This document shows, piece after piece, positions 1 to 36,163 of a DNA stretch of 36,163 nt. Below the pieces are notes generated by a model that worked only from the letters and a program-made list of their open reading frames with translations, ran no database searches and had not been told where the DNA came from. Within the stretch, counting starts at the first letter, position 1. Every line of letters starts with the position of its first letter. Source of the stretch: Victivallales bacterium (GTDB lineage: Bacteria > Verrucomicrobiota > Lentisphaeria > Victivallales > GWF2-38-69); assembly GCA_021733985.1 (NCBI GenBank), contig JAIPJT010000026.1, forward strand, positions 1 to 36,163, given 5' to 3'. The translations under genes were made by a program, and so were the position numbers.

Positions 1-51
1 AGCTTGTTCGTGCTTAATTGCAGACCTGCACGATAAATCGTGTACTCCAAC
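1..51 (+). repeat. dispersed hairpin repeat, partial copy A
   Basis: The first 51 bases match, in the same orientation and without gaps, the last 51 bases of the element at 36070-36159. Both begin AGCTTGTT, both end CTCCAAC, and both carry a small hairpin with a TAAA loop (here CACGA-TAAA-TCGTG, 29-42). The interior is diverged, so identity is modest, but equal length, shared ends and a shared hairpin argue for homology. The window starts inside the element, so its left half is not visible. The assembly may break at such repeats; that is inference. Confidence 0.45.
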
Positions 52-144
52 AATTAATTAAACAATCTTCGTTAGATAAAATCCATATATCTCTTTGATA
101 TTACGAAATATAAGGAGTTTTCGTTCAGGCACTATATAGGAAGT

Positions 145-173
145 TATTAAATACGAATAAAGTACATTATAAT
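145..173 (+). promoter_or_regulatory. weak sigma-70-type promoter candidate
   Basis: A perfect -10 hexamer TATAAT lies at 168-173, with only a poor -35 match about 17 bases upstream. It would start transcription near 180 and give a leader of about 90 bases before the ATP-grasp gene. The region 52-271 otherwise shows nothing I can name. Confidence 0.3.
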
Positions 174-271
174 ATGACCCCTTCAGGCTTATATAAAAAA
201 CTTATTAGTTTTTACGGTAATGTTAACTAATACCGGAACAGGGTATGTAAATTAATTAAATATGGAATTTT

Positions 272-1525
272 ATGAACCAGGGAAAAACATTAAGAAGTAT
301 TGTTATTATAAATCCTTTTTCTTCAAGAAACTATTTAAGCAGGGAACTTAAGAAAAATAATTTTTATACAATAGCCGTTTTTACTCCAGGTGGAATAAAG
401 AAGCTGAATTTATACAGACAGCCTGTATTAAAGTGTTTTGATGAAGAAATTGTTGCTGATAATAATATTGACAGAATTATAGCCGTTTTAAGGAAAAAAA
501 ATGTACTTTTAGTACTGTACGGCTTTGAAGTAGATATTGATATAGCAGATAAAATTGCTAATTGTCTGACCCCTGTTTCTGCAAATCCATGCGAAACTTC
601 ATTCTGTAGATTCCTCAAGCATGATATCAGCTTAAAGTTAAAAGAAAACTGTCTGACGGCACCGAATGATTTGAGGTTAGATATAGACAGTGCAGATGTA
701 TTCAAACAAAAAATTAATCATGTAAAATTTCCCGCAGTCTTAAAGCCGGAATTATTTACAGGAGGAAGTAGAAACTTTCATTTCATTTATAATTCAGGAG
801 ATTTGCTTGAAACCGTAGATAAATTAAAAGAAGATAAAAGATTATGTTCACCCAGGTTTATTCTGCAGGAAGTAATAACCCCTGATAATTATAAAAATAA
901 TATTGAGTATTACTATAGTGTAGACTCATTTAGTTATCGGGGTGAACATTACAATTTCAGTGTACAGCGCTGCTTTAAAGTCAGGGAGAAAAAGCAGGTT
1001 ACAATTCATTCAATGGAACAGTTATGTCCCTCTGATTCTCTTTATAAAATGCTTTGTAATCATTCTACTAAAGTACTTAAGTCTCTGCAGCACTATAATG
1101 GTTTTGCCCATACTCAATATTATATAATAAATGATGAACCTGTATTACTTGATTTTAATCCACGAATAGCCGGAGGGCAAGGAGTAGTAAGTAATATGAT
1201 CGAACTGTGTCTTGAAGTCAAACCCATTGATATATTGAAGAAATGTGTGCAGGGTGAAACCCCCAATCTTTGTAATGTAAGAAAAAAAATGGGCTATATG
1301 CTGTTTATAAGAAAAAATCCAGTTGAACACCTCAGGAATATTAAAGGTTTGGCTTCAGATTATAGTGTAAAATATCTGGGGCTTGATACTTTAAGGCTGT
1401 ATTGCATAACATTAATAAATCCAGATTCGGAAAAATGTCGAAAAGACTGCATCAGAGTTTTAAAAAGCTTTCAGCTTCCAGTACCTGAACTTTATTTAGA
1501 AAACCGGGTTCATGAAGTTTTCTGA
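272..1525 (+). CDS. ATP-grasp family ligase/carboxylase-like protein
   Basis: A 417-residue soluble protein with the ATP-grasp layout. An N-terminal region of about 130 residues begins with a Rossmann-like strand (IVIINPFSSRNY) and is followed by the ATP-binding fold. A central segment reads FPAVLKPELFTGGSRN (strand, Lys, then a Gly-rich loop), a later FILQEVI contacts adenine in this family, and LLDFNPRIAGGQG near residues 290-305 has the metal- and phosphate-binding N-x-R signature. ATP-grasp enzymes join a carboxylate to an amine, thiol or carbon nucleophile through an acyl-phosphate. The substrate cannot be read from sequence; relatives act in amino-acid ligation, peptide tailoring and nucleotide or biotin pathways. 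ATG 272 follows GGA at 264-266. It is followed by small and unknown genes on the same strand, so no pathway context helps. The family call is firm, the reaction is unknown. Confidence 0.8.
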   Translation: MNQGKTLRSIVIINPFSSRNYLSRELKKNNFYTIAVFTPGGIKKLNLYRQPVLKCFDEEIVADNNIDRIIAVLRKKNVLLVLYGFEVDIDIADKIANCLTPVSANPCETSFCRFLKHDISLKLKENCLTAPNDLRLDIDSADVFKQKINHVKFPAVLKPELFTGGSRNFHFIYNSGDLLETVDKLKEDKRLCSPRFILQEVITPDNYKNNIEYYYSVDSFSYRGEHYNFSVQRCFKVREKKQVTIHSMEQLCPSDSLYKMLCNHSTKVLKSLQHYNGFAHTQYYIINDEPVLLDFNPRIAGGQGVVSNMIELCLEVKPIDILKKCVQGETPNLCNVRKKMGYMLFIRKNPVEHLRNIKGLASDYSVKYLGLDTLRLYCITLINPDSEKCRKDCIRVLKSFQLPVPELYLENRVHEVF

Positions 1526-1613
1526 AAAAATGAAATAGTTGAAACAATGCTAAAATATGTTAATGTCTGATTTTATGAAGTTTTCATGTGTGAATAAAAA
1601 AAGGAAAATTACT

Positions 1614-1706
1614 ATGAAGAAACCAGCTAAAACTGTACAGAATTATATGACCGAATTTGCTATGCTTAATTTCGTTGTGAAAAAAAAGTTTTATCATTAT
1701 AAATAA
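1614..1706 (+). CDS. possible 30-codon small protein
   Basis: An ATG at 1614 opens a 30-codon frame ending TAA at 1706. It is preceded by AAGGA at 1601-1605 with an 8-base spacing, a very good ribosome site for a place where no other gene needs one. The peptide is basic (about eight lysines; starts MKKPAK, ends KKKFYHYK) with a hydrophobic middle (MLNFVV). It lies between the ATP-grasp gene and the next gene, which has its own AGGAGG site. It could be a real small protein, a peptide substrate of the neighbouring ligase, or chance. The ribosome site is what is seen; the function is unknown. Confidence 0.35.
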   Translation: MKKPAKTVQNYMTEFAMLNFVVKKKFYHYK

Positions 1707-1746
1707 AGATTCAGTTTATCATTTCATTAAATAGGAGGTGGCTCAA

Positions 1747-2289
1747 ATGGCGCTGTATTCAGATAAACCGGTAACAAATGTAAATAATATTCTGCCTACA
1801 TATATTTTATCGTGCTATAAAGATGATTTTATATATATTGATGGAAATTCCTTAAGCTACAATCCGGAAGTTCTCCAGCTTTCAGGAAAATTCGTTTATA
1901 AAAACCCTCATTATGCAAAAATGGAACAAAGTACGATATTTAATAATACTGAAGCAGTATTATTAAATAATCAGGCAATGTATATTTTAACAACATGTTA
2001 TTGGCTGACAAAAGATGGTTTTGATTTGAATGACATTACCCGGGAACAATGTAAGAAATATTTCAGAAAACTTGGCAACATAGTTTTTAAAAAGCAAAAT
2101 TTAATCTTTAACAAGTCAATTTATTCAACTGAAAGAAAGTTCTGCTTCAAAATTAATTTTACAAAAGTCTACAACAGATCAAAATGGAACATTTTTAAAC
2201 TCAGATGTGTAATAGGCGAGAACAGTAATATGGTTATTGAATCAGACATGTTCATTCTTCCCTATGATACGCATGGAATACATCAATAA
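1747..2289 (+). CDS. protein of unknown function
   Basis: A 180-residue protein that I do not recognise. It has no signal peptide or membrane segment and is rich in Asn, Lys, Tyr and Phe, with a mixed alpha/beta-looking pattern. A Cys-Tyr pair near residue 24 (SCYKDDF) and a second near 82 (TCYW) are notable. The start was set at ATG 1747 because the perfect site AGGAGG at 1733-1738 lies 8 bases before it. A GTG at 1738, three codons earlier, overlaps the ribosome site itself and is unlikely. It may be co-transcribed with the possible small gene at 1614. The next gene has its own promoter candidate. Confidence 0.65.
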   Translation: MALYSDKPVTNVNNILPTYILSCYKDDFIYIDGNSLSYNPEVLQLSGKFVYKNPHYAKMEQSTIFNNTEAVLLNNQAMYILTTCYWLTKDGFDLNDITREQCKKYFRKLGNIVFKKQNLIFNKSIYSTERKFCFKINFTKVYNRSKWNIFKLRCVIGENSNMVIESDMFILPYDTHGIHQ

Positions 2290-2355
2290 CCTTTAACCTA
2301 ATAACGGCATTTGATCTTGAAGCTGTTGCTACGAGACAACAGGTTACATTTATTA

Positions 2356-2384
2356 CTGAAAATATTGATAAAATAGGTTATAAT
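2356..2384 (+). promoter_or_regulatory. sigma-70-type promoter
   Basis: CTGAAA (2356-2361), 17 bases, then a perfect TATAAT (2379-2384). Transcription would start near 2391, just ahead of the GGGG ribosome site at 2396-2399 of the FAD oxidase gene, giving a very short leader. A hairpin CTGTTG...CAACAG (2323-2342) lies just upstream but has no T-run, so it is not a clear terminator. Confidence 0.5.
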
Positions 2385-2409
2385 TTCAAAAAAAAGGGGC
2401 TTTATAAGT

Positions 2410-4518
2410 ATGCACAGATTATCTAATTTTATAAAATTCAGCAAGCGCCATCTCTTATTGACCGGACTTGTGATTGTAATAACTGTTATCTGCTCAGGGA
2501 ACAGGGATCTGTCGTTAAAAAACACAGCAAAATACAAAAATAACGGAGTTTCAGTTAGCTATAAAAACGCATCAGTACAATGTAAAAACATTGATATTAC
2601 AATCGGTGAAATAGAACAAAAATGCAAAAAGTTTATACCTGACTTCGGGCCCGTAAAAAGTATTACTTTAAAACAGGCTCTATCCAGCAATTACCGGAAT
2701 ATACAGTCCAGAATAATGAGAATCACAGTTGTATTAGCTGATGGCAGAAAAGTAAGAATAGGTGCAGATACCCAGAAGTCAGACAGCGGCTTAAGAATTA
2801 ATACTTTGTTCTCCGGACTTAATGAAAAATTAGGTAAAGTTCACTCTGTAACACTTTCCTTGAGAAACAAAAACATTTTATATCCGGAAACAACTCAGCT
2901 GTCACCTGAAAAAGAAGCAGAAAATTCCAAATATGTAAATATGTTATTGAATAATATTAAGCATAATATCATTGAAGGTATACCTGATAAATATTACAGT
3001 AACACCTTTTCAAAAACCGAAGCAAAAAATTTTAAAAGTCTTTGTACTACACTTGAAAGTAAAGACATTGAATACAGAAAAGTTCCGGTCAAAACCAGCA
3101 GCAAATTCAGAAAAGATGACGAAGTAAGCTTACCTGATAATTCGGCTGAACTTGTTGTTACTTTTCCAAAAAACACAAAAGATGTAGTACATATAATCAA
3201 TATTGCAAAAAAATACAATATCCCCTGGGTAGCAAGAGGTAAAGGCACTTCTCTTACAGGAAGCCCTGTTCCTATGTATGACAGTATTATAGTTGATATG
3301 TCAAAATATATGAAAAATATTTATTCATTTAAGGAACAAGATTCTTACGCGACAATTATAGCTGAGCCGGGAGCAGTTAACGGCGATGTCGATAAATATA
3401 TTAATAAAAAATGGAGATTTTCCCCAAAACCGGCAAGCTATTTAATAAGTTCAGTAGGAGGTAATCTAGCAAATAATGCTGTTGGAATGAATGGAGCCAA
3501 GGAAGGGGCAACAGCAGATTATATTAATGCTGTTGAACTGGTAACACCTTACGGTAATAGACTGATTCTCAGAAGAAACAACAGTCGAGAATGCACTCTG
3601 CTCAACCTCCTTGCCGGTTCAGAGGGAAGAATGGGAATAATCACAAAGATTGAACTCATTTTGTCAAAAACTATTCCTGAAGACAATACCTGTACAATTC
3701 TTTATAAATTTGACAATCCCGTAAAAGCTCTTGAAGCTGTTACAGATATTCATAAATCGGGTATTGTCCCTATGAAAATGGAGTTTATGGACACCATAGT
3801 ACTAAAAGGGATCAACAACCGTCAAAATGTAAATTCATCAGAATTTTATCGAAATACTGATTCAGCTCTTCTCATACAGCTTGCAGATACAAATCAAAAA
3901 CGTGTTTTACGAAGAAAAAATGAATTAAAAAAAATAATGGGTAAATACAAAAAGTATTTTACTAAATTAAGTGCAGCGAATAAAAAAATAACCGATGAAC
4001 TGATCACTACCAGGATACATCTTTTCCCGATCATGGTAGAATATATGAATTATAAATATTCTTTTGATGAACATCTTGATATGGATCCCATTATACCCTT
4101 AAGCTGTGCTGTAGAGTTCTATAATGGAGTACAGAAAATTGCCTTAAAACATAAAATTAAAATCCCGTTTTTCTCTCATGCGGGAGACATGATTTGTCAC
4201 CCTCTTATTTTTTACAGTTCTAAAAACAGAAAGAGCTGTGAAACAGCACTTAAAGTCATGAAAGAGATTGATGAATTAGCACTTGATTTAGGCGGAAGGG
4301 TAAGCGGAGAACATGGAATCGGATTTAAACTAAATTACTTTATGGATAAAAAAATCAAAATAGATGACCAACGAATAATGGAGGCAGTTTTGGCGGCCTT
4401 ATCTCCCGGGAGACTTGCCAATCCGGGTAAAATTTTTCCGGATGAAAAAATTACAACCTGGCTGAAAACTGTCTTCTGCCAACGAAAATTAAGTAAATAT
4501 ACAAAAAATACTCAGTAG
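2410..4518 (+). CDS. membrane-anchored FAD-linked oxidase, GlcD/D-lactate dehydrogenase family
   Basis: A 702-residue protein. Residues about 240-420 form the PCMH-type FAD-binding domain: the pyrophosphate loop region reads VARGKGTSLTGSP and is followed by SSVGGNLANNAVGMNGAKEG. Residues about 430-695 form the FAD-oxidase C-terminal domain with HAGDMICHP (near 588) and GEHGIG (near 633). Their His and Glu residues are the metal and substrate ligands of D-2-hydroxyacid dehydrogenases. The expected reaction is oxidation of a D-2-hydroxy acid to the 2-oxo acid, with electrons passed to quinone or another carrier. It is odd in two ways. Typical members are about 460-490 residues, while this one has about 235 extra at the N-terminus, starting with one hydrophobic segment (about 15-31). 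The usual GDGN in the first ligand motif is GDMI here. The family is sure, the substrate is not. Confidence 0.88.
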   Translation: MHRLSNFIKFSKRHLLLTGLVIVITVICSGNRDLSLKNTAKYKNNGVSVSYKNASVQCKNIDITIGEIEQKCKKFIPDFGPVKSITLKQALSSNYRNIQSRIMRITVVLADGRKVRIGADTQKSDSGLRINTLFSGLNEKLGKVHSVTLSLRNKNILYPETTQLSPEKEAENSKYVNMLLNNIKHNIIEGIPDKYYSNTFSKTEAKNFKSLCTTLESKDIEYRKVPVKTSSKFRKDDEVSLPDNSAELVVTFPKNTKDVVHIINIAKKYNIPWVARGKGTSLTGSPVPMYDSIIVDMSKYMKNIYSFKEQDSYATIIAEPGAVNGDVDKYINKKWRFSPKPASYLISSVGGNLANNAVGMNGAKEGATADYINAVELVTPYGNRLILRRNNSRECTLLNLLAGSEGRMGIITKIELILSKTIPEDNTCTILYKFDNPVKALEAVTDIHKSGIVPMKMEFMDTIVLKGINNRQNVNSSEFYRNTDSALLIQLADTNQKRVLRRKNELKKIMGKYKKYFTKLSAANKKITDELITTRIHLFPIMVEYMNYKYSFDEHLDMDPIIPLSCAVEFYNGVQKIALKHKIKIPFFSHAGDMICHPLIFYSSKNRKSCETALKVMKEIDELALDLGGRVSGEHGIGFKLNYFMDKKIKIDDQRIMEAVLAALSPGRLANPGKIFPDEKITTWLKTVFCQRKLSKYTKNTQ

Positions 4519-4593
4519 AGCGTCACTGCGTATTCCGGATTTCAGTTTACTCAGATAATAAAGCGTTGAATTAACTTGGCTACTGCCGCTTCA

Positions 4594-4622
4594 TTGACAT
4601 CTACCGCTTTGACGACTAAATT
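4594..4622 (+). promoter_or_regulatory. sigma-70-type promoter of the antiporter-flippase gene
   Basis: A perfect -35 hexamer TTGACA (4594-4599), 17 bases, then TAAATT (4617-4622, four of six matches). The predicted start is near 4629, leaving a leader of about 20 bases before ATG 4650. Spacing and position are both good. Confidence 0.55.
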
Positions 4623-4649
4623 AAATTAACAAATATCAGGACTATCGGA

Positions 4650-7409
4650 ATGCAGCATGAGAAAATTCACTTTACCGGCTACCTGTCAATATCAATGATG
4701 TCGTTCATATGTCTTGGCGCAGTTATTTGGATATCATTCTATGGATTTTTTGCTCATATCATGTATTTCATTGCCGCAGTTCTTTTCCTACTGCCTCTCG
4801 GAATTTCAACGGCCCAGCTTTCTTCGACGTGGAAAGACAATGCAGGAATCTTTACCTGGCCTACAAAAGCTTATAATGTTTATATTGGGAACTTTACTGT
4901 ATTTGCGCATTGGCTGCAGAACACTTTTTTAATTAACGTACTGCTTATTGTATGTGCGGTTTTTTCAAGCTATTTAATTATGCCGGATACAAACTCAGCT
5001 TTAAGTATGGCAGGTAATAAATATTATATAGTCAGCTTCAACATCGTAACTTTCTGGCTCCTGTCATTAGTAAATATGAAAGGTGTGAAAGTAACTTCTA
5101 AAATTTGCATTGTCGGTGTAATTGGAGGTATCCTTATACCCTTTTTCATCCTTACAATTACCGCTTTTTACACAATTTACACAACGGGCTTTCCCTGGAA
5201 CAATTTCTCCATTTATCAACCTTTTGAAAAAATTTTCTCATTCTCTGATATTAAACTTTTCATAATTATTATAGGTTCATTTTTCGGTATAGAAATAACT
5301 TCCGTATTTTCAAATAATTTCAATAATAATAAAAAAAAAGGTATAAGAAGAGCTATACTTATCCCTGTTGCAGCTACTCCATTTATTTTCTTATTGTGCG
5401 GTCTATTTATAACAATTATAATTCCGGACTTAAAACATATCTCAACGAAAGAGGATCTTCTTTTTATTATCAATTCTTTTTTTAATACCCTTCCCTATCC
5501 GTCAATTTATAAAATGTTATCCTTTTGCTTCATTTTAGGTGCAGTGGCTAACATATCAGTATGGATTTCAGGACCGAACAAAACACTTCATTACTCTTGT
5601 ATAAGGGGAAAATTACCCAAATGGCTAATAAAAGTTAACGAAAAAGGCGTTCCCGAACGAATATATATAGTTCAGGGTTTACTAATTACAGTGTTAAGTT
5701 TATTTTTTGCGCTGCAGCAAACTGTAGGAAATGTCTTTTTGATGATGCAGGCTTTTTTTGTAATACTCAGTTTAATCGTATATATTATACTGTTTTCTTC
5801 CACGATAACTTTAAGTATAAGATATGAGTACATCAAAAATTTTTTTATAATACCTTTCGGTAAAAACTGCATATATATCCTCTACTTCATCGGTATAATT
5901 ACTTCTCTGTTTACGATATTAATATGCGTCTATTTCCCTCTATCTCAATCTATAAAAACTCATTACGATGTTTATTTGAATTTTATAACAGTGGGTGTTT
6001 TATCCACTGTAATAGCATCTTTATTGATTTACAGTGAAACGCTCAAAAATCTTGTTTTTAAAAGCACAGACATATCTGTAGAAAAAAATATCAAATTGTT
6101 ATTAATACTCTGTGCTGCTACGTTCTTAACATCACTTGTCCGCTTTCTATGCAATTTAATATTAGCTAGAAACATGCTCATTTCAGCATATGGAGATCTG
6201 TCACTTACAATCAGAATAATTGCTATAGTATCCCTGGTGTTACTGCTGGGAACAAATCTTTCAGCAGTAAAATACCTCTCTTATTATTTTGAAACAGGGA
6301 ATATTTTCTCAATAAACAGATTTGTAAGGTGGAATTACAGGCTTGTTTTTAAAAATATCTCCTTATATATATTTCTTCTGTGTATAGTCTACCTTATCAT
6401 AATGACAGTTGACTTAGGAAAAATTGTACTTGAAGTCAATAGCTATAAATATACATTATTTTTCCTTACACTTGTCCCGCTTGTGGTAATATCAAATCTT
6501 CTCTCAAGCTATTTTTTAAGCTATAAGTGGCCTGTATTATATTACTTTTTCAATTCTATGGCGAAACAGTTTATTTTTCTTATGCTACTGGGAATTTCTG
6601 TATTATATTTCAATACAGAGTTAGGGTTAATAAACATTCTGGTACTTTTTATATTTACATATTTAATAATGATCTTTTTTGAATTTTTTTTCATTACCAG
6701 AATATTCCAGGAATATAATATTAGGCTGCCTAAAATCTTTTTTCTCTGGAAGGAAAAAAGCAATATTTCAGATAGTGAAAGCAGAATCTGGAAAAAAGAA
6801 TCCCTGAAGCTGATCATCAACAGACTGATATATTACCTGAATCTTTCAACAGGTTTTTTTGTTTTAGAAATATTCCATCCGGATGAAAAATCTTTAGGTT
6901 TTTTTGCTGTAATTATAGCAATAACAAATGTCATTATCCTGATACCAACTTCAATTAAAAGTATAATTTTACCGAAAATAAAATATTTGACAACTAAAAA
7001 AAAACATACAGAACTTCAGCAGAATATCGACCAGCTGAATATCATAAACTTTCTGATACTTACAGTTTTACTAATAATTATATTATTTTTCGGCAATGAA
7101 ATCCTTGCTACGTTCGGTGTTGGTTATAAAGAATCTTATCTGCCGTTGATAATAATTGGTACAGCTTATTATATATCAGGGTTGCTCATTCCTATTGTTA
7201 ATGTGTTAATCTTTACCGATACAAGGAAAATAATCACTATTAATGTAATCCAGATTTTTATACTTATTACCATAGGAATATTCGGCACTTACTATTTTTA
7301 TCTCAGCGGTATGGCATTTGCCATTCTAATATCATCAATCATTAAATCGCTTTTAATTTACCTATCAATAAAAAAGAGTTTGCCTATAAGACCCTTATCC
7401 ATAATATAA
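4650..7409 (+). CDS. fusion of APC-superfamily amino-acid antiporter and oligosaccharide-flippase-like domain
   Basis: A 919-residue protein made almost entirely of membrane helices. Residues 1 to about 470 look like a glutamate:GABA-antiporter-type APC transporter. The early part (LLPLGISTAQLSSTW, then GIFTWPTKAYN and HWLQNTF) lines up with the TM2-TM3 region of GadC-like proteins, and VWISGPNKTLHYSC with the later NKTL-containing loop. Residues about 480-919 start a new membrane array resembling Wzx/MATE-type (MOP) polysaccharide flippases: an opening helix with RFLCNLILARNMLISAYGDL, LSAVKYLSYYFETG, and a C-terminal half with LIPTSIKSIILPKI and FGVGYKESYLPLIIIGTAYY. The frame is open throughout, with no stop or frameshift at the junction. 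Each half has the usual length of its family. Inference: one polypeptide couples amino-acid exchange to lipid-linked or peptide-linked export. The substrates are unknown. Confidence 0.75.
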   Translation: MQHEKIHFTGYLSISMMSFICLGAVIWISFYGFFAHIMYFIAAVLFLLPLGISTAQLSSTWKDNAGIFTWPTKAYNVYIGNFTVFAHWLQNTFLINVLLIVCAVFSSYLIMPDTNSALSMAGNKYYIVSFNIVTFWLLSLVNMKGVKVTSKICIVGVIGGILIPFFILTITAFYTIYTTGFPWNNFSIYQPFEKIFSFSDIKLFIIIIGSFFGIEITSVFSNNFNNNKKKGIRRAILIPVAATPFIFLLCGLFITIIIPDLKHISTKEDLLFIINSFFNTLPYPSIYKMLSFCFILGAVANISVWISGPNKTLHYSCIRGKLPKWLIKVNEKGVPERIYIVQGLLITVLSLFFALQQTVGNVFLMMQAFFVILSLIVYIILFSSTITLSIRYEYIKNFFIIPFGKNCIYILYFIGIITSLFTILICVYFPLSQSIKTHYDVYLNFITVGVLSTVIASLLIYSETLKNLVFKSTDISVEKNIKLLLILCAATFLTSLVRFLCNLILARNMLISAYGDLSLTIRIIAIVSLVLLLGTNLSAVKYLSYYFETGNIFSINRFVRWNYRLVFKNISLYIFLLCIVYLIIMTVDLGKIVLEVNSYKYTLFFLTLVPLVVISNLLSSYFLSYKWPVLYYFFNSMAKQFIFLMLLGISVLYFNTELGLINILVLFIFTYLIMIFFEFFFITRIFQEYNIRLPKIFFLWKEKSNISDSESRIWKKESLKLIINRLIYYLNLSTGFFVLEIFHPDEKSLGFFAVIIAITNVIILIPTSIKSIILPKIKYLTTKKKHTELQQNIDQLNIINFLILTVLLIIILFFGNEILATFGVGYKESYLPLIIIGTAYYISGLLIPIVNVLIFTDTRKIITINVIQIFILITIGIFGTYYFYLSGMAFAILISSIIKSLLIYLSIKKSLPIRPLSII

Positions 7410-7452
7410 CCTCTGAAAAGGAGCTCTTATCTTAATAAGCAAGACGTTATTC

Positions 7453-7476
7453 ATTGCCGGTCGGCAATATTTGCCG
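7453..7476. promoter_or_regulatory. overlapping inverted repeats, likely regulator binding site
   Basis: Three half-sites of one motif lie in 24 bases: ATTGCCG (7453-7459), CGGCAAT (7462-7468) and TTGCCG (7471-7476). They form two overlapping dyads, ATTGCCG-GT-CGGCAAT and CGGCAATATTTGCCG. The site lies about 143 bases upstream of the start predicted from the sigma-54 promoter candidate, the range where enhancer-binding activators act. No gene lies in 7410-7662. Confidence 0.45.
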
Positions 7477-7540
7477 CATCATGAAATTTTAAAATTGACT
7501 ATTATCTACGCATGAACCATAGCATATAGTAAAGTTCGAA

Positions 7541-7554
7541 CAGCAATATTGCTG
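7541..7554. promoter_or_regulatory. perfect 14-bp palindrome, likely regulator binding site
   Basis: CAGCAATATTGCTG is a perfect palindrome sharing the core GCAATATT(T)GC with the dyad at 7462-7476. Its centre is about 65 bases before the start predicted from the sigma-54 promoter candidate. Two related dyads upstream of one promoter suggest cooperative binding by a dimeric regulator. The NtrC-type protein encoded at 12846-14273 is the obvious candidate, by inference only. Confidence 0.45.
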
Positions 7555-7585
7555 CACAGCTGTTATATCAGAACCTGAAAGGATA

Positions 7586-7602
7586 TTGGCACACAAAATG
7601 CT
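7586..7602 (+). promoter_or_regulatory. sigma-54 (RpoN) promoter candidate
   Basis: TTGGCACACAAAATGCT contains the -24 element TTGGCAC with GG at 7588-7589 and the -12 GC at 7600-7601, separated by the required 10 bases. The consensus is YTGGCACGRNNNTTGCW; every invariant base is present, with mismatches only at the G, R and first T between them. It points at the secreted-protein gene at 7663, with a predicted start near 7612. Confidence 0.55.
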
Positions 7603-7662
7603 ATACTTACGTATAACCATTTAAAAGTTACACGAAAAATTTAAGAGCGAAAGGATAAAAGG

Positions 7663-8841
7663 ATGTATTCAGGTATTAAAACATTTTCAACAGCCGCGAT
7701 AATATTGTGCTTTGCGATAACAGGACTTGCGGGCACTCATGTTTATTATCATAACAGAGCATTATCGTTAAACAGCAACAATAACTATTTAGCTACAGAG
7801 ACTATAAAGCATGTAAAAACTTTTGACAACATTACTATACCAGATGAAGTCAGCTATAAAGTTGCTTTAGCTTTAGGTGAAGTAACCAAAGTTTCTGACA
7901 ATAAATTTTATATAGGACTAAGAGGAGGGCATTCTTATAAAGAACTGCCTGATACCAGAGGTGCATCTATAGCTTTAAATGATAAAAAACAATTCGTTAT
8001 AGTAAATTTAGGAAATGACGGTCAAACGATTTATTATAATTCGGGTAAAATATGGTATTATAAAGGTAATTCTGATATCAAATTCAGAACTAAAGGAAAA
8101 ACTTTTGATGGAAACGAATGTTCAGGTTTACCTAAAATTGCTTTAAATAATAACGGCTATTTTATAGAAGTCCATCAGGGTGTAGGGAAAAAACATTTCT
8201 GGCAAAAAAATACTCACAATCTTTATTATGTCATTGGCCATATTAATACAAATAATTTTACTCCAAATATTAAAATAATTGGTTCAGGCAAATTCCCGTT
8301 CCAGGGAATCAAACCGAATATCACTTTGAACGGAAACGAGTTTATGGAAGTTCATCTAAGTCAGAACACAGATAAACCTTATACAGTATACGGAACAGTA
8401 AATTTCCATGACGGGACATTAAATATTTCAAAATTCTGTGGGCATGGACAAAAACTGTCAGATAAAAGTTTTAAAGATATCGAGAATATCCATATAGTAA
8501 AAAAAACAACCAGAGGAATGCTGAAAACAAAATACTGGGATGCTACAATACTAACTCTTGATAATAACAACGTATTAAATAAATTTACAGGAACAATTTC
8601 ACCCGAAAATCCTCCAAATATTCCTCAAACTTTTTCTTTGCATGATTCTGTAAGTACCCTCCCCTTCATAGATAATAAAGGTGTAAAGCATTATGGAGAG
8701 TTTTCCACAGACAATGCAATGAATGGGAAGTATATAATCTCGGTAATAAATAGAACCGGTCAAGGAACAATAAATGATAAAGAATTTTATTCCGTACAAA
8801 AAAGTAATAACAACAATAATGATAAAATAGAAACTCTATAA
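7663..8841 (+). CDS. secreted protein with repeated EVHQ-type beta modules
   Basis: A 392-residue protein with an N-terminal signal peptide or anchor (hydrophobic about residues 8-25). The centre holds three related modules of about 55-65 residues. Each has an ALN-type turn followed by a strand and a Tyr-rich strand: ASIALNDKKQFVIVNL (near 102), PKIALNNNGYFIEVHQG (near 157) with LYYVIGHIN, and PNITLNGNEFMEVHLS (near 218) with YTVYGTVN. This pattern of short beta repeats, which I recall from secreted bacterial proteins with runs of ALNDNG/VEVHQS/LWYRVG, suggests a propeller-like lectin or surface-binding fold. Residues 280-392 are unlike the repeats and end in a poly-Asn stretch. AAGGA at 7651-7655 sets ATG 7663. 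Function is unknown; a sigma-54 promoter candidate and dyads precede it. Confidence 0.7.
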   Translation: MYSGIKTFSTAAIILCFAITGLAGTHVYYHNRALSLNSNNNYLATETIKHVKTFDNITIPDEVSYKVALALGEVTKVSDNKFYIGLRGGHSYKELPDTRGASIALNDKKQFVIVNLGNDGQTIYYNSGKIWYYKGNSDIKFRTKGKTFDGNECSGLPKIALNNNGYFIEVHQGVGKKHFWQKNTHNLYYVIGHINTNNFTPNIKIIGSGKFPFQGIKPNITLNGNEFMEVHLSQNTDKPYTVYGTVNFHDGTLNISKFCGHGQKLSDKSFKDIENIHIVKKTTRGMLKTKYWDATILTLDNNNVLNKFTGTISPENPPNIPQTFSLHDSVSTLPFIDNKGVKHYGEFSTDNAMNGKYIISVINRTGQGTINDKEFYSVQKSNNNNNDKIETL

Positions 8842-8867
8842 AGTAAAACAGGAAAGATAAGGAAAAT

Positions 8868-8887
8868 TTCATTTTCTATAAAATGAA
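8868..8887. terminator. A+T-only hairpin after secreted-protein gene
   Basis: TTCATTTT (8868-8875), a 4-base loop and AAAATGAA (8880-8887) form a perfect 8-bp dyad 26 bases after the stop codon. It has a single G-C pair per arm and no clear T-run, so termination would be weak. It may only damp read-through into the next gene. Confidence 0.25.
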
Positions 8888-8972
8888 TAAAAGTACTGAC
8901 AATAACATTAAAACATATTTGAGATGGATATAGTGTCTAATAATAGTAAATTATAAAATAGAAAGGAATAAT

Positions 8973-9029
8973 ATACCCGGTTTTGATGAAAGCTAAGTTA
9001 GGCTAGGTTCTATTAATCAAAATGGGTAT
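8973..9029 (+). promoter_or_regulatory. long hairpin between ribosome site and start codon of the 9039 gene
   Basis: ATACCC (8973-8978) pairs with GGGTAT (9024-9029), and TTTTGAT (8981-8987) with ATCAAAA (9016-9022), with only GG/T unpaired between. This makes a 13-bp stem. The only good Shine-Dalgarno motif (AAAGGA, ending 8967) lies before the hairpin and the start codon 9 bases after it. If the hairpin folds, the motif and ATG 9039 are brought to about 14 bases apart. Translation may depend on this structure. Confidence 0.45.
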
Positions 9030-9038
9030 CAGCCACAT

Positions 9039-9521
9039 ATGAAAAAATTACAGAAATTTAAATTATTTACTCTGGCAATTTTGTTTTTTGGAACAATTTC
9101 GTCTGCCAGTGCGTTCACTGCAACAGTCGTAGTACACAACGAAACCGGCCATGATATGAAGATTTACGAACACACATGGGGTAAGAATAAAGCAGATAAG
9201 ACAAAAATTTCTATACACAACGGAAAAAGCCATACTTTTAAAAATCATTATAGTTCGAAGTTCTTCCGTCAAATTGCCTTTAGTCTAAAATGTACATTCC
9301 CAGACTCCACCTGGGAGGAGAAAGCAAAGATAAAGGTAGTAGGTAATTATAACTACTCACATTGTCGATTATCTTATTATCATGGCTGGGAAATTAATTA
9401 CGGGAATGGCTGGAAACTCATATTAACACCGCATCCACTTGACTATACGGTATCTAACGGAAGTAAGATAAGCCTATACTGCAGATCGTGTCCTGTTATC
9501 ATCAATAAAGGCAATTTATAA
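9039..9521 (+). CDS. small secreted protein, unknown function
   Basis: A 160-residue protein with a clear Sec signal peptide: a basic start MKKLQKFK, a hydrophobic core, and cleavage predicted after SSASA near residue 25. The mature part (about 135 residues) starts with a beta strand TATVVVHNETGHDMKIYEH, followed by strand-rich sequence and four Cys (in KCTF, HCRL and YCRSC), which could form two disulfides outside the cytoplasm. The strand pattern with a V-x-x-H-N-E/S-T turn recalls small beta-sandwich secreted proteins such as aegerolysin or thaumatin-like folds, but I cannot assign a family. No Shine-Dalgarno lies directly before ATG 9039; the start is chosen from the signal peptide and the hairpin arrangement described at 8973. 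It ends only 25 bases before the histidine kinase gene, so the two are probably co-transcribed. Confidence 0.7.
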   Translation: MKKLQKFKLFTLAILFFGTISSASAFTATVVVHNETGHDMKIYEHTWGKNKADKTKISIHNGKSHTFKNHYSSKFFRQIAFSLKCTFPDSTWEEKAKIKVVGNYNYSHCRLSYYHGWEINYGNGWKLILTPHPLDYTVSNGSKISLYCRSCPVIINKGNL

Positions 9522-9546
9522 TAAAAAATATCTATAATCGGTTATT

Positions 9547-12540
9547 ATGTTAGGATTCATTAAAACAAAAATCGGTATATTTCTTCTTAGTTTTTTTTCT
9601 GTTATTCTAATAACTTCAATTGCTCTGATATCTTACTTTTCAATTAACTCTATTGAACAATTCGGTAGTTATTTTTTAGAAAAAGAAGGAAAAGCCCTTG
9701 AACAGCAGTCTCTTAACAGCTTGTTCCTTAATACAACAAGGATAGCCAATGAATGCTCTCTGATTCTTAACGAGGATATCAATACTATATCCGATTTAAG
9801 ATATAAAATTATTGATGTATATGAAAATTTAGACTGGTATTCAGAAAAAAACAGAAGTTTTTCAGAAAAGCTGAATTATATACCTGCTAACGGCTTACTC
9901 ACCTCCCCTTCAAAGTTTCCTGTAGAAACAATATATAATCCCGGGGAAAATAAGAGCATCGGGAAAAAAATCCAAACAGAATTGAACGCTCTGCATTCCC
10001 TTGATGGTTTAATTAAAAAATTTAAAGATAATATGTTAAATATCAAGTATATATGGCTTTCAACCGCTTCGGGAATCGCTAAATTTTATCCGGCAAAAGG
10101 TGTAACGAAAGCAAAATACTATAAATCTGATGTGAATTTCACCTTTAACCCCGGTAACCTGAAAAAGAATTTTTTTAAACAGGAAAAAAACATCTGGACT
10201 CAAGTATTCTTATCGCCGGAAGGAGCTCTTTCATTATCAATAGTATCCCCAGTTTATATTAACAAAATATATAGATGCGTAATTGCTCTGGAAATAAACC
10301 TCGAAAATATTAGGAACATCATTGTCCCTCCCCTCGAAAAAGAACCTTATACAAGAAGAATTATGTCCCAGCTCGGGCTGAGCGAACAGAACTTCCTCGC
10401 AGTAGACAAACAGGGTAATCTTACGGTTTTTACACTTGATCAGTTAAAAAAGTTCAATATTAAGGATAATAAAAAAAATACCTCAAAAGAATACTATAAA
10501 ACTTTACTTATCAATTTAAATTCTTCAGAAAATCCGCAAATACGATTTCTCACTAAAAAAATTACCGGTTCAACTTCCGGGACTACAGTTATTTCAATCA
10601 ATAATAAGAAGTATTTCTTTGCCTATTGCAGGATCGCTTTCACAGATCTGACTCTGATATCCTATGTTCCGGCTGAAAGACTATTAGCACTTTCAAAAAA
10701 AATTAAAAGCAGCATAGAAGCAAATAAACAAAATATGCTTAAACATTTTATCATTATTACAATCATTCTTCTAATCACTTTTATCATAACAACCGGCTTT
10801 GTTTTGAACTATTACTTCATTAAACCCTTACAGATACTTGTTGACGGTATGAGGTCTATTGCTAAAGGCCGACTGGATAAAAGAATAAAACTGCATAGAG
10901 GAAAGGAGATAGAAGAAGCTGCATTAACTTTTAACAATATGGCGGGAAAACTAAACACTTCTAAGATTAAACTTGATAACCATAGAAAGAATCTGCAGAA
11001 AACTGTCAGGAAAAAGACCAAAGAACTTGCTGAAACAAACCAACAGCTTGCCAGAGAAAAAAATAAAGCGCTGGAAGCTACAGAAGCTAAAACAAAATTC
11101 CTTGCAAATATGAGTCATGAAATCAGGAGCCCGATGAATGCAATTCTCGGTTACTCTGAATTATTAGTCAAAAGAGTCAGGGACAAAAATTTACTCAATA
11201 AAATCGAAGTCATATACAGCAACTCAAAAAATCTTCTTGATATAATTAATGAAATCCTTGATCTGTCTAAAATAGAAGCAGGTAAAATCACCTTGAAATA
11301 CTCGTTTTTCGATTTACGCAAACTTGTAGAGAATATAATTCAACTCTATTCAAAAATGGCCCAGTCCCGAAATTTGGAACTGCAATATTTTTTTACAACT
11401 AAACTTCCGGCAGGTATAAAACTTGATCCAACAAAAGTTAGACAGATTATATCAAACATTGTCAGCAACGCTATCAAATTTACTGAATCCGGTCATGTGC
11501 ATGTTCAAATATCTCATGAGAAAAAAAGTGATAAAAATGCGGATATATTTATAAATATCAAAGATACCGGGCAAGGTATTCCGGACAATAAGAAAAAAAC
11601 TATATTTGAAGCCTTTCAGCAGCTGGACAATCAGTCCCGGGTGTACAAAGGAACAGGTTTGGGTTTAAATATTTCAATGAAACTTATTTCAATGATGAAA
11701 GGGAACATTGAAGTCTGTGACAATGCCGGCGGCGGAACTGTTTTCAAATTGTCCTTCTATAATGTAGAAATATCAGATGAAGAAAATGATATCAGTAAAA
11801 TCAGTACCGGAGAATATGAAAATACAGATGAAATTGCTTTCAGTCCTGCCACTGTGCTTGTGGCGGATGACAGAAAAGTCAATAGAGAAATTATTAAAGA
11901 ATTTTTAAATGGTCAGGAAATAAAAGTAATCGAAGCTTTTGACGGAATCGATGCAGTTAATAAAATAAAAAATTTTAGACCGGATCTGATTATTATGGAT
12001 TACAGGATGCCCGGACAGAACGGTTATGATGCTGTTGTTAAACTGAAAGAGTCGGACAATCTGAAAAATATTCCAGTAATCTTTATAACAGCTTCTGTTA
12101 TAGAGCTTAAAGAGAAAATAAAAATAGAAGGTACTGAAATTCTTGATAAACCCTTTACTCAAGGAAGATTATTCTCAATATTGAAAAAGCATTTAAATTA
12201 TAAGATAACCGCTCAACAGCCGCTAAAAAATGTTAAAGAAAGCAGTCCTCAAAAAGCTCTTAACAGTATCGCCGAAAAAGAAAAAATATCACTTCCAAAA
12301 GAGTATATTGACGAATGGAAAATACTAAAAAAACAGTTCATAATTAACAAGATGAACAATTTCGCCGAAAAGATGAAAGCTGTAGCTGTAGAAACTGACG
12401 CTGAATACCTCTTACTGTGGAGTGAAACAGTTATAAGCTCTATAATAGACAATAACCTTAGAAAGTTAACTGTAACTTTTAATCTTTTCGATAAAATAGT
12501 TAGGTCAGACAAAACAGATAAAAATAGGCAGCAATATTAG
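9547..12540 (+). CDS. hybrid sensor histidine kinase with receiver domain
   Basis: A 997-residue membrane kinase. Two membrane segments (about 10-30 and 400-422) enclose a 370-residue extracytoplasmic sensor of Cache-like size. A HAMP linker follows (about 423-476), then a short coiled coil. The HisKA domain has phospho-acceptor His524 in FLANMSHEIRSPMNAILGYS. The ATPase domain has its N-box near 630-646 (KVRQIISNIVSNAIKF), DTGQGIP near 673 and GTGLGL near 702. The C-terminal receiver (about 770-885) has the acidic pair in VADD, phosphorylatable Asp818 in IIMDYRMPG and the Lys in LDKPF. About 100 further helical residues have no His, so they are not a normal HPt domain. It would sense an outside signal and relay phosphate. 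The gene follows the small secreted protein by 25 bases. Its natural partner is the NtrC-type regulator downstream. The start has no strong ribosome site. Confidence 0.93.
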   Translation: MLGFIKTKIGIFLLSFFSVILITSIALISYFSINSIEQFGSYFLEKEGKALEQQSLNSLFLNTTRIANECSLILNEDINTISDLRYKIIDVYENLDWYSEKNRSFSEKLNYIPANGLLTSPSKFPVETIYNPGENKSIGKKIQTELNALHSLDGLIKKFKDNMLNIKYIWLSTASGIAKFYPAKGVTKAKYYKSDVNFTFNPGNLKKNFFKQEKNIWTQVFLSPEGALSLSIVSPVYINKIYRCVIALEINLENIRNIIVPPLEKEPYTRRIMSQLGLSEQNFLAVDKQGNLTVFTLDQLKKFNIKDNKKNTSKEYYKTLLINLNSSENPQIRFLTKKITGSTSGTTVISINNKKYFFAYCRIAFTDLTLISYVPAERLLALSKKIKSSIEANKQNMLKHFIIITIILLITFIITTGFVLNYYFIKPLQILVDGMRSIAKGRLDKRIKLHRGKEIEEAALTFNNMAGKLNTSKIKLDNHRKNLQKTVRKKTKELAETNQQLAREKNKALEATEAKTKFLANMSHEIRSPMNAILGYSELLVKRVRDKNLLNKIEVIYSNSKNLLDIINEILDLSKIEAGKITLKYSFFDLRKLVENIIQLYSKMAQSRNLELQYFFTTKLPAGIKLDPTKVRQIISNIVSNAIKFTESGHVHVQISHEKKSDKNADIFINIKDTGQGIPDNKKKTIFEAFQQLDNQSRVYKGTGLGLNISMKLISMMKGNIEVCDNAGGGTVFKLSFYNVEISDEENDISKISTGEYENTDEIAFSPATVLVADDRKVNREIIKEFLNGQEIKVIEAFDGIDAVNKIKNFRPDLIIMDYRMPGQNGYDAVVKLKESDNLKNIPVIFITASVIELKEKIKIEGTEILDKPFTQGRLFSILKKHLNYKITAQQPLKNVKESSPQKALNSIAEKEKISLPKEYIDEWKILKKQFIINKMNNFAEKMKAVAVETDAEYLLLWSETVISSIIDNNLRKLTVTFNLFDKIVRSDKTDKNRQQY

Positions 12541-12771
12541 AAGCTTTAAAAAGTATAAATACATCTTTTAATATTCAGTTTTTCATGTGAGGGACTTTTT
12601 TTCTTCGATAATCCCGAAAATTAATCTCAATGTCTGTTAACCCTTTTATACTGTATTCGCGGCACTTTAAATAAGATAGGGATCATCTCCTGACTTTGAT
12701 TTCAGAAAGGATTAGACTACTTTTATGAAGTTCAGCTCTAAGAATGAGTTCGCTAAAAAAATAAGTAACTA

Positions 12772-12799
12772 TAGACTTTAAGGCCGAATCCCTTATAAT
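12772..12799 (+). promoter_or_regulatory. sigma-70-type promoter of the response-regulator gene
   Basis: TAGACT (12772-12777), 16 bases, then a perfect TATAAT (12794-12799), with a start near 12807. It lies in the 305-base gap 12541-12845 between kinase and regulator. That gap also holds a frame of 18 codons at 12725 with AAGGA too far upstream to be convincing, and no clear terminator. Confidence 0.45.
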
Positions 12800-12845
12800 G
12801 TGATATGTATGAAGTTTAAAAATACTGTTAGGCCTGATAAAGTAA

Positions 12846-14273
12846 GTGGAAATGAACAGAATTGACAACAAACCTGAAACGCTGATTTTAATTGTAGAAG
12901 ACAATATTGACAATGCTCAGGTAATAATTGATATACTGAAGAACAAAACTTACCAGTTTTCATTATCTACTTCAGCAGAAGACGCACTTGATAAACTTCA
13001 ATCCCCGGACTTCAAGCCTAATATCATTATGCTGGATTTAGGGTTACCTGGTATGTCCGGCGAAAAAATGCTGGAAATACTGACGAAAAAATACAGTGAA
13101 ATTCCAGTAATTATTACAACGGGATCAGATGATCCTGACACTATCGTACGATGTATAAAAAACGGAGCTTTCGACTACCTGGTTAAACCTCTGAATAATG
13201 TCAGAACTGTTACTTCCGTAAAAAATGCCATTAACCTGCAGGAAATAGAAAAAGAAACCCGTGCTTTAAAAAGTGAATTGTTACAGGATAAACTTAAAAC
13301 CCCTGAAGCATTCAGTAAAATAATAACTAACAATCAAAAAATGCTATCAATGTTTAAGTATATTGAAGCGTTGGCACAAACCCGGCAGCCTGTATTAATT
13401 ATTGGAGAAACAGGCACCGGAAAAGAACTGTTTGCAAAAGCAGTACATATTGCCAGTAAACGTAAAGGAAAATTTGTACCTGTTAATATAGCCGGAATTG
13501 ACGATCAGCTTATTAATGATACTTTGTTCGGCCATGTTAAAGGTGCTTTCACCGGTGCAAGTGTTGTAAGAAAAGGGTTAATCGAAGCAGCATCCGACGG
13601 CACAATTTTTCTTGATGAAATAGGCGATCTTTCACTGGCTTCTCAAATAAAACTTTTACGACTTCTTCAGGAAAACGAATATCTTCCCGGTGGTGCTGAC
13701 GAATATAAAACTTCAAAAGCAAGAACCGTCATGGCAACTAATCAGAATCTGGAAAGCTTAATTCAGAATAATAATTTCAGAACAGACCTGTATTATAGAC
13801 TAAAGGCTCATTGTATTTACATCCCGCCATTAAGAGAAAGAAAAGATGACCTGCCGCTGCTTCTGGACTTTTTTCTAAAAGAGGTTTCACAGGAAATTGG
13901 AACTGAAGTTCCTTCTTATACAGATGAACTTCTGGAACTATTAAGATCCTACAGTTTTCCAGGAAATGTAAGAGAAATGAGAGGTATGGTCTACGAAGCT
14001 GTCGTTAAGTGCTCAAATGGAAAGCTTAACACCAAATACTTTTCAGACAACATAAAAAGCAACATCCATAATGCTATTTTATCAAAGAATAATATGGACA
14101 CTCTTTCAGCTTTCTTCGGCTCGTGTTCAACTCTGCCTACTATAGATCAGGTTACTTTTGCCCTTATTGATGAAGCTTTACTTCGCTCTGACAATAATAA
14201 AACTTCAGCTGCAAAGCTGATTAACATGAATAGAGGCACACTCAGAAACAGGCTTGATGATTATAAAAAATAA
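12846..14273 (+). CDS. sigma-54-dependent response regulator, NtrC family
   Basis: A 475-residue activator with the full three-domain layout. The receiver (about 12-125) has the acidic pair in VEDN, phosphorylatable Asp64 in IIMLDLGLPG and Lys in YLVKPL. The AAA+ domain (about 155-390) has Walker A GETGTGKE with Lys193, the sigma-54 contact loop GAFTGA at 233-238, and Walker B TIFLDEIGDL. The C-terminus ends in a Fis-type helix-turn-helix (NKTSAAKLINMNRGTLRNRL). The intact GAFTGA loop means it can activate sigma-54 RNA polymerase once phosphorylated. The likely signal source is the hybrid kinase upstream. A sigma-54 promoter candidate with dyads lies at 7586, in front of the secreted-protein cluster. 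The start is GTG 12846 or ATG 12852; neither has a strong ribosome site. Confidence 0.95.
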   Translation: MEMNRIDNKPETLILIVEDNIDNAQVIIDILKNKTYQFSLSTSAEDALDKLQSPDFKPNIIMLDLGLPGMSGEKMLEILTKKYSEIPVIITTGSDDPDTIVRCIKNGAFDYLVKPLNNVRTVTSVKNAINLQEIEKETRALKSELLQDKLKTPEAFSKIITNNQKMLSMFKYIEALAQTRQPVLIIGETGTGKELFAKAVHIASKRKGKFVPVNIAGIDDQLINDTLFGHVKGAFTGASVVRKGLIEAASDGTIFLDEIGDLSLASQIKLLRLLQENEYLPGGADEYKTSKARTVMATNQNLESLIQNNNFRTDLYYRLKAHCIYIPPLRERKDDLPLLLDFFLKEVSQEIGTEVPSYTDELLELLRSYSFPGNVREMRGMVYEAVVKCSNGKLNTKYFSDNIKSNIHNAILSKNNMDTLSAFFGSCSTLPTIDQVTFALIDEALLRSDNNKTSAAKLINMNRGTLRNRLDDYKK

Positions 14274-14424
14274 TCTTACTACCCAATAGGAGAACTACTC
14301 TACTTTGTCTGCACTGGAAGTACATTCTATTCAGACTGTTTCCTCAATCTTAAACCCGGATTAATTTGGGTTAAAACTGGAATTTTTTGAGGGGTGAGAA
14401 TTCTTCATTGGAAATTTGTTAATA

Positions 14425-14465
14425 ATTAGAAGCTGAATGAAAATCCTTTTTGTTCAGCTTCTAAT
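14425..14465. terminator. bidirectional terminator between convergent genes
   Basis: ATTAGAAGCTGAA (14425-14437) and TTCAGCTTCTAAT (14453-14465) are a perfect 13-bp inverted repeat around a 15-base loop. The hairpin ends 5 bases from the stop codon of the minus-strand exchanger gene and lies 150 bases after the stop of the plus-strand regulator. The T-runs are weak, but the stem length and convergent position fit a shared terminator. The rest of 14274-14424 shows only a smaller AACCC/GGGTT hairpin. Confidence 0.7.
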
Positions 14466-14470
14466 AAAAT

Positions 14471-15490
14471 TTACATATTAAAATACAATATAATCGCCCC
14501 TGTAATATAAAGTACAATATTGAGTGCGCTTTCCCAGCCTATTTTTCCTATTCCGTAACGTTCCCGATACAATAAACCAAGGATTAATACACTGAGCATT
14601 GTCATAGTTATACCTATAATAAATATCTGCCCGCCAGATACAGCACTTAATATATTTCCCTTAGTGTATACTATATCCGAAAAACATATGAAAAGTACAT
14701 CAAAACTGTTACCGCCAATAATATTGCCTACAGCTAAAGTCAGGGCTTTTTGTCTTACAGCGGCCACAGAAACAATAAGCTCAGGCATTGAGGTGACAAC
14801 TGCAGTAAATAAAGTCCCCACAAAGCTTTCTGTCAGCCCGGTCTTTTTTACAATCGCTATACCTGAAATTGCCACAGTATAACCTGCGCCAGCCACAATA
14901 ATCGCCAAAACAGCAAACTTAATGATAATACTTTGCAGATCGGGATCTTTTATATTTTTTTCCTTTGGTATATCTCTGACTGTATATTTTGTCAACCGAG
15001 GCGTCCACATAGGCTTTTTCCTGGCATGCGCTATTAATTTTGTGCCTGCCAAATATCCCACTAATAACAATATAGATACCGGATGTATATTAAATATTGT
15101 TATATCAGGAACTGATATACCTATAATTACCAGTGACAGTAAACCTATAAGCAATATTCCCTGCATAAGATTAGAAAGAGAAACAGCAGCATGTTCAAGA
15201 TTTATATCGCGATAAAATATATCTGCAATAGACAGGAACACTGTCTGCACTGCTATACCGCCAATAGCATTGCTTACAGATAACTGAGGATAGTTATTAA
15301 AAGCGGCGACAACAGAAGTTATTATTCCGGGAAGAGAAGTAACCGTACCAAGAAAAACTGCACCGATAACTGCCTCGCCAAAACCTGTGACATCAGCTAA
15401 GATATCTGCCATTTTAGTAAGTTTTGTACCTGCTACTATGATAACTGCAGCTGCTGTTATAAAAAGAATAAACGCCGAAAATAAACACAT
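14471..15490 (-). CDS. CaCA-family (Na+/Ca2+ exchanger-like) cation antiporter
   Basis: A 339-residue inner-membrane protein with about ten helices and the two inverted alpha-repeats of the CaCA superfamily. Alpha-2 reads GTLFTAVVTSMPELIVSV, with the ion-binding Glu at position 237, followed by GNIIGGNSFDVLF. Alpha-1 reads GAVFLGTVTSLPGIITSV: the matching position, Gly55, is not the usual Glu. A cytoplasmic loop of about 35 residues (near 155-190) separates the halves. Well-studied exchangers swap Na+ or H+ for Ca2+ using one acidic residue from each repeat, so ion choice or stoichiometry here is probably different. The length is normal (300-350). The start codon follows AAGGT on the minus strand. 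It lies downstream of tRNA-Thr on the same strand. Confidence 0.88.
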   Translation of the reverse strand: MCLFSAFILFITAAAVIIVAGTKLTKMADILADVTGFGEAVIGAVFLGTVTSLPGIITSVVAAFNNYPQLSVSNAIGGIAVQTVFLSIADIFYRDINLEHAAVSLSNLMQGILLIGLLSLVIIGISVPDITIFNIHPVSILLLVGYLAGTKLIAHARKKPMWTPRLTKYTVRDIPKEKNIKDPDLQSIIIKFAVLAIIVAGAGYTVAISGIAIVKKTGLTESFVGTLFTAVVTSMPELIVSVAAVRQKALTLAVGNIIGGNSFDVLFICFSDIVYTKGNILSAVSGGQIFIIGITMTMLSVLILGLLYRERYGIGKIGWESALNIVLYITGAIILYFNM

Positions 15491-15649
15491 TTTTACCTTA
15501 ATAAATACTTTATTTACCTGTTTATCAATACCGTTAAATAAAGGTATCGGAGCTTAGCCGTTACTAAATATTGCTTATTACAGGTTCAACAACTCTGTTT
15601 ACTAAATTACAACAGAATCAATTGAACGGTTATTTTGAAGCTATATCAC

Positions 15650-15725
15650 TGGAGCCAACGAGGGGATTCGAACCCCTGACCTGATCATTACGAATGACCT
15701 GCTCTACCTACTGAGCTACATTGGC
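15650..15725 (-). tRNA. tRNA-Thr (anticodon CGU)
   Basis: On the minus strand a complete cloverleaf can be folded. The 7-bp acceptor stem begins GCCAATG and pairs with CGTTGGC. T8-A9, the D arm AGCTC...GAGC, an anticodon arm GGTCA-TTCGTAA-TGATC with anticodon CGT, and a T arm AGGGG-TTCGAAT-CCCCT follow. The discriminator is T73, and CCA is encoded in the DNA (plus-strand TGG at 15650-15652). It reads the threonine codon ACG. G1-C72 and C2-G71 fit threonine identity. Confidence 0.96.
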
Positions 15726-15784
15726 TGAAATTAAAAAGAAAGCTTAAGTTACTTGTTGGAAAAGTATGTTATGGATGGTAATTA

Positions 15785-15988
15785 TTATTTCCAGTTTTTC
15801 CAGACATTATTTTTTGAAATTTTCATAGTTGCAGTTAAATCATGTTTTTTTTCATTTTCTTCATCATCTCCCTTTACTTCCACTTCAACTTTAAATACTT
15901 TTTTACATATTTTGCACTCAAGCTCCTGACCAAAGAATTCTTCGGAAATGTCATAGTGCTGAGAACAGTTTGGACATTCTATCTTCAT
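15785..15988 (-). CDS. small MJ0042-type zinc-ribbon protein
   Basis: A 67-residue protein. Residues 1-35 form a zinc ribbon with two CxxC knuckles (Cys5/Cys8 in IECPNCSQHYDI and Cys25/Cys28 in ECKICKKVFKV), matching the MJ0042 zinc-finger domain common at the N-terminus of bacterial signalling and membrane proteins. Here it stands alone with a 30-residue charged tail (DDEENEKK) and no membrane segment, so a nucleic-acid or protein adaptor role is possible but unproven. The ribosome site AAGGAGG lies 7 bases before ATG 15988 and the promoter is near-consensus, so it should be strongly expressed. tRNA-Thr follows 59 bases downstream on the same strand and may share its transcript. Confidence 0.85.
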   Translation of the reverse strand: MKIECPNCSQHYDISEEFFGQELECKICKKVFKVEVEVKGDDEENEKKHDLTATMKISKNNVWKNWK

Positions 15989-16022
15989 TTTTCGCCTCCT
16001 TTACACACATAAATTGTAAAGG

Positions 16023-16051
16023 ATTATATCATAAATATATAATATTATCAA
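16023..16051 (-). promoter_or_regulatory. strong sigma-70-type promoter of the zinc-ribbon gene
   Basis: On the minus strand TTGATA (16051-16046), exactly 17 bases, then TATAAT (16028-16023): five of six and six of six matches. Transcription starts near 16016, just before the AAGGAGG ribosome site. It may also serve tRNA-Thr and the exchanger gene downstream. Confidence 0.7.
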
Positions 16052-16195
16052 ACTATTTTGCTTCCCTATATTGATTTTTTCTAAGCAATATCCTTAAAAT
16101 ATAAGTATAATATTTGTTATTAATAATTTATATATTAAACTGTGAAATTATCTCTAAATTAAACGTAAAATTATTTATTAATTTTAAATTTTTTG

Positions 16196-16204
16196 TGTTA
16201 TAAT
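16196..16204 (+). promoter_or_regulatory. extended -10 promoter of the pseudo-resolvase gene
   Basis: TGTTATAAT (16196-16204) is a perfect extended -10 element; no -35 element is needed and none is clear. It lies only 20-25 bases before the proposed translation start region, so the transcript leader is very short. Confidence 0.5.
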
Positions 16205-16224
16205 CGTTATGGGAGAATTCAGTT

Positions 16225-17181
16225 ATCAGTAAACACCGGAATAAAACTCAAAGCCGACACTGTAGAATCGGTTATATACATATTGACCCATATGCAATTT
16301 CACTTGATCTTCAGCGAAAAGCACTTGATACAGAGGGTTGTGAAACAATTTATATTGGGCGGTCGGAAAACATTGATTTTGAACGCCCTGAACTTGTAAA
16401 GGCAGTAAAGCATGCTGAAAAGTTTGATGAGCCATATATCATTGTTTACAGCCTTCAACAGCTTGCAGGTTCACTCGAAAATTTGAGTGATATTTGCAAA
16501 GTCTTAAAAAGGCTGGGGATATCTCTTGTAAGTGTTCAGGAAGGAGTAACAATACTCCCCTTCTCAAGTGTGGAAGAAACTCTTTCTGAAGACATCCTGC
16601 GGATCGGCTATGTACATATTGACAAAGGCGATACGAATCAGGGCTTGCAAAAAGAAATACTTCAGAAAGAAGGATGTATAAAAATTTATTATGGACGGTC
16701 TGATGATATTGATTTCGAAAGGCCTGAACTGGTTAAAGCAGTAAGGCATGCGGGAAAAAGCGATACAAACTGCCTGATAGTTTTTAATTTAATGAAACTT
16801 GCCGCCTCTCTTGAAAACTTAAGCGATATTTGCAAAGTCATGAAAATGCTTGGAATTTCCCTAAAAAGCATTGATGAAAATATTTTTATTAAGAAATTCT
16901 CAGGCTTTGAAAAAGTCCTGTCTCCAACTGGCAGCTTAAGGCTTTCAGAAGATTCCGTTGAAAAAAAGACCAAAGACACAAAAGGCTTTTTTCCTAAACT
17001 GAATAGAAAAAAAATGATAAAATTACTTATCTGTATAATTATAATTCTTTGTATTCTGAGCGGAATATACTATTGGCTCTTAACCAAATACGATGATGAA
17101 GAGATGGATGACACAGAATTCAATTCTTCATATAAAATCCCTAACGACTTAGATAAAATACCGGGTATAAATAATGGTTAA
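16225..17181 (+). CDS. membrane-anchored protein with two degenerate serine-resolvase domains
   Basis: The frame is open from 16204 to 17181. It encodes two tandem copies of a resolvase N-terminal-like fold. Copy 1 (16270-16560) reads CRIGYIHIDPYAISLDLQ, ERPELVKAVKHA, LAGSLENLSDICKVLKRLGI. Copy 2 (about 16600-16890) reads LRIGYVHIDKGDTNQGLQ, ERPELVKAVRHA, LAASLENLSDICKVMKMLGI. In true resolvases the first motif is YxRVS, with Ser as nucleophile; both copies have HID, and the Arg of LARSL is Gly or Ala. Both are therefore expected to be dead for strand cleavage. A linker, one membrane helix (about 266-285) and an acidic tail follow. No ATG, GTG or TTG occurs in frame before TTG 16483, which would cut off copy 1. 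GGGAG at 16211 lies 9 bases before ATC 16225, used here as a provisional start. The next gene overlaps it by 8 bases. Confidence 0.6.
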   Translation: MSKHRNKTQSRHCRIGYIHIDPYAISLDLQRKALDTEGCETIYIGRSENIDFERPELVKAVKHAEKFDEPYIIVYSLQQLAGSLENLSDICKVLKRLGISLVSVQEGVTILPFSSVEETLSEDILRIGYVHIDKGDTNQGLQKEILQKEGCIKIYYGRSDDIDFERPELVKAVRHAGKSDTNCLIVFNLMKLAASLENLSDICKVMKMLGISLKSIDENIFIKKFSGFEKVLSPTGSLRLSEDSVEKKTKDTKGFFPKLNRKKMIKLLICIIIILCILSGIYYWLLTKYDDEEMDDTEFNSSYKIPNDLDKIPGINNG

Positions 17182-18064
17182 AAAACAAAAAAATATTTTA
17201 ATGCTTATTTCCATCTGTTTGATACCGATACTCCTGTATTATGGAATTAACACTGTAACTTCTCTCAAGATTTTTCCTAAAAAGATAGAATGCGGGAAAA
17301 ATTATATTAATTTTGTGGAGAAATATGGAGTTCCTAAAGTATTAGTTTCATCAAGTATGGAGCTTACTGATGAAAATCTCAGCATAATACCCGGTAACCA
17401 TTCCTATGAAAATATCAATACTATACTTGGAGATAAAAGAAGTGTTGAACAGAAAAAATCTATTATTAACAACAGTGAAAACTTAAATAATAATCCCGGC
17501 CCCTTAGATAAAATATTCTCAGGTTATATGGATCATATATCTAAAATCAAAAAGAATATAGGGAATATAAACCCCGGGAATAATGATATAAACAACCAAC
17601 TGAGCAACGGAAATAACCAGACAGATACGAGTAAATATTATCGGGGAAATGTATATGAAGCTGTACTGCTGGCTTCTTTCAAACAAAAACTTTCCTACAG
17701 TATTGTAGTCTTGAAGGAAAAATATTATGAATGCAGCTTTCCTGACAAAAAGCAGTTCTACACGTATACTATAATAAATAACTCTTCAATTATTTATTTC
17801 CCTGACGGAATCAGTAAAGAAGATTTCAAAAAAATACTTAATTTCAAAAAAGGGAAAGATCTCTGGTGCAGCTTCTCAGACTGGCGGGCAAAAAGAAGCA
17901 AAACAACATATGAAAAATTTTACAGGCTTTACAGGTTCACTGTTCCCACATCAACTACCTGCATGCTAAAAGGCGGTAAATTTGTTCTGTACGGAAAAAA
18001 TTTACATAGAGAAAATGAGCTCCTTGAGATAGTCCGGAAATTAATCAACAAAAAAATGCTTTAA
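17174..18064 (+). CDS. membrane-anchored protein of unknown function, partner of pseudo-resolvase protein
   Basis: A 296-residue protein that I do not recognise. One hydrophobic segment (about 8-25) after a short basic start (MVKKQKN) suggests a signal anchor with the rest outside the cytoplasm. The middle (about 70-160) is rich in Asn, Gly and Ser and looks unstructured. The C-terminal 130 residues are folded-looking and strand-rich: YYRGNVYEAVLLASFKQ, YSIVVLKEKYYECSF, IYFPDGISKEDFKKIL, then basic KRSKTTYEKFYRLYRFTV. ATG 17174 overlaps the end of the upstream gene by 8 bases (ATGGTTAA), so the two are translationally coupled and probably act together. No transporter or enzyme motif is seen. 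Confidence 0.7.
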   Translation: MVKKQKNILMLISICLIPILLYYGINTVTSLKIFPKKIECGKNYINFVEKYGVPKVLVSSSMELTDENLSIIPGNHSYENINTILGDKRSVEQKKSIINNSENLNNNPGPLDKIFSGYMDHISKIKKNIGNINPGNNDINNQLSNGNNQTDTSKYYRGNVYEAVLLASFKQKLSYSIVVLKEKYYECSFPDKKQFYTYTIINNSSIIYFPDGISKEDFKKILNFKKGKDLWCSFSDWRAKRSKTTYEKFYRLYRFTVPTSTTCMLKGGKFVLYGKNLHRENELLEIVRKLINKKML

Positions 18065-18144
18065 TGAGATTCTACACGAAACTTCTACTCTTTCTTAGGC
18101 TTATATAGTCTTCCCGGTTGCCTCTGGTTCTATATATTATATAT

Positions 18145-18173
18145 TTGAAATTCCTTCAGTCAGTTTGTATAAT
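18145..18173 (+). promoter_or_regulatory. strong promoter of the nusA operon
   Basis: TTGAAA (18145-18150), exactly 17 bases, then TATAAT (18168-18173): five of six and six of six matches. Transcription would start near 18180, giving a leader of about 220 bases before nusA that holds the short frame at 18223 and the hairpin at 18298. Confidence 0.65.
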
Positions 18174-18222
18174 AACAATCTCGATTTCAAAATCAGATAA
18201 TTTATTAAAAAGGGGCTATATT

Positions 18223-18279
18223 TTGATTGTAAAGGCTGGTAACAATATTATATTACGAAGTTATAGCTTGATACTTTAA
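18223..18279 (+). CDS. possible 18-residue leader peptide of nusA
   Basis: TTG at 18223 opens 18 codons ending TAA at 18279, with AGGGG at 18211-18215 seven bases upstream, a good ribosome site that nothing else uses. The peptide begins (M)IVKAGNN and is rich in Ile, Leu and Ser. It ends 19 bases before the terminator-like hairpin at 18298, the layout of a translated attenuator. The codons show no strong run of a single amino acid, so the sensed signal is unknown. Confidence 0.3.
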   Translation: MIVKAGNNIILRSYSLIL

Positions 18280-18297
18280 AACGGCAGTACTCTTGTA

Positions 18298-18328
18298 GGT
18301 GGGCTTTTGTCCACTTATTTTTTTATAA
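18298..18328 (+). terminator. intrinsic terminator or attenuator in the nusA leader
   Basis: GTGGGC (18299-18304), loop TTTT, GTCCAC (18309-18314), with one G-T pair and a possible extra G-T pair outside. A T-rich tract TTATTTTTTT follows directly. It lies downstream of the nusA promoter and upstream of nusA, so it should attenuate nusA rather than only end the previous gene. Confidence 0.6.
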
Positions 18329-18401
18329 ATTAATATTACTGTCTCATTTAACATAAAATAAATAACTGAACAGATTAAATATAGGAGCAGAAGTTTGATA
18401 T

Positions 18402-19625
18402 ATGGCTGGTAACGAAATTTTAAGCCTGCTTGAATACCTTGAGCAGGAGCGCGGTATAGAACGCGATAAACTTGTCGAAGCTTTGGAAAAAGCTTTAATT
18501 TCTGCCGGAAGAAAAAGTTTAAATTACGGAATAGATATTGAAGTAAAGGTTAGTAAAAATACCGGTGAAATCAGGGCCTGGGTAGAACTTGAAGTAGTGA
18601 AAGAGAAACCCGACAATAAGCAGATAATTATTGAAGATGCAAAATTGATTAAACCGGATGTAAAACTCGGTGAAATAATAATTAAAAAAATTCCGCAGAA
18701 AGAGTTCGGAAGAATTGCCGCCCAAACTGCAAAACAAACAATGCTTCAGCAGCTGAAGAAGGCGGAAAAATCAAAAATATACGATGATTATAAAGATAGT
18801 ATAGGACAAATTATAAGCGGTAAAGTAAGGGGATTTGAAGACGGCAATATAATAGTTGACTTTCAAAGAGTTGAAGGCTTTCTTTCAGTGCGGGAAAAGA
18901 TTCCCGGCGATAAATTTATGATCGGCGATAGAATCAATGCACTTCTTAAAGAAATTAATACTGCAGGTACAGGTGCTAATCTGATTTTATCGAGAACAAG
19001 TAAAAAATTTATACGAAGGCTTTTCGAGAGGGAAATAGCTGAAATCTCAGATGGAATAGTAGAGATTAAAGGTGTTGCAAGGATTCCCGGTGCAAGAACT
19101 AAAATAGCCGTTTTGAGCCATGATCCCAAAGTAGATTCTATAGGAGCATGTATAGGTATCAGAGGAAGCAGAATCAGGAATATTACCTCAGAATTAAGCG
19201 GTGAAAGAATAGATATAGTTGAATATGACAACGATATATATAAATTTGTAAAAAATGCAATGCAGCCCGCTGTGCCGAAAGATATCGAGATAGATGAGGA
19301 GGAAAGTCTGGCTAAAGTTATTGTCGATAAAGATCAGATAAGGCTTGCAATAGGAAAAAACTGGCAGAATACAAAGCTCTGCAGTCAGCTCATAGGGATG
19401 AAAGTAAAAATTCTTACAGCTGAAGAAGACATGTCTTTTGCTGAAAAAATCAAAGAAACAATCAGCGGCCTGGCTGAAAAACTCGAAATAGAAGAGGTTA
19501 CAGCAGAAGAACTTGTTAATAATGGCATTCTGACTGTAGACGGTCTCACAGCAATGGGAAAAGATGACCTTGAAGCACTGAAAATCCCGGAGGAAGACAA
19601 AAAGAAACTTCTTAATAAAGTTTAA
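18402..19625 (+). CDS. nusA: transcription termination/antitermination factor NusA
   Basis: A 407-residue cytoplasmic factor that binds RNA polymerase and nascent RNA to control pausing, termination and antitermination. Domains in order: an N-terminal polymerase-binding domain (1-125, starting with a helix typical of NusA: LLEYLEQERGIERDKLVEAL), S1 (about 130-200), and KH1 with intact GIRGSR after the conserved DSIGACIGIRG. KH2 follows (about 290-345), where the usual GKKGQN loop is GKNWQN (Gly318, Trp321). The C-terminus holds only one short helical acidic-repeat/HhH-like segment (350-407); E. coli NusA is 495 residues with two. ATG 18402 follows AGGAG. infB follows by 35 bases. rimP, often directly upstream, is absent here. 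Confidence 0.96.
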   Translation: MAGNEILSLLEYLEQERGIERDKLVEALEKALISAGRKSLNYGIDIEVKVSKNTGEIRAWVELEVVKEKPDNKQIIIEDAKLIKPDVKLGEIIIKKIPQKEFGRIAAQTAKQTMLQQLKKAEKSKIYDDYKDSIGQIISGKVRGFEDGNIIVDFQRVEGFLSVREKIPGDKFMIGDRINALLKEINTAGTGANLILSRTSKKFIRRLFEREIAEISDGIVEIKGVARIPGARTKIAVLSHDPKVDSIGACIGIRGSRIRNITSELSGERIDIVEYDNDIYKFVKNAMQPAVPKDIEIDEEESLAKVIVDKDQIRLAIGKNWQNTKLCSQLIGMKVKILTAEEDMSFAEKIKETISGLAEKLEIEEVTAEELVNNGILTVDGLTAMGKDDLEALKIPEEDKKKLLNKV

Positions 19626-19660
19626 AAGAAATTAGCGTAAGGAAGAAACAGGAAGTAGAA

Positions 19661-21688
19661 ATGGCATCACACAAAAATAACGGAACAGGTAATAAAAAGA
19701 ATAAAAAAGATACTGAAAGAGTTCTGACTGTATCTGAAATTGCTCATAATTATGATTTAAAAGTCAGTGAAGTTCTGAACGAGCTGAAAGAACTTAAATT
19801 AAAAAAGAGGTCCGGGAGTGACATCATTGAAGATGAACATCTTGAAAAAGTGATCGAGCATTTCGAAAATATTTCACAGAAAGAAAGTCAGGACAATCAG
19901 AGTGCAGTAAAAAATGATACAGCGGAAATACACCTTAAATCTCCGATAATAGTCAAGCAGCTTGCTGAAGCCATAGGAAAAAAGCCGCCGGAAATTGTTA
20001 AAAAGCTTATGCAGAAAAACATATTGGCATCAATAAATCAGGCTATTGACCCAAAAACTGCTGACGAAATATGTAAAGATTTTGGACTTACACTGATTTT
20101 AGATAGAAGAGAAAAAAAACAGGTAAGAACAGAAGCTAAAGAAGAACAGGAAGAATTCCGTGAAAACCCTGAAGACTTACAGGATAGACCTCCCGTAGTA
20201 GCCTTTTTAGGGCATGTCGACCACGGTAAAACTTCAATACAGGATGCTATAAGGAAGACCAACGTAGTTAAAGGTGAATCCGGAGGTATCACACAGCATA
20301 CGGGAGCTTCCGTAATTAAACACGACGGCAAAGATATTGTTTTTATAGACACACCCGGGCATGAAGCTTTTACTCAAATGAGAGCAAGAGGGGCAAACGT
20401 TACAGATATAGTAGTACTTGTAGTTGCAGCTGATGATGGATTTATGCCCCAGACAGTCGAGGCTATGAACCATGCAAAGGCTGCAGGTGTACCAATTATA
20501 GTAGCTATAAATAAGGTGGACCTGCATTCCGCTGATCCAGAAAAGGTACTCCTTCACATGCAGCAGAATAATCTTATGAGTGAAGACTGGGGTGGAGAAA
20601 TAGGAACTGTAAGAGTCTCCGCAACAACTGGACAGGGGCTGGATGATTTGTTAGAACGTATCCTTCTCGAAGCTGAAATGCTTGAACTTAAAGCAAATCC
20701 TAAAAGAATGGCAGAATGTTTTGTTCTGGAAGCTGAAGTTAAATCCGGAATGGGCTCCACTGTTAATGCCATTGTAAAAAACGGAAGCATAAAATTGGGA
20801 GACCCTATTTTATGCGGGCAATACAGCGGTAAGGTTAAAGCACTGTTAGACCACCATGGAAAAAGAGTAAAAAAGATTGGTCCGAGTTATCCTGTAAAAG
20901 TTCTCGGTCTTTCCGGTGTTCCTGAAGCCGGAGCTAAATTTGTAGCGTGCAACAGCGAAAAAAAAGCTTCAGAAACAGCTCTGAAAAGAAAGGAAGAAAA
21001 ACGAACTGAAACATTATCCAGCAATCAGGCAACTTCTCTTGAAGATCTTTTTTCCACAATAGAGGCAAATAAAAAAGAAGAATTGAAACTTATCATTAAG
21101 ACTGATGTTCAGGGCACTGTTGAAGCAATAAAAGATTCATTGTCAAAACTGCCTTCTGAAAAAATAGAAGTTAATGTTATTCTCTCCGGTGTGGGTGCCA
21201 TTTCTGAAAGTGATGTCCTCCTTGCATCTGCCTCAAATGCAATAGTTGTCGGATTTCACGTAAAAATAAATTCAGGAGTAAATGCTGTAGCAAAGCGTGA
21301 AGGTGTTGAAATCAGGCTATACAGTATAATTTATGAACTGCTTGAGGATATTGAAGATGCATTAGTAGGAAGACTTGCTCCTGAAGAAAGAGAAAGAGAA
21401 GTCGGCAAAGCAGTTATACAAAAAATATTTCAAATGACAAAAGGTCCCAAAGTCTGTGGCTGCCGCGTTGAAAAGGGTGTTATAAAAGTTGGTTCAAAGG
21501 CCAGAGTTTATAGAGGAAATGAATTGATTTTTACCGGAACCCTGGAATCTCTTAAGCACTATCAGGATAACGTGAAACAGATTAAGGCCGGTCAGGAATG
21601 CGGTATAAAACTTAATAATTTCATGGATTTCAAGGAAGACGATGTTATTCAGGTTTATGACGTAGAGTTGAGAAAAGCTTCTCTCTAA
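19661..21688 (+). CDS. infB: translation initiation factor IF-2
   Basis: A 675-residue GTPase that brings initiator tRNA to the 30S subunit and promotes 50S joining. Two small IF2-N modules occupy the N-terminus (about 20-70, [22 protein letters not shown], and about 90-145, [20 protein letters not shown]). The G domain has G1 GHVDHGKT (184-191), G3 DTPGHE (from 230) and G4 NKVD. Domain II, domain III and the C-terminal initiator-tRNA-binding domain follow, with the conserved [13 protein letters not shown] stretch. It is shorter than most IF-2 (about 740-890 in many bacteria) because the variable N-terminal linker is brief. AGGAAG precedes ATG 19661. It is in one operon with nusA; rbfA follows only after a 294-base gap with structured sequence. 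Confidence 0.97.
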
Positions 21689-21698
21689 TAGAGTTGAT

Positions 21699-21726
21699 CT
21701 TCATTCAATGAAGGTTAATTTTATTT
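21699..21726 (+). terminator. weak terminator-like hairpin after infB
   Basis: CTTCATTCAATGAAG (21699-21713) folds as a 5-7-bp hairpin and is followed by a T-rich stretch (TTAATTTTATTT). It begins 10 bases after the infB stop. The stem is A+T-rich, so partial read-through into rbfA is likely. Confidence 0.4.
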
Positions 21727-21735
21727 GAAACAAAT

Positions 21736-21880
21736 TGGCGGGGCGCGATCTTACACCGTAATACTCGATAATAGTTAAGACTAAATATCTGCCTGCCCTG
21801 CGTAGTGCCTAAACGGTACGAAACAGGGTGAGCCATAGCTCCGGGGCAACGGCTTAGCACCCGTAAATACAGCGCGATTT
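21736..21880 (+). ncRNA. G+C-rich structured RNA candidate between infB and rbfA
   Basis: About 145 bases stand out as much richer in G and C than the rest of the window and contain no convincing reading frame. CCCTG (21796-21800) pairs with CAGGG (21824-21828), enclosing GTGCC (21805-21809) paired with GGTAC (21815-21819). Next, GGGTG-AGCC pairs with GGCT-TAG-CACCC (to about 21862). The two helices share the same GGG, so they exclude each other. GCGCGAT occurs at both edges. It matches no riboswitch, SRP, tmRNA, 6S or RNase P core I know. It could be a free RNA or the leader of rbfA. Strand is inferred from the flanking genes. Confidence 0.4.
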
Positions 21881-21982
21881 ATAAACGTGTTATATTTTTA
21901 TAATTAAATAATAAATTTACCCTGACATAATAATTGTTGTTTCAGGGGAGAGAATACAATAAATAAAAAAAAGGAGTCTGTT

Positions 21983-22339
21983 ATGAGAGGAAACTCAAGA
22001 ATGCCGCGCGTTAATGAACTCCTGAAAAGAGAAATTGCAGAGCAAATTGAAAAAAATATTGAGCTTGGCAACTGCCTTGTTTCAGTGACAGAAGTAGATG
22101 TAGCTCCGGGTTTGAGAAATGCAAAAGTCTTCATCAGCATTTTAGGACCAAAGGATTCATCTGAAAAACAAAAGATACTGAATAAAATAGAAAACCTTAG
22201 AGGACTTATTCAGGAGCAAATGTCAAAAAAAGTAATCTTAAAATACACTCCCGTACTGCATTTTAAACTGGACAATAGAGTTGAGACAGGAGATAGAGTT
22301 CTTTCAATTCTTCAGGAACTGGAAGAAGAGGAAAAATAG
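21983..22339 (+). CDS. rbfA: 30S ribosome-binding factor RbfA
   Basis: A 118-residue protein of normal family length (110-130). RbfA is a single KH-like domain that binds the 30S subunit near the 5' end of 16S rRNA during late maturation and cold adaptation. Seen here: the family start MRGNSRMPRVNELLKREIAEQI, the strand VSVTEVDVAPGLRNAKVFISILG (KH core) and the end YTPVLHFKLDNRVETGDRVLSILQELEEEE, all typical. AAGGAG at 21971-21976 fixes ATG 21983. It sits downstream of infB, as in many bacteria, and the nrnA start follows its stop by 10 bases. Confidence 0.95.
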   Translation: MRGNSRMPRVNELLKREIAEQIEKNIELGNCLVSVTEVDVAPGLRNAKVFISILGPKDSSEKQKILNKIENLRGLIQEQMSKKVILKYTPVLHFKLDNRVETGDRVLSILQELEEEEK

Positions 22340-22349
22340 ACCGGTATAT

Positions 22350-23351
22350 ATGAATAATTCAGAAGTAGCTGTCGACAAGCTTTCAGAAATTTTGAATTCA
22401 TCCTATAATTCTTTAATCCTTACACATGAGAAGCCGGATGGAGATGCCTATGGTTCAGTCTTTGCACTACTGAGTTTTTTAAATGATATAGACAGAGAGG
22501 CAACTGTTTTTCTCCCTGACGAGATACCTGAAAAGTACATAACTTTTATCCCTTCAAATGGTACTTTAATAAAACAGTTAAAAGAATTACAGCTAAACAG
22601 TTATGACAGAATTTACTGTTTAGACTCCAGTACAAAGGACAGGATTGGGATTCCTGACGAAATCAGAAAAATACTTCCTGAAGATAAGATAGTAAACATT
22701 GATCACCATTCAGACAACGACTTTTTCGGCAAAATAAACTATGTTGATTCTCAGGCCTGTGCAGTGGGTGAAATTCTTTATGATGTATTAAGCAAAATTG
22801 ATGATTATCAAATTACAACACGCACAGCAGAGTATATGCTTATGGCAATGTTAACCGATACAGGCGGGCTGAGATTCGATAATACAACTTCAAAAGTACT
22901 ATACAAAACTTCCCTGCTGATAAATATAGGAGCGGATTATCAGAAAATTATAAAAAGAGTTTTCTTTCAAAAAGCCTATGCCCTTCATATGCTTGAGTCA
23001 GACTTAGCACTGAATCATCTTAATTGGGAGTACAGAAACAAATTTGTTTATACCTATGTTTCAGATTCACTACTGAAAAAATATGATCTGACTATTAAGG
23101 ATATTGAAAATGTGATTGATTCGTACAGGGTAATCAAAGGCGTTCTGATTGCTGCCTTGATCACCAGAAGAGAAAATAAATTCAAAATATCATTAAGGTC
23201 AAATGACAGCAGGTTTCCTGTTGACGAAATAGCACATAGACTTGATGGAGGTGGTCATAAGCTTGCTGCAGGTTGCTCATTAAAAACAGATAAACTGGAA
23301 GAAGTCATAAAAAAATTAATCCCAATGGTTGGCGAACTTGTATCCGGTTAA
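22350..23351 (+). CDS. nrnA: DHH-family phosphoesterase, NrnA-type oligoribonuclease / pAp phosphatase
   Basis: A 333-residue cytoplasmic enzyme that degrades very short RNA (nanoRNA) and removes the 3' phosphate of pAp. The DHH domain carries motif I THEKPDGDAYGS (Asp30, Asp32), Asp in CLDSS, the DHH triad in NIDHHSDN (Asp118-His119-His120) and LTDTGGLRF. The C-terminal DHHA1 domain carries the substrate-binding GGGH (His303) in LDGGGHKLAAG. Start ATG 22350 was chosen because it gives the normal family N-terminus; the frame is open upstream into rbfA to a TTG at 22281, which would add 23 residues unlike the family. nrnA next to rbfA is common. The gene is convergent with dnaG, 35 bases away. 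Confidence 0.9.
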   Translation: MNNSEVAVDKLSEILNSSYNSLILTHEKPDGDAYGSVFALLSFLNDIDREATVFLPDEIPEKYITFIPSNGTLIKQLKELQLNSYDRIYCLDSSTKDRIGIPDEIRKILPEDKIVNIDHHSDNDFFGKINYVDSQACAVGEILYDVLSKIDDYQITTRTAEYMLMAMLTDTGGLRFDNTTSKVLYKTSLLINIGADYQKIIKRVFFQKAYALHMLESDLALNHLNWEYRNKFVYTYVSDSLLKKYDLTIKDIENVIDSYRVIKGVLIAALITRRENKFKISLRSNDSRFPVDEIAHRLDGGGHKLAAGCSLKTDKLEEVIKKLIPMVGELVSG

Positions 23352-23386
23352 TATTTATTTGTTTTCCAATGCCATTGAATTGTTTT

Positions 23387-25192
23387 TTATAATTTCAGGC
23401 TTAGTTTTTCCTTTTGGAGAGCGGTGATTTCCTGAAGCAGTTTTCTTTTATCTTCACTGAGTGTTTTTTCGAGTTTCCTCATCAATTCTGATATTTTGCA
23501 TTCAATATGGTACCGTTTTATCCTCTTAATACAATCTGAAACCGCTTTCTCGTAATCAAAATTCTCGGCATAATCTGTTGGTGAAGTCAATATTCTAGAC
23601 AGTGTCCGGTCCGGATTTTCATTAATGACAGTCCTTATTTCCTCGCTTATGAATTCCCATTCACCGTTTATAGTTAAAGAAATCGCGATATTCAAAGCAT
23701 TTCCCACCGGTGTTTTGCTGATTAATTCCTCAGGCAGTTCTTCTTCAAGGCGCCTTCCGATATCTCCGTGCTGTATAGCAAGCTCAAGAAGCTCTTCTTC
23801 TGCTCTTACTATAGGAGGGAACTCTGAGCCACTTTCTTTTTCATTGACTTTAGCTTTTGCCGGTACACTAGACCTTTTATTTTTTTTCCTGTAATTTTTA
23901 CGGATTTCGGATTCAACACTGGTCTCTGGTAAAGACAATTTCTGAGATAGTATCGTTATATATGAAGACTGAAGAACTGAGTTTTCTATTTTCAATAAAA
24001 AATCGATAATGATATTTACTATTCTGGATTTTTTATAAGGCGTCAAAGTACCTTCAGACTCTGTATAGTAGTCAAAAATAAATTCAAAAAAATCTTTTGC
24101 GTTATCTACATACTCAGCAATCTTTTGACTACCGTCTCTATTGAATATGCTGTCCGGATCTTCTCCGGGCGGCAATGTAATTACTTTTATTTCAAAATTT
24201 AGCGGAAGCATTATCTCTATAGCCTTGACAGCAGCCTTGATACCTGCATTGTCACCGTCAAAACACAGATAAACTGCATTTGTGTATCTTTTAAGAAGCT
24301 TGGCCTGCTCTTCTGTAAAAGATGTACCCTGGGGTGCTATAGCGTTAGTAAAGCCTGCTCGGTGCATTGCAATAACATCAATTTGTCCCTCACACAAAAT
24401 AGCAGATTTTGTTTCCTGAAAACTTTTCCTGGCAATGTGCAGTGAATATAAAATCCGGCTTTTTTTAAAAATCGGTGTTTCGGGGCTGTTTACATACTTA
24501 GCCCCCCGGGACTCTTCATCTATTGTCCTGCCGCTGAATCCTACGGTTTTACCGCGTTCATTGTAAATGGGAAAAATTATACGTTTTCTGAATCTGTCAT
24601 AAACAGTTTTATTTTCTTCTCTGTCTACTACAAGACCTGATTCTTTTAATTCATCTACAGTATATTTATAGATCTTTGCCTGCCTAATCGCATAGTCCCA
24701 GGAATCAGGGGCAAAACCTAAATTAAACTTTTTGATAATATCTTCTGAAAAATTTCTGTTTTTTAAGTATTCAAGCCCTTTTTTACCGCTATCTGAGAAT
24801 AAATTTTTTGAATAAAGCCCTGCCATCAAACTGTGCAGTTCATAAAGGCGGACTCTCAAATCTGTTTTCCCGGAATCTGCAGGACTTTTATTTGACTCTG
24901 GAATAAAAATATTGTATCTGTCTGCAAGGATATGTGCTGCTTCCGGGAAATCAACATTTTCTCTTTCCATTACAAAAGTAAAAACGTTACCGCCCTTCCC
25001 GCAGCCAAAACAATGGAAAGTCTGCATATCAGTGTTGACTACAAATGAGGGAGTCTTTTCCTTATGAAAAGGACACAGGCCTTTCCAGCGCTTTCCAGTT
25101 CTTTTCAGTTGGACATAACCTGATATAAGGTCATGGATATCAGCCCTCTCCTGTATTTCCTTAATTATTTCATCAGGTATGTATCTCCCCAT
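23387..25192 (-). CDS. dnaG: DNA primase DnaG
   Basis: A 601-residue primase that lays RNA primers at the replication fork with DnaB helicase. The N-terminal zinc-binding CHC2 domain has Cys40, His43, Cys61 and Cys64 (LCPFHKEKTPSF, FHCFGCGKGG). The RNA-polymerase core includes the basic stretch RFRKRIIFPI, and the TOPRIM fold (about 255-345) has catalytic CEGQIDVIAMH and CFDGDNAG. The C-terminal region (about 450-601) is a helical helicase-binding part, diverged as usual. ATG 25192 gives the family start MGRYIPDEII; a TTG three codons earlier is less likely. Length is normal (580-640). The TPR lipoprotein gene is 125 bases upstream on the same strand. Confidence 0.96.
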   Translation of the reverse strand: MGRYIPDEIIKEIQERADIHDLISGYVQLKRTGKRWKGLCPFHKEKTPSFVVNTDMQTFHCFGCGKGGNVFTFVMERENVDFPEAAHILADRYNIFIPESNKSPADSGKTDLRVRLYELHSLMAGLYSKNLFSDSGKKGLEYLKNRNFSEDIIKKFNLGFAPDSWDYAIRQAKIYKYTVDELKESGLVVDREENKTVYDRFRKRIIFPIYNERGKTVGFSGRTIDEESRGAKYVNSPETPIFKKSRILYSLHIARKSFQETKSAILCEGQIDVIAMHRAGFTNAIAPQGTSFTEEQAKLLKRYTNAVYLCFDGDNAGIKAAVKAIEIMLPLNFEIKVITLPPGEDPDSIFNRDGSQKIAEYVDNAKDFFEFIFDYYTESEGTLTPYKKSRIVNIIIDFLLKIENSVLQSSYITILSQKLSLPETSVESEIRKNYRKKNKRSSVPAKAKVNEKESGSEFPPIVRAEEELLELAIQHGDIGRRLEEELPEELISKTPVGNALNIAISLTINGEWEFISEEIRTVINENPDRTLSRILTSPTDYAENFDYEKAVSDCIKRIKRYHIECKISELMRKLEKTLSEDKRKLLQEITALQKEKLSLKL

Positions 25193-25317
25193 AAGTCTCA
25201 ACTTTCTGATTTGGTTATAAGCTGCAGCTGTTTAATAGTTTTATAGTGAACTTTACACTTTTCGGTCGTTTGAGGTATCGGGTAAAATACCAGAAATCCA
25301 AATAACAAACTTAAAAG

Positions 25318-26097
25318 CTAAATTGTTCTCAATCTTTTGTTTACTATCTCTCTCTGTTTGTTGTATGCAGGGTTGTTATTGGTTAGTTCAATAAACTTCC
25401 TGTAAAAAAATCCGGCTTTCTCATACTGTCGCATGTAATTGTCACAAAGGATAGCAAGATTTAAAACAATAACAGGTTTCTTCGGTGAGAGTTTATATGC
25501 ATCAACAAAATTTCGTATTGCAGCTTTAAGGTTTCCGGTCTCAGCATAGTAAACACCGAGTTCGTTATAAACCACCGGTTTGTCTGCATAAGTTTCAGTC
25601 GAAGAAAGCTTTTTTAAAAGTTCATCTGTGTTTTGGGCAAGCAGTTTTAATGAACACTGCGAAAAGATAACTAAAGCAAAAAGATTATCAGGTTTTAAGT
25701 TATAAGCATTTGACAGATATTCATAAGCTCCTTCAAAATCATGCATCGAGTAAAGAATCCTGCCAATGGAAAGCTGAGCAAGAAAATTATCCGGGTCACT
25801 TTTAATAACTTTTCTTAATTTTTTAACAGCTTCGGCCTGTTCACCGTTCTGGTCGAGAGTGAGTGAATACATTATCAGTGCATCATTGTTTTCAGGATCA
25901 AGTTTTAGAGCTTCCTCCGCCAATTCTCTGGACTTCTGCCAGTTACTTTTTTCCAATGCCTGATCAACAGACATTTTTAACAGTGTATAGGGATCCTTTA
26001 TTTCTTTACCGCAACCGGATAACAGCAGCGTCAAAACAGAAAAATAAACAACTGCTGCTGTTATAAAAAAATAATAATGGGCTTTTTTCATACTCAT
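25318..26097 (-). CDS. TPR-repeat lipoprotein
   Basis: A 259-residue lipoprotein. Residues 1-28 form a lipoprotein signal peptide with lipobox LLSGC, lipidated Cys being residue 29; Gly-Lys follow, so outer-membrane sorting is likely. The rest is tetratricopeptide repeats of about 34 residues: ALEKSNWQKSRELAEEALKL, ALIMYSLTLDQNGEQAEAVK, AQLSIGRILYSMHDFEGAYE, YNELGVYYAETGNLKAAIRN and others. TPR lipoproteins of this size scaffold cell-envelope assemblies, for example BamD- or PilF-like, but no specific match is clear. The start has only a weak ribosome site. It may be co-transcribed with dnaG. Confidence 0.85.
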   Translation of the reverse strand: MSMKKAHYYFFITAAVVYFSVLTLLLSGCGKEIKDPYTLLKMSVDQALEKSNWQKSRELAEEALKLDPENNDALIMYSLTLDQNGEQAEAVKKLRKVIKSDPDNFLAQLSIGRILYSMHDFEGAYEYLSNAYNLKPDNLFALVIFSQCSLKLLAQNTDELLKKLSSTETYADKPVVYNELGVYYAETGNLKAAIRNFVDAYKLSPKKPVIVLNLAILCDNYMRQYEKAGFFYRKFIELTNNNPAYNKQREIVNKRLRTI

Positions 26098-26143
26098 ATT
26101 TCACTTCATCAGTTAAAAGTTAATATCATTTCAGATAAATTTA

Positions 26144-26171
26144 TTGTTATAATCTGCTCATATGCTATAAT
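26144..26171 (+). promoter_or_regulatory. promoter candidates upstream of the structured RNA element
   Basis: Two extended -10 elements occur in tandem: TGTTATAAT (26145-26153) and TGCTATAAT (26163-26171). The second also has TTGTTA at 26144-26149 with a 16-base spacing. A start near 26178 would transcribe the dyad element at 26221-26330 on the plus strand. Confidence 0.45.
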
Positions 26172-26220
26172 TAAAGTAATTTTCTGTAACCTGGAGTTAC
26201 CGTATTGTCAATTAATAAAT

Positions 26221-26330
26221 AGTTTTAGATGTTACCATGCACATCAGCAAGGTAAATCTTAAATGCTATCTCTTTGTGCCTCTTAGTCTTAGTAAAGTTT
26301 GTACTTTATGCTTCCGAAACATCTAAAATT
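26221..26330 (+). ncRNA. three-way-junction RNA candidate in a 580-base gene-free region
   Basis: TTTTAGATGTT (26223-26233) and AACATCTAAAA (26318-26328) are a perfect 11-bp inverted repeat, extended to 13 by one G-T and one A-T pair. Inside lie two more helices: GCACA/TGTGC (26239-26243 with 26275-26279), containing AGCA/TGCT (26246-26249 with 26264-26267), and TAAAGT/ACTTTA (26293-26308) around loop TTGT. Together they fold as a three-way junction. Extended -10 elements lie just upstream. The rest of 26098-26678 is very A+T-rich and has no gene; a short AT hairpin GTATAT...ATATAC follows the element. Confidence 0.4.
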
Positions 26331-26611
26331 GTATATCTAATATATACAAATATAGAAGAAATTAAAAATTAAATCTAAAAAATTATTAGAATAAAACTAT
26401 TAAAATTATATATTATAACAGAAATCTTCATGTAGTAATAATGAAGTAGGTTTACCCAGAAGTTAACTTAATTATATGTAGTTAAAAATTCTTTGTTTAT
26501 TCTGCATTAGTAAACCTTATATATAGAAGTTACACGAGAAAAATTCACCCTCAATGACCTATTATCTTAGAGTCATTTTAAACCGTTCCTGAAATTAAAT
26601 ATACTGAAATA

Positions 26612-26640
26612 TTGATTTTTTTTAAACCAATGCTTATATA
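26612..26640 (+). promoter_or_regulatory. promoter candidate of the giant coiled-coil gene
   Basis: TTGATT (26612-26617), exactly 17 bases, then TATATA (26635-26640); each matches four of six. The predicted start near 26647 gives a leader of 30-45 bases. Confidence 0.4.
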
Positions 26641-26678
26641 AAAAAGTCCAAAACATTTTTTTATCTTATTTTGCGAAA

Positions 26679-29600
26679 ATGGAGAAATATTTGAATAACC
26701 AATCACATAACAAAAAAACCATTAAAATAACGCTAACTCTAAGCTTGATACTGTTTATAAACCTTTTTTTAGCTCTGAGCAGTTTTTCTGCCGTACAGGA
26801 GAGTAATAACGTCAGTAACAGCTGGCTTACAGCGTATGAACTTTTTGAAAAAGCAGAAAATTGCTATGAAACAAAAAAGTACAGTTCGGCTCTTGCATAT
26901 TTTAAACGAGCCTCTGAACTGTTTGAAACAATTACTTTAGAAAAACCTGACTGGAACAGAGCCCTTGTCCGCTACAGACTGAAACGCTGCAAAGAAAGAA
27001 TAAATTTAATCAGGAAAAAAATAAGCAGTGAATCTCAGAACAAATCATTCAGTAAACTTGCAGATGAAAACATAAAACTCCAGAACAGGATTGCCGACAT
27101 CCAGTCAATGTTTCTTGGGGAAAAACGAAAACTGAAAAATGCTTTATCTAAACTGGAAAAGACTCAGACAGAACTTATGAGAAATTCAAGCGCCTCTGAA
27201 AGATTGAAGGAAGTAATAAGTTCTAAAAGTAAACTCGAGAAAAAAAATAAATATTTATCATCACAAATTGAGGATTTGAGATATAAAATTCAGAATAATG
27301 AAGAGCTGGAAAACCTACGACAAACGATCTCAGGATACAAACAGAAGATCCGGGAGCTGAATAGAGGGAAAATTTCTGTAGAGGAAAATTTCAAGGAACT
27401 TCAAAACAAATATAGAGACCTGAGTTTGAAACAGGCAAAAATTAAACTCGAGCGTGATGAAAGCATTTCTGATTTAGAAAATTTAAGATTCAAACTTAAT
27501 TCCTATGATAGAAAAATAGGTAAACTTAATTCACAAATAAGCAGGTTAAGTACTGAAAAGAATTATCTGAAACAAAATATCTCAGAGGTCAAAGAAAGAC
27601 TTGAAACCGAAAGAAACAGAAATGTGAAATTAAGCAGCGAAGTAACCGAAAGCTCAGTGTCTTCAAAACAAAACAGCATACCAAGACTTCAGAATGAAAA
27701 TGAATCTCTACGTAATGAACTTTATAAAAATCAGGAAAAAATTGATAGTCTTAATAAGCTTAAAGAATCCTATTCCCTTGAGCTTCAGGATCTAAGGCAA
27801 AAATACAACAAAACTAACTCACAACTGGGCAAGTACACTGATAAAAATAAATCAGTCAGCGAAGAACTTGATATCCTAAAAAGCAAACTTGATGAGCAAA
27901 AGACGATAAATACCGAATTTCAGCAGAATATTGACATTCTTAATAATGAATTAGAAAGAGAAAAAAAATCATATAACCTTTTGGCTCAAAAATATAAAAA
28001 AATAAAGAAAGAAAAAGAAAACTTAGTTAGATTAAAAACAAAAAATGAGCAGCTTACTGAAGATAAAATATCATTGAATCGACTAATTAATAATTATCAA
28101 AAACGTATACAAAGTATCAAAGACGAAAGAGATGCCCTTACTGAAGCCGAAACAGCCCTGCAGAATGAGCGGCAAAGGCTCATCAATGAAAATAAAAACA
28201 TAAGAAAATTAAAAAATGAAGAAATAACCCAAAAGCTTCAGAAGCTCAAAAATGCAAATCAAAATATTTCCAAACTTGAAGATGAACACATTAAACAACA
28301 GAAAAGAATCAGCAAACTTCTTGATAATGCAGAGATAGCAGAAGAATCTCTGCTTAAAATTCAATCAGAAAACATTGAAGTCAGAAAAAAGCTTCTTCAG
28401 GCTAACAAACAGATCGATAAATTTAAATTAAAACAGGATAAAAAGCTGAATAACATAAAAAATCTCCTGAATGACCTTGAAAATTTAAGAACACAAGCTG
28501 AAAAAGCCGAAAGTGAAAGAGACTCGATTAAACGCAATTTTAACGACACAAAACAGAAGCTTTCAAGTTTAGAAAAAGAGAGAAACCAGCTCATTAAAAA
28601 AATAAGCTCCATTGCTTCTTTAAAAGAGTCTACAGTCCGGAAAAATAAAAAAATCTCCAGGGATAAAAATGAACTTGAATCCAGGTTAAAAAAATCCAAC
28701 GAGCAGTTATCAAAATTAAAGAAAACAAATATAACCCGAAATAATCAAATTAATGAGCTTTTAAATTCGATAGAAAATTTTAAAAATAAATTAAATCTCG
28801 CGACTTCCGAAAAGGAAAAGCTCCAGCAGGATTTAACTTCCTATATAAAAAAACATACCTCACTTAAAAAGAAAAATTCAGAACTGCTGAAAAAAACGGA
28901 TAATCTTCTTAAAAAATATAAAAATATCTCTGAAAAAAATGAAAATATAAAAGATGAAAGAGATGAAGCTCTCCAAAATATAAAAAATATTAACAAGGAT
29001 TTAGCTGATTACAAAGGTAAAAGCTCAGATCAGTTGCAGAAAATAGAAGACCTGCTCGATAAAATCAACAGAAAAGAACAGACCAATAAAGAAGCTAATA
29101 AAGATAGAAGTGAACTGAGAAAACAAATTCAGCAAGCTAAAAACAAAATCTCAGCATATGAAGAACACCAGAAAAAACAAAATAGAAAGCTTAATGAACT
29201 GCTGCAGAAAGCAGCCAGGTCAGAAGACAAAATAGAAAACTTAACTGCAGAAAAGGAAGAGCTTTCTAATAAGCTTAAAAATGCACTGAATAAAATATCT
29301 CAATATGGATCCAAAGATAAGTCTCAGCTCGATAAAATAAACCTGTTGCTGGAAAAACTGGAAATAGCCAAAAAAGCAATAAAGAAAAAAGATAAAAGCA
29401 ATTCTGTTCTTCAGGAAAGGTTCATGGTCATAAACAGCCGTGTAAACAATTTAGAAAAGATCCGAAGCGACCAGAGGGATACAATTAAAGAATTAATGGA
29501 TAATGTTTCAGGGCTGAAAAAAAATATAGATGAAACAAAAAAAGAAAAACAAAACATTAAAAACAAATTTGAATCAGCAAGAGGCCATCTCTCCAAACTT

Positions 29601-32600
29601 GAAACTGAAAATGCGGAACAAACAGAAAGAATTAAAGGTTTATTAGATAAACTGGAAGAATCGGAAAATACTGCCCGGAAACTGTCTAAGGACAAAGAAG
29701 CTGTACAAATGAAACTTCAAAAGGCAGAAAATAAAATAAATGAGCTGGAAAGTGAAAGAAACGATCATATTAAAAAAATCAACAATCTTCTTAATAAAGT
29801 TAAAGAAGCAGAGGAGTTAGCCCGGAAAAAAACAGAACAGAATGAAGAAATAAGAAAAGATCTTTCTGAAGCACAAAAAAGGTCCGCCGATATTGCATCA
29901 GATTATGCTGAACAGCAGCAACTGGTCAAAAAACTGATGAAGTCCTCAAAAAAAAGCGGAGATAATTATGTCGATAAAGAAATGGAATATGCACAGACCG
30001 CAGAAGAACTCGCCAGTGCAAGAAAAAGAATAAATAAACTTGAATCAGAATACTCAAAAAATTTAAACAAAATAAAAGAGTTAAAAACTAAACTCGAGGA
30101 TGCACACGAGAACACAGCAAATACAAAAAATAATTATAAAGCCGCTATCGAAGAACTTAAGAAAGCTAAACAAAAAGTTTCTAACCTTGAAATCGAACAA
30201 ATGCAGTTAAACTCCAAAATACAGGTACTGTTAAATAATATTCAGGAAAAAACAAAAGAAGCGATTGAGGAGCGAAATGAACATCAGCATACGAAAAAAC
30301 AGCTCGCCGACACTAAAAATGAAGTTAACAAACTTGATGACATAAGGAAACAGCAGCTAAAGAAAATAAAAAGCTGTTTAAATAAAATAAGATCACAGGA
30401 AACAGAAATAAACAGTACAAAAAATGAGAGAGCTGAATTAAAACAAAGGCTGGACGAGGCTTCAAAAATAATTAAAAATTTTGAAAATAAGCACAAAACT
30501 AATACTGAAAAAATTCAAAGCCTTGTTCTGGAAATAAAGAGAATAAAAGATAAAGCAGACCTACAGCAAAATCAGATAAAAGAATTGAAACAGAAATATC
30601 TTCAATCAAAAGAAACAGTCAATTCACTCACGTCTGCTCAAAATAAGAAAAAAGAAGAACTGAAAAAATTAAGGGAAAAATTAAAAACTGAAGAAAATTT
30701 AAATAAATCAATAAAACATAAGCTTGTGCAGTCAAAAGTTGAACTGGAAGAAACAGTCAAAAATCTAAATAAAAAAATTAAAAATAAAACCGACGAAACT
30801 GAAAATATTAAAAAACAGCTACATTCAGCAAACAAATCTGTAATACGAAACAGGAATTTGTACAGTGACGCTGTAAAACAACTCAAAGTCACTGAGAAAA
30901 AAGTGTCAGAACTTAAGAATGAGAGGAAAAGGTTTATTCATAAACTTGAAAGACTGAGTGAGACTCTCAAAGAAATGACAAAAGAAAATAAGCAGCTTAA
31001 GGATGCACATAAAAAAGTAACTTCTGAACTTAAGTCGGCCCAAAAAACCATTGATCAACTTGACCATATAAAGAACAGACAGAAGGCAGTAATAAAAGAA
31101 CTTTTTTCCAAAATTAGAATTGCTAAAAAAAATGCCAGAGTGAAAGGCGAAGAAAAAGCTGCACTGAATAATGAAATTCAAAAAGTAAAAAGCAACCTTC
31201 TAAGTATGCAGGAAGGTTTGGAAAATAAGGAAAAAAGAGTTAAAAATTTAATCGATAAACTTAATAAATCACAACAGGAAGCTGAAATAGCTCAGCAACA
31301 GTCCGATGAGTATGTCGGCAAAGTTATTCAAGCCAAAAAGAAAGCTGCAAAAATAAAAGAACAGCATCAAAAGCTTTTGGAAAAATATAAAAAGCAGGCG
31401 CAGGAAATCTCCAAACTTAAAGCTGCTTCCGAAAACTCTAAAGCTGAAAATGAATTAAAAAAGAAACTCGGCAAAGTAAAGAACAAACTTTCTGAACTCG
31501 AAATGAAATATGCAAACCAACTCGACAAGACTGAAGTAATAAAAGCTAAACTTTCCATAACTGAAAATAAGAAAAAAAGCTTCATAGATAAACATAAAAA
31601 TTCTCTTAAAAAACTGAAAATATTACAAAACCGTCTTACAAAAGAACAGGAAGAAAAGAATGAACTTATTGGTGAACTTGAAGAAGTTAAAGACCTCCTC
31701 AAAAGAAAAGATATGGAAAATAAAAAACTCAGAAAAGAAAAAGAAATTTTAAAATCTGAACTTACTGTTTCGAAAAACAATATAAATGGCTTAACGGAAA
31801 TTAGAGATAAACAAGTTAATAAAATTTCACGGCTGTTAAAGCAATTAGAAAGTAAAAATCTGAAACTAAAAGAATTTAAAAACCTCAATACTGAAATAAA
31901 GAATGATTTAAACAGAGCAAATAAATCTATAAGTAAACTTGAAACTGCCCAGAATGAAACACAAAGAAGGATAAAAAAACTTAATATAGAACTGGAAGAA
32001 ACTAAACAGAGAGCATCTGACGGAAAATCAGAACTCTCCGACTTAAAAACCGACTACTCTAAACTGAAAGAAGATAAGAAAAACCTTGAAAAAGAATATA
32101 AAAATAAACTCGAGTATATTGAAAAAATTAAAGATAAACTTGAAAGTGCTAAAACAAAAGGGAGTATTGCCCTGAAGGAATGTAGTAATCTGCAAAAAGA
32201 ATTAAATAAAAACATGGAGCAGCTTAAGAACTTAAAATCTAACAAAATGGAGCTTACCGATAAAACTGAAAAACTAAAAAATAACATTTCTAAACTTCAG
32301 GAGCAGGTCGAAAACCAAAATCGTAAAAGAATCAATACAGAAAATAAGCTTTTAATAGTGAAATCTAATTTGATAGAGATAAAAACAGAACGAACAAACC
32401 TTTTAAAAAAGCTTGAAAAGTTAAAAGACATTATAAGTTCGCATGAAAAGAAAAATTCTGAACTAAAACTTATGAACAGGGATTTAAAGCAGAAATTAGA
32501 GGAATCAAAACAAATTTCTCTGAAACTGGAAAAAACAAAGGAAAAACAGCATTCGAAAATATTAGATCTTATAGAACACCTTAAAGGATTAAAATCAGAA

Positions 32601-34643
32601 AACGCAGAAAAAGAAGAATTAAACCTCAGCTTAGAAAATGAACTCAACGAAGCAGAAAACACTATAAATAATATTAGTGAGGAAAGAAAAAATAATTTAC
32701 GAAAAATCAATAAGCTCAATGACCGGATACAAAAAAGTCAAAAAATTAAAATTGAAACAGAGAAAAAGCTTACCGGCTTGAAAACCGAATATACACTTCA
32801 GAAACAGAAAAACAATGATTTGAAGAAGAAAATGGACAACCGTGAAAAAACAATCGACTCTCTTAATACAAAAATTTCAAGTCTTTCTTTTGATAACCAG
32901 GAACATATTAAAATCCGGAAAGCCTTAAAACACAAATTAAAATTATCTAATAATAAACTGGAAGATTATAAAAATAAAGAAAAGAGCTATAAAAAAGATA
33001 TTTTAACGTTAAAAAATCAAATCCAAACCGGTGAAAAACAGATTAAAAAAACTAATGAAAAATATAATGATCTCCAGAGAACACTGATGCTGGTTAAAAA
33101 TAATAACTCCAGCCTGCAAACGGAACATAATATACTAAAACAACATCTGGAAAAATTAAAAAGAACTTTAAATCAACATAAAAAAACAAACCAAATTTTA
33201 ACAGAAAAGCAAAAATCATTAGAAATTGATTACAATACGGCTAAAGAAAAAATAAATAAACTGAAAAACACTAAAGAAGAACAAACAGTTCAGATTGAAA
33301 GCTTAATGGACAAATTAAAGAGCTCCGAACATAAAAGAGGAGAAACTGTCTCTGACAACAAACTTCTTGAAAACAAATTAACTGAAGCTGTAAATAAAGT
33401 CAAAAAGCTCAGGGCTGAACAGGATAAAAATCATGAAATGATTGAATCATTAACTGTTAAACTTAAAAACAGTAAACATAAAGTTCTTAATTCTGCAAAC
33501 AGTCTTTCCGATATGAAAAGCAGGCATAAAATATTAATTGATAAATATTCGAATCTGGGAGCTCTTAAAAAAGAACAGAAACAAAAAATAAATGAACTTA
33601 ATTCAATGATTGAAAAACTGCAAAATGAAAAAGCAACTTCTTTAAATGCAAGGAAAGAACTCAAAGCACAGCTTGAGACTGCAGTAAAAAAGGAAAAAGA
33701 ATACTCGTTACGTGAAAAAAATGCATCTGCTCAAATAAATGTATTAAATAAGAAAATGGATGAAATGAAATTGCAGGCCAAAAAGAATATACAAGAACGT
33801 CACAACCTCGAATCTGCATTGAATTCAGCTAATGATAAAGTAACAGCCCTTAAAAAAGAAAAGGATTCAATGAAGCTTAAGCTTGAGAAATTAAACGATA
33901 CTTTAGAACAGCACAAAAAAGCAAATAAAGCTTTAACGAAACAACATAAAATATTAGAAGTAAATTACAGTTCAGCAAAGGAAAAAATAAAGGAACTCAA
34001 AAAAACAAAACAGGAAATAAAAAATATTGAAAATATTAATAAAGAGCGCAAAAGTAAAATTAATAACCTTCTTTTGCAGATAAAGAATACTCAGTCAAAA
34101 CTCGAATTGTCTAAAAAAAATAAACAGGACGTTCAGAGCAGTTTACAAAAAGCAGAAAAGACTATTGATAACCTTAAAAATAAAATTGAAAGCAACAAAA
34201 AGACAAACACTGAAACTGTCGGGTATATATCAAAGCTTAAGGGCAATTTAGATCGTTTAAAAACAGAAAAAACTGAGCTTTCGGAAAAGCTTAATACCTA
34301 TAATAATATTGTTAAAAACCGAAGTAAACAAATTAAAGAACTAAAAGATATGCATACAACTGTTAATACCGATTTGAACGTTGCCAGGCAAACTATAGAT
34401 AATCTAAATAAAATTAAGAATGAACAGCATATAAAAATAGAACAACTGAAGCATAACTTAAAAACTTTAAAAGAAAGACTTGAGTTAACCAAACACACAA
34501 AAGTTGAAGAAAAACAGAAACTTTCTGAAGCTAAAACCTTGATAAGTGAATTGAAGGATGATAAACCCGGTCTGAGTAAAGAGCTCCAAAATTTAATGGA
34601 CAAACGATCAAGCCTGAAAAGAATTTCAAATGACTACTATTGA
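26679..34643 (+). CDS. giant exported coiled-coil protein with 49-residue repeats
   Basis: A 2654-residue protein. It starts with a Sec signal peptide (basic NKKTIK, hydrophobic core about 17-36, SSFSAVQ). A small helical TPR-like segment follows (about 45-110: AYELFEKAENCYETKKYSSALAYF in two helices). About 2500 residues of Lys/Glu/Asn/Leu-rich coiled coil then run to the end, with almost no Pro, Gly or Trp. From residue 543 the hydrophobic signature (I-x-x-LL at the unit start, I-x-x-L at unit positions 37-40) recurs every 49 residues, exactly seven heptads. No C-terminal membrane segment or sorting motif is seen. As one rod it would be about 0.37 micrometre long. A structural filament, spacer or envelope tether is inferred. 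ATG 26679 has no ribosome site; TTG 26691, in frame, has GGAG 6 bases upstream and may be the real start. Confidence 0.88.
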   Translation: MEKYLNNQSHNKKTIKITLTLSLILFINLFLALSSFSAVQESNNVSNSWLTAYELFEKAENCYETKKYSSALAYFKRASELFETITLEKPDWNRALVRYRLKRCKERINLIRKKISSESQNKSFSKLADENIKLQNRIADIQSMFLGEKRKLKNALSKLEKTQTELMRNSSASERLKEVISSKSKLEKKNKYLSSQIEDLRYKIQNNEELENLRQTISGYKQKIRELNRGKISVEENFKELQNKYRDLSLKQAKIKLERDESISDLENLRFKLNSYDRKIGKLNSQISRLSTEKNYLKQNISEVKERLETERNRNVKLSSEVTESSVSSKQNSIPRLQNENESLRNELYKNQEKIDSLNKLKESYSLELQDLRQKYNKTNSQLGKYTDKNKSVSEELDILKSKLDEQKTINTEFQQNIDILNNELEREKKSYNLLAQKYKKIKKEKENLVRLKTKNEQLTEDKISLNRLINNYQKRIQSIKDERDALTEAETALQNERQRLINENKNIRKLKNEEITQKLQKLKNANQNISKLEDEHIKQQKRISKLLDNAEIAEESLLKIQSENIEVRKKLLQANKQIDKFKLKQDKKLNNIKNLLNDLENLRTQAEKAESERDSIKRNFNDTKQKLSSLEKERNQLIKKISSIASLKESTVRKNKKISRDKNELESRLKKSNEQLSKLKKTNITRNNQINELLNSIENFKNKLNLATSEKEKLQQDLTSYIKKHTSLKKKNSELLKKTDNLLKKYKNISEKNENIKDERDEALQNIKNINKDLADYKGKSSDQLQKIEDLLDKINRKEQTNKEANKDRSELRKQIQQAKNKISAYEEHQKKQNRKLNELLQKAARSEDKIENLTAEKEELSNKLKNALNKISQYGSKDKSQLDKINLLLEKLEIAKKAIKKKDKSNSVLQERFMVINSRVNNLEKIRSDQRDTIKELMDNVSGLKKNIDETKKEKQNIKNKFESARGHLSKLETENAEQTERIKGLLDKLEESENTARKLSKDKEAVQMKLQKAENKINELESERNDHIKKINNLLNKVKEAEELARKKTEQNEEIRKDLSEAQKRSADIASDYAEQQQLVKKLMKSSKKSGDNYVDKEMEYAQTAEELASARKRINKLESEYSKNLNKIKELKTKLEDAHENTANTKNNYKAAIEELKKAKQKVSNLEIEQMQLNSKIQVLLNNIQEKTKEAIEERNEHQHTKKQLADTKNEVNKLDDIRKQQLKKIKSCLNKIRSQETEINSTKNERAELKQRLDEASKIIKNFENKHKTNTEKIQSLVLEIKRIKDKADLQQNQIKELKQKYLQSKETVNSLTSAQNKKKEELKKLREKLKTEENLNKSIKHKLVQSKVELEETVKNLNKKIKNKTDETENIKKQLHSANKSVIRNRNLYSDAVKQLKVTEKKVSELKNERKRFIHKLERLSETLKEMTKENKQLKDAHKKVTSELKSAQKTIDQLDHIKNRQKAVIKELFSKIRIAKKNARVKGEEKAALNNEIQKVKSNLLSMQEGLENKEKRVKNLIDKLNKSQQEAEIAQQQSDEYVGKVIQAKKKAAKIKEQHQKLLEKYKKQAQEISKLKAASENSKAENELKKKLGKVKNKLSELEMKYANQLDKTEVIKAKLSITENKKKSFIDKHKNSLKKLKILQNRLTKEQEEKNELIGELEEVKDLLKRKDMENKKLRKEKEILKSELTVSKNNINGLTEIRDKQVNKISRLLKQLESKNLKLKEFKNLNTEIKNDLNRANKSISKLETAQNETQRRIKKLNIELEETKQRASDGKSELSDLKTDYSKLKEDKKNLEKEYKNKLEYIEKIKDKLESAKTKGSIALKECSNLQKELNKNMEQLKNLKSNKMELTDKTEKLKNNISKLQEQVENQNRKRINTENKLLIVKSNLIEIKTERTNLLKKLEKLKDIISSHEKKNSELKLMNRDLKQKLEESKQISLKLEKTKEKQHSKILDLIEHLKGLKSENAEKEELNLSLENELNEAENTINNISEERKNNLRKINKLNDRIQKSQKIKIETEKKLTGLKTEYTLQKQKNNDLKKKMDNREKTIDSLNTKISSLSFDNQEHIKIRKALKHKLKLSNNKLEDYKNKEKSYKKDILTLKNQIQTGEKQIKKTNEKYNDLQRTLMLVKNNNSSLQTEHNILKQHLEKLKRTLNQHKKTNQILTEKQKSLEIDYNTAKEKINKLKNTKEEQTVQIESLMDKLKSSEHKRGETVSDNKLLENKLTEAVNKVKKLRAEQDKNHEMIESLTVKLKNSKHKVLNSANSLSDMKSRHKILIDKYSNLGALKKEQKQKINELNSMIEKLQNEKATSLNARKELKAQLETAVKKEKEYSLREKNASAQINVLNKKMDEMKLQAKKNIQERHNLESALNSANDKVTALKKEKDSMKLKLEKLNDTLEQHKKANKALTKQHKILEVNYSSAKEKIKELKKTKQEIKNIENINKERKSKINNLLLQIKNTQSKLELSKKNKQDVQSSLQKAEKTIDNLKNKIESNKKTNTETVGYISKLKGNLDRLKTEKTELSEKLNTYNNIVKNRSKQIKELKDMHTTVNTDLNVARQTIDNLNKIKNEQHIKIEQLKHNLKTLKERLELTKHTKVEEKQKLSEAKTLISELKDDKPGLSKELQNLMDKRSSLKRISNDYY
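28305..30803 (+). repeat. coding repeats of 147 bases (49 residues), block 1
   Basis: Seventeen consecutive units, residues 543-1375 of the coiled-coil protein, each exactly 49 residues. Unit starts include RISKLL (543), NIKNLL, QINELL, KIEDLL, KINLLL, RIKGLL, KINNLL, KIQVLL and ELKKLR (1327). Protein similarity between units is moderate, DNA similarity lower, so duplication is old but register was kept. Confidence 0.75.
31821..34025 (+). repeat. coding repeats of 147 bases (49 residues), block 2
   Basis: Fifteen consecutive units, residues 1715-2449, again exactly 49 residues each: unit starts include KISRLL (1715), RIKKLN, YIEKIK, KLEKLK, KILDLI, TIDSLN, HLEKLK, QIESLM, QINVLN and KLEKLN (2401). 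Between blocks 1 and 2 the pattern continues with small register slips of 3 and 1 residues. Units starting HLEKLK and KLEKLN are close relatives five units apart, a later internal duplication. Confidence 0.75.
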
Positions 34644-34646
34644 CCA

Positions 34647-34654
34647 CCCCCCCC
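34647..34654. repeat. poly-C tract (C8) just after the coiled-coil stop codon
   Basis: Eight consecutive C bases, 3 bases after the TGA at 34641-34643, are out of keeping with the A+T-rich surroundings. Slippage here cannot change the coiled-coil protein because the stop precedes it. Confidence 0.8.
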
Positions 34655-34681
34655 TTGTCATGTCGAATAACATGATCAGCT
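34654..34681 (+). repeat. dispersed hairpin repeat, partial copy B
   Basis: These 28 bases match 36085-36112 at 24 positions, in the same orientation; all four differences are transitions. The copy folds as TCATGT-CGAATA-ACATGA. Only the central part of the larger element is present. It lies between the convergent coiled-coil and antiporter genes. Confidence 0.65.
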
Positions 34682-34694
34682 ATTCAAAATCTTC

Positions 34695-34713
34695 GAAATT
34701 TGGAATAAATTTC
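34695..34713. terminator. A+T-rich hairpin between convergent genes
   Basis: GAAATTT (34695-34701), a 5-base loop and AAATTTC (34707-34713) form a perfect 7-bp dyad. It lies between the coiled-coil gene and the antiporter gene, which converge. It has no long T-run, so termination is only possible. Confidence 0.3.
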
Positions 34714-34749
34714 AGTTCAGAAACATTTTCCAGCCTTTCCAGAAATGAT

Positions 34750-35997
34750 CTAATAAGATTTTATTTTAAACAGTTTGATTAGAGGCTTCATAGTCGTACC
34801 CTGGACTACCAGTGTAAATAATACAACTCCTAAAGTTAATTCGACTAAAAGCTGCTGGTCTTCAAAATGATGAGATAAACTTAATACTAAAGCCAAAGGA
34901 ACTGCGCCTCTTAATCCGCCCCAGAAAATTACCGGTTTATAACGGCTGTCTATTTCACTCGCTTTTGAAGGTATAATTAAAGGCACAAAATAAACAACTA
35001 ACAGTCTGGCGATCATAACTGATACAATTGCAGTTAGAATATAAATCATAATACTTGTACTGTGTCCAATCATTGCAATCAGGTGAAGCTCAGCTACACC
35101 TAATAATATAAAGATGAAACTGTTACATACGAATGATGCATATTCCCAAAAATGTTTCAATTGATTTTTAGTTTCTGCATTAAAGTGTGTAGCCCCATAC
35201 CAGCTGAGAATAATTCCGGCAGAAAGGACAGACATCACTCCGGATACCTCCATATAATATTCAGCTACAATAAACGCAACATAAGCAAGTACAGTGGACA
35301 GCGCTATATGTACCAGCGGATCATTTTTTGCATGCTTAATAAATAAAATGATTATAAAACCAATTACTGCACCAGTTATAATACCTCCGAAAAATACAAT
35401 GCAGAATTCATATACACCGAGTAATATATTATGTAAATTCAATGTAGTCTGACTTACTATACTTGCAACAATAATATTGAAAAGAACAATAGCTGTTGCA
35501 TCATTGAATAAACTCTCGCCATCCACTAAAATTCCCAGTTTATCAGGCGCGCCTATTTCTTTAAACAAAGCAACTACAGCTACCGGGTCTGTTGCAGAAA
35601 TCAAAGCCCCGAACAAACATGCCGTTCCGAGCTGCAGAGGAGTAAGATTGTTTAAAATAAAACCAACAATGGCAGTAGACACAATTAATCCCGGAATAGC
35701 CAGCTCCAATATAGGGACTATATTTTTAAACAGAAGTTTAACATTAATATTTGTAGCAGCATCAAATATTAAGGTAGGCAGAAGTATATATAAGATAACG
35801 TCGTGGGAAAGCCTAATATCCCTAACGGCATCGAGTGATTCAAAGTCTGCAAGTAAATATGCTAAAATCACTCCTATAACAACTAACCCTACAGTATAAG
35901 GGACTTTAATTTTTCTAAGAAATATTGCTGATACAGCCGCAATAAAAAAAAGTATTATTATTGCAAAAACATGTGGAACTATAGAACCCTCAATCAT
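34750..35997 (-). CDS. CPA1-family Na+(K+)/H+ antiporter
   Basis: A 415-residue inner-membrane protein with about 12-13 helices that exchanges Na+ (or K+) for H+ to control pH and salt. Key motifs: ISATDPVAVVALF with Thr136-Asp137, the unwound-helix region, and GESLFNDATAIVLF with Asn165-Asp166, the electroneutral CPA1 ion site seen in NhaP and NHE proteins. KPVIFWGGLRGAVPLALVLSL near the C-terminus is also typical. There is no long cytoplasmic tail or RCK domain, so it is the short NhaP type. ATG 35997 was chosen because it gives the normal family N-terminus. The open frame reaches 36081 at a TTG inside the repeat element, adding 28 unlikely residues. The gene is flanked on both sides by repeat copies. 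Confidence 0.92.
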   Translation of the reverse strand: MIEGSIVPHVFAIIILFFIAAVSAIFLRKIKVPYTVGLVVIGVILAYLLADFESLDAVRDIRLSHDVILYILLPTLIFDAATNINVKLLFKNIVPILELAIPGLIVSTAIVGFILNNLTPLQLGTACLFGALISATDPVAVVALFKEIGAPDKLGILVDGESLFNDATAIVLFNIIVASIVSQTTLNLHNILLGVYEFCIVFFGGIITGAVIGFIIILFIKHAKNDPLVHIALSTVLAYVAFIVAEYYMEVSGVMSVLSAGIILSWYGATHFNAETKNQLKHFWEYASFVCNSFIFILLGVAELHLIAMIGHSTSIMIYILTAIVSVMIARLLVVYFVPLIIPSKASEIDSRYKPVIFWGGLRGAVPLALVLSLSHHFEDQQLLVELTLGVVLFTLVVQGTTMKPLIKLFKIKSY

Positions 35998-36069
35998 AAT
36001 TTTCTCTAATCTTATGTTGTTATTCAATGTCATTGAATTAAGAAATTGAGCATCAAATTTTAGTGTATG

Positions 36070-36159
36070 GTTGGAGTTCAAGCTCTTGTCGTGTCGAATG
36101 ACGTGATTAGCTTGTTTGGCTGAATATTCTGCCTAACACACTAAAGTGCGAACTCCAAC
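36070..36159 (+). repeat. dispersed hairpin repeat, copy C (full length)
   Basis: A 90-base element is bounded by a perfect 10-bp inverted repeat, GTTGGAGTTC (36070-36079) and GAACTCCAAC (36150-36159). Inside, CAAGCT...AGCTTG encloses a second hairpin TCGTGTC-GAAT-GACGTGA (two G-T pairs), and CACAC-TAAA-GTGCG makes a third. The element resembles a small cloverleaf and matches copies A (1-51) and B (34654-34681). Function unknown; it could be a non-autonomous mobile repeat or an RNA gene. Confidence 0.6.
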
Positions 36160-36163
36160 GTCT

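Follow-up and report, generated by a model that had tools for sequence, protein, structure and literature searches.

Tandem pseudo-resolvase cores on a predicted membrane anchor in a Victivallales bacterium

Why would a bacterium carry two copies of a serine-recombinase core that has lost its active site, and what might such a protein do at a membrane? The question is raised by an open frame on the forward strand, at 16204-17181 of the window (the whole stretch of 36,163 nucleotides that was analysed). The frame runs for 325 open codons with no stop or frameshift. It encodes two small-serine-recombinase cores of ~100 residues each in an exact 336-nt register, with units starting at 16264 and 16600 (Table 1). 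The two cores are identical at 64 of 112 residues (57%) and at 202 of 336 bases.

Table 1. Features of the pseudo-resolvase gene and of the region up to nusA. Positions are those of the window.
Feature	Position	Strand	Basis and remarks
Extended -10 promoter-like element, TGT-TATAAT	16196..16204	+	Read from sequence; predicted transcript start near 16211
GGGAG ribosome-binding-like site and probable non-canonical ATC start	16211..16227	+	Sequence; candidate assignment
First pseudo-resolvase core, RIGYIHID... unit, 112 codons	16264..16599	+	PF00239, 33.8 bits for the half alone; active-site table
Helix B, first core (PELVKAVKHAEK)	16387..16422	+	DSSP of the second-core AF2 model, transferred by alignment; identity analysis
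Helix D, first core (LENLSDICKVLKRL)	16474..16515	+	DSSP of the second-core AF2 model, by alignment; identity analysis
Second pseudo-resolvase core, RIGYVHID...	16600..16929	+	57% identity to the first; PHROG; AF2/Foldseek
Helix B, second core (PELVKAVRHAGK)	16723..16758	+	DSSP of the AF2 model; identity analysis
Helix D, second core (LENLSDICKVMKML)	16810..16851	+	DSSP of the AF2 model; identity analysis
Lysine-rich linker, net +5	16921..17010	+	Charge count
Single membrane helix (MIKLLICIIIILCILSGIYYWLL)	17011..17085	+	Kyte-Doolittle 2.7 over 19 residues; structure model
Acidic C-terminal tail, 31 residues, net -6	17086..17178	+	Predicted outside the cytoplasm, from the presumed topology
Overlapping downstream gene, 296 aa	17174..18064	+	ORF; hydropathy, charge; overlap 8 nt
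Terminator-like hairpin and T-run, between the gene pair and nusA	18295..18318	+	Consensus match only

The whole protein matched the Pfam Resolvase family PF00239 at 8.2e-13 (49.1 bits; cut-off 23.3), and it was the sole match to this family in its own genome. When the halves were searched separately, the first scored as listed in Table 1 and the second 19.7 bits, which is under the cut-off. Taken alone, the score of the second half would favour a chance resemblance, with an unrelated alpha/beta protein happening to look like a resolvase. However, the halves match in register, and independent libraries and PDB sequences agree: the PHROG DNA invertase family phrog_125 matched the whole protein at 1e-15 and the second core at 1.9e-6, and solved DNA-invertase chains were matched at 2.3e-7. 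Both halves also retain the conserved residues Y6, Q19, R45 and D59, and we regard a chance resemblance as extremely improbable. A receptor-L or leucine-rich-repeat identity for the GCxxIY and SLENL motifs was ruled out by Pfam. An AF2 model of the second core (pLDDT 76) had strands and helices in the expected order, and a Foldseek search with it returned resolvase, invertase and Sin structures, with Sin, Tn3, gamma-delta and Gin among the top matches (TM ~0.55-0.70). Note that the input alignment consisted of the second core, the first core and catalytic resolvase relatives; with resolvases in the alignment, the model supports the fold but is not independent proof. A full-length single-sequence model reached a pLDDT of 39.8, the membrane helix being its only confident part. 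Membership of both cores in the resolvase fold family, as proposed by an earlier sequence-only reading, is thus strongly supported by the sequence matches.

The active site was compared in an alignment to gamma-delta resolvase, whose numbering is used here, and to 16 catalytic relatives. Both halves carry the replacements R8H, S10D, Q14I/T, D36G, D67Q/M, R68Q/K and R71G/A, whereas S10 and R8 are present in 16/16 catalytic comparators. None of Ser10, Arg8, Arg68 and Arg71, the residues that mark a functional small serine recombinase, is found in either half. Each unit stops with a short stub shortly after beta-4; the second unit comes after the first, and the linker and membrane helix after the second. 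Helix E and the C-terminal helix-turn-helix DNA-binding domain are absent from the protein sequence. Thus, the exchange of the nucleophile Ser for Asp, the loss of the active-site arginines and the missing DNA-binding tail, all noted in the sequence-only reading, held up, and loss of the catalytic residues from both cores is strongly supported by the alignment. Compared with Gin, gamma-delta, Tn3 and Sin, the cores share the N-terminal fold and sequence (~24-38% identity), including the four retained residues, but differ in the loss of the nucleophile and of R8, D36, D67, R68 and R71. They differ further in having no helix E or DNA-binding domain and in the arrangement of two cores per chain together with a membrane helix.

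Both copies have H8, D10, G36 and R37 in common, and these changes most simply predate the duplication. In agreement with this order of events, the copies are 57% identical to each other as compared to at most ~38% to any catalytic enzyme. Both comparisons bear out the earlier suggestion that an already dead domain was duplicated in tandem. The shared residues could also be viewed as a rebuilt active site, with H8-x-D10, Y6, R45 and the new R37 forming a metal or ligand pocket in a membrane-bound sensor or some other enzyme. The two copies indeed share the HxD and GRS residues and R45, and 6/7 positions of beta-1 are conserved. However, beta-1 is as conserved among ordinary resolvases, while helix A, the active-site segment of helix C and residues 67, 68 and 71 differ between the copies. 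Moreover, two copies are too few to tell constraint from shared ancestry, and we consider a rebuilt site unlikely.

Comparison of the copies by the NG86 method gave a dN of 0.37 and a dS of 3.34, near saturation, with different codons at 31 of the 64 identical residues. The near-saturated dS combined with a low dN indicates that the duplication is old and that the protein sequence was held. Judged by this comparison, the copies diverged under strong purifying constraint. Helix B was identical between the halves at 10/12 positions and helix D at 12/14 (22/26 for B and D together), the two helices having been picked after the alignment was viewed and the constraint being read from one pair of copies, with no orthologue. 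Among pairs of catalytic enzymes with 45-70% identity, the mean identity was 0.39 for helix B (maximum 0.67) and 0.30 for helix D (maximum 0.57), and catalytic pairs of similar divergence had at most 13/26 identical positions in B and D. With a second alignment and set, 0/94 catalytic pairs attained the B+D identity of the halves. Under an earlier definition of the segments, the difference between B+D identity and that of the remaining positions was +0.41 in the halves and was positive in 0/120 catalytic pairs. The opposite pattern was observed for helices A and C, the latter being the active-site helix. Synonymous differences were alike inside helices B and D (15/31) and outside (16/33), and this equal synonymous divergence argues against gene conversion as the source of the B/D conservation. 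Constraint on helices B and D is well supported by these identities; it has moved away from the active site.

The catalytic cores of IS607 TnpA dimerise via helices B and D, in contrast to other small recombinases, in which helix E serves this purpose (PMC6188088). The helices at the TnpA dimer interface are the same ones that are conserved between the present copies, and the pattern of conservation appears consistent with a B/D dimer face of the TnpA type. In contrast to the present protein, TnpA is catalytic and carries a winged-helix domain at its N-terminus as well as a helix E bundle. The IS607 TnpA family profile NF033518 had 0 matches in the genome that encodes the pseudo-resolvase. While the B/D dimer is shown for TnpA, for the duplicated protein it is presumed: with helix E gone and B and D nearly fixed in tandem cores, the B/D face is likely to be used. 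By analogy with TnpA, a scaffold function through this face, either intramolecular or towards another protein, is the best-supported inference. A membrane-bound dimerising module is plausible, but it could not rely on the usual helix-E interface, as helix E is missing; the B/D conservation points to the TnpA-type core face instead.

The C-terminal part of the protein is predicted to be a membrane anchor. As described by the sequence-only reading, one strongly hydrophobic segment (residues ~267-296) is followed by an acidic tail; in the structure model the helix spans residues 268-297, with pLDDT >90 in the middle. The lysine-rich linker and the positive-inside rule would place the cores in the cytoplasm, and the tail would then lie outside. 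With this topology, dead cores that still bind DNA might hold it at the membrane, as the earlier reading had offered. Resolvase ancestry, the retained R45 and the lysine-rich cytoplasmic side next to the membrane would fit such tethering. However, it is unsupported by the protein itself, in which the DNA-binding domain, helix E and the active-site arginines are absent and the cores have net charges of -4 and +2; we judge it highly unlikely.

An orthologue of the duplicated pseudo-resolvase was found neither in 198 genomes of the class nor in a phylum sample of 388 genomes, in which one match (L059) proved upon inspection to have no resolvase frame. Peptide-pattern scans of 84,980 species and of viral contigs also gave no orthologue, noting that such scans detect only relatives that keep short exact peptides and that distant ones could escape. 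Where the sequence of a match was inspected, it proved to be an ordinary catalytic small recombinase or a large serine recombinase. Matches on plasmids and phages, judged by annotation and low identity only, reached at most ~70% query coverage and <60% identity and were recombinases or invertases where annotated. The protein is a single, lineage-specific case so far. The closest precedent we found for a dead serine recombinase with another role is poxvirus F16, a predicted inactive serine recombinase (PMC4304020, PMC11980589). In both cases a catalytically dead domain of this superfamily is retained for another role, but F16 enters the nucleoli of infected eukaryotic cells, whereas the present protein is bacterial, duplicated and membrane-anchored. 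The likeness to F16 is drawn from the papers only, and the relationship extends to the shared superfamily.

Position 16204 is the first codon following a stop rather than a start, and no ATG, GTG or TTG occurs in frame upstream of 16483, which falls within the first domain. Between the copies, the codons before this first TTG had a dN of 0.35 with saturated dS, indicating that the first domain was coding throughout. The best candidate start is likely the ATC at 16225-16227, an allowed start in table 11, located 9 nt after GGGAG (16211-16215). The extended -10 element, GGGAG and ATC would plausibly form a short leader in which a rare codon serves as the start; a good -35 was not found upstream of the -10 element. 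Alternatively, the missing standard start could reflect a base or assembly error or a recent loss of the start. The last possibility would suit a decaying gene, in which a once selected pseudo-recombinase is now losing expression and has no present function. The lack of a canonical start before 16483 and the orphan status are consistent with decay, but the frame is open over its full length and both copies show constraint, which also covers the stretch before 16483. In addition, GGGAG and ATC are well spaced with an extended -10 upstream, and the overlapping downstream gene is intact. Selection between the copies is evidence on the past only. On balance, decay appears quite unlikely. Divergent from the pseudo-resolvase gene, at 15785-15991 (-), lies a small unlisted gene for a zinc-ribbon-like protein of ~68 residues with paired CxxC (MKIECPNCSQHYDISEEFFGQELECKICKKVFKV).

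The product of the overlapping downstream gene (17174-18064) has one N-terminal membrane helix and is strongly basic (net +20). It had no known family, no PDB match and no homologue among the 198 class genomes. This protein is predicted to be membrane-anchored and to lie outside the cytoplasm, and is likely the partner of the pseudo-resolvase.

Fold family, catalytic loss, truncation, in-register duplication and B/D constraint are well supported at the sequence level; the membrane anchor is predicted, and the topology, pseudo-dimer, partner and scaffold function are inferred. The explanation we favour, at about an even chance, is a lineage-specific, membrane-anchored pseudo-recombinase that serves as a protein-interaction scaffold. 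Its ancestor would have been a small serine recombinase of the resolvase or invertase type, whose core lost the nucleophile (S10D), the phosphate-binding arginines, helix E and the DNA-binding domain. The dead core would then have been duplicated in tandem and have gained a membrane helix by fusion at the C-terminal end. The B/D faces of the two cores may pack together as a built-in pseudo-dimer, like the TnpA cores, or may instead provide two equivalent docking sites for a partner. The natural candidate for this partner would be the basic, membrane-anchored 17174-18064 product outside the cytoplasm. A more specific version, in which an intramolecular B/D pseudo-dimer and the basic outside partner form a two-protein, membrane-spanning complex as a domesticated, catalysis-free module, is tentative and on the doubtful side. 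Inactive serine recombinases with other roles are rarely described, and our literature search found only F16. If true, the scaffold explanation would show the conversion of a recombinase into a protein-interaction module in which selection left the active site for two surface helices; its clear prediction is the B/D pseudo-dimer. A single example from one assembled genome limits the weight of the case.

Regarding the surroundings of the gene pair, no rimP-like gene was seen directly before nusA (window 18064-18402); the orphan pair and the terminator-like hairpin are located there instead. Such terminator-like matches numbered 2 in 3 kb, compared to a shuffle mean of 1.6. Two genomes of the same family have other genes at the site upstream of nusA, with a PHP-like gene divergent from nusA. 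The tRNA-Thr gene had no support as an insertion site, as the 3' end of the tRNA points away. Upstream of the locus, the segment 9547-14273 (+) encodes, as judged by eye, a hybrid histidine kinase and, after it, a response regulator of the sigma-54 type. A 919-residue fusion-like protein at 4650-7409 (+) combines, again by eye, an amino-acid-permease-like N-half and a polysaccharide-flippase-like C-half in one frame. At 26679-34643 (+), the window encodes a lysine/glutamate-rich, coiled-coil-like protein of 2654 residues with an N-terminal signal-like segment.
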